Below, piece after piece: positions 1 through 64,000 of a stretch of 64,000 nucleotides of DNA (the first letter of the stretch is position 1; each line of letters opens with the position of its first letter). The stretch lies in assembly GCA_016946835.1 (NCBI GenBank), contig JACVTC010000060.1, positions 150,001 through 214,000 of the forward strand, read 5' to 3'. The stretch is from Neocallimastix lanati (nom. inval.). Its lineage: Eukaryota > Neocallimastigomycota > Neocallimastigomycetes > Neocallimastigales > Neocallimastigaceae. The position numbers were made by a program, and so were the translations under genes. The notes below the pieces were generated by a model. It was given only the letters and a program-made list of their open reading frames with translations, made no database searches and was not told where the DNA came from.

Positions 1-215
1 AGAAACAAGAAGAGTATAGGAATTACCTTCAAAACCTGCTTGACATTGCAACATGATAATCCAAGATATAAGCCTCTGCAACCTTGGGGGTATGGGGTAT
101 TTGGATCCATTCTTTTCAAGAAATATTTGTAGTTGAGAAGTGTTATTACTTTACATGGATTTCTAGCATCATTAGTACCATTACCTTGTTTCCTTTAAAG
201 ATATAGGAATTATGG

Positions 216-263
<48 letters not shown>

Positions 264-340
264 TATTGAAGTATTCAATACAATTCTCTTTTCTTAAAAT
301 TCCATCCATTGGTATTTCAACTAAGACAAAAAAAAAAAAG
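1..340 (-). pseudogene. LINE endonuclease fragment (copy 0), 5' part, runs off the window
   Basis: Decayed start of a non-LTR retrotransposon on the minus strand. Around 295-325 the reverse strand encodes a broken version of the N-terminal apurinic-type endonuclease motif (N-T-N-G-W-N). Towards position 1 it reads through pieces resembling GNGTNDARNPCKV, NYKYFLKR and GCRGLYLG, which match in order the corresponding part of copy B at 5.6-5.9 kb. Frameshifts and a poly-A/T block at 223-259 interrupt it. It would nick target DNA if intact. No open frame of useful length remains. The LINE assignment rests on motif recognition by eye. Confidence 0.55.
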
Positions 341-744
341 AAAAAAAAATTTTCAGAATTAGAATGTGAAATTGAATTTTTTTGAGTATTGCCAATTAAA
401 TATGTTGGAAAGCATTATTAGGTACATCATTGGTATTTAAAACATTTATTGAACTGAGATTTGCTTAGAGTATGTATTATTGGAAGTATTATCAGATATA
501 AGTGATTAGATATTAAATTTTTTTTTTTTTTTAGTTACTGAAAAAAAAAATTTTATGATTCTATTTGAAACCTCTACGATATGAAATTTTAACTCTTGAA
601 ATTGTTTTTTTTTTTTTTTTTTTCAAATACTTTTTAAAAAAGTTGGCATCGTTGAAAAATTAGGAGTGTACACCTTTAATTCTGAAGAAACTATCACTGA
701 AATTAGTAATTCGTTTCATTTCACTGATAAGATTATTATTCTTG

Positions 745-794
<50 letters not shown>

Positions 795-956
795 AATTTC
801 GAATCAAGAAAATTCCTTCATATTAGCATTGGTTCCATGAGTGTATACCAAGGATATCAACCCTCAATGGACCTGGAAAAACAGTTCACATCATCGGGAA
901 AAGTTCTTTTTTTTTTTTTTTTTTTTTTTAGACTAAGAGAATAATTTTATTTAATT

Positions 957-993
<37 letters not shown>

Positions 994-2030
994 TTACATG
1001 ATTTTAAAGGGAAAAAAAAAATACATGAAATAAAATATTATATATTATAAAATTATAAAAGTGCATTAGAAGCAATAGCCTCTAACTTTTCCCATCCCTC
1101 GATAATAACAACTACGTCCATTATTGTGAAGTAATATGTTTCAGTATTAGTGTTATCAACCGAATTTTGTATCTGTCATTTCTCATTTCACCCGGAGGTG
1201 AAAATCCATACCTTATCATTTCGACGTCGACGTCGACGCTACACTCTCGGAAACGGTAGATTCAATGGAATAATCATTTCATCATCAATCTAAAAGATCG
1301 ACAAATTAATTTAAAAAAAAAAAAAAAAAAGGTATTACATTGGTTAGAAACTTCTGCTAATCCCCACAAAATACGGGAACAGTTGACAAAGTTGAACTTT
1401 TTTGTTTAAAAAATATTATCAACTAATTGTCTTTCTTTCCCCCCATCATTAATTTTATTTTTTTTTTTTTTTTTTTTTTTGAAATATATTGAATGCCCCC
1501 GCCAAGAAGAGCCCTCAATATATATATATAATAATAAATATTATTATCCTAATCCTTTTCTGAATCGAAAGAAAACATCCAAGGGATTTTTGTTCAATTA
1601 TCATTGCAAAACATTAAAAAGAGATCATCTAGAAAAAAAAAAAAAAAAAAAAAAAAAAGGTAAAAATTTATTTCTGTAAAATTTTCCAATTCTTTACAGG
1701 CAAAGATCCTGTGAGAAAAGCTAGGTTACACTAATACTAACACCACAACAAGGGACAACATTTAGGACAAATCTTCTGAGACGAATTTTTCTTTTAATAA
1801 TAATGGAAATACTAATTGTCGAATTTAAAAAAAAAAAAATCCACTACCTAATTCGAGAAATCCAAAAGAATACCAATGGATACTTTAGGATATTGAAATG
1901 TTAAAGTTTCTGATTTCTGAAATAAATCCAAAAAAAAAAAAAAAAAAAAAAAAAAAAACATTCTCCTTGTAAATAATTGCTTTTTTTTTTTAACTTTTGA
2001 GGGTTTAAAAAGACATTACTTTCCTAATAA
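341..2030. repeat. AT-rich stretch with many long homopolymers; no gene seen
   Basis: Holds T-tracts at about 519-532, 606-623, 749-793 and 906-929, A-tracts at 1312-1331, 1632-1658 and 1931-1958, and an (ATA)n run at 959-990. Short stretches resemble decayed LINE sequence, and an 18-bp string at 869-886 recurs at 5524-5541. Open frames here are poly-Phe or poly-Lys artefacts. Confidence 0.5.
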
Positions 2031-2039
2031 AACTTTTTT

Positions 2040-2328
2040 ATTTCACTTGGTTTTTTTTTTTTTTACCATTTAATTTCTTATCCAAAGTCCTTGATTCTTT
2101 AGTCCATGAGTAATGTGACATAGTAGGAATATTATTAGTGAGGTGATTAATAATAAATGATGAATTTTTTCCATTTTCTAAAGCAATCGTAATTGAGATA
2201 TTGCACAGATAGCTGAAAAGAGGAGGTATTCTCAATTATACCATTATATGAGTAGTAATATCCTAGAGACTAACAGAAAAAATTGTGAGATTTAAATCCA
2301 TAAACTCCAATAAATTTCCTCTATTAAT

Positions 2329-2365
<37 letters not shown>

Positions 2366-4610
2366 AGCTTTAGAACATCTGTTCTTATTTGAACCAAAGA
2401 GAGGAGCATAATATAAAACAAGACTAAGAATAAACGAAATTAAAACATATTTCTTTAATGGGAGAGGAATAGATTTATTAATAAGAAATCGAAAGTACAA
2501 ATTTTATTAGTAAACAATCTTTTAAAAAATAATTTGTAAACCAACATTAATAAAGAGAAAATACCACAATAATTACTGCAATCCAAAAGATCTCCCTTTT
2601 TTTTTTTGGAATTGATATTATAGAAGCCGAATTCCACTCTTCAGGGAAATCACCATCCCAGATTTTGTTAAAATAATGAAAAGTAAACATTTAGCACACT
2701 TAGAGTAGTGATCATCTGAAGAATCATCTTGATTATCGGATAAATCAGATTTACTAAAGAAGGTTTTAAAAAATTCAATCGGAATACCATCGGGTCCAAG
2801 GAGCTTTATTATTATCTTTTTTTTTTTTTTTTCATATCAAGCACCGGTGTTTTTGAATTTCTTCTTCCATAGTCATAGAATCATTAATATCCCCAAGAAG
2901 GATTATTATTAGGATTACTTCCAAATAAACTTACCCAGTATTCATTATCCAAAGTGTGTTGAGTCACATCAGAAGCTAGTTCACTGTAATGTTCAGCAAA
3001 TCGATTTAATTTAATTGACTTCGAATGAGAAAATATAAAAAAAAAAAAAAAAAGTTACCCTGCTTGTCCTTTAAAACGCTTGAAGAAATAGAATTAGAGT
3101 ACATAGGGTGAGATAGCTTCTTTAATTTTAACCAAGCACTCCCTGCCTTTTTATTACGATAATCATTACATGCTGATTCTATTGACGGATGAAATTGTTT
3201 TGATTTAATAGAAAACTTAATTAACCTAACATTATACCACATATATTTTTATATTCACGAAAAGCAAATTTAAAAAAATTCATCAAGCTTTTCAAGATTA
3301 GGACCTAAAGAAAAAAAAATTTTTTTTTTTTTTTTTTGATTTCATTAAATGCCACAATGCTTTTCATGAGAAAGAAAGTTTCTTGATATAATAAGGGCAA
3401 GTGGAAAGCTGAGCCTTTTAAGATCACAAGGAACTCTATAGCATGAACTTTATCACCAACTTTATTAGCTGTTTCTATAAATTTATTGACCATCTCATTA
3501 GAGAACTTAATTCTTTATTATCATTAAATTCATTAAGAAGAAATGGAGAAGTAGTTACTTGAGAATATTTCATTATGCTTTTCATTACATATGTGTTGGG
3601 GGACCATTTGAATCTTCTAGAAGGAGTAAGGAGCACGAAAACCTTCTGAGTCATCTTTCTTACAGGAAAGAATAAGAGGGAAGTGGTCGTGATATAGCAT
3701 TGAAGGTACTACAAACAGGATACCTTATTAATGTATTCCTTTCATTTTACCATTAAATAAAAACATGATCAATACAAGACGATCTACCACCCCGAGCCCA
3801 TGTGAACTCGAGACCTGATAAGTTTTTTTATATGAACCCCTGATGAGATGATTTATTAAGTAAACTTTCTAATTGGGATTTAGACATATTAAAGTCACCT
3901 ACAAGAATAGAATAGAAGGTGGATTAGTATGTTTCTTTATCCAGTTAGTAATTTCTGAAAAGGCATTCTTTCTTTCTTCCTTAGGAGTGACCGTAAGAAC
4001 TTAAATATTACCAAATAGTGCATTTAATTCCCCAAAAAGAACTTAATATTGACAGAAATGATATACTTATATTCAAAAGGATCAGGAGAAAATGAACAAG
4101 AAGGATGTACACTTATACTAAGACCTCTCATACTGGGAATATTTGGATTAGTTTTTTTGGTAAAATTGTATTATTGTGACAAATAAATGGGTAATTATTT
4201 GAATGTACATTAAGGTATTAGCTATTACCGACCTCTTGCATGCAAATACAGAATAGGTTTAAAAAATTTCATTAAAGTATCTAATACCATCACGTTTTTT
4301 TCATCATTCCATCCATTAATGTTCCAACTGACACAAATATTGAAGAATTGAGTAGACGGTGAGTAAATACTACTCTATAGAAAATCTTTAACCATTGATT
4401 TAGTTTCAAAAGAAGAAAATTTATTGTTGAATTTCTTAACTTCACTGAAAGTTCGGATTTTGTTGGTTTGGCTCCCATTTTTAATATTTTATTGATTGGA
4501 AAGCAATGGGTAAGAAGAAATAAAATATTTAGATAATAAGTGGGTTTATCATAGTTTATCACAGGTATAGTTGTTGCTGACTTTGAAGAAGTATTATCCA
4601 TTTCAAGAAA
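2040..4610 (-). pseudogene. Degenerate LINE (copy A): endonuclease plus reverse transcriptase remnants
   Basis: A non-LTR retrotransposon relic read right to left. Reverse-strand motifs appear in the right order: C-V-S-W-N-I-N-G-W at about 4310-4345 (endonuclease start), V-G-D-F-N-M at about 3880-3905, FTWARGGRSSCIDHVF at about 3770-3830 (endonuclease 3' catalytic region), KAPGPDGIPIEFF at about 2770-2810 (RT), GDLLDCSNYCGI at about 2560-2600, and APLFGSNKNRCSKA near 2365-2395 (late RT region). The RT palm with the catalytic Asp pair is missing between about 2455 and 2400, so there is an internal deletion. Many frameshifts sit in homopolymers. The segment 2040-2235 resembles a LINE C-terminal tail. 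Clearly non-functional. Confidence 0.7.
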
Positions 4611-5640
4611 GCCTAAAAAATAAAATTAATAAAAGAATAAAATAAAAAAAGATCAAAATAAAAAAAAAAATAAAAATATTAATTAAAAAATAGGTAAAAA
4701 AAAAATTTTTTTTTTAATATATATAATAAAATAAAATAAAAATAAAAGAGAAAGTAAATTCCTTTTAAATAGTATATATATAAAAAAAAATATTGGTGTT
4801 GAATATATGAAAGTTTGAAAATATATAATTGTTCTTGATGATTTTAATAGTTTTTAGATTTTGTAAATAATTGATTTTATCCGGTATTACTGATATAATA
4901 TTTATAAATTTACACAAAGGTCAGAAATTTATTGATATAAAATTACTTGTATATACTGTTAAAATGAATAATTATTTCTTTTTATCTTTTGACTGATTGT
5001 AATTCTTTCAATTAATAAAGCTCTTTACGATGTTAAAAATTTTCTGTTGAATAATCATCAAATTAGCTAAAAGTAGATTTAAAAAAAAAAGAAAAATATT
5101 AGTAGAGAAAGACTATATAAAAAAGATTCCCGTCCTTTAAATAATGTCTTAAACACAAGCTTTGGAGTGAATCAATCTCATACATTTCCATTTTACAATA
5201 GCTACATGAAAATATAAATAATACTATAGAAAAATACATATACAAGATAATGCTAAAGTAAAAAAAATACAATAGATTCATTACAATGATAATATGTTAA
5301 AACTACATGATATTATTAATTATACAACTCCAAGGTTACTACATATCCAGTTTAAAACAATATAAAACATCAGGTTCACTTTCTACAGTCTTCCAGTATT
5401 CCAGTTTTCTCTCTTCGTACTAGAAGCCACTTTAGAAAGGATAACCATGGATTATCATCAGAATCACAGAAAGCTGTCATTAGTACATCTGATATAGGTT
5501 ATTCCTTTTCCATCAACCTTCCATGGACCTGGAAAAACAGTCCACCTCATTGGGAGGGGGAAAGTTCTGGTTTATATAAAAAATTGAGATTGTAAATAAA
5601 TTAAAAAAATAATTAAAAAAAAAAAAAAATTTTTTTATTG
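4611..5640. other. AT-rich intergenic stretch; no gene seen
   Basis: Mostly A/T runs with no supported coding potential. At 5500-5575 a short GC-richer segment shares an 18-bp string with 869-886, so it is probably another fragment of a dispersed repeat. Confidence 0.4.
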
Positions 5641-5930
5641 TTATACTATTTTTGCTGATCCCCCCTCAGAAATCCGACAGCCTTGATAAGAATAATAAAA
5701 CCCTATATAAAGTCCTCTTTTACCGGTAATTTTATTATTAGCTTTTTTGAAGAAATGTTTATAGTTTTTTAATGAAACTCGGCATGGATATTTACTGCTA
5801 GAACCTGAACCATTTCCTGTTTCTTGAAAGCATAAGAAAAATGGTTTGTACATTGAAATAAAGAATTCAACACCGTCTTTTTTATCAAAATTCCATCCAT
5901 TAGTATTCCAACTGACACATAGAGATAATT
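5641..5930 (-). pseudogene. LINE endonuclease fragment (copy B), 5'-end only
   Basis: The reverse strand encodes C-V-S-W-N-T-N-G-W-N-F at about 5885-5920, followed at 5641-5853 by an open stretch with QETGNGSGSSSKYPC, NYKHFFKK and KRGLYIGF. That is the same order of endonuclease motifs as copies 0 and A. Only the beginning of the endonuclease survives, and nothing downstream (RT) follows within the next kilobase to the left. Start and end are approximate. It is a third LINE 5' end in the same orientation within 6 kb. Confidence 0.6.
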
Positions 5931-5989
5931 CTTTAACTGTATTATTATTAATATTAGTGTTATTAATATGATTGGAATTATTATAATTG

Positions 5990-6060
5990 AATGAACTGGG
6001 ATTTGAATTTGAATCTGAACTTGAATCTGAATTTAAAACATAAATTTGGAATTGAACCGA
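5990..6060. repeat. Short GAATTT/GAATCT hexamer-like repeat
   Basis: About ten imperfect copies of a TTGAAT/CTGAAT hexamer directly precede the large tandem array. Confidence 0.6.
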
Positions 6061-8156
6061 AACTTGTACTTTTATATTATTACATTCAATATTTATTTTA
6101 TTTTATTCAATCTGTACTTATATTTATATTCTACTATTTATTTTATTTTATTTACTTGTACTTTTATATTATTACATTCAATATTTATTTTATTTTATTC
6201 AATCTGTACTTATATTTATATTCTACTATTTATTTTATTTTATTTACTTGTACTTTTATATTATTACATTCAATATTTATTTTATTTTATTCAATCTGTA
6301 CTTATATTTATATTCTACTATTTATTTTATTTTATTTTATTTTATTTTATTTTATTTTATTTTATTTTATATACTTGTACTTTTATATTATTATATTCAA
6401 TATTTATTTTATTTTATTTTATTCAATCTGTACTTTATATTAATATTCTACTATTTATTTTATTTTATTTTATTCAATCTGTACTTTATATTAATATTCT
6501 ACTATTTATTTTATTTTATTTTATTTTATTCAATCTGTACTTTATATTAATATTCTACTATTTATTTTATTTTATTTTATTCAATCTGTACTTTATATTA
6601 ATATTCTACTATTTATTTTATTTTATTTTATTCAATCTGTACTTTATATTAATATTCTACTATTTATTTTATTTTATTTTATTTTATTCAATCTGTACTT
6701 TATATTAATATTCTACTATTTATTTTATTTTATTTTATTCAATCTGTACTTTATATTAATATTCTACTATTTATTTTATTTTATTTTATTCAATCTGTAC
6801 TTTATATTAATATTCTACTATTTATTTTATTTTATTTTATTCAATCTGTACTTTATATTAATATTCTACTATTTATTTTATTTTATTTTATTCAATCTGT
6901 ACTTTATATTAATATTCTACTATTTATTTTATTTTATTTTATTCAATCTGTACTTTATATTAATATTCTACTATTTATTTTATTTTATTTTATTCAATCT
7001 GTACTTTATATTAATATTCTACTATTTATTTTATTTTATTTTATTCAATCTGTACTTTATATTAATATTCTACTATTTATTTTATTTTATTTTATTCAAT
7101 CTGTACTTTATATTAATATTCTACTATTTATTTTATTTTATTTTATTCAATCTGTACTTTATATTAATATTCTACTATTTATTTTATTTTATTTTATTTT
7201 ATTCAATCTGTACTTTATATTCATATTCCACTATTTATTTTATTTTATTTTATTCAATCTGTACTTTAATATTTATATTTCAACTATTTATTTTATTTTA
7301 TTTTATTTTATTTTATTTTATTTTATTTTATTTTATTTTATTTTATTTTATTTTATTTTATTTTATTTTATTTTATTTTATTTTATTTTATTTTATTTTA
7401 TTTTATTTTATTTTATTTTATTTTATTTTATTTTATTTTATTTTATTTTATTTTATTTTATTTTATTTTATTTTATTTTATTTTATTTTATTTTATTTTA
7501 TTTTATTTTATTTTATTTTATTTTATTTTATTTTATTTTATTTTATTTTATTTTATTTTTTATTTTATTTTATTTTATTTTATTTTTTATTTTATTTTAT
7601 TTTATTTTATTTTATTCAATCTGTACTTTAATATTTATATTTCAACTATTTATTTTATTTTATTTTATTTTATTTTATTTTATTTTATTTTATTTTATTT
7701 TATTTTATTTTATATACTTGTACTTTTATATTATTACATTCAATATTTATTTTATTTTATTCAATCTGTACTTATATTTATATTCTACTATTTATTTTAT
7801 TTTATTTACTTGTACTTTTATATTATTACATTCAATATTTATTTTATTTTATTCAATCTGTACTTATATTTATATTCTACTATTTATTTTATTTTATTTA
7901 CTTGTACTTTTATATTATTACATTCAATATTTATTTTATTTTATTCAATCTGTACTTATATTTATATTCTACTATTTATTTTATTTTATTTACTTGTACT
8001 TTTATATTATTACATTCAATATTTATTTTATTTTATTCAATCTGTACTTATATTAATATTCTACTATTTATTTTATTTTATTTTATTTTATTTTATTTTA
8101 TTTTATTTTATTTTATTTTATCTTATTTTGTTTTATTTTACTTTATTTTTGTTTTT
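6061..8156. repeat. Large tandem array: ~92-bp units, ~51-bp units and (TTTTA)n
   Basis: The left edge has three ~92-bp units that begin ACTTGTACTTTTATATTATT. The middle (about 6424-7260) has roughly sixteen units of 51 bp (56 or more when an extra TTTTA is present) built on CAATCTGTACTTTATATTAA. Next comes an almost pure (TTTTA)n block at about 7290-7615. The right edge (about 7712-8060) again has 92-bp units and then a short (TTTTA)n. The long open frames in this region (Phe/Leu/Tyr/Ile only) exist because the repeats lack stops; I do not consider them genes. Confidence 0.9.
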
Positions 8157-8940
8157 TATGAAAATATAATATATATATATATATATATATTATTTTAATT
8201 CATACATTGATATGTTTGAAAAAAGTATATTTCAACATACTTTATATATTTTTCACTACTCTAATTAATATTGTTATTTATATCTAAATTAACCTATTTA
8301 CTCTAAATGTGTATTTTAATTTATTAATTTATTATTATATTAATAGTAAAAGTATTATTTTATTATCTTAAAAATTCTTATCATATATTTACTAAATAAT
8401 TGATTCAATAAGACGGACATCATCACTGAATATGTAAAAATTGTTATAAAAAAATTTTTTTTATTAACTTTTATTATGTGTATTATACATATAATAATAA
8501 TATTATAATATTTTATAAATACACTAAAAATAATATAAATATGAAAATATATAATTAAAACAATCTATTTATTATAGTCAACAACATCATTTAAATTATT
8601 GATAATTAATAAAAAAAAAACATAATATTATATCAAATTTTTATTTTTATAAATTTTTAAAAAAATAATAAAAAATCTGTAACAATTTCTATTATAAAAA
8701 AGATATTTCTCTTTTTTTTTTATTTTTTTTTTTTTTTCTTTTTAATATTAATTTATTTAACAAAATATTAATAAATAAAGTTTAAAATGATAATTTGTTA
8801 TAAAATAGAGAAAAAAAATTTTTTTTTATCATACATTATTACATTTAATAAAAGGCTATGATTAATTATATAATATTACATCATTCTAAAAATTTTTATA
8901 GTATACTTATTTATAATAGAAAAAGATTATATATATTTTT
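8157..8940. other. AT-rich spacer; nothing recognisable
   Basis: Very low GC, short A/T runs, no open frame and no motif that I can assign. Confidence 0.4.
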
Positions 8941-10184
8941 TGGTTTTGTTTAAAAAGAAAGGTTAGGGGTTGAGTTGCATAATAATTCTCAACTATTTGG
9001 GTTAGATTAGTCAGGTCAAGATGTTTATAACAATTAATTGAAATTAAATAATTAACGACACTCAAAAAGTTTTATAATTAAGAATACAATCTTTAAGATT
9101 TATATTTTATTAGATCTTTATTTATTATATTTTAATAATAAATTTTACTAAGATTAATATTAAGAATTAGTATTGTTTTAATTAATATTAATGATATATT
9201 ATTAGGTTATTTAGGTTAATAATCTTTCAAAGATTTTAAAGGATGGAAATCCAATTACTTTTTATACTAAACTGTAATAATAATTAATAATATAATTAAA
9301 TAATAACATTTTATTCTTAATATTTTCATACATGTATATAAACTATATAAAATATAATAATAAAACAAAATTTATAAGAATCTTTTAATAAAATAACTAT
9401 AAAATTATTCATAAATCAATTTAATATTAAAACTTATTTAATAATTAAATAATATAAAATAATATAATATAAAATAATTAAAGTAAAAATAAAATGAATT
9501 AAAATATTAAAACTAATTTAAAGTCTCTTTTGGAAATCTTTAGAATGATAAAGAATTCTTTAGAATTTTTTAAGAAAATTATTGAATAATTTGTATTATT
9601 ATAAAATATCTAAAACTTATAAACTTATTTAAAATATCTTAAACTATTACTAATTACTAATTCCGTATTTTTAAATTATTAATATTTGTTTATAAAAATT
9701 AGTAATATAATTTCAAGTTAAAAATTTTATCTAAATAAATTAATAATTAATATTTAGAGTCTTATTTAAAAATAATTAAATTATTTTTTATAATTAAAAT
9801 TTCTTTAAAGTCCAATATCTCGTCTCCTAGTGGTCCGATAAGGTTGAAATTAACATATGTAGTTCGTAGTCGTTACTTTCTACAGAATATAATTTCTGCG
9901 TAAATATTAATGTAATATTTCTATTTCTTGTCTAGTTATCATTATTTTTCTTCTAAATATTTTTATCAATTTCTTAAGGGTTATTCTTAAGGGTTAAATT
10001 AAATTAAATTAAATTATGTTTAATAAATGAGTTCAAACCCTTTGGTTTCTAATTATTTAATGTTTCTGATATTTATTTTTATCATTAAAATCGAATTTAA
10101 AATAATTTTTGTCAATAACGAAATTAAATTTCAATTGATCTAATAGTGAATTTTAATCCTAAATCCACTAGTATTCGTGATACA
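8941..10184 (-). repeat. Solo LTR W1 (W family, minus orientation)
   Basis: On the reverse strand it begins TGTATCACGAATACTAG near 10184 and continues as the W sequence also present at 29161, 58386 (inverted) and 60571. The left end is approximate. The segment with CAGGTCAAGATG near 9013-9026 is shared with W3 and V3. No internal coding region is attached. It lacks the MITE found in W2 and W4, so it shows an empty MITE site. Confidence 0.65.
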
Positions 10185-10205
10185 CCTAACCTAATTTTCA
10201 CTAAA

Positions 10206-10221
10206 TTATGGTATTTATAGT
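10206..10221. repeat. Target-site duplication, left copy
   Basis: The 16 bases ttatggtatttatagt recur exactly at 10666-10681 and bracket the SINE. Confidence 0.85.
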
Positions 10222-10665
10222 GCCATGTTGGTCCAGTCGGTTAGGACGATACAGGTCACTGTAGAGGGCGGGGTTCGAATCCTCGGCATGGCACCAAATA
10301 ATCGGATGAGGTTTCTATCCTGGGATATCATGAGACCACACGTGATGTTCATAAGGCTTTCCCTCAGATGATTATTTCACCCAACCCTGATACTACGCTT
10401 TGAATTGAAGCATAGACCTTGATGATTGTAAAATTTCCAATCGCCAATGATTACACCCACTAGGGAGGAGTTAATGGTTCCGTTCTGATGCTCGTGGTCA
10501 TTAGAGATATATGTAGGAACGTTAGGAATGCATCTCCGGGCAGTGTGTAACGACGATTGAGAGCGGCGAAGCTGATACAGTATGCCAATAACTCATCACC
10601 TTACAGTTAATTAATAACTGTATGGCCATATGGGAGATGGGTACCCATATGTGCAAGTCTATGTT
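10222..10665 (+). mobile_element. tRNA-derived SINE, 444 bp, with exact 16-bp target-site duplication
   Basis: The first 75 bases fold like a tRNA: acceptor GCCATGT pairs with GCATGGC, followed by A and an encoded CCA; D-stem GTCC/GGAC; T-arm CGGGG, TTCGAAT, CCTCG. A-box (TGGTCCAGTCGG, about 10229-10240) and B-box (GGTTCGAATCC, 10272-10282) are both good, so internal Pol III transcription is plausible. The anticodon arm does not form a normal 5-bp stem with a 7-nt loop, so this is not a working tRNA gene. About 370 bp of clearly GC-richer, unrelated body follows. Perfect duplications flank it (10206-10221 and 10666-10681), which means insertion of a complete unit. The tail is not poly-A. A LINE of this genome probably mobilised it (inference). 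Confidence 0.85.
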
Positions 10666-10681
10666 TTATGGTATTTATAGT
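10666..10681. repeat. Target-site duplication, right copy
   Basis: Exact match to 10206-10221; marks the 3' end of the SINE. Confidence 0.85.
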
Positions 10682-10698
10682 AGTATCGCATCAAACAA

Positions 10699-11670
10699 TG
10701 TAAGAAATAATAATTATTTACTAATAAATAATTATTATTTCTTAGTCTTTATAATTATTGATAATAATTATAAATTTATTTAAATTATAATTAATTCATA
10801 CATTGAGATATTATTATCAAATTTATTATAATTGTAATTATTCATACACTTAAATAATATTAGAAAATTTATTTAAATAATTATTATATGTACACTTATT
10901 AATATTATTAATTTTATTTAGTTATTCATTTAATTATCAAGTTAATGTAAACATTAGTTTTATTTATTTTTTACATTGTACATTTAAAAGAACAATTAAT
11001 AAGTTTCTGTATTTTTTATAATTCTGTATTCTAGTTTAAAGATAGTTTTATGTTAATAAGTTTAGATTAGATTTTAAAAATAATATTTAGAAAAATAGAA
11101 TAATTTAGATCATTCCGGTTATTATTGATTTTTCCTTTTATTTGATGATCTAAATTAAAATTTAGGAAATTGATATATTAAGGTTTTATCCAAATATAAA
11201 ATAATATATTTGGTTTTACTTAATATATACGATGATCGATATGAATAGAATATCGATCAAAAAACTTATCTAGTTTTTTCTTCTAATCTTTTTCCAGATA
11301 AGATATTTTTTAAGATTAGAAAACCCTTTTTATTTAACCTTATTTCCATAAAAAAAATATAAATAAGGCTCTTGATTTCCCTTTAAGAAATCAAGAGTTA
11401 TTATTATAAAAATATAGTTATAATAATAGCAATTTTATATTTTAAACTTTAATAAATTAATAAAACATTTTATTCAAAAACATATTTTTTAAACCAAATT
11501 TATCCAAATATTCCTTCTTTTACTTTTTGTGTTGTTATTATAATTAATTTTATAATAAACTCTTTTTAGGTAAAATTTTTATTTTTATTTTATTTCTCAA
11601 CTTAATGAATTAGTCATTAAGTTGAAGTTAATAATCATATTTAGTGATAGAACTTAGTATGATTATTACA
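10699..11670 (+). repeat. Solo LTR Z1, 972 bp, 5-bp duplication aacaa
   Basis: Begins TGTAAGAAAT and ends GATTATTACA (TG...CA), flanked by aacaa at 10694-10698 and 11671-11675. U3 starts with a 19-bp-stem palindrome (10702-10743). Further on lies a structural module: hairpin 11234-11258, then interleaved helices A (11265-11273), B (11283-11290), A' (11294-11302) and B' (11312-11319). A TATA box, TATAAATAAGG, lies at 11358-11368 and an 11-bp-stem hairpin at 11369-11397 (CTCTTGATTTC with GAAATCAAGAG) where R should begin. Removing X and E1 places its insertion point near the tRNA-Arg start, so it is the oldest layer of that stack. Confidence 0.8.
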
Positions 11671-11678
11671 AACAAAAA

Positions 11679-12654
11679 TGATTTATACCTAATATTCTTA
11701 ATCTACAAAAATTAAATTTTGTTGAAGTGAATAAAAGGATAAATACTGAATAAAATTGATTTAAGAAATTTAAAAAAAAAATAAATATGTTTTATTATTA
11801 AATACAAAAATGTTTTATTAAAAAATTTATTTTTATTTTAATATTAATCTTTATTTATTTAATAATTAATTTTGTTTAAATTAATAAAATAATTGTTAAA
11901 ACTAATAAAATAATAAAATGAAATATTTATTATTTATACTAATTTATTTTAAATTTTAATAATAAAATTGATTATTAATAACTAATAAAATATATAATAA
12001 TTTATCAAAATAATTAATAATCATAAAAAAAATTGATTATTAAAAACTAATAAAATATCTATAATAATTTATTAAATAATTAATAATAAAGAATAATTTA
12101 TAAGAAATATTTACATGTTTTTATATTTTTCTTTGATTTTAAACTATTTACATTAAAAATAATAAAATTAATAAAAGAGAAATAAAGAATAATTTATTAT
12201 TAAATTAAACAATATTTACAATTAAACTGTTAATAAAGATGAGTTTTAAAATGTTATTTTAATTACAATTTGTTTATAAAAGTTGAGTTATAAAATAAAT
12301 AAAATAATCATTATTTTAAATAAAAGTAACTTAAAAAATTATTTAACTATTTAATTTTAATTTTGCGATGTTTATAAGTTTGTTTATTTGTTATTTATAA
12401 TTTATTAAATATGTTTATTATTTTGTTTATTTGTAGTTTTAGAAAAATATTATTTATTAATTTATTTTAGTTTTTAATTAAAATTATTAATGATTAATTA
12501 ATTTATTATTATTTTATTTTAATTATTTTTATTTAATTAATTTTTCTTAAATATGGATTTAATTTTTTTTTTAGAATGGATTAATTTTTGGGTTAAGTTA
12601 GACAGAATTTGTTTTTTATTATTTATTTTAATTTAATAATTTTGTTATTTATCA
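11679..12654 (-). repeat. Solo LTR X, 976 bp, 4-bp duplication aaaa
   Basis: On the reverse strand it begins TGATAAATAAC and ends GGTATAAATCA. Flanks are aaaa at 11675-11678 and 12655-12658. A close copy, X', lies at 47759-48802. The start resembles the LTR starts of E2, E3, U and Y (TGATA...). It sits between Z1 and E1, the middle layer of the tRNA-Arg stack. Confidence 0.8.
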
Positions 12655-12658
12655 AAAA

Positions 12659-12709
12659 TGTTCGGTTATATAAGAAATAAAAGGATTACAATAAATACAC
12701 TTTATTTTA

Positions 12710-12744
<35 letters not shown>

Positions 12745-13353
12745 ATTTGTTTATGTGTTTATTTGTTTATATTTTTTTTTAACTAATAAGAAAATTAATT
12801 ATTACAAATATTTATTAAACAATATAATTTAATTTTTTTTTTTTTTTATTTTTATATAACTAAATAAAACTATTTATTAAATTATGCACTAAACTAAATA
12901 AATTACTTAATAATATTAACTAAACTATTATAACTAAAAATTTAATTAAATAACTAACTATCAAAACTAAACTATTTAAAACTAAAAATTTTTTTTTTTT
13001 TTTTTTTTTTTTTTAAGACTAAACTATTTAAAACTAACTAAAAATATTCTTATTATTAATTTTATTTTTATTATTTTAATTTTGTTAGTAATCTTATTAT
13101 AATCTAAGGAAAGATTCTGCTTTTTTTTTTATTGAGTAGACATAGGTCTATTTATACTTTTTCAATTTTATTTTTAATTGTAAAGCCTCAATAAAAAAAG
13201 AGTTTGAATTAAAATTAGGATTTTTGAAATTGATTTTAATAATTATTCAATATATTTTATATTTATTAAGAGTATAATTGAATAAATATGATAAAATCTT
13301 TTCGAAAACGTTAGAAAGTCATTACTAATAATTTTAAATTTTATTAGTAAAAA

Positions 13354-13398
<45 letters not shown>

Positions 13399-13451
13399 GG
13401 TAATAATAATTACAATATATAATATATTTATTACTAATTTATTCTAAAAAA

Positions 13452-13494
<43 letters not shown>

Positions 13495-13772
13495 TGTATA
13501 TATATATTAATAATCAACCAATATTTTTATTTTAATTATTTAGAATTTTCTAAAAATTTATAGAATTTATTTAAGGGATTCTTAATATAGAAATCTTTTA
13601 GAAACTTTTAGAAAAATAATAATATTTACTATCAATATTTTAGAATTTCCATGAAAGAAGAATATAGGAAAGTTTAGTTTAATAAGAAATCAATAATAAT
13701 TTATAATTGGAATATTTGTAATATATTATGAAAATTATTACAATTTAATAATTATTGTTTTGTTCTTTTTCA
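12659..13772 (-). repeat. E1 3' LTR (1,114 bp)
   Basis: Plus-strand edges are TGTTCGG and CTTTTTCA. It contains the reverse of TATAAATAG at 13148-13156 with a small adjoining palindrome (TAGAC, ATAG, GTCTA at 13137-13150), probably the promoter and RNA start region. It is nearly identical to 19554-20717 but lacks about 48 bp of an AAACTA-type tandem repeat and one TATG-type repeat found there. Confidence 0.9.
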
Positions 13773-13790
13773 AGATGCCCTCGCATAAAT
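13773..13790 (-). promoter_or_regulatory. E1 G-rich tract before 3' LTR (plus-strand primer candidate)
   Basis: The reverse strand reads GCGAGGGCATCT directly before the LTR start TGAAAAAG. E2 and E3 have CGGGGCATC and GGGGGCATC at the same place. It is short and includes pyrimidines for a polypurine tract, but the position and conservation fit that role. Confidence 0.55.
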
Positions 13791-13795
13791 TCAGG

Positions 13796-16700
13796 CTAAA
13801 TGGAGGCTGAATTATACTTTACTATATTCTTCAAATGGACATTTCTATTTAATTGGATTCCGGTATTTGGATCAGCTAAAGTTAAGGTATTATATTGTTT
13901 CTTAATGACTTTTAAAGGACCTACGAAATATGGTTCAAGCTTTGTGCGGTTAAAATTTCGAACTAGTACTAAATCGCCAACAGCTATTCTTTTTCCTTGA
14001 TTTAGGCTATTCTTTTCTTCTCTCCTAGTTGCCCAGTATTTACTTGCGTTTTTACTATTCTCGGCAGCTTCTAAAACCCATCTGTAATGTGAAACAAATT
14101 TTTCTAGCAATACTTCATCCGAAGATTTATATAGGTCTTTTGTTGGTCTAGCAGCAATGTCGAATGGTTGCTGATCTTCTCTTCCGTATACTAGTTCAAA
14201 GCTAGAGTGGTTGGTAACTGAATTTTTAGTTGTTCTGAGGGCCCATAACGCAGAAGGTAATATCTCATCCCAGTCTTTATTCTTTTCTCCTAGCAATCGA
14301 AGTAATTTACCTATCTCTTTATTCCTATTTTCGGTTAAACCGTTTGATTCCGGATGATAGGTAGAAACGAATTTTATGTAGACATCATATAAATCTAGAA
14401 AAACTTTAGTCATGTCAGAGGTAAATTGCACCCCATTATCAGTAGTGATGATTTGCGGAACACCATGTCGGGCGAACACATTTATGAGAAATTTAATCAC
14501 ATCTTGGGAAGTAATAGTTTCAGTAGCTTCCGCTTCAACCCACTTCGTAAAGTAGTCAACAACTACTAAGATATACTGTTTATTATTCTTAGTTTTCACA
14601 AGCGGACCTATAATGTCTAATCCTAAATGTACAAAAGGTCCTTCTACTTTAGTTGGAGTATCTTCTGTAGGATCAGGGTAGGGTTGCGGTCTATTGAGTT
14701 GGCATTTTTCACACTTACCAATTATTCTTTTGACATCGATTATCATATTGTTCCAGTAATAGCTTTTCTTTAGCCTTTGGTAAGTTTTGTAATAGCCTTC
14801 ATGACCAATGTCATGAGCTGCCAAGATCAGTTTAACTTTTTCGGCTGTATCAGTGACCAATTTCCTATAATTATTTCCATCTACAAAATAGTCTTCACCG
14901 TCAATAGTGGTAAATTTTTCCGATATAAAGTCTTTAATTACTTTAGATAATAATGTTTCATCTTTTTCTTGTGTAACTTTCATGGCTAGCAATTTCTTAT
15001 CCTTTTCACTCTTCATTCGAGACAATGCATCGGCTAAGACATTCTTTTTTCCAGGTTCGTAACGAATATCAACACCTAAGGAACTTGCTGTTAAACACCA
15101 TCTCGTTTGTCGAGCATTTTTCGGTTCCTTGTTCTTAAAAAGTCCAAGTAAAGGTCTATGATCAGTATAAATTATGGTAGTGTGCGGATTTCCCATAATG
15201 TATGATTTTAACTTTTCTAAAGCGAAGTATAAAGCTAAACCTTCCAAGTCTGTTATTCCATAATTTTTCTCTGACTTCGATAAGGTACGACTTATATAAT
15301 GAGCAGGATGTTCTTTACCAGTGATTTCATCCTTTTGAAGTAATACTCCTCCGAGTCCATCATAGGAGGCATCTGTTCTGATAATAAAGGGTTTACTAAA
15401 ATCGGGAAATTTAAGGATAGGTGCATTTATTAAACATTCTTTCAGCTTTTCAAAACATATTTGTTGTTCGTCATTCCAGACATACTTTGTGTTCTTACGT
15501 AAAAGTTTACATAAGGGAGCCGTTATTTTAGAATAATTAAAAATGAATTTTTGGTAGTAACCGACTGTCCCTAAGAATGACCTTAGTTCGTGAATATTAG
15601 TGGGAGGATTCCACTTTTTAATAGCTTCTATTTTACTTTCCATTGGACTTAATCCTTTTGTAGATAGTTTATGACCAAGTACTTCTACTTCTGTCCTAAA
15701 GAATTGGCATTTTTCTATATTGATTTTCAATTTGTGTTTACGAAAGATTTCAAGGACTTGTTGGATATGGATAAGATGTTCTTCAACACTTTTAGAATAT
15801 ATCAGTATGTCATCGATAAAATTGTATACACATACACCTATTAAAGGAAAAAGAATTTGATTCATCTCACGTTGAAAGGTAGCTGGAGCGTTCGTGAGAC
15901 CAAAAGGCATGACTTTGAATTGATAATTTCCGAATTTAGTAGTAAAGGTAGTGATCTCTACACTTTCATCATTCATTAATATCTGATGGTAACCAGAGTA
16001 AAGATCCATGGTAGTAAAAATTTTTGCGCCTTGTAGACTATCAAATATTTCATCGATATAAGGTAATGCATAAGAGTCTTTTTCAGTGGCTTCGTTAACT
16101 TTTCTGTAATCTACGCATAATCTCCATTTTCCATTTGGTTTTGGAACCAATACTACTGGAGAACTCCAAGTTGAATGAGAGGGTTCAATTAATCTCCTCT
16201 CAATTAGGTCAATCAGTAATTCTTTCAGAATATCAGATTTAAATTTTGTTAGCTTATAACTCTTCTGCTTAACCGGTTTAGTTCCTTCTTTTAATTCAAT
16301 TTTATGGGGAGTCAAATCTGATGGTGTTAATTCTTCTGAGGAAGTCGCAACAATTTCTATGTTATCCTCCAATAATTTAAGAATTTTGTCTTGAAAGTCT
16401 TTATTCAGAGTATTTTTAAAAATATCATTATGTATATAATCTAAGGGAGGTAATCCTTCAATGGTTTTTAACTTTGCTTTAATATTGACTTCTTCTTTAT
16501 CGTCAATTTTTGTTACTGAACATAAAAGTTTTGATTCGTCTTCAAAATCATTATTTAACTGTGCAATCTTTTCAATGAATCCTTCAGTTGAGAATCTACA
16601 AAGACTGTTTAATACAGGATGTATGAATAATCTATGAACAGCTTGTGTTTTAAGATTTATTAAAATATCATAGAATGGATCTTCTTTTTCTACAATTCGA

Positions 16701-17848
16701 CAATTTACAGTCATAGTAAAATTGTTAATTCGAATAGGTACTCTAATTATGACACTCTCTGAGTACTCATCATTGTTAGTAGCAAGACGGATGCGACCAC
16801 AGCTTATACCAATTGGTTCAAAGTTTCTTGGAATTTTGTCTAAATATTTTCGAGTTATTATATTTAGATTACTACAAGAGTCGATTAAAAGTTTACCTTT
16901 AATGCCTTCAACTGTGCAGTCAACCATGGCAATATCATCCTCTTGGATTTCCTTTCTATTACTTTTGTAAGAGTGGTCTACGTTATTGACCATGAGTGTC
17001 ATAGCAGTAATATTTTCTACTGCTCCCGCTATTTTATCTTTCTTAACTAACTTTAGCCCCTGAGAAACTTGAGATCTAATTTGGGGTGAAGAATTTATTA
17101 ATTGTCCGAATGTGATGTTACATCTTATATTATTTAAATCTTTTAAGACATCATATTCTTCTTGATCCTCTAACATTTGAATTTTCCGTTTAACTTTAGG
17201 GGTGGAGATTTTCTTTTCCGTATTTCCTTCTTCCATTAACTTTTCAATTGTTTCTATTTCTTTGAGGTTTTCTAAGTCCTCTAGGTCGTCACCTATATTT
17301 ATTATTGAGGTTGTTTCTTCTTTATTTGTAGATTTTGCATTAGATTTGATTTTTGGTTCAATGCTTATACTTCCTCTCTCTTTATCACGAGCTTCTTTAG
17401 CCTTAGCCTTTTCTTTATTATTTCTTGGTTGGGCTATAAAGGAAGTATGTAGTTGCTTTTCAGCTGGCTTTGGGGGATTTATTTCCAATTCTCTTTCTCT
17501 CTTCTTCCGAAGTGCGGGGGTTGCTATTGGTCTAGGATTATTTTTCAAACTTTTGTATTCACGATTTTCATAGTTTTCTATAGTATCATCTACTTTTTCT
17601 ATTTTTCTTTTTGCAGCCGCCACAGTAAAATTGGTTGCATTTAGATTTTCTTCCTCATCTGGGTCATGATTTATTTCATAAAGACTATTAATATTACAAC
17701 TTCTATTATTGTTTTCTGAGTTCGTTTCTTCCTCACTACTAATTTTATTTACTGTCAGAACATCTGGGAAGGAAATCTCTTTATTAGGGTGAAATTGAAT
17801 TGAAGCTAATTTTTTTGTTCCGGGAGTGCTTCTACTCCCGACTATTGA
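13796..17848 (-). CDS. pol: E1 pol: protease, reverse transcriptase, RNase H, integrase (expressed by -1 frameshift)
   Basis: Frame is open from the slippery site at 17848 to the stop at 13796 (1,350 codons); I use this rather than an internal start because no ATG marks a separate N-terminus. In numbering from codon 17621-17623: basic, low-complexity linker 1-230; protease with D248-S-C instead of D-S/T-G and Y-D-I-L-I-N near 318-323; RT with catalytic D540 (TTMDLYSGYHQI) and F-I-D-D 602-605; RNase H D751, E794, D821, D865; integrase zinc finger H937, H941, C971, C974; catalytic D1003, D1062, E1098 (D,D35E); GPY/F-type motif near 1231-1236. The protein ends soon after, with no chromodomain. 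It would be made as a Gag-Pol fusion of about 1,652 residues, copy the RNA and insert the cDNA. All catalytic residues are present, so activity is plausible apart from the odd protease. Confidence 0.95.
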   Translation of the reverse strand, partial: SIVGSRSTPGTKKLASIQFHPNKEISFPDVLTVNKISSEEETNSENNNRSCNINSLYEINHDPDEEENLNATNFTVAAAKRKIEKVDDTIENYENREYKSLKNNPRPIATPALRKKRERELEINPPKPAEKQLHTSFIAQPRNNKEKAKAKEARDKERGSISIEPKIKSNAKSTNKEETTSIINIGDDLEDLENLKEIETIEKLMEEGNTEKKISTPKVKRKIQMLEDQEEYDVLKDLNNIRCNITFGQLINSSPQIRSQVSQGLKLVKKDKIAGAVENITAMTLMVNNVDHSYKSNRKEIQEDDIAMVDCTVEGIKGKLLIDSCSNLNIITRKYLDKIPRNFEPIGISCGRIRLATNNDEYSESVIIRVPIRINNFTMTVNCRIVEKEDPFYDILINLKTQAVHRLFIHPVLNSLCRFSTEGFIEKIAQLNNDFEDESKLLCSVTKIDDKEEVNIKAKLKTIEGLPPLDYIHNDIFKNTLNKDFQDKILKLLEDNIEIVATSSEELTPSDLTPHKIELKEGTKPVKQKSYKLTKFKSDILKELLIDLIERRLIEPSHSTWSSPVVLVPKPNGKWRLCVDYRKVNEATEKDSYALPYIDEIFDSLQGAKIFTTMDLYSGYHQILMNDESVEITTFTTKFGNYQFKVMPFGLTNAPATFQREMNQILFPLIGVCVYNFIDDILIYSKSVEEHLIHIQQVLEIFRKHKLKINIEKCQFFRTEVEVLGHKLSTKGLSPMESKIEAIKKWNPPTNIHELRSFLGTVGYYQKFIFNYSKITAPLCKLLRKNTKYVWNDEQQICFEKLKECLINAPILKFPDFSKPFIIRTDASYDGLGGVLLQKDEITGKEHPAHYISRTLSKSEKNYGITDLEGLALYFALEKLKSYIMGNPHTTIIYTDHRPLLGLFKNKEPKNARQTRWCLTASSLGVDIRYEPGKKNVLADALSRMKSEKDKKLLAMKVTQEKDETLLSKVIKDFISEKFTTIDGEDYFVDGNNYRKLVTDTAEKVKLILAAHDIGHEGYYKTYQRLKKSYYWNNMIIDVKRIIGKCEKCQLNRPQPYPDPTEDTPTKVEGPFVHLGLDIIGPLVKTKNNKQYILVVVDYFTKWVEAEATETITSQDVIKFLINVFARHGVPQIITTDNGVQFTSDMTKVFLDLYDVYIKFVSTYHPESNGLTENRNKEIGKLLRLLGEKNKDWDEILPSALWALRTTKNSVTNHSSFELVYGREDQQPFDIAARPTKDLYKSSDEVLLEKFVSHYRWVLEAAENSKNASKYWATRREEKNSLNQGKRIAVGDLVLVRNFNRTKLEPYFVGPLKVIKKQYNTLTLADPNTGIQLNRNVHLKNIVKYNSASI

Positions 17849-17854
17849 TTTAAA
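17821..17854 (-). promoter_or_regulatory. E1 -1 ribosomal frameshift signal at the end of gag
   Basis: Slippery heptamer TTTAAAT at 17848-17854, in register with gag codons TTA AAT; a 7-nt spacer; then a 7-bp hairpin at 17821-17840 (CGGGAGT, loop AGAAGC, ACTCCCG in RNA sense). The gag stop TAG (17842-17844) lies in the spacer. Pol is in exactly the -1 frame from here. The same arrangement is present in E2 and E3. Confidence 0.85.
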
Positions 17855-18756
17855 GGCATATTGTGGTTTTGATTGAAGTACTTTCTTTTGTTTTCTTGAA
17901 TAATGGACTGAAGTTTAGGACAATGATTACTGTAATGACCTTTTTCTTCACAATAGAAACAAGTTTTAATAGTTAAATGTTTCATTTTACTAGTAAGATC
18001 TTCCCTTTCAACATCTACATTAGTTCTCTTTAGTTCTTCGGACTCTAATTTCTTATTATAAGGTATAGAGGGAGAATTTCGTTTGAAGGTATTATTACTA
18101 TTATAATTGTTTCGATGGTAATTCTCTTGATTTGTAAGTCGGGTTTGGTTAATCATTAATCTATCTACCTTTTCAGCGGCTTCATAAGCTTGTTTTAAAG
18201 AGATATCATCTTGTAAGGAGACTCTTTTCCATGCTTCTTCATTGTTTCTTAAAGAATCCACGTAATCTAGAACACTTACTTGCTTCCTATGCTTCTTGTC
18301 TAATTTCAAGTATAAAGATCTAAAGCGTGTGTTAAAATCTTTCACTTTTTCATTACGTTTTATTCTTAGGGAACGTATTTCTCTTACTAATAAATTCTGA
18401 TCTTCCTTAATGCCATAAAACGTCTCTAATGCATCAATAATCTCTGAGAATGTAGGATAAGAAGTATCATTTTCGTCGTTACTTTCATTGTCACTTTCAT
18501 CATTATCTTCATCTTCATCATCACTATCATAGTTATCCAAATTATTCTTCAATTCTTGAATTACCTTCCTCGGTTCACCCGTAGATGTTAAAACGCATGC
18601 AATAAATATTTTCTTTGGATTAGTAACTTCCTCAAGCTCAATCCATAATTGTATTTCTGAGGCCCAAGTCTTAATATCTAAGTTATCCTTGGTTAATTTT
18701 TCAATATCTTTGAGTTCCTTTTTCAAAGATTTGAAATCTATTTCCTGGTTAGTCAT
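17842..18756 (-). CDS. gag: E1 gag: capsid/nucleocapsid polyprotein, 304 aa
   Basis: Structural protein that would form the virus-like particle and bind genomic RNA. Starts at ATG 18756, the first ATG in frame near the conserved SLKKELKDIEKL stretch. Residues about 8-70 contain the conserved WASEIQLWIELEEVTNP and LTSTGEPRKVI region; 77-97 is a run of Asp/Glu/Asn; 100-205 is the capsid-like core (FYGIKEDQNLL, KVKDFNTRFRSLYLKL); 206-260 is polar; one zinc knuckle C-X2-C-X4-H-X4-C has C266, C269, H274 and C279. E2 and E3 gag have the same order. No damage. Stop TAG sits between the slippery site and its hairpin, so most translation should end here and a fraction continue into pol. Confidence 0.93.
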   Translation of the reverse strand: MTNQEIDFKSLKKELKDIEKLTKDNLDIKTWASEIQLWIELEEVTNPKKIFIACVLTSTGEPRKVIQELKNNLDNYDSDDEDEDNDESDNESNDENDTSYPTFSEIIDALETFYGIKEDQNLLVREIRSLRIKRNEKVKDFNTRFRSLYLKLDKKHRKQVSVLDYVDSLRNNEEAWKRVSLQDDISLKQAYEAAEKVDRLMINQTRLTNQENYHRNNYNSNNTFKRNSPSIPYNKKLESEELKRTNVDVEREDLTSKMKHLTIKTCFYCEEKGHYSNHCPKLQSIIQENKRKYFNQNHNMPLNQ

Positions 18757-18870
18757 CTTTGATAATAAAAAAAATGTATTAATAAATATTCCAACTTAAT
18801 AAAAAAAATTTTCTTTTTCTTTATATAGAGTAATTATTATTGATTTTATAATATAATATAAATTAATTTT

Positions 18871-18937
18871 TAGACTCAAAAATCCTTTTGACAGTCTATT
18901 CCTCCTATAGTAGACTCGAAATTCTTTCGACAGTCTA
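18871..18937 (-). ncRNA. E1 leader hairpin array (2 units)
   Basis: Two 27-28-nt hairpins, 18871-18898 and 18911-18937. In RNA sense each has outer stem TAGAC/GTCTA, a 5'-side TG bulge, and an inner stem. The inner stem is TCGAAA/TTTCGA in one and TCAAAA/TTTTGA in the other, which is a compensated change. They lie about 115-180 nt upstream of the gag ATG. Same plan as in E2 and E3. Role unknown; packaging, dimerisation or translation control are possible. Confidence 0.75.
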
Positions 18938-19017
18938 TAATTAAAATTAAGAAATATAAAATATATATAATCCAGTTATTCCCAACTGCTAATTATATAT
19001 CTAAGAATCAAAAATAA

Positions 19018-19054
<37 letters not shown>

Positions 19055-19528
19055 TATTATTTCATTTGCATATATTATAATTAAATAAAATATTCGAAAC
19101 CCGCAGGTCGTCTCTCTACGATTTTCAACCTCGATCTTAGAACCGTCAATTATAAATAAAGTTTTCTATTGTGCCTACCAATTGAAACATGGAATTTACG
19201 GCTTTTTCAATATCCAACTTACTGGTAATTTATAATCTTATTCTAAAACCCTTTACTCTCTCGCTTCTACAAGAGACTTCCCTATTCTACTCTCTTTTAT
19301 TTAATTATTTTTATATTTTTACACAACCTCTACTCAGTATACCGTTGTGAAAATACTATATGCAAATATATAGTAATTATAAGAATTTTATATTTTATAT
19401 ATCACAATTAATAAACTAAAATTTTAATATTTTTTTTTTATAGTTATAATTAACAAAAAAAAAATTTTTCTTTTTTTCTTTTTTTTTCTTTTTATAATAT
19501 TTATCTTTCCTTACTTTTATTTCTTATA
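18938..19528 (-). other. E1 untranslated leader
   Basis: No open frame. Contains a T-tract at 19020-19052 and a GC-richer stretch at 19091-19150. Lies between the primer binding site and the hairpin array. Confidence 0.6.
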
Positions 19529-19546
19529 TCCCCGATATCTCCACCA
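19529..19546 (-). promoter_or_regulatory. E1 primer binding site, 18 nt
   Basis: Reverse strand reads TGGTGGAGATATCGGGGA, seven bases after the LTR end. It would pair with a tRNA 3' end TCCCCGATATCTCCA plus CCA. The identical 18-mer follows the 5' LTR in E2 and E3. None of the six tRNAs in this window matches. Confidence 0.85.
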
Positions 19547-19553
19547 TTTCTAA

Positions 19554-19608
19554 TGTTCGGTTATATAAGAAATAAAAGGATTACAATAAATACACTTTAT
19601 TTTGATAA

Positions 19609-19640
<32 letters not shown>

Positions 19641-20287
19641 ATTTGTTTATGTGTTTATTTGTTTATATTTTTTTTTAACTAATAAGAAAATTAATTATTA
19701 CAAATATTTATTAAACAATATAATTTAATTTCTTTTTTTTTTTATTTTTATATAACTAAATAAAACTATTTATTAAATTATGCACTAAACTAAATAAATT
19801 ACTTAATAATATTAACTAAACTATTATAACTAAAAATTTAATTAAATAACTAACTATCAAAACTAAACTATTTAAAACTAAACAAACTAAACTATTTTAA
19901 AACTAAACTATTTAAAACTAAAAATTTTTTTTTTTTTTTTTTTTTTTTAAGACTAAACTATTTAAAACTAACTAAAAATATTCTTATTATTAATTTTATT
20001 TTTATTATTTTAATTTTGTTAGTAATCTTATTATAATCTAAGGAAAGATTCTGCTTTTTTTTTTATTGAGTAGACATAGGTCTATTTATACTTTTTCAAT
20101 TTTATTTTTAATTGTAAAGCCTCAATAAAAAAAGAGTTTGAATTAAAATTAGGATTTTTGAAATTGATTTTAATAATTATTCAATATATTTTATATTTAT
20201 TAAGAGTATAATTGAATAAATATGATAAAATCTTTTCGAAAACGTTAGAAAGTCATTACTAATAATTTTAAATTTTATTAGTAAAAA

Positions 20288-20332
<45 letters not shown>

Positions 20333-20386
20333 GGTAATAATAATTACAATATATAATATATTTATTACTAATTTATTCTAAAAAAA

Positions 20387-20428
<42 letters not shown>

Positions 20429-20717
20429 TGTATATATATATGTATATATATATTAATAATCAACCAATATTTTTATTTTAATTATTTAGAATTTTCTAAA
20501 AATTTATAGAATTTATTTAAGGGATTCTTAATATAGAAATCTTTTAGAAACTTTTAGAAAAATAATAATATTTACTATCAATATTTTAGAATTTCCATGA
20601 AAGAAGAATATAGGAAAGTTTAGTTTAATAAGAAATCAATAATAATTATAATTGGAATATTTGTAATATATTATGAAAATTATTACAATTTAATAATTAT
20701 TGTTTTGTTCTTTTTCA
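19554..20717 (-). repeat. E1 5' LTR (1,164 bp)
   Basis: Nearly identical to 12659-13772; carries extra AAACTA-type repeat units around 19880-19925 and one extra TATG-type unit near 20425-20445. Begins on the reverse strand TGAAAAAGAAC, 14 bp from tRNA-Arg. Confidence 0.9.
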
Positions 20718-20731
20718 AAAAGTCAAGAATT

Positions 20732-20805
20732 GCTCGCGTAGCCTAATCGGATAGGGCGTCAGACTTCTAATCTGAAGATTGCGGGTTCAAGTCCCGCCGT
20801 GAGTG
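20732..20805 (+). tRNA. tRNA-Arg(TCT), copy A
   Basis: Full cloverleaf, 74 nt with the discriminator. Acceptor GCTCGCG pairs with CGTGAGT (two G-U pairs). Anticodon arm TCAGA, CTTCTAA, TCTGA gives TCT. T-arm GCGGG, TTCAAGT, CCCGC. TTTT follows directly (20806-20809) as Pol III terminator. Immediately upstream are 14 bp and then the LTR of E1. Copy B at 38248 differs at acceptor position 6. Confidence 0.97.
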
Positions 20806-20809
20806 TTTT

Positions 20810-21039
20810 ATAAAATTTTAAAATTTTTATATATTTTTAATATTTCTAAAGAAGTTATTTAAAAAATTTTATTTGTTCGTTTTACCAAAAAGAGAGAATG
20901 AAAACTATATAAATAATTTTTTTTTCTTTTTTTTTTTTTTTTTTCCATTTTCTTCAACTTTTATTATAGTTTTCAAATAGTTTTTTTTCTTTTTTTTTAA
21001 TTCATATAAATAATAAATCAAAATAAAAAAAGAATTAAA
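20810..21039. other. Spacer between tRNA-Arg A and tRNA-Thr A
   Basis: AT-rich, T-tracts, no gene. Parts near tRNA-Thr (tatagttttca, aattca upstream of the gene end) match the corresponding position before tRNA-Thr B. Confidence 0.5.
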
Positions 21040-21111
21040 TGCCTATTGACGGAATCGAACCACCGACCTTCGCTTTACAAGAGCGACGCTCTACCACTAA
21101 GCCAAACAGGC
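21040..21111 (-). tRNA. tRNA-Thr(TGT), copy A
   Basis: 72 nt on the minus strand. Acceptor GCCTGTT pairs with AATAGGC; anticodon loop CTTGTAA gives TGT; T-loop TTCGATT. A-runs at 21023-21031 give the T-run terminator in RNA sense. Its 5' end (21111) is 14 bp from the start of LTR U. Sequence identical to copy B at 39543-39614. Confidence 0.97.
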
Positions 21112-21125
21112 ATTTGCTTGGTCAA

Positions 21126-22202
21126 TGGTATGTTACTCACTAAAATAGAATAAATTATTAAATATATAAGAAAATAAATAATTCTTTAGTTATTTTATTA
21201 TAATAGATATAAGGTTTAATTAGTATATAAAAATATAATATTAATAAAAATAATTTTAATTAATAGATAACCAATAAGAATTAAGATAAATTATAGTATA
21301 AAAATAAGTGAAAGATAAAATATTAACAAAGGAGGGAACTTAATAATCTAATATCTTTAAAGAATATAATAGTTAGAATAGGAATTATAAAATATTTATT
21401 CGGGTGAATAAATATTTAGGATATTTTGGTTAATATTATTATTAAAATATAAATTTAAAGATATAATAAAGTTATAATAAAATTAAATGTACTTATTTAA
21501 AGAACAAAATTTATAAATAAAATAAATACTTAAAAGTAACACATTATTATTTATTATTTATTATTAATTTTGTGTTATAATTTTCTTATTTATTTCTTTT
21601 ATTAGAATATATTATTTTATAATTTTACAACTTGCTTTCCCCAAATCATATAAAAGGTACAATATATAAAAATAACGTACCAGTTAATTGATAAAGTATG
21701 GTATATATCTTGTTTCCCATCTTTATCTAATATACTAAATAAAATTATTTATAAGAAAATAATTAAATTCATTCAATAGAAATAAATTTATTTTATAACT
21801 TTTTATGTTATTAATTATTTATTATAAAAACTTATAATACTAATTCTTAAGGTAATTAGTAAACCTCTACTAAACTTATCTAATTTTACAGGCTAATTAG
21901 TAACCTTTAAACATTCTTTTTATTATTATCTAATTTTACTGGACAATTAGTAACATTTTGTTAAATAAATATTTTATATTCCTATTTATATTTGTTATCT
22001 AAATTAAAGTAATCTATATAAACAATAATTTTTACTAAAGTATTTAACATTTCTAAACAATTACATTTACAAGTTATTTTTATAATTTTATTAATATAAA
22101 TTTTTTTTCTATTTAACTATTTAATAATTTTATACTTATAATCTATATAACTTTAATATATTTATTTTAATTTATTATTATTTAAAGTTTCATTCTATAT
22201 CA
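21126..22202 (-). repeat. Solo LTR U, 1,077 bp, next to tRNA-Thr A
   Basis: Plus strand runs TGGTATGTTACTC to TATATCA. On the reverse strand it starts TGATATAGAATGAAA, which matches the starts of Y (TGATACAGAATGAAC) and E3 (TGATAAAGAATGAAG). The plus-strand start is the complement of a Y-type end (CATACCA). It begins 14 bp upstream of tRNA-Thr. I find no clean target duplication. Confidence 0.6.
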
Positions 22203-22206
22203 TAAT

Positions 22207-22992
22207 TAATACAGAATGAACAAATAATACTAATTGTGCTAGAATAATATAAATTATTCTAACCTTATAGATTATTCTATTCTATATAATTGGAACTTTC
22301 CAATATTCTTCAAATATTACTAAATAGAAATCTTAAGTTAATAAATCACTAATTAACTTATAATTCCTTTTTGAATTATCGATCCGATTCCATTATAATG
22401 TATTAAAAATCATTAGCCAAGAATATTGTCCTTGCCCACTTAATATATTAATATTATATTTCTTTTGTATTATGTTATATTGAAAATAATCAAATCTATT
22501 TAATTAGTTATTAAAATTTTCGTTATCAATATAAATTTATTTTTAATTACTAAATTTAACTAAACCACAATAAAATATTCTGTATAATCTCTTTATTTTT
22601 ATTTTATATATATTAGTATTAAACTATCATTAAATAATTAATAATTCAATAATATATAACTACTATTTATAACAATAATATTATTAACTAAAATAATAAT
22701 TCAATTTCAATTTAAATGTTTTATTTATAAAAATAATTAGTAATTAGTTTATTAAAAAAAATAGTTAGGCTTTACAAATTTTAATTTGATAAAAAAATAT
22801 AAATACATGTAATTTTTAGTGAAATAAAATATAATCAATAACTTACTTTTATTAAATAAATAATTATATTATTATTTTTCTTTTATAAATTTAAATAAAT
22901 AAACATTGATTTTAAAACAAAATTATTTTTATTGTAATTTTATTATTTGTGTTAATTATTATTATATTCCTAAAACTATATGAACCATACCA
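22207..22992 (+). repeat. Solo LTR Y, about 786 bp
   Basis: Very close to 57535-58318. Ends AACTATATGAACCATACCA. The expected first bases TG are TA here. Four bases, taat, separate it from LTR U. At the other locus Y' is followed by the same taat. Confidence 0.7.
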
Positions 22993-23046
22993 TTTAATTT
23001 TCGTTACCACTATAAAAATAAGATTTTGGTAGAAAATTTAGGTTAG
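22993..23046 (+). repeat. Repeat H, left part
   Basis: The sequence accactataaaaataag through tttaggttag also precedes W2 (29118-29160) and, in reverse, a related version precedes W1. Its continuation lies right of V1. Confidence 0.55.
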
Positions 23047-23757
23047 TGTTGAAATTATAACTGAATTGAAATCTCAATTTCAGTTATTTACATTTCAATA
23101 ATTAAAAATATTATTTATTTAATTATAAATAATATATATATTTAAATAATTAATAATTAATATAAATTCTTGTTTAGGGTTATCTTAGGCCTAATAATTC
23201 TGAGAATATTAATAAATAAGGTTTTATATTAATAATTAATTTCAATGATACATTTGACGTCACGTGTATTTTATTTATATTATGTTTTTATGTTTTTATA
23301 TATTTTACAACATATCTATATTAAATTCAATTATTCAAATTAATTATATAATTAAATTTATCCTTATATTTTATTATTATTTATATTACTATATTATTAC
23401 TATCTTATAATTAAATATTATTATTATGTGACTTACAAAGTATAAAAGAAAGATGTAAAAATCTCTCCTTTATGTTCTTTGTAAGGTTATTGTAAAATTA
23501 CCTTAATAGTAATATATTATAGATATTTTATTATTAAATAAAATCAATAAATTTAAAATCAAATTAATTTGATAATTCTAATTATCAAAGTTTATTATAA
23601 ATAAATTTTTATTAAACTAAACATTTAAATATTTATTATTATTATTATATATCTATATAGTATATTACTATATAGACATATCGACTTAGTGAATATTTTT
23701 AATAAAACATATTATTTTATTTAAATTTAAACTATAAATTATATCAAAATCTTAACA
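23047..23757 (+). repeat. Solo LTR V1, 711 bp, 5-bp duplication gttag
   Basis: Starts TGTTGAAATTATAAC and ends ATCTTAACA; gttag flanks at 23042-23046 and 23758-23762. The start carries inverted repeats of AACTGAAtTGAAAT type. TATAAAAGAAAG at about 23442 is a likely promoter, followed by TTCTTTGTAAGGTTATT, a motif shared with the W family. V3 (37585-38181) and V4 (ends 63614) are inverted relatives. Confidence 0.75.
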
Positions 23758-24660
23758 GTTAGAAATAATTTATAAATATTATTGGTTATACTAATTAAAA
23801 TGATTTAGATAGATTAGTTAAATTCAAATAATTTTTTTTTTTTTTTTTTTAAAAGTTATGGTTAACTCTTTTATCATAATTAAAATTGATAAATTATATT
23901 AATTAATTGATTCGATTATTACAATAAAAAATCAATTCATCATGATTATTAATAAGAGTTTTATTTTATATTTTAAATAATTATTTTGAGAATTATATGG
24001 TTTGAGAAATTATATTATAAATATTAGTTAATTAAATTTTATTTAGGAAATTTATTTTAACTATTAATAAGTTATATTAACTATTAATTATGAAATTGTA
24101 TTTTTTTTTTTTTTTTATTTTTTTTTTAAGTAAAGTTATTAATTATTGTTATTAATATATATATATATATTTTATTTTACTAACATTTCTTTGATAATTG
24201 CTAAAAGTAATATTTCATATTTTATTCTGAATAACTTTAAATATTTAAAATAATCTTATTGATATGTATTTTAAAAAAAAAAATTTTTTTTATCACAAAA
24301 ATTACTTGAACGTATGTATTTAATATTTAAATAACTTTAAAAAAAAAAAAATTTTTTTATTTATTTTTTTTATAAATTTTTTTTTTATTTTTTTTAGACT
24401 AGGAAGAGAATAAACTTTCATTGCTTTATTTATTAATTATTAAAAAATAATAAATATTAATATATTGTATACATTTTAAGAGTAGAAATTTATTATAAAT
24501 AGATGAAGATTAAAAAAGAATCTATAAAAATATATAATGTATCAAATAAAAAGAAAAAAATAATTAAAAATAATCATTTATAAAAAAAAATAATTAATAT
24601 AATACAATGTCAATAAAGAAGAAAACTTTTAAAAGAAATTATGGTAGCATGATATGAATG
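23758..24660 (+). repeat. Repeat H, right part, and AT-rich continuation
   Basis: The stretch 23758-24100 closely matches 30747-31085 (attggttatactaattaaaa, aattcatcatgattatt and more). The remainder is AT-rich with A/T-run blocks and no gene. Confidence 0.55.
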
Positions 24661-24729
24661 AGAGGTCATTTCTACCAAAAAAAAAAAAATATATATATAT
24701 ATATATATTTAATAAATAAGTAAAAATAA

Positions 24730-26400
24730 AGAAGTTAATACCTGTAAAGAAGAGAGTTCGGTAGCCACACTAAACTCTCCCTTAAATCAAGATAAATAGT
24801 AATCAGGAAATTCAATTTCCCCATAATTTTGTTGTTTGATGAACAATCATTACTATTTGTGTCATACATCATTACTGAATTCTTTTTTTTTTTTTTTTTT
24901 TTTTTTGATATTTTTTTTTTCAAGATTTTTCCTATAAAAAATATGAGATTCCTTTTAGCCCAAGAATTATTTAGGTAGAGTAGGACTAAATTTTAACAAA
25001 GTCATTTTTCAATGATTGCAATTTAGAATTTATTTGCTCGCTTTTTTCTTACGTTTAAGGAATTACTTTGTTTGCAAAAAGAAAAAAACAGAGAAAATAG
25101 GAAGATCTCAAGAGAATAGGAAAGGATGCATTAAGTAACTCAATGTAGAATTTCTTTTTTTTACTATTGTTGTAACTTTTAGAAGATTAAAACATGTTCC
25201 TTAATTGTATTGATATTTCTTTATTGATTTTTTTTCTTTTTATGGAAAAAGAGCCGTGACACTCTAGTCTACCTAGTATTTAATTAATTAAAAAAAAAAA
25301 AGTTGAAGAATAGATTGAATAATACTTCCTCATACTTCTCCTTTTTTTTTGGTTGGAATCTAGTAGAAAGGCATCATAAAAATGTTTTTATTACTACTAA
25401 TATAAGATTTTAAAAATTAATATATATATATATTTTTTAAATATTGAAAATATATATATATATTTTTTAAATATTGAAAATATATATATATATTTTTTAA
25501 AAAAAAAAAAAAGGTAAAAGTGCCTTTATTGTTCGTTAGAAGATTTTTAAAATGGAAAAAAAAATAAAGTGTTCTTTTAACTTTAGATTGTATATTAGAT
25601 ATATAATTAGTTGAAGTGATAAGTCATCGCTAAATGGAATTCCGAGATAAAAAAGAACACAAAAACTTAGGGGAATAGAGTACATTTCCAAGATTGAAAG
25701 TAGGATCTTTTGAAAGAATGAGAATTAACAAAATTTAAAAGGTTTGATTACCATAGTTGCACATTTATTTATTTATTTATTTAAAAAGAAATGACTAAGA
25801 TGTAAATGCAAATTCTTTTTCATTTGGAGTAATTAATACTGTTAAAAAATTATAAAAATTAAGAGAAACCTCAAAAATAAAAAAAAAGATAGACATAATA
25901 GTTATTATTGTTAAGATAACAATTTTAGTAATATATTTTTTTATTATATATATTATAATTATATATTATTTTTTATTTTTTGAACATTAAGAATTATTTT
26001 TAAATAAGGTAATGGAATAATATTTTGAATTCTTTATAATTTTCATATAAAAGCTTAAGAATAAATAAATAAAGATTAAAGTTCGTAATAATTGTGGCTT
26101 TAAAAAAAAAAAAAATTTAACAGTATATCCATAAGTTATTGATTATTCTCTCTATTAAAAAATAGATAAAGTATTAAAATTAAATTAATTACTATTTTGA
26201 CAAAAAATAATATCATTTGCAAATAAACCTCTATCGTATTTTTTTTTTATTATTATTTTTATTCTATTGTTTTTTTTTAAGGCTAACAAAAAAAGAACTT
26301 TTGACGCAAGAAGCAAATATAGGTTTTTTTTTTTTTTTTTTTTTCTTAGACTCTCCCTTGTTAAGTCTTGGTCATATTATCCCAGTCACAACAGACAATT
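24730..26400 (-). pseudogene. Degenerate LINE (copy C), RT region
   Basis: Reverse-strand pieces resemble LINE reverse transcriptase in order: a short QGES-like piece near 26360-26380, then R-G-L-F-A-N-D-I at about 26205-26240, a palm motif whose first Asp appears replaced by Asn, then further left SEFHLAMTYHF-like sequence near 25620-25660 that matches the region between palm and thumb of copy A-like LINEs. Homopolymers and stops break every frame. A triplicated 31-bp AT repeat lies at 25419-25500. Non-functional; limits approximate. Confidence 0.45.
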
Positions 26401-26627
26401 AATATCAGATAAACTATATAGCGGGGTTTTATCAGGATGATCCGCGAATACATTAAGTAATGAGGATTTACAATACGCAGGAATCACCCTGTTTCAGGCA
26501 TGTATACGTACAACTGAGAAGCAACGATCATAGTGTAGACGATGACTTGTTCGATTTTAGGGTTTAGGCTATCAATTGGTAAATTATTGGGTGAATAGAG
26601 TTTAAAAGAAAGAAAAAAAAAAAGATT
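26401..26627. other. GC-richer segment downstream of the tRNA unit, unassigned
   Basis: Markedly higher GC than the surroundings (about 26405-26580). The reverse strand stays open across it, but the frame runs into the tRNA-Gly gene and ends in poly-Phe, so I do not call a gene. It could be the tail of LINE copy C or a host relic. Confidence 0.3.
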
Positions 26628-26698
26628 TGCGTTAACCGGGAATCGAACCCGGGCCATTTGCTTGGAAGGCAAATATTCTACCTCTATACTATTAACGC
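26628..26698 (-). tRNA. tRNA-Gly(TCC)
   Basis: 71 nt on the minus strand. Acceptor GCGTTAA pairs with TTAACGC; anticodon arm TTTGC, CTTCCAA, GCAAA gives TCC; T-arm CCGGG, TTCGATT, CCCGG. A T-run (in RNA sense) begins about 4 nt after the gene and serves as terminator. It is second in a two-gene unit behind tRNA-Cys, 12 nt apart. Confidence 0.96.
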
Positions 26699-26710
26699 TC
26701 ATATACCATA

Positions 26711-26782
26711 AGGGGCGTTCCGGATTTGAACCGAAGACCTATTGATCTGCAGTCAATTGCTCTACCGCTGAGCTAACACCCC
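26711..26782 (-). tRNA. tRNA-Cys(GCA)
   Basis: 72 nt on the minus strand. Acceptor GGGGTGT pairs with ACGCCCC; anticodon loop CTGCAGA gives GCA; discriminator U as usual for Cys. No T-run separates it from tRNA-Gly, so a joint precursor is likely. LTR Z3 ends 16 bp upstream of its 5' end. Confidence 0.96.
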
Positions 26783-26798
26783 TTTCTTGAATTAAATG

Positions 26799-28760
26799 TG
26801 TAATAATTTCTATAAATTATAGAAATTATTATTTATAATTAATATTAACTAAACTATTAAGATTAATTAAAAAATAAAATAAAAATTAAAATAAAAATAA
26901 GAATTTAATACTTATCTTTAAAATTAGAGTTTATTATAAGAAAATATAATAGACCTTAAATGAAAAAAGAAATAAAATAAAATATGTTTTTATTAAAAGA
27001 ACTTTATTAATTTATTTTATTATTAAATATTTTATTATTTTTTTTTGACAAATTTTAAAATAACTATTTTATATTAATTGAAATATTAATGTCTTTTATT
27101 GTTATTATATTTTTCTTAAAATAATAACTCTTGATTTTCTAAAGACGAAAATCAACAGCTATTTATATTTTTACAAAAATAAATGTATTTTTCTAATCTT
27201 AACAATGATTCTTTCCAGAAAAAGATTAGAAGAAAAAACTGGAAAGATTTTTGATCAATAATCTATACTTATTGATCATCGTGTTATTAAATAAAACCAA
27301 TTATAATTAATCGGAAAAACTTTAATAACCGATTTTAATAACTAAAAGAATTAAAAAGAAAAAGGATAAAAAAGAGAAGGATAAAATAATGCAGAAATTT
27401 TATTAAATACATTTTTTCTATGAAATAATACAGAAGTTATATTAAATACATTTTTTCTTATAACAATTAATACATTAATTGGTATAATTGTTTTTAAATG
27501 AAATAAATTTTTTTAAAGAATAATAATTATGAAATAATTATTAATTAATAAGAAATAGAAATAAATTATAAAAATTTATATCAATTTCTTACAAAATGAT
27601 ACGGGATGTCACTAAATACCTTGTATTTCCTATTAAATACTCTTAATAATAATAAAATAAAATTATTATTAAATATTCTTATTAAAATCTTTTATTAATA
27701 TCAAATATAATAAAAATTATTATTAAATATTCTTATAAATTTCTTTTATTAATATTAAATATAATAAAAATTATTATTAAATATTCTTATAAATTTCCTT
27801 TATTAATATTAAATATAATAAAAATTATTATTAAATATTCTTATAAAATCTTTTATTAATATCAAATATAATAAAAATTATTATTAAATATTCTTATTAA
27901 TATCTTTTATAATAAAAATTATTATTAAATATTCTTATAAAATTCTTTTATTAATATTAAATATAATAAAAATTATTATTAAATATTCTTATTAAAATCT
28001 TTTATTAATATCAAATCTAATAAAAATTATTAAATATTCTAATAAAAATCTTTTATTAATATTAAATATAATAAAAATTATTATTAAATATTCTTATTAA
28101 AATCTTTTATAATAAAAATTATTATTAAATATTCTTATAAAATTCTTTTATTAATATCAAATCTAATAAAAATTATTATTAAATATTCTTATTAAAATCT
28201 TTTATTAATATCAAATATAATAAAAATTATTATTAAATATATTCTTATTAAAATCTTTTATAATAAAAATTATTATTAAATATTCTTATAAAATTATTTT
28301 ATTAATATTAAATATAATAAAAATTATTATTAAATATTCTTATTAAAATCTTTTATTAATATCAAATCTAATAAAAATAATTATTAAATATTTTATTAAT
28401 ATTAAATATAATAAAAATTATTACTAAATATTCTTATTAAAAATTATATAATATTTAAATCATTACTAATTCTTATTTTTATATTAAGAATAATAAAAAC
28501 CTATTTCAATAAATATTTGATGTAAAATACAGAATTATAAGTTTCTGTATAATATTTTCTAAAACCTTTGAAATAAACTAAAAATAAAACAAAAATTAAA
28601 AATAAATTAAATCTTTATTAAAATAAAAATGAACTAAAATACAGAAGAATTCCAATAATAAAAATGATCTAAAATACAGAAAATATCAATTCTGTATAAT
28701 TCTCTCTCTGAATAACAATATCAAGAAGAAGCTACCGCCCGGAATGCCCTTCGTGATACA
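26799..28760 (-). repeat. LTR-like repeat Z3 with internal minisatellite
   Basis: Reverse strand starts TGTATCACGAAGG at 28760 and ends AAATTATTACA at 26799, 16 bp from tRNA-Cys. It carries the Z structural module: hairpin 27253-27277 (GATCAATAA with TTATTGATC) and interleaved helices at 27193-27200, 27211-27218, 27222-27229 and 27239-27246. The TATA-like TATAAATAG and the R-region hairpin lie near 27125-27170. The left end includes a perfect 29-bp palindrome of AATAATTTCTATAA type. Limits on the right are inferred from TG only. Duplications not found. Confidence 0.5.
27640..28440. repeat. Minisatellite, ~55-bp unit, about 12 copies
   Basis: Imperfect copies of a unit built from AATAAAAATTATTATTAAAT, ATTCTTAT and TCTTTTATTAATATCAAAT, with shortened units interspersed. 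Lies in the U3-like part of Z3. Confidence 0.85.
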
Positions 28761-29160
28761 AGCTCCAAATTAATTTTTTATATTTTAATTTAATAAATGT
28801 TATTTTTTTTAAAAAAATAATTTAAAATAATAGTTAAAAATTAAAATAAAATAGTTATAATAGTTTTTTTTTATAAAGAATATATTAATAATAAATAAAA
28901 TGTATTAAAATAAAAGTATAAAAAGAAGAATAAATTTCTTTCTTTTTAATACTGGGAACAAATAATTTTAATTTTAAATTTAAATAAAGAATATTTTAAA
29001 TTTTAATTTTTTTTCTTGTTTCCAAACTTATTTTTATAGTTATGTGTTAATATTTATTTTTTTTTTGTTTTGAATATCTTAGTGTTTCAACCCCAGCCCG
29101 TATCATAAAAGAAACTATACCACTATAAAAATAAAATTAAAGTAGAAAAATTTAGGTTAG
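28761..29160. other. AT-rich spacer ending in repeat H left part
   Basis: No gene. The last 43 bases (accactataaaaataaaatt through tttaggttag) match the sequence before V1. Confidence 0.5.
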
Positions 29161-30746
29161 TGTCACGAATACTAGTGGATTTGAAATTAAAATTCACTAT
29201 TAGATCAATTGAAATTCAATTTAGTTATTGACAAAAATTATTTTAATTCGATTTTAATTATAAAAATAAAGGGAGAGTTGCATTTCCCCAAATTGCATTT
29301 CGCCAGATTGCATTTCGACAAGTGGCGTAGTATTAAAATGTTGCATTTCCCCAAGTTGCTATTCGCCAGGTTGCATTTCGACAAGTAGAGTATTGATATA
29401 AATAAATGAATAAATAAATAAATATTAATTCAAAATATTTTTTTAAAATTATTTTTATGCGATATTAATAATATTTAATTTTATTTATTGATTTATTTAT
29501 TTATTTAATAATTCTCAATTTGGCGAAATGCAACTTGGCGAAATGCAATTTGGCGAAATGCCACATTTTTTTAATACGCCACATGCTTTCAAAAAAATTG
29601 GCGAAACGCAACCTGGCGAAATGCAATTTGGCGAAATGCCCCACACCCAAAAATAAATATTAGAAACATTAAAGAATTAGAAACCAAAGGGTTTGGACTT
29701 GTTTATTAAAGATAATTTAATTTAATTTAACCCTTAAGAATTTGATAAAAATAACATGAAGAAAAACAATGATAACTCAACAAATAATGGAAATATTATA
29801 TTGTGATTTCCCTCTAAAATTATATCCATTGGAAAGCTACGTTCTAGAACTACAACATACGTTAAAATCAACCTTATTGGACAACAAGATAACAAGATAT
29901 TGGACTTTAAAGATATTTAAATATAAAAATATAATTTAATTATTTAATTAAGACCCTAAATTATTAATTAAGAAATTTATAATTAGATAAATCTCTTAAC
30001 TTGGAAATTATATTATTAATTTGTATTATTAATTAAAAATACAGAATTAGTTATTAGTAATAGTTTTATCATATTTTAAATAAGTTTATAAGTTTTATAT
30101 ATTTTATTATTATATATTTTTATTCAATTATTTTCTAAAAGATTCTAAGGAATTCTTTATCATTCTAAAGATTCCGAAAGAGAATTTTTAATTAGTTTTA
30201 ATATTTTATTTTATTTTATTTTATATTTGATTATTAAATTAGTTTTATTATTAAATTGTTTTATGAATAAGTTATATAATTATTTTATTAAAAGATTCTT
30301 ATCAATATTATTTTATTATTATATTTTATATAGTTTATATACATGTATGAATATATTAAGATTAGAATGTATTATTTAATTATATTGTTAATTATTATTT
30401 TAGTTTAGTATAAAAAGGATTTGAAATTCCATATTTTGAATTCTTTGTAAGATTATTAATATACTTTAAACTATTAACATAAAGTTAATAAATTAATTAT
30501 AACAATAAATAATTTTTTATATTAATCTTAGTTAAAATTTATTATTAAAATATATATTAAATAAAGTTCTAATAAAACATAAATCTTAAATATTGAAATC
30601 TTAATTATAAAAATCTGTGTGTGTTATTTATTATTTAAATTTAATTAAATTGTAATAATTAATAAAAACATCTTGACCTGACCAATTTAACCCAAACTAG
30701 GAAAGATTTAGCAAGAATCTTACCTACTACCTCAAAAACTTTTACA
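29161..30746 (+). repeat. Solo LTR W2 carrying a MITE; 4-bp duplication ttag
   Basis: Starts TGTCACGAATACTAG, ends AAAAACTTTTACA; ttag flanks at 29157-29160 and 30747-30750. TATA candidate TATAAAAAGG near 30409, followed by TTCTTTGTAAGATTATT. Without the MITE it is about 1.2 kb, the same as W3. Confidence 0.75.
29271..29648. mobile_element. MITE copy 1 (378 bp) with 9-bp duplication, inside W2
   Basis: Terminal inverted repeats of about 47 bp: the left side starts GGGAGAGTTGCATTTCCCC, the right side ends GGCGAAATGCCCCACACCC, and both contain repeated ATTGCATTTCGCCA-type words. Flanked by aaaaataaa at 29262-29270 and 29649-29657. It is much GC-richer at its ends than the host LTR. No coding capacity. 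The 9-bp duplication and long inverted repeats fit Mutator-like elements; this class call is inference. Confidence 0.85.
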
Positions 30747-31440
30747 TTAGAAATAATATTATAATATTATTGGTTATACTAATTAAAATAATTTATATAA
30801 ATAGTTATTCAAATAATTATTTTTAAAATTTATAGTTGTTAATTCTTTTATCATAATTAAAATAGATAACTTATATTATTAATGATTCTATTATTATGAT
30901 AATAAATTAATTCATCATGATTATTAATAGGTCTTATTTTATATTTTAAATATTATTTTAAGCGTTATATAGTTTTAGGAATTATATTATAAATATTGAT
31001 AATTATATTTTATTTAGGAAATATATTTTAAATATTAATAAGTTATATATTATTTAATTATGAAATTGTATTTTTAAGTAAAGTTATTAGGAAATTAATA
31101 GTTTAAGAGATATATTTAATAAAAATATGATATTAATTAATTATTTAATTATATAAAATTAAGAGAATGTAATCATAAATATTTTAATAAGTCACAATAA
31201 AATAATTAAAAAAATAAAGAATAAAATATTATTATAAAACATTATTATTATATATTATTTTCTTATAACTTATTAGAATATATTATCATGTCACAATTCC
31301 TTAGAGAAACGATCAAATAAATAAATAAATAACACGATATGGAATATTTTAAATGTTCTGTATCATAGAATTATAAGAATCAATAATTATTTTTAAACAA
31401 ATTAATTATATTTTCTTAGTTAAAGTTATAATTAATATAA
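30747..31440 (+). repeat. Repeat H, right part (second copy)
   Basis: Matches 23758-24100 over several hundred bases directly right of W2, so W2 and V1 interrupt the same repeat at the same place. The last part, from about 31365, also resembles 58319-58375. Confidence 0.6.
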
Positions 31441-32027
31441 TTTTTATTTAAATTATATTACTTTCATAGACTTAATTATAATTAATGATCGATATAGATA
31501 GAATATCTATCAAAAAAAAAAAAAAAAACTTATCTAGTTTTTTTTTCTATCTCTAATCTTTTCCTAGATAAGAGATTTGTTTAAGATTAGAAAATACATT
31601 TTTTATATTTAACCTTTTTTTTTTTTTAAAAAAAAAGTATAAATAAGGCTCTTGAGTTTTCTTTGAGAAATCAAGAGTTCTTATTATAACAGATATAATA
31701 AATATAACAAATATAATAAATAATAATAATAATAAATAATAATAATAACAATAATAAAATAAAAACTTTTAATAATTTTAATATTTAATAAAAAAAATAA
31801 ATAAGTTTTTTTATGAAATAACTTTTTTTCATAAAAGCTAAAGCAACTCTCCTTTTCAAAATTTGGTGAAACTTTTTTATTATATTGGCTATAATAAACT
31901 CAAAATATTAGATCTGAATCCTAGGTTTAAATATGATTCTTTTCCTACCTTTAATATTAGCAGGTAGAGCTAATATTAATGATTAATAATTTTAATTAGG
32001 TCTAAAATTTATAATTAAATTATTACA
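31441..32027 (+). repeat. LTR-like repeat Z31 (partial)
   Basis: Contains the Z module: hairpin 31487-31511, interleaved helices (TTATCTAG ... CTAATCTT ... CTAGATAA ... AAGATTAG, about 31531-31590), TATAAATAAGG near 31637 and the R hairpin near 31648-31676. Ends AATTATTACA at 32027. The left end is not determined. Confidence 0.6.
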
Positions 32028-32276
32028 AAGATTTTGATATGAAACATCATGTTAAAGAAGAGAACAATATTTAAAAAAAAATTACAAAATATAAAATCAT
32101 TACACTATTATATAATGAAATCAATAGTTGAATTGAAAAATAAAAAAAAATATTGAATCCAAATTGAAGATCTTAAAAAATGATATTACTGAAGTATGGT
32201 TTAAATTCTTTAATTAATTTTAACTAATATAAATATCAATTTTGTAATTATCTGGTTATAGAGCAATGATCAAAGG

Positions 32277-32309
<33 letters not shown>

Positions 32310-32400
32310 AAAAGGATTATTTGAATTCTGTCGCAATTATTAATAATAATATAAATTATTAATATTTTTAAAGATTTTTTTTTTTTATAGTATTTTTTTC

Positions 32401-32431
<31 letters not shown>

Positions 32432-32450
32432 TCTTTGTCATTAAATATTA

Positions 32451-32451
<1 letters not shown>
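32028..32451. other. AT-rich spacer with a 33-bp A-tract; no gene
   Basis: Contains an A-tract at 32277-32307 and an (AT)n run at 32410-32431. Nothing else recognisable. Confidence 0.45.
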
Positions 32452-32501
<50 letters not shown>

Positions 32502-32608
32502 ATTAATATTAATATTATTATTAATATTAATATTATTATTATTATTAATATTAATATTAATATTATTATTATTATTAATATTAATATTATTATTATTATT
32601 AATATTAA

Positions 32609-32654
<46 letters not shown>

Positions 32655-32692
32655 ATTATTATTATTATTATTATAATTATTATTATTTATTG
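32452..32692. repeat. (ATT)n / (AATATT)n microsatellite
   Basis: Trinucleotide repeat with blocks of AATATT. The 87-codon poly-Asn/Ile frame on the minus strand is a by-product of this repeat. Confidence 0.9.
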
Positions 32693-34011
32693 TCAACATA
32701 TAATAAAACATATATAATTTCTCTTAAACATTTGAGTGTTTAAGAGAAATTATAGACCGATCGTTAGTCAATAGATTAAGAGGTCTCAGAACACGCAATA
32801 TTAAAGGAGTAACATTATTTTTAATTTAAATAAATTTAATAATTACACAAATTATTAATAATTAAATAATTAAAAATTAAATAAAATAAACATTATATTA
32901 ATAAAAAAAAAAAAAAAAAATTTTTCAAAATGAGGATTTCGTCAAACGATCAGTCTAATATAATACTAACTGGTAGCACAAAATTTACTCGTTATTGGTT
33001 TGACTACTAACAAACCAAAGCAATGAAAAAAAATGGGATAAAAAAAAATACTTTTATTAAAGATATATTAAAAGGGTGTAAATATCAATGACTCTCCCCA
33101 CCCACTAAATGACAGAAGGAAGGGGGTAAAGGAAAGAGGCATACGTAAAGGAGTATTATCATAAATTCATTTAAAAAAAAAACCCTAGTATACACAAAGA
33201 AAAACTACTGGATTACAAACAAGTTTTATATATAATCCAAAAAAAAAAAAAATTAAATAGTAAATATGGAAAAAAGTCCTACGATGAACAGCGGCTTATT
33301 AAATGAAACAATGACACAAACCTTAAAGGCCACAAAAAAAGAAAACTGAAATATCTTCCAGTTATGGAAGAAATCAAAAGATTTTTTTTAAATGGAATGG
33401 AAAAAGGTCAATCTAAAAAAATGGTATCATCAAAAAAAAAAAATTTTTTTTTAAACTCTCTCCTCTCCTCCCTTAACAATTCAGAAAAAAAATAACTGTT
33501 TTTTTTTGCCCCCGAAAAGGTTTTTCCATCCAACTTAAACTTTAATTTTTTTGTACCAAAAAAAAAAAAAAAACATGAAAAATGAAAAACATTATTGTGA
33601 TTGGAGTAAACTCTCCTTTTGAAAACTTTTTTTTTTGGGGGAGGGATTTTGCAATATAATAGGCAAACTATTTATATAATAGGGAACACCACACCACACC
33701 CCATTACAGCTGACATGATTCCCCTAATGAGGTATTCTACAATAAAAAAAATAATAAAAAAAGGTAGAAATACATTACATTAGAAACCTTTCTGATACCT
33801 AACTTACTTACTATAAGTCATTTGAACTTTAAAAAAAAAAAAAATTCCAGTCCGAAGGCAAAATAAAGGCATCTTTTTTTTTTGGGGAGGTTTTAGTTGA
33901 ATCTACTTAAAAATAGTTATATTGTTAGGAGTTTACAATGACTATAAAGTCAGTCAGTCCATAACGTACTTTGAAATATATATTGTCAAAAGAAGACTCT
34001 CTCCTTGGTAA
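32693..34011. other. Non-coding stretch with A-tracts; no gene recognised
   Basis: Somewhat higher GC than the LTR deserts (for example 33090-33150 and 33680-33730), many A-tracts, no sustained frame. It may be the remains of an old element or host non-coding DNA. Confidence 0.35.
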
Positions 34012-34101
34012 AAGCTTTTTCATTATCAAAATGAAAGCATTAGATGGTAATGTCTCCTCGTAAACTTTTTCATTATCAAAATGAAAGCATTAGATGGTAA
34101 G
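34012..34101. repeat. 53-bp tandem duplication
   Basis: About 37 bases containing CATTATCAAAATGAAAGC and ATTAGATGGTAA occur at 34014-34048 and 34067-34101. Each can form a small hairpin. Confidence 0.8.
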
Positions 34102-34291
34102 GACTCCCCATCATTTTTTTTTTTCTTTTTTTTTACAATTTCGACTTTATTATTTAATTTCAGTAAATAATGCTAAAACAACAGGAAAACAGGATAGGGA
34201 TGAAAATTGAGTACGCTTAAGGCACGACGACGACCTAATTACCTACCAAGACTTTTAAGGATCAAGGATAATTTTCGAATAATAATACTGA
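34102..34291. other. Spacer with short GC-richer patch
   Basis: 34205-34250 is GC-richer (gcacgacgacgacctaatta). No gene is supported. Confidence 0.35.
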
Positions 34292-34460
34292 CAAAAAAAA
34301 ATACAAAAAAAAAAAAATACAAAAAAAAAAAAATACAAAAAAAAAAAAAAAATACAAAAAAAAAAAATACAAAAAAAAAAAAATACAAAAAAAAAAAAAA
34401 AAAAAATACAAAAAAAAAAAAAAAAATACAAAAAAAAAAAAAAATACAAAAAAAAATTAC
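34292..34460. repeat. Poly-A minisatellite interrupted by TAC
   Basis: About ten A-tracts of 10-20 bases, each separated by TAC. Open frames on either strand here are poly-Lys or poly-Phe artefacts. Confidence 0.9.
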
Positions 34461-34736
34461 AAAATAATAAAATTTCAAAAAAATTCCCTGTCCCAAAAAG
34501 CATCAGTACTCGAGGGAAAATAAAACACTTCAAAAAAAAAAAAATTACAATAAAAATCATAATAATTTTCTTAAAGAAAGAAAAAAAAATAATGAAGATG
34601 CTGAAAATTCATTTAGAAATACATGTAGAAAAAAAACCAAAAAATTATAATATAAGATAATATAAGTCATTATAAAGAAATAAACAAAAAAAACTATCGA
34701 GGACCTAGTAGAAAATGATGTGACATGACAGTGATG

Positions 34737-34768
<32 letters not shown>

Positions 34769-35459
34769 CGATATTATAGATGATGAAAAAAATTTTTTTT
34801 AAATCATAAAAAATTTTTTTAATAATTTTGAACAAAAAAAAAAATTTTTTTTTGAAAATAATAATAATGATAAAAATAATACTAATTAAAGTTTATAAAA
34901 AAAATGGAATGTTTTCCATATAAAATGATCACCTTTAAACCTTCCAAAAACTATGGAAAACTAAAAATGAAAATTCAAATTTTAATAATAAAGTTGAAAA
35001 TTTAATTAATAATAAAAGTTCAAGTGAATGAAAATGGTTTAAATAAATAGTTATATAATAATAAAGAAAAACCCAATATACAGAGAGTATATCTGACAGT
35101 CCATTGGAACATAAATAGAAAATGAATCAAAAAAAAAAAAAAAAAAAATAATTCTAATTCAAATAAATCATTCAAAAGAATATACTTGATACACTACTCA
35201 AAGATAAAGTGAACTTTAAATCTTTTCCAAATAGTAAACAAATACACAAATTTAATTTAAATCCAAAGGGTAAAAAAAAAGGAAGGAATTTAATTATTTA
35301 TAAAAATGTAAATTGTTCCGCAAGATATATTAAAACCTTAAAAAAAAAAAAAAAGATAATTAATAATAATAATAATAATTTTTAAGTCAAATAAAATTCA
35401 AAAAAAAAATTTAATTTTAATTTTGATGATAATTCAAACCAACCATGTCCCAGTTATTC
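34461..35459. other. AT-rich spacer, homopolymers, no gene
   Basis: Includes T-tract 34739-34768, A-tract 35128-35148, and several A-run/T-run junctions (34789-34856). No sustained coding frame. Confidence 0.45.
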
Positions 35460-36237
35460 TTAGCAAAAAAAAATAATAAAAGTTAAAAATATTAAAAATA
35501 TAAATTATTTTTATTATAACTATGTTTTTATAATAATAACTCTTGATTTCTTAAAGAGAATTCAAGAACTTTACTTATATTTTTTTATGAAAAAAAAAAA
35601 AAGTCAAATAAAAAGGTTTTCTAATCTTAACAAATATCTTATCAAGAAAAAGACTAGAAGAAAAAACTACATAAGTTTCGATTGATATTCTATTCATATC
35701 GATCATCGTATATATTAAGTAAAACAAAATATATAATAATAATATTTAAATAAAACCTTAAAATATCAATTTTTTATATTTTAATTTAGATCATCGAATA
35801 AAAGGAAAAATAAAAAATAATCGAATATGATTTAAATTAATCTAATTTTTTAAATATCATTTTTAAAATCTAATCTAAGCTTATTAACATAAAACTATCT
35901 TTAAACTAAAATATAGAATTATAAAAAATATAGAAACTTATTAATTATTCTTTTAAATGTACAACGTAGAAAAATAAATAAAAGTAATGTTTTACATTAA
36001 ATTAATAATTAAATGAATAACTAAATAAATTAATAATATTAATAAATGTAAATATAATAATAAATAAATTTCCTAATATTAATTAAATATATAAAAATTA
36101 TATTTTTAATAAATTTATAAATAATATTTCAATGTATGCAATAATTATAATTTAAATAAATTTATAATTATAATCAATAATTATAAAGACTAAGAAATAA
36201 TAATTATTTATTAATAAATAATTATTATTTCTTAAAA
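35460..36237 (-). repeat. LTR-like repeat Z35 (minus orientation, partial)
   Basis: Reverse strand begins with the same 19-bp-stem palindrome as Z1 (36192-36233). Then hairpin 35680-35704 and interleaved helices at 35667-35675, 35650-35657, 35638-35646 and 35621-35628. A TATA-like element and an imperfect R hairpin lie at about 35530-35580. The AATTATTACA end is missing, so it is truncated. Confidence 0.6.
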
Positions 36238-37370
36238 TTTTTTGATGAGAGTGAAATTATAAATTCAAATATTATGATAAAATTTATATAAAAATTAATT
36301 TTTAACCTTAAATTAGATTAAATTATCTGAACCTTAAATAATTCTACCTTAATAAAATTAAAATTAAAAATCAATCATGATCTTCTAGAAAAATTGTTTA
36401 CCTAGAAAAATATTGTAACAATTTTAAAAGACATCCTTTAATAATCTTATTTTTATCAACGATATTATTTCTTTATTTTCTTTATTGTTATTCTTTTATT
36501 TCTTTATTATTCCTTTATTTCTATAATAAAATATAATTATTCTTTTATTTCTTTATTATTCCTTTATTTCTATAATAAAATATAATTATTCTTTTATTTC
36601 TTTTGATATAATATATTTATTCTTTTATTTCTTTTTCTTAATAAAATTATAAATACTTTAAATTCGTGTAAAAATATAAATACTTGTAAATATTTTTTTA
36701 ATTATTCATCGTTGTTATTAAATTATTAAATTATTAATAAATAAATATTAACCAAAATAAAATATATTAGATAAAAATATAATTATTCGTTTATTTCTTT
36801 TGATATAATATATTTATTCTTTTATTTCTTTTTCTTAATAAAATTATAAATACTTTAAATTCGTGTAAAAATATAAATACTTGTAAATATTTTTTTAATT
36901 ATTCATCATTGTTATTAAATTATTAAATTATTAAAATAATAAATATTAACCAAAATAAAATATATTAGATAATTTACTTAAATAAAAATTAATAAAATTT
37001 GATAATAAATAATTATTTAATATTAAAATTAAATAGATTGAAACAAAATAGCTTAATAAAATTATAAAATTTAGCTATAATTTAGGATAGTTTAGATTTA
37101 GTAGAATAGATTAATACTAAATTATTCTATAAAATAATTAGAATAAATAATTAATAATTAATATAAATTTATTATACAAAAAATTATTATTAACAAAATA
37201 AAATTTAATAATAAAAATTTAAATATAAAAATTTAATAATAAATTTTTAATAAAAAAATAAAAGTTGATAATTCATTTAATGGGTAATTAAATAATTATT
37301 GTTTTGCTAATAAAAGTAATTTATAATTATTAGAATAATTATTAAACAAAAAAATAATTGTAATAATGAA
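36238..37370. repeat. AT-rich stretch with a ~195-bp tandem duplication
   Basis: 36581-36772 and 36778-36970 are near-identical (ttcgtgtaaaaatataaata, aaccaaaataaaatatatta). Shorter repeats of TATAATTATTCTTTTATTTC precede them. No gene. Confidence 0.7.
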
Positions 37371-37580
37371 AAATAATAATAAATAATAATAAATAATAAT
37401 AAATAATAATAAATAATAATAAATAATAATAAATAATAATAAATAATAATAAATAATAATAAATAATAATAAATAATAATAAATAATAATAAATAATAAT
37501 AAATAATAATAAATAATAATAAATAATAATAAATAATAATAAATAATAATAAATAATAATAAATAATAATAAATAATAAT
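37371..37580. repeat. Perfect (AAATAATAAT)21 decamer repeat
   Basis: Twenty-one consecutive identical decamers without a single substitution, ending 4 bp before LTR V3. The open frame on the minus strand is an artefact. Confidence 0.97.
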
Positions 37581-37584
37581 AAAT

Positions 37585-38181
37585 TGTCAAAGTTTTGTGT
37601 TAATTTGGTCTTAACGATTAGGTCAAGATGCCAAATTATAGTAATTAATTAATAATTTAGTTTTGCTCTTATTTAAAACATATTGTTATTAGTAAATTTT
37701 ATAATTAAGTTTTTATTTAAAATATAAATTTTATTTAATCTTAATAATATTTTATTACATTATTATTTTATATAATTATTACTATAATATACATTACAAT
37801 AATCCTACAAAGGATTAATCAAAAGATTTAAACATGTATTTATATAAAATAATTAATTACTAAAATATTAATTATTAATATGAATATGTAATAGTATTAA
37901 TATAAGTTTGATATTGATAATATAAAGATAATAATATAAATATTTAATATAAATAAAATAAAAGAATATAATATGTAGAAATTAATTTAATATGTGTGTT
38001 TACATCATTTAATATATATTAATTTCAATATGTTATAATGTTATAATATTTAGTCAATTAGTTGGCCTAGACTATTTCCTAAATATTGTAATAATAATTA
38101 TTATATTATTAATTATTAATATTGAAATTCAAATAACTGAATTATTGAAATTGAAATTGAAATTCAGTTATTATCTTAACA
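37585..38181 (-). repeat. Solo LTR V3, 597 bp
   Basis: Plus-strand edges TGTCAAAG and TTATCTTAACA. The reverse strand starts TGTTAAGATAATAACTG, then inverted AATTTCAATT/CAGTTATT elements as in V1 and V4. Contains TTAGGTCAAGATG as in the W family. Confidence 0.6.
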
Positions 38182-38247
38182 TAAATCACTTTTAGGATAA
38201 TTTCTAAATTAAGGTAATTGTTACTTTTTAATTATTTTTTGGAAATG

Positions 38248-38321
38248 GCTCGTGTAGCCTAATCGGATAGGGCGTCAGACTTCTAATCTGAAGATTGCGG
38301 GTTCAAGTCCCGCCGTGAGTG
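38248..38321 (+). tRNA. tRNA-Arg(TCT), copy B
   Basis: Same as copy A (20732-20805) except T for C at acceptor position 6 (GCTCGTG), which keeps pairing as T-G. A T-run follows at 38327-38331. No LTR abuts it; V3 ends 66 bp upstream. Confidence 0.96.
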
Positions 38322-38639
38322 GTTAATTTTTAGAAAATTTATAGTCTGAAAGTGAAGTTCATTACTAATGAATATTATTTCTAAAATTAATTATTCGTTT
38401 TTATTTTGAATATTAACTTTTATTTCATATTTAATATTTAAAATAAATAATTTGTACAAATAATATACTTTTTTTTTAAAAAAAAATTTATATATAATTA
38501 ATAAATTGAGTAAAAAGCTAGTAATAATTGCGGCTATATAAAAGAACCGTTCTTTAAACTATTATTATTTATTAACTATATACATTATTACTAAATTATT
38601 ATTAAACAATAATATTTCATTAAATAATTTATTGTTAAA

Positions 38640-39465
38640 ATTTTTTTTGGTTTGGTTTTAATAGAAAGGTTACGGGTTGAGTGGCATAAAGATTCTCAAA
38701 TTTTGGGTTAAATTGATCAGGTCAAGAGGTTTGTATTAATTATAACTATTAATTAAAGTTAAATAATTAATGACAAACACAAGTTTTATAATTAAGAATT
38801 CAATCTTTAAGATTTATATTTTATTAGAACTTTATTTAATATATTTTAATAATAAATTTTACTAAGAATATTAAGAATTATTATTGTTATAATTAATATT
38901 ATTGTTACATTAATAGATTATTAGGTTATTTAATAATCTTACAAAAATTTTAAAGGATGGAATTCAATTCCTTTTTATTCTAAACTAAATAATAATTAAT
39001 AATATAATTAAATAATACATTTTAATCTTAATACATTCATACATGTATATAAACTATATAAAATATAATAATAAAATAATATTGATAAGAATCTTTTAAT
39101 AAAATAACTATATAACTTATTCATAAAACAATTTAATAATAAAACTAATTTAATAATAAAATATAAAATAAAATAAAATAAAATATTAAAACTAATTAAA
39201 ATTCTCTTTCGGAAATCTTTAGAATGATAAAGAATTCCTTAGAATCTTTTTGAAAATTATTGAATAAAATTATACAATAATAAAATATATAAAACTTATA
39301 AACTTATTTAAAATATCATAAACTATTACTAATTACTAATTCTGTATTTTTAAGTTATTAATATTTGTTTTTAAAAATTTGTTTATTAAAATTAGTATTA
39401 TAAATTCAAGTCAAAGATTTTATTTACATAAATTAATAATTAATATTTAGGTTCTTATTTAAAAA
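38640..39465 (-). repeat. W-like LTR fragment between tRNA-Arg B and tRNA-Thr B
   Basis: Resembles W1 (tagaaaggttacgggttgag, gatcaggtcaagagg, tctttcggaaatctttagaa). It explains why the tRNA-Arg to tRNA-Thr spacing is about 1.2 kb here and 0.23 kb at copy A. The start sequence of W is missing, so it is truncated. Confidence 0.6.
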
Positions 39466-39542
39466 TTTTATCTTTTTCTTCTTCATTTATAGTTTTCACT
39501 AATTTTTTTTTATATGAAAATAAATTAAAATAAAAATTCAAA

Positions 39543-39614
39543 TGCCTATTGACGGAATCGAACCACCGACCTTCGCTTTACAAGAGCGACGCTCTACCAC
39601 TAAGCCAAACAGGC
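39543..39614 (-). tRNA. tRNA-Thr(TGT), copy B
   Basis: 72 nt, identical to copy A (21040-21111). Its 5' end is 15 bp from the 5' LTR of E2. A-runs at 39533-39537 and 39498-39506 provide the T-run terminators in RNA sense. Confidence 0.97.
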
Positions 39615-39629
39615 ATTTGTTTGGTTATT

Positions 39630-40116
39630 TGATAAGAATGTACTAAATAATGCATTCTTAATTAAATCTACGATTTATTTCTAATACATTATGTGTACAT
39701 TATTATTTTTGTACTTTAATAAATTTTTAAATTCAAAGATTAAAAATTAGATCAAAAATTATATTAAACTTTATAATTTTTATATTAAATCTTATATTAA
39801 TAGTAATATTTTTATATATTTAAAACTTATATTAACAATATTAATAATAAATCTTATTTTTTTATTTTTATATTAATAATGAAAATTTGTATTAATAATA
39901 TTTTTATATATTGATAATTAAAAATTTATATATTATATTTTAACTTTTATTATAAAATTTTATATCGAAATGTTTTATTTTATATTGAAAAATATTTTAT
40001 TTTATTAAAAACCTTTATATTAGAATAGTATTTTTATTTTTATTTGAATATTTTAACAGATTGTAATAAAAATTTTAGCCAATTAAATAAATTCTTATTA
40101 GTAATATTTTAGATAG

Positions 40117-40164
<48 letters not shown>

Positions 40165-40489
40165 TATTAATATTATAAATGTATTTTATTTATATTGTTA
40201 TAATTAAATTTTATATAATTGATTATAAAAATCAATTTAAATTTAATAGTTTTTATATATAAAAAGAAAAATAATAATAAAATGTAATTTAGTGGCAAGA
40301 ACAACTTTTATGCCTTGAAAAAAAAAGTATAAATAGTTGTAAATTTTGCTACTAATTTTTAAATATCATCAAATAAAATAAAATAAAATAAAATAAAATC
40401 AAATAAATTTATAAATAAAAATAATAAATAAATAAATAAAATTTGTGTTTCCTTACTTTATTTTTATTTAATTCTCTAAAACCTTAACA
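39630..40489 (+). repeat. E2 5' LTR (860 bp)
   Basis: TGATAAGAATG to CCTTAACA. TATA box TATAAATAG at 40328-40336. A 38-base A-tract lies at 40122-40160. Confidence 0.92.
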
Positions 40490-40495
40490 TTTATA

Positions 40496-40513
40496 TGGTG
40501 GAGATATCGGGGA
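40496..40513 (+). promoter_or_regulatory. E2 primer binding site, 18 nt
   Basis: TGGTGGAGATATCGGGGA, six bases after the LTR; identical to E1 and E3. Confidence 0.85.
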
Positions 40514-41520
40514 ATTAAATAGAAATAATAGTAAATAACATAGATTTTTTTTTTAATTTTTTTTTTATTTTATATTGATAAACAAGTAAGTCGTTAATCC
40601 TTTGATTAACCTATGGCGCTTGTTTGATATATATATATAAAAAAAAAAAAATTTTTTTTTTAAATAAGTAAAATTAAGATTCTAAAAAAACAAATTTTGT
40701 AAAATTATAACAAGGAGCGGATAGAGCTCATACACAGTGTATTCTCAGATAGCAACAAATTAACTCTATTCATAGTAGGTTATTGAATAGTAGTTAATTT
40801 GGAGATTAATTGGAAAGTAGACGAAGGTATTTGGTTACCGACCCGGTAATAATAGTTCAACCTTCAACGTTTCAACACACGAAGGTGCGGGTACTTTCCA
40901 AGCACTGGCGAATAAGGAGCTTACGTCACCGAAGGCGTAAGATTGTTTTTTTTATATAATTTTTTTTTACTTTTCTTTGTGCTAGTTATAAGGCACTTTA
41001 TTATATAAAGTATCAGACTTTGGCTAACTTCGCCATTTAAATTTTTTTTATTTTTTTTTATTACTGGTACTTTATTTGTTATATAATTCCTGTAATAGAA
41101 TCTTAATTTACTTTGAAAATATTGTGTTTTTAGTTAATTTTTATTAGTTAATAAAAATATTATTGAATACTTTTAAAATTTTTTTTATTCCGTACATAGA
41201 TTATCGGATTAAGTTTATCCTACATAGTAATTGGGCTAGTGGGCTCTGAACTGCTATATTTTATATTGAATATAGTAATCGTGGCACACGCGTGGCATGA
41301 CACCATTAGGTAAGCTGCACGTCAGACAGTGTGTACTATCAGATTGTACGACAATAAAGATTATTTTTTTTGTATTTAATAATTATAATTAATTAATAAT
41401 TTTATTAGCTATAACAATACAATATTTATCGTTTAAAAAGAAAAATTTTTGAAAGGTGAAAATAATAAATAAAACTTTGCTTCTAAATTTATTACTACAA
41501 ATATACTAAATTACAAAATT
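40514..41520 (+). other. E2 untranslated leader
   Basis: No open frame. Two GC-richer patches (40717-40945 and 41200-41360) stand out from AT-rich surroundings and are likely structured RNA. I see no homologous sequence in the E1 or E3 leaders. Confidence 0.5.
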
Positions 41521-41521
41521 C

Positions 41522-41789
41522 AAGTGGTCAATAAAGATTTCGAGCTTGAAAAATATTCTATTAAGTTGTCGATAAAGATTTCGAACTTAAAATTATTCTA
41601 TTAAGTTGTCGATAAAGATTTCGAACTTAAAATTATTTCATTGAATTGTCGATAAAGATTTCGAACTTAAAATTATTCTATTAAATTGTCGATAAAGATT
41701 TCGAACTTAAAATTATTCTAAAAAAAGTAGTCGAAAAGAACCTCGTGCTTTATAATTTCTACTAAGTTGTCGATAAGGATTTCGAGCTT
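41522..41789 (+). ncRNA. E2 leader hairpin array (7 units, mostly 40-bp period)
   Basis: 26-nt units start at 41522, 41563, 41603, 41643, 41683, 41725 and 41764. The typical unit has outer stem AAGT/ACTT, a 5'-side TG (or GG/AG) bulge, inner stem TCGA/TCGA and a TAAAGATT loop. Units 1, 6 and 7 pair AAGT with GCTT (G-U retained). Spacers between units are AAAATTATTCTATT-like. The gag ATG lies 181 nt downstream. Confidence 0.8.
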
Positions 41790-41970
41790 ATACTTACTAA
41801 AGAAAGCAAATAAAATTATTATTTTCAAAAATTACTAAGATATATTGTTTTAAAATTTGATTCGATATTAAATTACTTGTTAAATTATATTTTTAAAGTT
41901 GGACTTTCAAATTTATTCGTATTTAATAACCTCGTTAATTTACAATAAAAAATTATTAACTAAAAACGAA

Positions 41971-42876
41971 ATGTCTACTAAAAGTACTTTAAGTTTTAAA
42001 GAATTAAAGAAAGAATTACGAGACATAGTGAAGCTTAGCAAGGACAATTTAGATATAAAGTCCTGGGCTACTGAATTAAAACTTTGGATCAAGATACAAG
42101 GTATCACAGATCCGGAAACAATATTTAATGCTTGTTTACTTACCAGCTCTGGTGAAGTACAACGCGTTATTGAAGATTTGGGAGAAGATAGTGATGATGA
42201 AAGTGATGATTCATCAGATGAAGAAGAAGATGATGAAGAAGAAAATGTTGATGATGATAAATTTCCTTCTCTTGAAAAAATTATTTCAAGTCTTGAAAAT
42301 TTTTACGGTATTAAAGAAGACCAAAATTTACTTCTTAAAGAACTTCGTGCAATGCGAATTAAAAGAAACGAAAAGATTAAAGACTTTAATGTAAGATATA
42401 GAACTTTGTACACTAAACTTGATAAAAAGAGAAGAAAGCGCATTGGTGTACTAGATTATATTGATTCTATTCAAAATAATTATGAAGCCTGGAAGAAATT
42501 ATCCCTTAAAGATGATATAAGTATGGAGAAAGCTTTCAAAATTGCCGAGAAAGTAGATAGACTTTCTGTAAGGAACAATAATATTAATACCTATAATGTT
42601 AATAATTCCCAGCATAATCAAAATAATCAAAACAGTACTACTTCAAGACTTTATCCTAAAAGAAGAAACGAAACTTTCCAAACAAGTCAAACAAATAATA
42701 AACTGAAACCTCAAGATATTATAGAAGAATCAACCCAGAAAATGAGAAATTTATCTGTTAAAACTTGTTTCTTCTGTAAGGAAGAAGGTCATTACTCATA
42801 CTATTGCCCTCAATTAAATAAGATTATGGAAAAAAATAAAAAAGAAATATATTCCAAAAAGTCTTTAAACTTCTAA
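41971..42876 (+). CDS. gag: E2 gag, 301 aa
   Basis: Capsid/nucleocapsid protein. I choose ATG 41971 (STKSTLSFKELKKELRDI) because the E1 and E3 gags start at the equivalent point; the frame is open further upstream but has no other ATG. Order as in E1: N-terminal WATELKLWIKIQGITDP and LTSSGEVQRVI region, an acidic run of Asp/Glu/Ser at about 72-93, capsid-like core with FYGIKEDQNLL and KIKDFNVRYRTLYTKL, Asn/Gln-rich linker, zinc knuckle C266, C269, H274, C279. Ends KKSLNF then TAA. No damage. Confidence 0.93.
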   Translation: MSTKSTLSFKELKKELRDIVKLSKDNLDIKSWATELKLWIKIQGITDPETIFNACLLTSSGEVQRVIEDLGEDSDDESDDSSDEEEDDEEENVDDDKFPSLEKIISSLENFYGIKEDQNLLLKELRAMRIKRNEKIKDFNVRYRTLYTKLDKKRRKRIGVLDYIDSIQNNYEAWKKLSLKDDISMEKAFKIAEKVDRLSVRNNNINTYNVNNSQHNQNNQNSTTSRLYPKRRNETFQTSQTNNKLKPQDIIEESTQKMRNLSVKTCFFCKEEGHYSYYCPQLNKIMEKNKKEIYSKKSLNF

Positions 42877-42897
42877 ATGGGAGCAGAAGCACTCCCA
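42864..42897 (+). promoter_or_regulatory. E2 -1 ribosomal frameshift signal
   Basis: Heptamer TTTAAAC at 42864-42870, in register with gag codons TTA AAC; 7-nt spacer containing the gag stop; hairpin 42878-42897 (TGGGAG, 8-nt loop, CTCCCA). Pol continues in the -1 frame from 42870 without a stop. Confidence 0.87.
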
Positions 42898-45800
42898 ATG
42901 ACAAAACAATAGCTTCATTAAATAATTTACAAAATAATACTTTTACCAAGAATACCCCAATTGATAATAATTCCTTTAATAAAGAATCTGAAGAATCTGA
43001 TTTTAGTGACACAACTGAAAGTGAGGATGATATCATTATAAATGCTATAAAAAGAAAAATGAATGATAATAACAGCGAAAAGGAAGAAAATAATTCCAAG
43101 AAAGTACATAAAAGTTTAAAAGATAATCCACGTCCTTTCGCAACTCCTGCTTTAAGAAAGAAGAAAGAAAATGAGCTACATAATAAACCAAATAAAGTTT
43201 ATAAAAATCAAATACTTCCTTCAATTTTAACTCAACCAAATATTAACAAAGAAAAACAAAAAGAAAAGGAATTAAGAAATATAACAAGAGTAAGAGAAAG
43301 TAAAGAAGAAAACAACAATTATTCATCAAAAGGAAAGAAAAAAGTTGAATCTGAAGATATACTTGTAATCGATAAGGAAATAGAAGATATAGAAATGAAT
43401 AAAGATAATCAACAAAATAAAACTAATACTTTGGAAAAATTAATTTCAACAAAAACTAAAGAAACTAATAATGAAAATACTCAGTTAGTAAAAAGGAATA
43501 TCAAAATGATGAATAATAAAGAACCTTACAATATTATGGATGATTTAAATAATCTTAAATCCAGTATTACGATAGGTCAACTCTTGAATGCATGTCCGAA
43601 AATTCGTTCACAATTAACTCAAGGTTTAAAGTTAGAAAAATCTAAAATAATTGGAACTGTAGACAATGTAATAGCACGAACTTTATTAGTGAATAACTAT
43701 GATCATAGCTACATAAGTAAAAGTAATGAGGTAGCCGAAGAAGACTTAGCAATGGTTGATGCAAGTGTTGACGGAGTACTAGGAAAACTTTTAATTGATT
43801 CTTGTAGTAACCTAAGCATCGTTACTAAGCAGTATTTTGATAAATTACCTGGTGAATATGAAACAGTTGGAAAAAGTCGTGGAAGAATCCAACTAGCAAC
43901 ACAAGATGAAGAATACTCGGAAGGAATTATTGTTCAATTACCAGTAAAAATTAATAATTATGAATTTAATGCGGACTTTAGAATTATTGAGAAAGAAGAC
44001 TCATTTTATGATATGTTAATAAACTTTAAAACTCAAATCGATCATTGTTTATTTATTCATCCGACCTTAAACAGTTTATGTAAACTTTTGTCAGAAAGTG
44101 AATACGAAGAAATAGCTAAAATAAATAATCAATATTATGATGAAGAAAGTATAATTTGCACTATTAGAAAAGTTAAAGAAACGAATAATGAAAAGGAAAT
44201 TATAAAGGAATTAACTCCAATGGAATTTATTGAGAGTGATGAATTTTTAAGTACCTTAAATAAAGATTATAAAGAACAAATTATTAAAATTCTCAAAGAA
44301 ATGATTGACATAGTTGCCACTTCAACAGAAGAACTAACTCCTTCTAAACTTTCACCACATAAGATCCGTTTGAAAGCAAATGCAAAGCCAGTAAAATTAA
44401 GAAGTTATAGGTTAACTAAATTAAAATCAGATATCTTAAAAGAAGAACTTACAAAGCTTATTAAGAAAGGATTGATAGAACCATCCTGTTCAGAATGGTC
44501 ATCTCCAGTAGTACTCATTCTAAAACACAATGGAAAGTGGCGCTTGTGCATTGACTACCGAAAAGTCAATGATATGACAGAAAAAGATTCTTATTCAGTT
44601 CCATATATAGATGAAATTTTTGATAGTCTCGGAGGAGCTAAAATATTTACAACTCTTGATTTATTTTCTGGTTTTCACCAAATCTTAATGGATGAAGAAA
44701 GCGTTGAAGTAACCACTTTCACTACTAAGTTTGGAAATTATCAATTTAAGGTTATGCCTTTTGGACTTACTGGAGCTCCCTCAACCTTCCAAAGAGAAAT
44801 GAATAAAATTTTATTCCCTTTTATTGGTGAATTTGTTTATGTATTTATTGATGATGTTTTGATCTATTCAAAAAGTATCGAAGAACATTTAATTCATATT
44901 AAACAAGTATTAGAAGTATTTAAAGAAAACAAGTTAAAAATTAATATTGAAAAGTGCCATTTTCTTCAAACTGAAGTTGATGTATTAGGTCACAAACTTA
45001 CTACTAAAGGATTAAGTCCCATGGAAAGTAAGATAACAGCTATTAAGAAGTGGGAAGCCCCTTCATCACTTCATGAATTAAGATCATTTTTAGGAGCAGT
45101 GGGATATTATCGTGATTTTATTCCTAAATATGCTCAAATTACCTCACCTTTATGTAAATTATTGAAAAAGAATACCAAATATGAATGGAATAAAGAACAA
45201 CAAGAAAGCTTTGAACTCCTAAAAGAAAAATTAATCAATGCACCTATTCTAAAATTTCCGTCATTTGACAAACCTTTTATCATTAGAACTGATGCTTCGT
45301 ATAATGGAATTGGTGGAGTTCTTTTACAAAAAGAAGAAGAAACCGGTAAGGAGCATCCAATACACTTTATAAGTAGAAGTTTAAAGAAAGCTGAAAAGAA
45401 TTATGGTATTACCGATTTAGAAGGAACCGCTTTGTTTTACTGTATGACTAAATTTAAATCTTATATTGAAGGAAATCCATTACCTACAACTATTTACACA
45501 GATCATAAACCATTAGTTGGTTTATTTAAGAATAAAGAACCTTTGAATGCAAGGCAAACAAGATGGTGTCTAACCGCTAGTATGCTCGGAATTAATATAA
45601 AATATGAATCAGGCAAAAAGAATGTGTTAGCTGATGCTCTTTCAAGAATGAAAAGTAAGGAAGAGAGAAAGATATTATTAACAAAAATTACTAATGGAAA
45701 TAATGAAGAATTATTATCTAAAGTTATAAAGGAATTTATTAATGAAAAGTTTACTGTTATTGATGGTGAAGATTATTTTATCGACAATGGAAATTATAGA

Positions 45801-46874
45801 AAATTAATAACGGACGAAAATGAAAGGTTTAAATTAATTTTAGAAGCTCATAATATTGGCCACGAAGGATATTACAAAACATATCAAAGACTTAAGAAAA
45901 ACTTTTATTGGAATCATATGATTAAAGATATCAAAAGAATTGTTAGTAATTGTGAAAAATGCCAGTTAAATCGTCCTCAACCATATCCAGAACCAACCGA
46001 AAACCATCCAACTAAAGTGGAGGGTCCCTTTGTGCATTTAGGATTAGATATTATAGGACCGTTACCAAAAACAAGAAATAATAATCAATATATTATAGTA
46101 ACTGTTGATTACTTTACCAAATGGGTTGAAGCCGAACCCACTGAAAACATAACTTCCTCTGATATAATTAAATTTTTAATAAACGTTTTTGCAAGACATG
46201 GTGTGCCTCAAGTTATTACTACAGATAATGGAGTCCAATTCACTTCTGATATGACTAAAATCTTTCTTGATCTTTATGATGTTTATGTAAAATTCATAGC
46301 TACCTATCACCCTGAATCCAATGGTCTCACTGAAAACCGAAATAAAGAAATTGGAAAATTACTTCGTTTATTAGGAAGGAAAAATCAAGATTGGGATGAA
46401 GTTTTACCTTCTGCTTTATGGGCACTTCGAACTACCAAAAACACAGCTACCGGACATTCTAGTTTTGAATTAGTATATGGAAGAGAAGACCAACAGCCTT
46501 ATGATATAGCCATAAGAACAATTGAAAATGCAGGTAAATCGTATGATGAAATTTTAATGGAAAAATTTGTTCGTCATTATCAATGGACTAGAGAAGCATG
46601 CGAAAATGTGAAGAATGCTAACAAGTATTGGGCAACAAGACGAGAAGAACAAATAAGTATGAAAAAAGGAAAAGAATTAAAAGCTGGTGATCTTGTTCTT
46701 GTTAGAAACTTTAGCCGCACTAAGCTAGAACCATATTACAATGGACCATTTAAAATTTTAAAAATTCAATTCAACACGGCAACCTTAATCGATCAGAAAA
46801 CTGGGAAACAACTCGATAGGAATGTTCATTTTAAAAATTTAGTAAAGTTTAACTCCGCTTACAGAGAAGCTTGA
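42870..46874 (+). CDS. pol: E2 pol: protease, RT, RNase H, integrase (via -1 frameshift)
   Basis: 1,334 codons from the slippery site; an internal ATG at 43059 would give 1,271 aa but skips 63 open codons that follow the frameshift. In numbering from that ATG: protease D247-S-C (again Cys for Gly) and Y-D-M-L-I-N near 318-322; RT D534 and F-I-D-D 596-599; RNase H D745, E788, D815, D859; integrase H931, H935, C965, C968 and D997, D1056, E1092; GPY/F-type motif near 1225-1230. No chromodomain. A Gag-Pol fusion would be about 1,634 residues. The RT fingers have LKHNGKWR where E1 and E3 have PKPNGKWR. Intact and probably functional. Confidence 0.95.
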   Translation, partial: LLNGSRSTPNDKTIASLNNLQNNTFTKNTPIDNNSFNKESEESDFSDTTESEDDIIINAIKRKMNDNNSEKEENNSKKVHKSLKDNPRPFATPALRKKKENELHNKPNKVYKNQILPSILTQPNINKEKQKEKELRNITRVRESKEENNNYSSKGKKKVESEDILVIDKEIEDIEMNKDNQQNKTNTLEKLISTKTKETNNENTQLVKRNIKMMNNKEPYNIMDDLNNLKSSITIGQLLNACPKIRSQLTQGLKLEKSKIIGTVDNVIARTLLVNNYDHSYISKSNEVAEEDLAMVDASVDGVLGKLLIDSCSNLSIVTKQYFDKLPGEYETVGKSRGRIQLATQDEEYSEGIIVQLPVKINNYEFNADFRIIEKEDSFYDMLINFKTQIDHCLFIHPTLNSLCKLLSESEYEEIAKINNQYYDEESIICTIRKVKETNNEKEIIKELTPMEFIESDEFLSTLNKDYKEQIIKILKEMIDIVATSTEELTPSKLSPHKIRLKANAKPVKLRSYRLTKLKSDILKEELTKLIKKGLIEPSCSEWSSPVVLILKHNGKWRLCIDYRKVNDMTEKDSYSVPYIDEIFDSLGGAKIFTTLDLFSGFHQILMDEESVEVTTFTTKFGNYQFKVMPFGLTGAPSTFQREMNKILFPFIGEFVYVFIDDVLIYSKSIEEHLIHIKQVLEVFKENKLKINIEKCHFLQTEVDVLGHKLTTKGLSPMESKITAIKKWEAPSSLHELRSFLGAVGYYRDFIPKYAQITSPLCKLLKKNTKYEWNKEQQESFELLKEKLINAPILKFPSFDKPFIIRTDASYNGIGGVLLQKEEETGKEHPIHFISRSLKKAEKNYGITDLEGTALFYCMTKFKSYIEGNPLPTTIYTDHKPLVGLFKNKEPLNARQTRWCLTASMLGINIKYESGKKNVLADALSRMKSKEERKILLTKITNGNNEELLSKVIKEFINEKFTVIDGEDYFIDNGNYRKLITDENERFKLILEAHNIGHEGYYKTYQRLKKNFYWNHMIKDIKRIVSNCEKCQLNRPQPYPEPTENHPTKVEGPFVHLGLDIIGPLPKTRNNNQYIIVTVDYFTKWVEAEPTENITSSDIIKFLINVFARHGVPQVITTDNGVQFTSDMTKIFLDLYDVYVKFIATYHPESNGLTENRNKEIGKLLRLLGRKNQDWDEVLPSALWALRTTKNTATGHSSFELVYGREDQQPYDIAIRTIENAGKSYDEILMEKFVRHYQWTREACENVKNANKYWATRREEQISMKKGKELKAGDLVLVRNFSRTKLEPYYNGPFKILKIQFNTATLIDQKTGKQLDRNVHFKNLVKFNSAYREA

Positions 46875-46892
46875 GTCTTCGTCGGGGCATCT
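46875..46892 (+). promoter_or_regulatory. E2 G-rich tract before 3' LTR
   Basis: GTCGGGGCATCT abuts the LTR start; matches E1 and E3 at GGGCATC. Candidate plus-strand primer. Confidence 0.55.
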
Positions 46893-47379
46893 TGATAAGA
46901 ATGTACTAAATAATGCATTCTTAATTAAATCTACGATTTATTTCTAATACATTATGTGTACATTATTATTTTTGTACTTTAATAAATTTTTAAATTCAAA
47001 GATTAAAAATTAGATCAAAAATTATATTAAACTTTATAATTTTTATATTAAATCTTATATTAATAGTAATATTTTTATATATTTAAAACTTATATTAACA
47101 ATATTAATAATAAATCTTATTTTTTTATTTTTATATTAATAATGAAAATTTGTATTAATAATATTTTTATATATTGATAATTAAAAATTTATATATTATA
47201 TTTTAACTTTTATTATAAAATTTTATATCGAAATGTTTTATTTTATATTGAAAAATATTTTATTTTATTAAAAACCTTTATATTAGAATAGTATTTTTAT
47301 TTTTATTTGAATATTTTAACAGATTGTAATAAAAATTTTAGCCAATTAAATAAATTCTTATTAGTAATATTTTAGATAG

Positions 47380-47429
<50 letters not shown>

Positions 47430-47754
47430 TATTAATATTATAAATGTATTTTATTTATATTGTTATAATTAAATTTTATATAATTGATTATAAAAATCAA
47501 TTTAAATTTAATAGTTTTTATATATAAAAAGAAAAATAATAATAAAATGTAATTTAGTGGCAAGAACAACTTTTATGCCTTGAAAAAAAAAGTATAAATA
47601 GTTGTAAATTTTGCTACTAATTTTTAAATATCATCAAATAAAATAAAATAAAATAAAATAAAATAAAATAAATTTATAAATAAAAATAATAAATAAATAA
47701 ATAAAATTTGTGTTTCCTTACTTTATTTTTATTTAATTCTCTAAAACCTTAACA
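46893..47754 (+). repeat. E2 3' LTR (862 bp)
   Basis: Near-identical to 39630-40489; differs in A-tract length and in one position of the AAAAT repeat near 47645. TATA box at 47593-47601. Confidence 0.92.
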
Positions 47755-47758
47755 TATT

Positions 47759-48802
47759 TGATAAATAACAAAATTATTAAATTAAAATAAATAATAAAAA
47801 ACAAATTCATGTTATTAAAGTTTTCTAGCTTAACCCAAAAATTAATCCATTCTAAAAAAAATTAAATCCATATTTAAGAAAAATTAATTAAATAAAAATA
47901 ATTAAAATAAAATAATAATAATTTAATTAATCATTAATAATTTTAATTAAAAACTAAAATAAATTAATAAATAATATTTTTCTAAGACTACAAATAAACA
48001 AAATAATAAACATATTTAATAAATTATAAACAACAAATAAACAAACTTATAAACAACGCAAAATTAAAATTAAATAGTTAAATAATTTTTTAAGTTACTT
48101 TTATTTAAAATAATGATTATTTTATTTATTTTATAACTCAACTTTTATAAACAAATTGTAATTAAAATAACATTTTAAAACTCATCTTTATTAACATTTT
48201 AATTGTAAATATTGTTTAATTTAATAATAAATTATTCTTTATTTCTCTTTTATTAATTTTATTATTTTTAATGTAAATAGTTTAAAATCAAAGAAAAATA
48301 TAAAAACATGTAAATATTTCTTATAAATTATTCTTTATTATTAATTAGTTAATAAATTATTATAAATATTTTATTAGTTTTAATAATCAAAAGTATGATT
48401 ATTAATTATTTAATAAATTATTATAGATATTTTATTAGTTTTTAATAATCAATTTTTATGATTATTAATTATTTTGATAAATTATTATATATTTTATTAG
48501 TTATTAATAATCAATTTTATTATTAAAATTTAAAATAAATTAGTATAAATAATAAATATTTCATTTTATTATTTTATTAGTTTTAACAATTATTTTATTA
48601 ATTTAAACAAAATTAATTATTAAATAAATAAAGATTAATATTAAAATAAAAATAAATTTTTTTTAATAAAACATTTTTGTGTTTAATAATAAAACATATT
48701 TATTTTTTTAAATTTCTTAAATCAATTTTATTCAGTATTTATCCTTTTATTCACTTCTACAAAATTTAATTTTTGTAGATTAAGAATATTAGGTATAAAT
48801 CA
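47759..48802 (+). repeat. Solo LTR X', 1,044 bp
   Basis: Starts TGATAAATAAC and ends GGTATAAATCA; inverted counterpart of X (11679-12654). Flanks tatt (left, shared with E2) and taat (right). Confidence 0.8.
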
Positions 48803-48806
48803 TAAT

Positions 48807-49792
48807 AGATAAAGAATGAAGTAATAAATTGATTCTTATTAAAAACCTTTTAATATAGTCAAGGTGATTTTTAAAATATTAATAAATTTATGTATTCTTT
48901 ACATTAATAATTTTACTATATTATTTGATCTGAAAATTTAAGTTTATACATAAAATTTAATTTAAATTTATGTTCATTCCTTATAAAGGTAAATTAAATT
49001 TATGAGAGTTTAGCAATAACATAGTACTAATTACTTTTAGTATTATTTTTCTAAATAAGGAATAATTCCTGTATATAAACAACTTAAATAACTTTATCAA
49101 TATTTCTGTCTTTCGAATTAAGAAATAATTGAAATGAAAGAAATAAATAAAATAAAATTTTCTGTATTTAAAATTGTAAAAGATTTTTCATATATTAATA
49201 AATGTATTTTATTTTCTATTATGTCATTCAAATTAATATATAAGATTACATATTAAATTAGTATCAAAATTAAGTTAAAGTATTCAATTTTATTGTAATA
49301 CTGCTTCTCTTTTTTTTGTTTAATTCTTATCTATAATGCATCTTTTATATTATAGATTTATTTTGGTTAATTTGAATATTAGGAAATAATAAAATTTCTA
49401 TTTATTACAATAAGGAAATAATCAATAAGATTTAAAAATCTATTGTTTTTCCATCTCTTCAACTACTTCCAGAGGCTTTGCTACTTTTATATCTTCAAAA
49501 AGATATAAATTGACTACCTTGGAACCCCTTTTTAGGGGAGAGAAAAAAAAAGAAAATAAAAATAGAAATAAAAAAAAAATAAATAAATAAAAAAAAAAAT
49601 AAATAAAAATAAATAATAATAATAATAAAAATAAAATAAGAATAAAATAAATAAATAAAAATAATAATAAAAATAAAATAAAAATTAAAATAAAAATATA
49701 ATAAATAAATAAAAATTATTGTGAAAGAATAAAATTTTTTTTTTGTGTTTTAATATTATATAATTTTTTTTTGAATTCCTCGAACCATAACA
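48807..49792 (+). repeat. E3 5' LTR (986 bp)
   Basis: (A)GATAAAGAATGAAG to CGAACCATAACA. Near-identical to the 3' LTR. TATA candidates are GTATATAAAC near 49071 and GATATAAATT near 49502; I cannot choose between them. Confidence 0.9.
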
Positions 49793-49799
49793 TAAAGTT

Positions 49800-49817
49800 T
49801 GGTGGAGATATCGGGGA
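49800..49817 (+). promoter_or_regulatory. E3 primer binding site, 18 nt
   Basis: TGGTGGAGATATCGGGGA, seven bases after the LTR; identical to E1 and E2. Confidence 0.85.
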
Positions 49818-50694
49818 TTTCAAAATTAAAAACTAATATTAAAACATACACAATAATTTTATTTAATTAAAAAAAAAAGAAAAAAAAAAAAAAAAAATTT
49901 TTTTTTACAATAATATAGAAATATAATATATACATAAATAAATATTAATAATTTAAAGTAGCACCTACGTCCTTACTATATTAGTTGGATAAATAATTTC
50001 ATTCAACAAAGTTGTTATATTTCTGTTTGTGCAAGAGAAACAGTGTGATATAAAACTTTGAAATATTTATTCCTGTCAAGTACTAATTAGTAAGAATAAT
50101 AATTTAATTATATTATACATTTATTCATTAATATAAGAATACTTTTATACAATTTATAACTTATTGTAATCGGCGGCTGTTGGATGAAAAACTCCTTAGC
50201 TTAAGGCTTTGTTACAATTAAGTGTATATAGTAATTCGTATTTATATTATCGACTAAATTATATTATAATTGAAATTATAAATTCAAATTTATAAATATA
50301 TACATATATATAGTATCTATATATTGATACCAAGACTGTTGATATATATAGATATAAAAATTAGACGTTTATATTAGAGAATAGGAGAAAGATTGCTTTA
50401 CACATAGGGAGGTAGTAGAGCATTATTGAATAAGGTTTAGTGATACAAGTGATAACAGAATAGAAAAAGTGGTAAGGTCCCGTGTTCGTACAGGCACATA
50501 CTACTCTGTTATATTCACTATTCTGACGGTTCAATAGTGGAGGTCGAACGGCCCTGTAAAGAATCTGCGGATCCGAAAATAATATAAAGCTAATAATATA
50601 TATATAAGAAATATTTATAAATTTTCCATATTAATTTTTTTTAATTTAGCAATTAATTTATTCCGTGCTACATATAAGAAATTCTAGTGTACTG

Positions 50695-50733
<39 letters not shown>

Positions 50734-50815
50734 TGTTTACTGTTCTTACTCTGTGGTTAAGTGAAATTGAGCCAAAGAAGAAAGACTACTATATTTTTTT
50801 TACTACCTGTTTAAT
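49818..50815 (+). other. E3 untranslated leader
   Basis: No supported frame. GC-richer patches at 50170-50215 and 50385-50580; A-tract 50701-50729. Confidence 0.5.
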
Positions 50816-51022
50816 TTGGTTGTCGAGGTGTATCTTGAACCAAATAATTATCATTATAAGTGGTCGAAGTGTCATTCGAGCTTTTAACCTTAATATAATT
50901 ATATCTTCTATTGGTGATCGAAAGGTATTCGAACCAATAATATAAAATTTCCTTAGGTGGTCGAGTGTTATTCGAACCTAAAAATATATTTCTTGTAGGT
51001 GGTCGAAGTGTATTTCGAACCT
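50816..51022 (+). ncRNA. E3 leader hairpin array (5 units)
   Basis: Units at 50816-50843, 50858-50883, 50910-50938, 50953-50981 and 50997-51022. Outer stems differ but always pair: TTGGT/ACCAA, AAGT/GCTT, ATTGGT/ACCAAT, TTAGGT/ACCTAA, AGGT/ACCT. The two-base 5' bulge is TG, GG, GA, GG, GG. Inner stem TCGA(A)/(T)TCGA is kept (one TCGA/TTGA). The gag ATG is about 340 nt downstream. Confidence 0.85.
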
Positions 51023-51098
51023 CATATAAATAACTATAAAGATATAATTTAATAAACAATAATTATAAAATATTTTAATCTTGGATATCAAAATAAAA

Positions 51099-51138
<40 letters not shown>

Positions 51139-51255
51139 TATTTTTTTTTTTATCTCTGAAGTGTTTGTAAACTTACCTATTTTTTTTTTCTAATCTCTGA
51201 ATTGTTTGTAAACTTATAAATTCTAATACTATATTATATATATCTATAACATACT

Positions 51256-51302
<47 letters not shown>

Positions 51303-51360
51303 TATTATTTTTATTTTGAATATTTTACCTATATTACTGTATAATTTCTACTCAAGAAAT

Positions 51361-52320
51361 ATGGCTTCAGTTACTAATGATACTACTAATGTTCCTTCAT
51401 TTAAAGATCTTAAAAAGGAACTAAAATATGTTGATAAATTAAACAAGGACCATTTGGATATAAAATCTTGGGCTTCTGAAATTGAGTTATGGATCCAATT
51501 ACAAAATATCACTGATCCAAAAACTATTTTTGTTGCTTGCCTATTAACGTCTACTGGTGAACCAAGACAAATTATCCAAGAATTAGAACTACCTGCTACT
51601 ACAGCAGAAGAAGATGTATAATTGAATGGTTCCACTGATACTGGTGAGATGTCAGGATCTAGCACCAGTAGCTCTACTAGTTCAAGTAGTTCTAGTAATG
51701 ATAGTGTTAGAACTAACCGTTATCCTTCTTTTGTCGAGATCGTCAACGCTCTTGAAGTATTCTATGGGGCAAAGGAAGATCAGAATACCTTATTAAGGGA
51801 ATTGCGTGCTCTTAAAATTGGTAGAAATGAAAAAGTAAGGGATTTTAATAAAAGATATCGGACATTATATTTAAAATTAGATAAAACTCACAAAAAACAA
51901 ATCAGTATCTTGGACTATGCTGATGCACTTGAGAATAATATTGAGGCCTGGAAAAGAGTAACTTTAATTGATGATATACCACTTTCCAAGGCTTATGAAA
52001 TTGCAGAAAAAGTGGATAGACTTGCTGTGAGGTTACATCGTGTACCAAGTCCTAATAGAAATGTTTCCAACAATAATAATAATAATTATAATAAGAGTCG
52101 TAGTTCACCACCAAGAAATACTTATGAAAACAGGGACAATAGGAAAGTTTCTGATGAAAGTGAAAGGGAGAACCTTACACATGGACCAAGAAACTCTACC
52201 GTCAAAACCTGTTTCTTCTGTAAGGAACCTGGACATTATCAACAACATTGTCCCAAACTACAAGCCATTATAGAAGAAAATAAGAAACAGATTTTTTCCA
52301 AAGGACCTTTAAACCAGTAG
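51361..52320 (+). pseudogene. gag: E3 gag with one premature stop (codon 87)
   Basis: Same order as E1 and E2 gag: start MASVTNDT then FKDLKKELKYVDKL, WASEIELWIQLQNITDP, a Ser-rich low-acid segment where the others have the acidic run, capsid-like core FYGAKEDQNTLL and KVRDFNKRYRTLYLKL, and zinc knuckle C284, C287, H292, C297. Translation would stop at TAA 51619-51621, shortly before the Ser-rich segment; the frame is open again to the natural TAG. The start ATG 51361 matches the position used by the other two. Without readthrough only 86 residues are made, so no particle protein. Confidence 0.9.
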
Positions 52321-52340
52321 AAGGGAGAGGAAGCACTCCC
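52308..52340 (+). promoter_or_regulatory. E3 -1 ribosomal frameshift signal
   Basis: Heptamer TTTAAAC 52308-52314 in gag register, 8-nt spacer with the gag stop TAG, hairpin 52323-52340 (GGGAG, 8-nt loop, CTCCC). Pol follows in the -1 frame. Confidence 0.85.
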
Positions 52341-55300
52341 ATCAAAAAAATAGCTTCATTAAAATATACTTCCAATTCTTCTGATGCAGAAAGTAAAGAC
52401 TACAGAGTGGATTATACTATCAAAAGTCATGATCAGGTAGGAGAATATTTTGTCGGTGCGGCAAAAAGAAAACTTGATGAAAGTGATGTTGAGTTAGATA
52501 ATGGAAAAGGAAGGAAAATTCATAAAAGCCTACGTGATAATCCACGACCTATAAACACTCCTGCATTAAGAAAAAGAAAAGAAAGAGAATTGGAAACTGA
52601 AGAGGTGATACCTCATAAGAAACAGTTGCAAACATCAATAATTATGCAACCAAATATCAATAAAGAAAAGAAAATTGAAAAAGCAATACGTGATAAAGAA
52701 AGATTTTTGAAATCTAGTACTAATTCTAAAGAATTCGAAACTGCATCATCCAGTCAGTCTAATGTAAACTTAATTACTAATAAAGAGGAAATAACTTCAA
52801 AAGTTGATAATGTAGAAGCTCCAAGGGAAATTAACCAAACTAGAGAAAGAAAAAAAGACAAAAATAATAATAATAATACTAGTAATCCTAATAATAGTAA
52901 CAACGGAACTACTAGAAAAACCCCAGTCGTAAATGATATTAATAATAATAATACTATTAATATTAATAATAATGAAACTATTATAGATAATAATCATGTA
53001 ACGAATAATAAAAATATATTAAATAAATTAATTAATACAGATGGTATTAATAATAATAATAATGATAATGATAATAATAATAGTATGAAAATACCTCGGG
53101 TAAATCGAATTATTAAAATGCTTTCTAATTATAAGGAATATGATGTATGGGATGATTTAAGCAATACCAAGTGTAATATTACCTTTGGACAGCTTTGGAA
53201 TGCTGCGCCTAAAATAAGAAGTCAAGTTTCCCAAGGTTTAAAACTAGAAAAAGCCACCACTAATGTTGTTGGCGCTATTAATAATGTAGTTGCTACTACA
53301 ACATTAGTTAATAATGTTGATCATAACTATAAAAGTAAAAGTACAGAAATAACAGAGGAGGATATTGCAATGGTAGATGCCTCTGTTGATGGTGTATCTG
53401 GAAAATTACTTATTGATACGTGTAGTAATTTAAATATTATGTCATAAAAATATTATAATTCTCTACCATACCAATATACCGCTGTTGGTCATAGTTGTGG
53501 TAGAATAATGCTTGCCACTAGAGACGATGAATACTCTGAAGGAATAGTCGTTAGGATACCTGTGAAAATTAATGAGCTTTCATTGTTAATTGATTTCCGA
53601 ATTGTAGAAAAAGAGGAACCATTTTATGACATGCTAATTTAATTTAAAAACTATAGTTGATAATAGATTATTTATTAATCCCTTAAATAATTGCTTATGT
53701 AAATATAACATGGATGGTACTATCAGTTCTATTACACCAATAAATAATTCTGCAACTGACGAAAAATATATTTGTAGTGTTAACAAATTACTTGAGGATA
53801 ATAGTAAGGAAAAATATGCTGGTGGGGAATTAAAGAAATTAGAAGGATTACCACCTATGGAATATATACATAATACAATATTTATGAATACTCTAAATGA
53901 AAAATATAGAACTGATATAATACACCTATTAGAGGACAATATAGAAATTGTTGCTACGTCGTCTGAGGAATTAACACCATCATTGCTTTCACCACACAAA
54001 ATAAATCTAAAAGCTGGTACCAAACCTATAAAACAAAGAGCTTATCGGCTAACAAAATTAAAGACAGATATTTTAAAGGAAGAATTAACTAAGTTAATTA
54101 ATAAAAAGTTAATTGAGCCTTCAAATTCTGAATGGTCTTCGCCTATTGTTCTAGTACCAAAGCCTAATGGGAAATGGCGTATGTGTGTAGATTATAGGAA
54201 GGTTAATGATTCTACTATAAAGGATTCTTATTCTATACCATACATTGATGAAATTTTTGATAGTCTCAATGGTGCAACTATCTTCACTACCATTGACTTA
54301 TACTCTGGATATCACCAAATTTTAATGGAGGAAGAAAGTATTGGTATAACAACTTTCACCACTAAGTTTGGTAACTACCAATTTAAAGTTATGCCATTTG
54401 GTCTAACCAACGCTCCTGCAACCTTTCAAAGAGAAATGAATAGAATCCTATTTCCTTTAATAGGAAAGTGTGTTTATAATTTTATCGATGATATACTTAT
54501 ATACTCTAAAACAGTTGAAGAACACCTCCAACATATTCAACAAGTTTTATCCATACTCAAAGAAAATAGATTAAAACTTAATATTGAAAAGTGTCACTTC
54601 ATGAAAACAGAAGTGAATGTTTTGGGGCATAGATTAACCACTAAAGGCTTAAAACCTCTTGATAGTAAAATCGAGGTTATCAGAGATTGGAAACCCCCTC
54701 AGGACATCCATGAATTACGTTCATTTTTAGGAGCTGTTGGATACTATAGAAATTTCATCGATAAATATTCACAAATTACTGCGTGTTTGTGTAAATTATT
54801 AAGGAAAGGTGTGAAGTATGTTTGGACTAGTGAACACCAAAAATCGTTTGAAGTACTGAAAGAAAAACTAATAAATGCACCCATATTAAGTTTCCCTCAG
54901 TTTGATAAAGAATTTATTATACGTACCGATGCTTCTTATGATGGAATAGGAGGTGTGTTATTACAAAAAGATAATGAAACTGGAAAAGAACACCCTATTC
55001 ACTTTATTAGTAGAAGTTTGACCAGAGCAGAAAAGCATTATGGTATAACGGACCTAGAAGGTGCTGCCCTATATTATTGTATAACTAAATTAAAACCGTA
55101 TATAGATGGAAATCCAATACCAACTATTGTATATACGGACCATAAACCGTTACTAGGGTTGTTCAAAAATAAGGAACCACATAATGCAAGGCAAACTAGG
55201 TGGTGTTTGACAGCTAGTATGCTTGGTGTAGACATTAGATATGAAACCGGTAAAAAGAATGTGCTTGCTGATGCCCTATCCCGAATGAAAAATAATAAAG

Positions 55301-56520
55301 AAAATGTAGTTTTATCTACGAAAATAATTAACCATGATATTACGAATGATGAAAATGAAGCCTTATTATCCAAAGTAATACATGATTTTATCAATGAAAA
55401 ATTCACCACTATTGATGGTATTGACTACTTTATTGATGGTAACAATTATAGAAAATTAGTAACCGATCTTAATGAAAGAATAAAATTAATATTAGAGGCT
55501 CATAATATTGGACACGATGGTTATTATAAGACTTATCAACGTTTACGTAAGAGTTATTATTGGAACGACATGGTGAATGATGTTAAACGTGTTGTCAGTA
55601 AGTGTGAAAAATGTCAATTAAATCGACCACAACCTTATCCAGAACCTACAGAAAATCTACCTACTAAAGTGGAAGGACCTTTTGTACATCTTGGTTTGGA
55701 CATTATCGGTCCACTGGTTAAAACTAGAAGTAATAATCAATATATAATAGTAGCTGTTGATTATTTCACTAAGTGGGTAGAAGCAGAACCCACTGAAAAT
55801 ATCACTTCTAAAGACGTAATTAAGTTCCTTATTAACGTATTTTCTCGTCATGGAGTTCCCCAAGTAATTACCACCGATAATGGTGCCCAATTTACATCAG
55901 ATATGACTAAAATATTTTTAGATCTATATGATGTATATATAAAATTTGTTACAACATATCATCCCGAATCTAATGGACTTACGGAAAATCGTAATAAAGA
56001 AATTGGTAAACTCCTTAGATTGCTTGGGACGAAAAATAAAGATTGGGATGAGGTATTACCCTCTGCTCTCTGGGCTTTAAGAACTGTTAAAAATAGTACC
56101 ACTAACCATTCTAGTTTTGAATTAGTTTATGGTCGTGAAGACCAACAACCTTTTGATATAGCTGCAAGACCGACTAAAGGTATAAATAAATCTTCTGATG
56201 AAATTCTATTGGAAAAGTTTATATCTCATTATAGATGGACCATAGAAGCATCAGAAAATGTGAAAAATGCAAATAAATATTGGGCTGTTAGACGAGAAGA
56301 AAAACAAAGTATGAATCAGGCTAAGGAAATCAAGGAGGGAGATTTGGTCCTAGTTAGAAACTTTAGTAGAACTAAACTAGAACCTTATTTTAATGGACCT
56401 TTAAAAGTAATCAAGAAAAAGTTTAATACAGTTACGTTAGCTGATCCAAATTCAGGAATATTATTAAATCGGAATGTACACCTCAAAAATATAGTAAAAT
56501 ATAACTCAGCTACAATATAG
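52314..56520 (+). pseudogene. pol: E3 pol, two stops and one frameshift in the protease region
   Basis: Open from the slippery site to TAA at 53445-53447, directly after the protease active site (D-T-C, Cys for Gly as in E1 and E2). A second TAA lies at 53639-53641, and around 53640-53650 the frame shifts by +1. From 53710 to the TAG at 56518-56520 the frame is uninterrupted and carries intact RT (TTIDLYSGYHQI, F-I-D-D), RNase H (RTDASYDG, TDLEG, YTDHKPLLG), integrase (HHCC zinc finger, DIIGP, TTDNGAQF, PESNGLTEN) and GPY/F-type end. The linker near 52860-53080 has long Asn runs not present in E1 or E2. All damage is confined to about 200 bp of pol plus the single gag stop. Confidence 0.92.
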
Positions 56521-56543
56521 CTTGAGTCTTAGCGGGGGCATCG
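56521..56543 (+). promoter_or_regulatory. E3 G-rich tract before 3' LTR
   Basis: AGCGGGGGCATCG abuts the LTR start TGATAAAG. Same place and core as in E1 and E2. Confidence 0.55.
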
Positions 56544-57531
56544 TGATAAAGAATGAAGTAATAAATTGATTCTTATTAAAAACCTTTTAATATAGTCAAG
56601 GTGATTTTTAAAATATTAATAAATTTATGTATTCTTTACATTAATAATTTTACTATATTATTTGATCTGAAAATTTAAGTTTATACATAAAATTTAATTT
56701 AAATTTATGTTCATTCCTTATAAAGGTAAATTAAATTTATGAGAGTTTAGCAATAACATAGTACTAATTACTTTTAGTATTATTTTTCTAAATAAGGAAT
56801 AATTCCTGTATATAAACAACTTAAATAACTTTATCAATATTTCTGTCTTTCGAATTAAGAAATAATTGAAATGAAAGAAATAAATAAAATAAAATTTTCT
56901 GTATTTAAAATTGTAAAAGATTTTTCATATATTAATAAATGTATTTTATTTTCTATTATGTCATTCAAATTAATATATAAGATTACATATTAAATTAGTA
57001 TCAAAATTAAGTTAAAGTATTCAATTTTATTGTAATACTGCTTCTCTTTTTTTTGTTTAATTCTTATCTATAATGCATCTTTTATATTATAGATTTATTT
57101 TGGTTAATTTGAATATTAGGAAATAATAAAATTTCTATTTATTACAATAAGGAAATAATCAATAAGATTTAAAAATCTATTGTTTTTCCATCTCTTCAAC
57201 TACTTCCAAAGGCTTTGCTACTTTTATATCTTCAAAAAGATATAAATTGACTACCTTGGAACCCCTTTTTAGGGGAGAGAAAAAAAAAGAAAATAAAAAT
57301 AGAAATAAAAAAAAAATAAATAAATAAAAAAAAAAATAAATAAAAATAAATAATAATAATAATAAAAATAAAATAAGAATAAAATAAATAAATAAAAATA
57401 ATAATAAAAATAAAATAAAAATTAAAATAAAAATATAATAAATAAATAAAAATTATTGTGAAAGAATAAAATTTTTTTTTTGTGTTTTAATATTATATAA
57501 TTTTTTTTTTTGAATTCCTCGAACCATAACA
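56544..57531 (+). repeat. E3 3' LTR (988 bp)
   Basis: Starts with the expected TG. Apart from the first base, I found one substitution (near 57208) and a T-tract length change against the 5' LTR in a reading by eye. Confidence 0.9.
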
Positions 57532-57534
57532 AAT

Positions 57535-58318
57535 TGATACAGAATGAACAAATAATACTAATTGTGCTAGAATAATACAAATTATTCTAACCTTATAGAT
57601 TATTCTATTCTATATAATTGGAACTTTCCAATATTCTTCAAATATTACTAAATAGAAATCTTAAGTTAATAAATCACCAATTAACTTATAATTCCTTTTT
57701 GAATTATCGATCCGATTCCATATAATGTATTAAAAATCTTTAGCCAAGAATATTGTCCTTGCCCACTTAATATATTAATATTATATTTCTTTTGTATTAT
57801 GTTATATTGAAAATAATCAAATCTATTTAATTAGTTATTAAAATTTTCGTTATCAATATAAATTTATTTTTAATTACTAAATTTAACTAAACCACAATAA
57901 AATATTCTGTATAATCTCTTTATTTTTATTTTATATATATTAGTATTAAACTATCATTAAATAATTAATAATTCAATAATATATAACTACTATTTATAAC
58001 AATAATATTACTAACTAAAATAATAATTCAATTTCAATTTAAATGTTTTATTTATAAAAATAATTAGTAATTAGTTTATTAAAAAAAATAGTTAGGCTTT
58101 ACAAATTTTAATTTGATAAAAAAATATAAATACATGTAATTTTTAGTGAAATAAAATATAATCAATAACTTACTTTTATTAAATAAATAATTATATTATT
58201 ATTTTTCTTTTATAAATTTAAATAAATAAACATTGATTTAAAACAAAATTATTTTTATTGTAATTTTATTATTTGTGTTAATTATTATTATATTCCTAAA
58301 ACTATATGAACCATACCA
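57535..58318 (+). repeat. Solo LTR Y', about 784 bp
   Basis: TGATACAGAATGAAC to GAACCATACCA; close copy of 22207-22992. Right flank taat (58319-58322), left flank aat. Outermost layer of the tRNA-Thr B stack. Confidence 0.8.
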
Positions 58319-58385
58319 TAATTTTGTAAGAATCTATAATTATTTTTAAATAAAATAATTATATTTTCTTAGTTGTAAAAGTTTT

Positions 58386-59599
58386 TGTAGGTAGGTAAGA
58401 TTCTTGCTATATCTTTCATAGTTTGGGTTAAATTGGTCAGGTCAAGATGTTTTTATTAATTATAACAATTTAATTAAATTTAAATAATAAATAGAACACA
58501 CAGAGTTTTATAATTAAGATTTCAATATTTAAGATTTATGTTTTATTAGAACTTTTATTTAATATATATTTTAATAATAAATTTTAACTAAGATTAATAT
58601 AAAAAATTATTTATTGTTATAATTAATTTATTAACTTTATGTTAATAGGTTAAAAATCAATAAGTTATAAGGTTAAATGTTAATAATCTTACAAAGAATT
58701 CAAAATATGGAATTTTCAAATCCTTTTTATACTAAACTAAAATAATAATTAACAATATAAATAATTAATACATTCTAATCTTAATATATTTATACATGTA
58801 TATAAACTATAAAAAATATAATAATATAATAATATTGATAAGAATCTTTTAATAAAATAACTATATAATTATTCATAAAACAATTTAATACTAAAACTAA
58901 TTTAATAATAAAATATAAAATAAAATAAAATAAAATAAAATAAAATAAAATATTAAAACTAATCAAAAATTCTCTTTCGGAAATCTTTAGAATGATAAAG
59001 AATTCCTTAGAATCTTTTAGAAAATAATTGAATAAAAATATATAATAATAAAATATATAAAACTTATAAAACTTATTTAAAATATTATAAAACTATTACT
59101 AATAACTAATTCTGTATTTTTAATTAATAATACAAATTAATAATATAATTTCCAAGTTAAGAGATTTATCTAATTATAAATTTCTTAATTAATAATTTAG
59201 GGTCTTAAATAATTAAATTATATTTTTATATTTAAATATCTTTAAAGTCCAATATCTCGTTATCTAGTAGTCCAATAAGGTTGATTTTAACATATGTTGT
59301 AGTTCTCGTCCGTAGCTTTCCAATGAATATAATTTTAGAGGGAAATCACAATATAATATTTCCATTATTTGTTGAGTTATCGTTGTTTTTACTTCATGTT
59401 ATTTTTATCAAATTCTTAAGGGTTAAATTAAATTAAATTATCTTTAATAAATAAGTCCTTTGGTTTTTAATTCTTTAATGTTTCTAATATTTATTTTTAT
59501 AATTAAAATCGAATTAAAATAATTTTTGTCAATAACTAAATTAAATTTCAATTGATCTAATAGTGAATTTTAACTTCAAATCCACTAGTATTCGTGACA
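58386..59599 (-). repeat. Solo LTR W3 (minus orientation, 1,214 bp)
   Basis: The reverse strand starts TGTCACGAATACTAG at 59599 and ends near 58386 with ACCTACCTACA. It has no MITE; the uninterrupted target (aaaaataaatattagaaac in RNA sense) is visible near 59485-59510. Confidence 0.7.
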
Positions 59600-60516
59600 T
59601 TAGTTAAGTTATAATTATAACTTTATTTAATTATATAATATTTATTAATTTAAATATTGTTAATAATTTATTAAACTCAATATTAAATATTCATTAATTT
59701 AATACAACAAATTTATTTAATTAATTATTATTTATACATTTATAAATAATTATAGTTTATTTAATTATACATTTAATTATTAAATTTATTAGTATTAGTT
59801 TATTTATTTAATTAAATTGTAAACAAATATATTATGTATTCTAATATGTACTTAATAATGTATTCTGTATTTTGTTTATTAATATCATTATTATGTTATT
59901 TTCCTTATTTTTAAATTTATGATTTTATGGTCGAAATATCTTTTATTATTTTATTCTTTTATTTTCGATCAATTAAATTAGATTAGCTAATCGGTCAATT
60001 AGGGTTTTTCCCAATCACTTTTTAAAAGTAATTGATTTTACCTAATTGATACGATGATCGATATGGATAGAATATCGATCAAAAATCTTATCTAGGTTTT
60101 TCTCTCTAATCTTTTCCTAGATAAAAGATTTGTTAAGATTAGAAAATATTTTTTAATTTAACTTTATTTTTCAAAAAAATATAAATAAGGCTCTTGAATT
60201 CTCTTTGAGAAATCAAGAGTTATTATTATAACAATTATAATATAGTAATAACATTAATAAATATTTTATATTTCTATTTTAATAAAGTAAGTTTTAATAA
60301 AAAACAAATTTAAAAATAAAATAAAATAAAATAATCTTTTCTCTTTGACAATTTTGTGTTATTAGTTTATTATAATTAGCTATAATAAACTCTTTCTTAT
60401 AGAAAATAAGTATATTTATCTTTTTTTGTTTTCTCAATTTAATAATAATTATTATTTAGTTATTAAGTTGTAGTTAATAATTTAATTCTAATTAGTTTTA
60501 TAATTAAATTATTACA
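59600..60516 (+). repeat. LTR-like repeat Z60
   Basis: Contains the Z module: hairpin 60056-60080, helices A 60087-60095, B 60106-60113, A' 60117-60127, B' 60135-60142, TATAAATAAGG 60180-60190 and R hairpin 60191-60219. Ends AATTATTACA at 60516. The left boundary against W3 is uncertain. Confidence 0.6.
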
Positions 60517-60570
60517 AATTAGTCCGGAACTAGCTTATTTACTTCAAATAAGCATATATAAAAATGATAA

Positions 60571-62137
60571 TGTCACGAATACTAGTGGATTTGAGATTAA
60601 AATTTACTATTAGATCAATTGAAATTTAATTTAGTTATTGACAAAAATTATTTTAATTCGATTTTAATTATAAAAATAAATATTGGGAGAGTTGCATTTC
60701 CCCAAACTGCATTTCGCCAGGTTGCATTTCGCCAAGTGGCGTAGTATTAAAATGTTGCATTTCCCCAAGTTGCTTTTCGCCAGGTTGCATTTCGACAAGT
60801 AGAGTATTGATATAAATAAATGAATAAATAAATAAATATTAATTCAAAATATATTTTTTTTAAAATTGTTTTTATGCGATATTAATAATAATTAATTCTA
60901 TTTATTGATTTATTTATTTATTTAATAATTTTCAATCTGGCGAAATGCAACTTGGCGAATTGCAATTTGGCGAAATGCCACATTTTTTTAATACGCCACA
61001 TGCTTTCAAAAAAATTGGCGAAATGCCCCACACCCATAAATATTAGAAACATTAAATAATCAGAAACCAAAGGGTTTGGACTTATTTATTAAAGATAATT
61101 TAATTTAATTTAGCCCTTAAGGATTTAATAAAAATAACTTGAAGAAAAACAACGACAACACGACAAATAATGGAAATATTGTATTGATATTCACGCTAAA
61201 ATTACATTCATTAGAAAGTTACGGACAAGAACTACAACATATGTTAAAATCAACCTTATTATACAACTAAATGACGAGATATTTTATTTTAAAGATATTT
61301 TAAATATAAAAAATAATTTATTTATTAATTAAAACCCTAGATTATTAATTAAAAATTTATATTAGATAAAATCTCTTAACTTGGAAATTATATTATTAAT
61401 TTTTTTTATAACCAGATATTATTAATTAAAAATACAGAATTAGTAATTAGTAATAGTTTTATAATATTTTAAATAAGTTTATAAGTTTTATATATTTTAT
61501 AATAATATTTTTATTCAATTATTTTCTAAAAGATTCTAAGGAATTCTTTATCATTCTAAAGATTTCCGAAAGAGAAATTTTAATTAGTTTTAATATTTTA
61601 TTTTATTTTATATTTTCTTATTATTAATTAGTTTTATTATTAAATTGTTTTATAAATAATTATATAATTATTTTATTAAAAGATTCATATCAATATTATT
61701 TTATTATTATACTTTATAAAGTTTATATACATGTATGAATATATTAAGATTAAAATGTATTAATTATTTATATTGTTAATTATTATTTTAGTTTAGTATA
61801 AAAAGGATTTGAAATTCCATATTTTGAATTCTTTGTAAGATTATTAACATTTAACCTTATAACTTATTAATTTTTAACCTATTAACATAAAGTTAATGAA
61901 TTAATTATAAAAATAATAATTTTTATATTAATCTTAGTTAATTTTATTATTAAAATATATATTAAATAAATTTCTAATAAAACATAAATCTTAAAGATTA
62001 AATTCTTAATTATAAAACTCTGTTTGTGTTATTTATTATTTAATTTAATTAATTGTTATAATTAATAAAGAACATCTTGACCTGACCAATTTAGCCCAAA
62101 CTAGGAAAGATTTAGCAAGAATCTAACCTACCACTCA
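60571..62137 (+). repeat. Solo LTR W4 carrying a MITE; possible 4-bp duplication ataa
   Basis: TGTCACGAATACTAG to CTACCACTCA. Flanks ataa at 60567-60570 and 62138-62141. Faces W3 in inverted orientation with Z60 between them. Confidence 0.7.
60685..61035. mobile_element. MITE copy 2 (351 bp) with 9-bp duplication, inside W4
   Basis: Same terminal inverted repeats as 29271-29648, with one inner CGAAACGCAACC block missing on the right arm. Flanked by ataaatatt at 60676-60684 and 61036-61044, a different 9-mer from copy 1, shifted by a few bases along the same LTR sequence. Confidence 0.85.
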
Positions 62138-63040
62138 ATAAATGGTTTCTTGGGCATTTAAAACCATACCATTTTTAGCATATATTTGTATAAAAACCAT
62201 ACCATTTAACATTTATTAATAATAAAATTATTTATAATAAAAATAATTATCTATAAATTGTTTTTAATAAAATAAATACAGAAATATTTAATTCTGTCTA
62301 AAATTAAATCGTTTGATAATACTAACTATTATTTTTATTGTTTTCTCTAAAATAGATTATTATTTTCTGTATCCTTTTTACAATAATAAACTTTATGAGA
62401 ATATGGTATTAATAATTTACAAGAATACTAAATTATATATTAACTGATAAATTAAAATATTATTAGAATAGATAGTTAAAATTTTAAATATAAATAAATC
62501 ATTAATAATTATACAATTATATTTTAAAATAGATACTTTAGAATAGGTTAATTTTAAAATATATTAATATTAAAATAACATTCATAATAGAATAATATAA
62601 ATAAATTTATATGTTAATGTTCAATTCAAGATTAATGTAAAAAAACTATAAAAGGAAGAAATTTTCTTTCTTTTGAAAAGGGACGATAAAAAAATAAAAT
62701 AAAAATTTATAAAATACTTTTAAACTAACAAAAATTTATTTATAATATTTAGTATTGTGTTTTTAAAATATTGTGTGTGATCTGTGCCCATATCATAACT
62801 AATTCGTAACTAGCTTATTTACTTCAAATAAGCATATATAAAAATGATAAAAAAAAAATATATAAAATGTTTATAATAATGAAATTATTTAAAATTAAAA
62901 TAGTTATATATAATAGTATTTAAAACCATACCATTTTTAGCATATATTTGTATAAAAACCATACCATTTAACATTTATTAATAATAAAATTATTTATAAT
63001 AAAAATAATTATCTATAAATTGTTTTTAATAAAATAAATA

Positions 63041-63050
<10 letters not shown>
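62138..63050. repeat. AT-rich stretch with two ~120-bp direct repeats
   Basis: 62160-62280 and 62920-63043 share aaaaccataccatttttagc and following sequence; the CCATACCA words recall Y-family ends. 62809-62848 repeats aactagcttatttacttcaa from 60528, a small hairpin-forming segment. No gene. Confidence 0.7.
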
Positions 63051-63081
<31 letters not shown>

Positions 63082-63614
63082 TTTAAATGGTTTAGTTTAA
63101 AAATTTATTTATAATAAACTTTAATAATTAGAATTATTAAATTAATTTGGTTTTTAAAATTATTTATTTTATTTAATAATGAAATATCTAAAATATATTA
63201 CTATTAAGGTAATTCTACAATAACCTTACAAAGAATATAAAAGATAGATTTTTACATCTTTCTTTTATACATTGTAAATTACAGAATAGTATTTAATTAT
63301 AAGATATTAATAATATAGTAATATAAATATTAATAAGATATAAATTTAATTTGAATAATTGAAATTAATATAGATATGTTGTAAACATATATAAAAACAT
63401 AATATAAATAAAATACACGTAAAGTCAAATTGGAGAATCGAAATTAATTATTAATATAAACCTTAGATAATCCTTTAAATATTAAACAAGAATTTATATT
63501 AATTATTAATTGTATAATTAAATATTATTTATAATTAAATATTTAAATAATATTTTTAATTATTGAAATGCAAATAACTGAAATTGAGATTTCAATTCAG
63601 TTATAATTTCAACA
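63051..63614 (-). repeat. Solo LTR V4 (minus orientation, limits approximate)
   Basis: Reverse strand starts TGTTGAAATTATAACTG at 63614 like V1, with the same CTCAATTTCAGTTATT inverted motif and a TATAAAAG-type promoter near 63235-63270. Confidence 0.6.
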
Positions 63615-64000
63615 ATAATATTCTAGTTATAGTTAATATTATTAATAGATTATTACACAAAATTTGATCTGTTTTGTTTATTATCTTAATTTAGTATTTA
63701 TACTAAAGAGATAATAATAGATCAAATTTATAAAGAAAATAAAAAAATAGAAGTATTATTTAATTATCAAATTTTTAATTAAATTAGTTATTATAATTTT
63801 TTTTTATTTCAATAAAGTTTTATAATGAATTAAATATTTAGTAAATATTAATTATAAAATAATAATATTGATTATTAAATATTGTTTAATAATTTTTATA
63901 AATTTAATAATAAATTTAATTAATTTTGGGTATTACCTTAAATATTTATTAATTAATAACAACGAGAAATTAATTTTATAGAATATTTACAAGTATTTAT
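63615..64000. other. AT-rich end of window; nothing recognised
   Basis: No frame or motif that can be supported. Confidence 0.4.

Follow-up and report, generated by a model that had tools for sequence, protein, structure and literature searches.

Tandem arrays of short bulged hairpins lie in the leaders of Ty3/gypsy elements from an anaerobic gut fungus. In the window, by which we mean the whole 64-kb stretch of Neocallimastix lanati DNA that was analyzed, the three Ty3/gypsy elements all have such an array on the sense strand between the primer binding site and gag. Selection on RNA shape, as proposed in the first-pass annotation of this DNA, is well supported because the shape is kept as the letters change, and this includes families other than those of the window. 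From the predicted structure, covariation, orientation, place and depletion of upstream AUG computed here, we judge the chances about evenly balanced that the array is an RNA dock for the element's own Gag with roles in packaging and as a translation switch.

Elements and hairpin units of the window

The window has a GC content of 20.4% and belongs to a genome assembly of 199 Mb in 762 contigs. Its three Ty3/gypsy elements are called E1 (minus strand), E2, and E3. The pol of each encodes reverse transcriptase (RT) and RNase H followed by integrase (Pfam), which is the order in Ty3/gypsy elements, and all three have LTR pairs and a tRNA-type primer binding site, which reads TGGTGGAGATATCGGGG in each. 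A search for the primer tRNA with an acceptor-stem pattern gave 6 matches at 3 places among those listed, none of them tRNA-like by eye. The main features are:

48808..49792, plus strand, E3 5' LTR (3' copy at about 56545-57531; right-hand borders set by eye)
49800..49816, plus strand, E3 primer binding site TGGTGGAGATATCGGGG
49800..51360, plus strand, E3 leader from primer binding site to gag (1561 nt, one upstream ATG)
51361..51363, plus strand, E3 gag start (counted by hand)
53638..56520, plus strand, part of E3 pol with RT, RNase H, and integrase
40496..41970, plus strand, E2 leader from primer binding site to gag (1475 nt, two upstream ATGs)
18757..19546, minus strand, E1 leader from primer binding site to gag (790 nt, three upstream ATGs)

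The Gag of E1 contains a CCHC zinc knuckle (CX2CX4HX4C) whose residues are invariant across 18 aligned relatives. Ten of the 80 listed homologues of this Gag bear source names and every one is an anaerobic gut fungus (Piromyces E2, two Neocallimastix, and Orpsp1_1, which we take to be Orpinomyces). Codon 87 of gag in the window copy of E3 is an in-frame stop (51619-51621; counted by hand), and an intact protein, P0025, resembles E3 Gag as judged by eye. The E2 5' LTR begins 13 nt past the 5' end of a tRNA-Thr gene (39542-39629), a position that resembles the targeting of Pol III genes by Ty3. There is also a tRNA-Arg at 20731 near the E1 LTR, the border of which is approximate, and positions 5970-8200 contain long, TTTTA-rich tandem arrays of 51- and 92-nt units.

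Five bulged hairpins had been described in the E3 leader upstream of gag, and all five are present (50815-51024) with the arms given for them:

50815..50844, plus strand, E3 unit 1, TTTGGT-TG-TCGA..TTGA-ACCAAA
50856..50885, plus strand, E3 unit 2, ATAAGT-GG-TCGA..TCGA-GCTTTT, one outer pair broken
50910..50938, plus strand, E3 unit 3, ATTGGT-GA-TCGA..TCGA-ACCAAT
50953..50981, plus strand, E3 unit 4, TTAGGT-GG-TCGA..TCGA-ACCTAA
50995..51024, plus strand, E3 unit 5, AGGT-GG-TCGA..TCGA-ACCT

The common shape of an outer stem, two unpaired bases on the 5' side, and an inner stem was seen as described, except that unit 1 has the inner stem TCGA/TTGA with one G-U pair. The loops are 7-8 nt with 4-bp inner stems rather than the 5-8 nt given earlier. 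The outer stems do generally vary with pairing kept; the exception is unit 2, whose outer stem is short in this copy because base 50884 breaks one pair. When folded singly, four of the five units form the bulged hairpin (z from -1.9 to -3.8), and the window copy of unit 2 folds with a different and weaker outer part. When 30 of the 40 E3-type leaders scored were compared, their arrays departed from the window copy at three places, namely two loop positions and the outer-stem base at 50884. The pair at 50884 is broken in the window copy alone and is kept in 29 of 29 other fetched E3-type copies. This variation fits selection on pairing, with copies too alike for proof.

The same units occur in the other two leaders of the window, seven in E2 (one of them weak) and two in E1:

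41520..41791, plus strand, E2 array with a period of about 40 nt, units at 41520, 41561, 41601, 41641, 41681, 41723 (the weak one, 14 bits), and 41762
18870..18938, minus strand, E1 array of two units
18910-18938, minus strand, E1 unit, TAGAC-TG-TCGA..TCGA-GTCTA
18870-18899, minus strand, second E1 unit, TAGAC-TG-TCAA..TTGA-GTCTA

In the window copy of E2, units 1, 4, 5, and 6 have mispairs. We built one covariance model (R1) from 12 of the 14 window units and another (R2) from 28 units. Searched against the window up to E=10, R1 gave 18 matches; 14 were on the sense strand, all within the three leaders, and the remaining four were weak antisense echoes at the same places. R2 gave 13 matches, every one sense and inside a leader. 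Neither model had a sense-strand match outside the leaders, be it in the LTRs, pol, or the rest of the window.

Covariation, bulge, and strand

Alignment of units from eight families yielded 31 units, three of which (F4u3, F4u4, and P15u1, with a 1-nt bulge) were placed out of register by MAFFT and dropped before pairs were counted; they pair nonetheless. Among the 26 distinct units, seven of the ten stem pairs are altered on both sides with pairing kept, and each outer pair occurs as two to four standard pair types. Of all cells, 96.5% are paired compared with 82.6% after shuffling, a level reached by none of 500 shuffles; this percentage is inflated, since for some families the scans that supplied the units demanded pairing and a bulge, for which the shuffled bulge scan and the other bulge sizes given below are the controls. 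Cells altered on both sides numbered 43, versus 12.0 in shuffles, and when partners were shifted by one to three columns only 6-57% of cells still paired. Other controls were less striking: seven pairs changed on both sides were matched by 36 of 500 shuffles and the pair types by 246 of 500. By APC-corrected G over 435 column pairs, annotated pairs rank 1, 2, 3, 5, 6, 7, and 8, so that covariation stands in this wider alignment with seven of the top eight ranks. The other three annotated pairs rank 102, 164, and 183, and two of these hardly vary.

Outer arms were also compared with arms swapped between units. Of 150 positions, 141 pair with their own arm, as against a mean of 112.8 when swapped, with none of 20,000 permutations as good, and with one unit per family the largest p over 200 draws was 0.003; these shuffles, like those for covariation, retain shared ancestry. 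Compensated change within the one leader had been taken as strong evidence. In E3 alone it is modest (303 of 20,000 permutations were as good in the arm-swap test), and it is the other elements that carry its force.

Tandem arrays are known as DNA elements in the leaders of LTR elements. An example is the Drosophila gypsy leader, where a tandem array of sites binding the su(Hw) protein acts as an insulator. The present array resembles it as a tandem array in a Ty3/gypsy leader that would likewise bind protein, and the sequence TTCGAACC is B-box-like. These likenesses speak for a DNA element such as an enhancer, an insulator, or Pol III B-box-like sites. We regard this reading as highly improbable because the gypsy DNA sites are conserved in sequence, whereas here it is pairing that is conserved between families and the stem letters are not; conserved binding-site letters were not found. 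Neither a Pol III B-box nor the TCGA palindrome is a shared feature, as the letters are missing in P15, F82, and one F4 unit.

The bulge is oriented with respect to strand, which also argues against a DNA element. A generic scan of 12 leaders for stems with a 2-3-nt 5' bulge found 22 on the sense strand and 3 on the reverse complement, and 6 when the bulge was moved to the 3' side. Dinucleotide shuffles of these leaders gave a mean of 1.34 and a maximum of 4 (50 shuffles). The 22 stems fall in eight of the 12 leaders, with none in J, I, K, or A. Three pol stretches totaling 11 kb had no such stem on the sense strand and two on the antisense strand, both in E1 pol. With equal thresholds, sense-strand stems with 5' bulges of 0 to 6 nt numbered 1, 3, 17, 5, 3, 0, and 2. 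Thus, a two- or three-base 5' bulge is the preferred form, with 22 stems against one unbulged stem.

These counts bear on a neutral origin, in which template switching by reverse transcriptase at imperfect palindromes makes the paired arms and slippage multiplies them. Tandem duplication is indeed evident in E2 (family D18). Such correction should erase the bulge and yield perfect hairpins, whereas unbulged stems numbered one, as against 17 with bulges of 2 nt and 5 with bulges of 3 nt, and neither the stems on the sense strand of pol nor model matches in the LTRs or pol of the window were seen. We therefore consider a neutral origin improbable.

The preferred bulge length was also apparent when 62 inner hairpins were taken regardless of their outer arms, although many of these are chance hairpins. 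Outer pairing was best at a 2-nt bulge (2.63 of 5, versus 1.4-2.37 elsewhere). By family, the peak is sharp at 2 nt in E3 (4.6 of 5), at 3 nt in P18, equal for 1-nt and 3-nt bulges in F5, and at 6 nt in P15, where it stems from four inner hairpins; a single one of them is an array unit, the other three P15 units ending in GG and escaping the scan. A search with the unit pattern gave 953 + 1073 matches versus 408 + 413 for the reversed pattern; this is a rough guide only, as the reversed pattern is an unmatched control and chance matches occur among the first 100 places, for example antisense in the gag of L066.

Within the unit, the base of the inner stem is nearly invariant, with U-A in 25 of the 26 distinct units (U-G in one) followed by C-G in all 26, and every other pair varies. 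The bulge is 2 nt long, or 3 nt in F5 and P18 and 1 nt in three units, and its letters vary (GG, TG, CG, GA, TT, GGG). The two near-invariant pairs among otherwise variable ones point to a reader that would sense the bulge together with the lowest pairs of the inner stem.

Genome dimerization through TCGA palindromes had been suggested as one function. Self-complementary TCGA inner stems do occur in E3, E2, F5, and P18, and GAATTC spans the loop into the stem in F5 and P18. Inner stems are often non-palindromic, as in P15 (TCAAACA/TGTTTGG), most F82 units (TCAGAG/TTCTGA), F4 unit 2 (TCAGC/GCTGA), and E1 unit 2 (TCAA/TTGA), so that a self-complementary stem or loop is not present in every member, and the loops share no palindrome by eye. 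As a shared function dimerization is thus largely refuted, and it is the least probable of the readings considered here.

Arrays in the wider Gag families

We examined 26 leaders picked by Gag homology alone (L071-L094, L102, and L103). They sample distinct bands rather than amounting to a census, and come from lists that give at-least counts and are dominated by large families. Leaders L001-L070 were obtained via leader or hairpin matches and therefore are not counted as unbiased. F4 (L061, L062, L068) is outside the 26 because it was found through hairpins and, in L068, behind a broken pol. In L068 a four-unit F4 array (4130-4345) lies behind a pol match that breaks off, and tblastn found no gag match downstream of the array in this locus.

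Canonical units were found in 14 of the 26 leaders, from six Gag groups:

L074-L079, E2-like
L080, P15
L081 and L084, E1-like
L082 and L083, F82
L091 and L092, F5
L102, P18

They are absent from L071-L073 (A, B), L088-L089 (K), L103, and L085-L087, L090, L093, and L094 (I/J). Four Gag groups and L103 therefore have no canonical array, and one of those groups has a degenerate relative of it: on folding, L087 (I/J) gave repeats of a more degenerate hairpin whose bulge is GG. Their sequence shares 84% identity over 43 nt with unit three of the F5 leader, which has two canonical units besides this I/J-related one. In group A there are only about 145 nt between the primer site and the start of the Gag match.

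The models gave a similar picture. R1 found sense-strand units at E < 0.01 in 13 of 25 Gag-chosen leaders and recovered five leaders from three families outside its training (F82, F5, and P18). Up to E=1 it had 68 matches in those leaders, of which 13 were antisense; all 13 coincided in place with sense matches and had E values above 0.06. L080 was missed by R1 and found by R2, which was trained partly on L080.

Arrays are not absent from possibly active copies. A gag match free of stops follows all 14 array-bearing leaders and 11 of the 12 that have no canonical units, the remaining one (L073) having a gag match with eight stops. Since the latter also precede an open gag match, the array is common yet not obligatory in this Gag clade. 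No Gag-based relatives were confirmed in viral_contigs and genome_contigs, and one E2-unit pattern searched in viral_contigs had no match.

Other similarities were seen among these leaders. Those of F5 (L063) and P18 (L102) are 81% identical over 473 nt, and F5 Gag is 55% identical to P0018, itself 99% identical to the Gag beside L102; this may reflect strong constraint or an exchange of leaders. Between the primer site and the array there is a second conserved domain (50460-50570 and, on the minus strand, 19100-19290 of the window; L080/L099, L063, L102), with a TGACGG block in E1, E3, P15, F5, and P18 and a CATGACACC block in E2, I/J, and P15. Rfam 15 had no match up to E=5 in the E3 leader or up to E=1 in L080, L082, L087, L096, L099, and L102, which leaves no candidate ribozyme or other known RNA in these seven leaders. 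At the gathering score it identified six tRNAs only in the whole window.

Predicted role of the array

Upstream ATG is scarce in the leaders. Seven leaders of 0.8-1.6 kb (E1, E2, E3, P15, F5, I, and J, of which I and J are near relatives; beyond the window L080/L099, L063, L085/L095, and L087/L096) contain 24 ATGs in 8720 nt versus 108 in shuffles (least 85 of 200), a depletion of about 4.5-fold; the set excludes F82, P18, A, B, K, and F4. Counts for each of the five remaining permutations of A, T, and G are 102-154, and the reverse complement CAT is likewise somewhat low at 74. ATG is below the shuffle mean in all seven leaders and below every one of the 200 shuffles in five, the exceptions being E1 (3), which equals the lowest shuffle, and I (4), which is above it. 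From the rarity of upstream AUG we infer that scanning ribosomes probably pass through the array, so that proteins bound to it would hinder translation of gag.

We propose that the array would act in cis in the genomic RNA and mRNA of these elements, with every unit a separate protein-docking hairpin. Recognition would be of the 5' bulge of two (sometimes one or three) bases and the near-invariant U-A and C-G pairs above it, and both stems would tolerate many sequences provided they pair. With two to seven units per array at a spacing of mostly about 40-60 nt, binding could then gain avidity. As partner, the element's own Gag with its CCHC zinc knuckle would be the likeliest. Gag on the array would select element RNA for particles and, since ribosomes seem to scan the leader, would at the same time block gag translation, giving a switch from translation to packaging. 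The array has the place and the computed RNA structure expected of a leader packaging signal, as it lies in the genomic RNA between the primer binding site and gag and its structure is conserved. Against a Gag dock, groups A and K have no array and that of I/J is degenerate despite open gag frames, suggesting that the Gag of this clade does not always need the array; the variable bulge letters and the mispairs in some window units, namely those of E2, also count against it.

The main rival is a dock for a host protein, with a role, for example, in nuclear export of unspliced RNA, RNA stability, or control of scanning. The same evidence from covariation and structure applies to it, as does the placement of the array in an ATG-poor leader, and unit number differs among members of the E2 family. 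Within the window, though, the units are confined to element leaders, and we think a host dock possible but unlikely.

A Gag dock has parallels in known systems. Known retroviral packaging signals are composed of a few unique stem-loops. The psi of retroviruses and Ty3 is, like the array, structured RNA at the 5' end of genomic RNA, but the array has a single bulged shape in two to seven copies, the stems of which change freely. The MS2 hairpin has a single bulged A and loop letters that are recognized, and its sites are dispersed over the genome, whereas the array sits in the leader. A single MS2 stem-loop serves as translational operator and also as the starting point of assembly, and numerous stem-loops like it are packaging signals (PMC4751978), a combination of roles like that of the proposed Gag dock. 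Ty3 RNA packaging needs the NC domain, relies on the zinc knuckle of Gag NC, as the dock predicted here would, and depends on UTR or POL sequences; Ty packaging sequences "have not been precisely defined" (PMC4974528). The alfalfa mosaic virus 3' UTR is described as a linear stem-loop array with several independent coat-protein sites (PMC9414508); it differs from the present array in its 3' location, its AUGC motifs beside the stem-loops, and its lack of bulges.

No such array was found in the titles and opening lines of abstracts of the open-licence literature on anaerobic-fungal retrotransposons, packaging, and leaders, which is weak evidence of novelty. We tentatively suggest, with somewhat less than even confidence, that the bulged-hairpin tandem array may be an undescribed class of retrotransposon cis-element, a multivalent Gag dock and scanning operator that would move the RNA from translation to packaging across a whole clade of anaerobic-fungal Ty3/gypsy elements. 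The natural variants of one short module make the recognition rule readable from sequence and testable with 30-nt RNAs. If Gag binds, the array would offer a simple example, in a eukaryote, of packaging signals that are multivalent and degenerate, and likewise of the choice between translation and packaging within one RNA.
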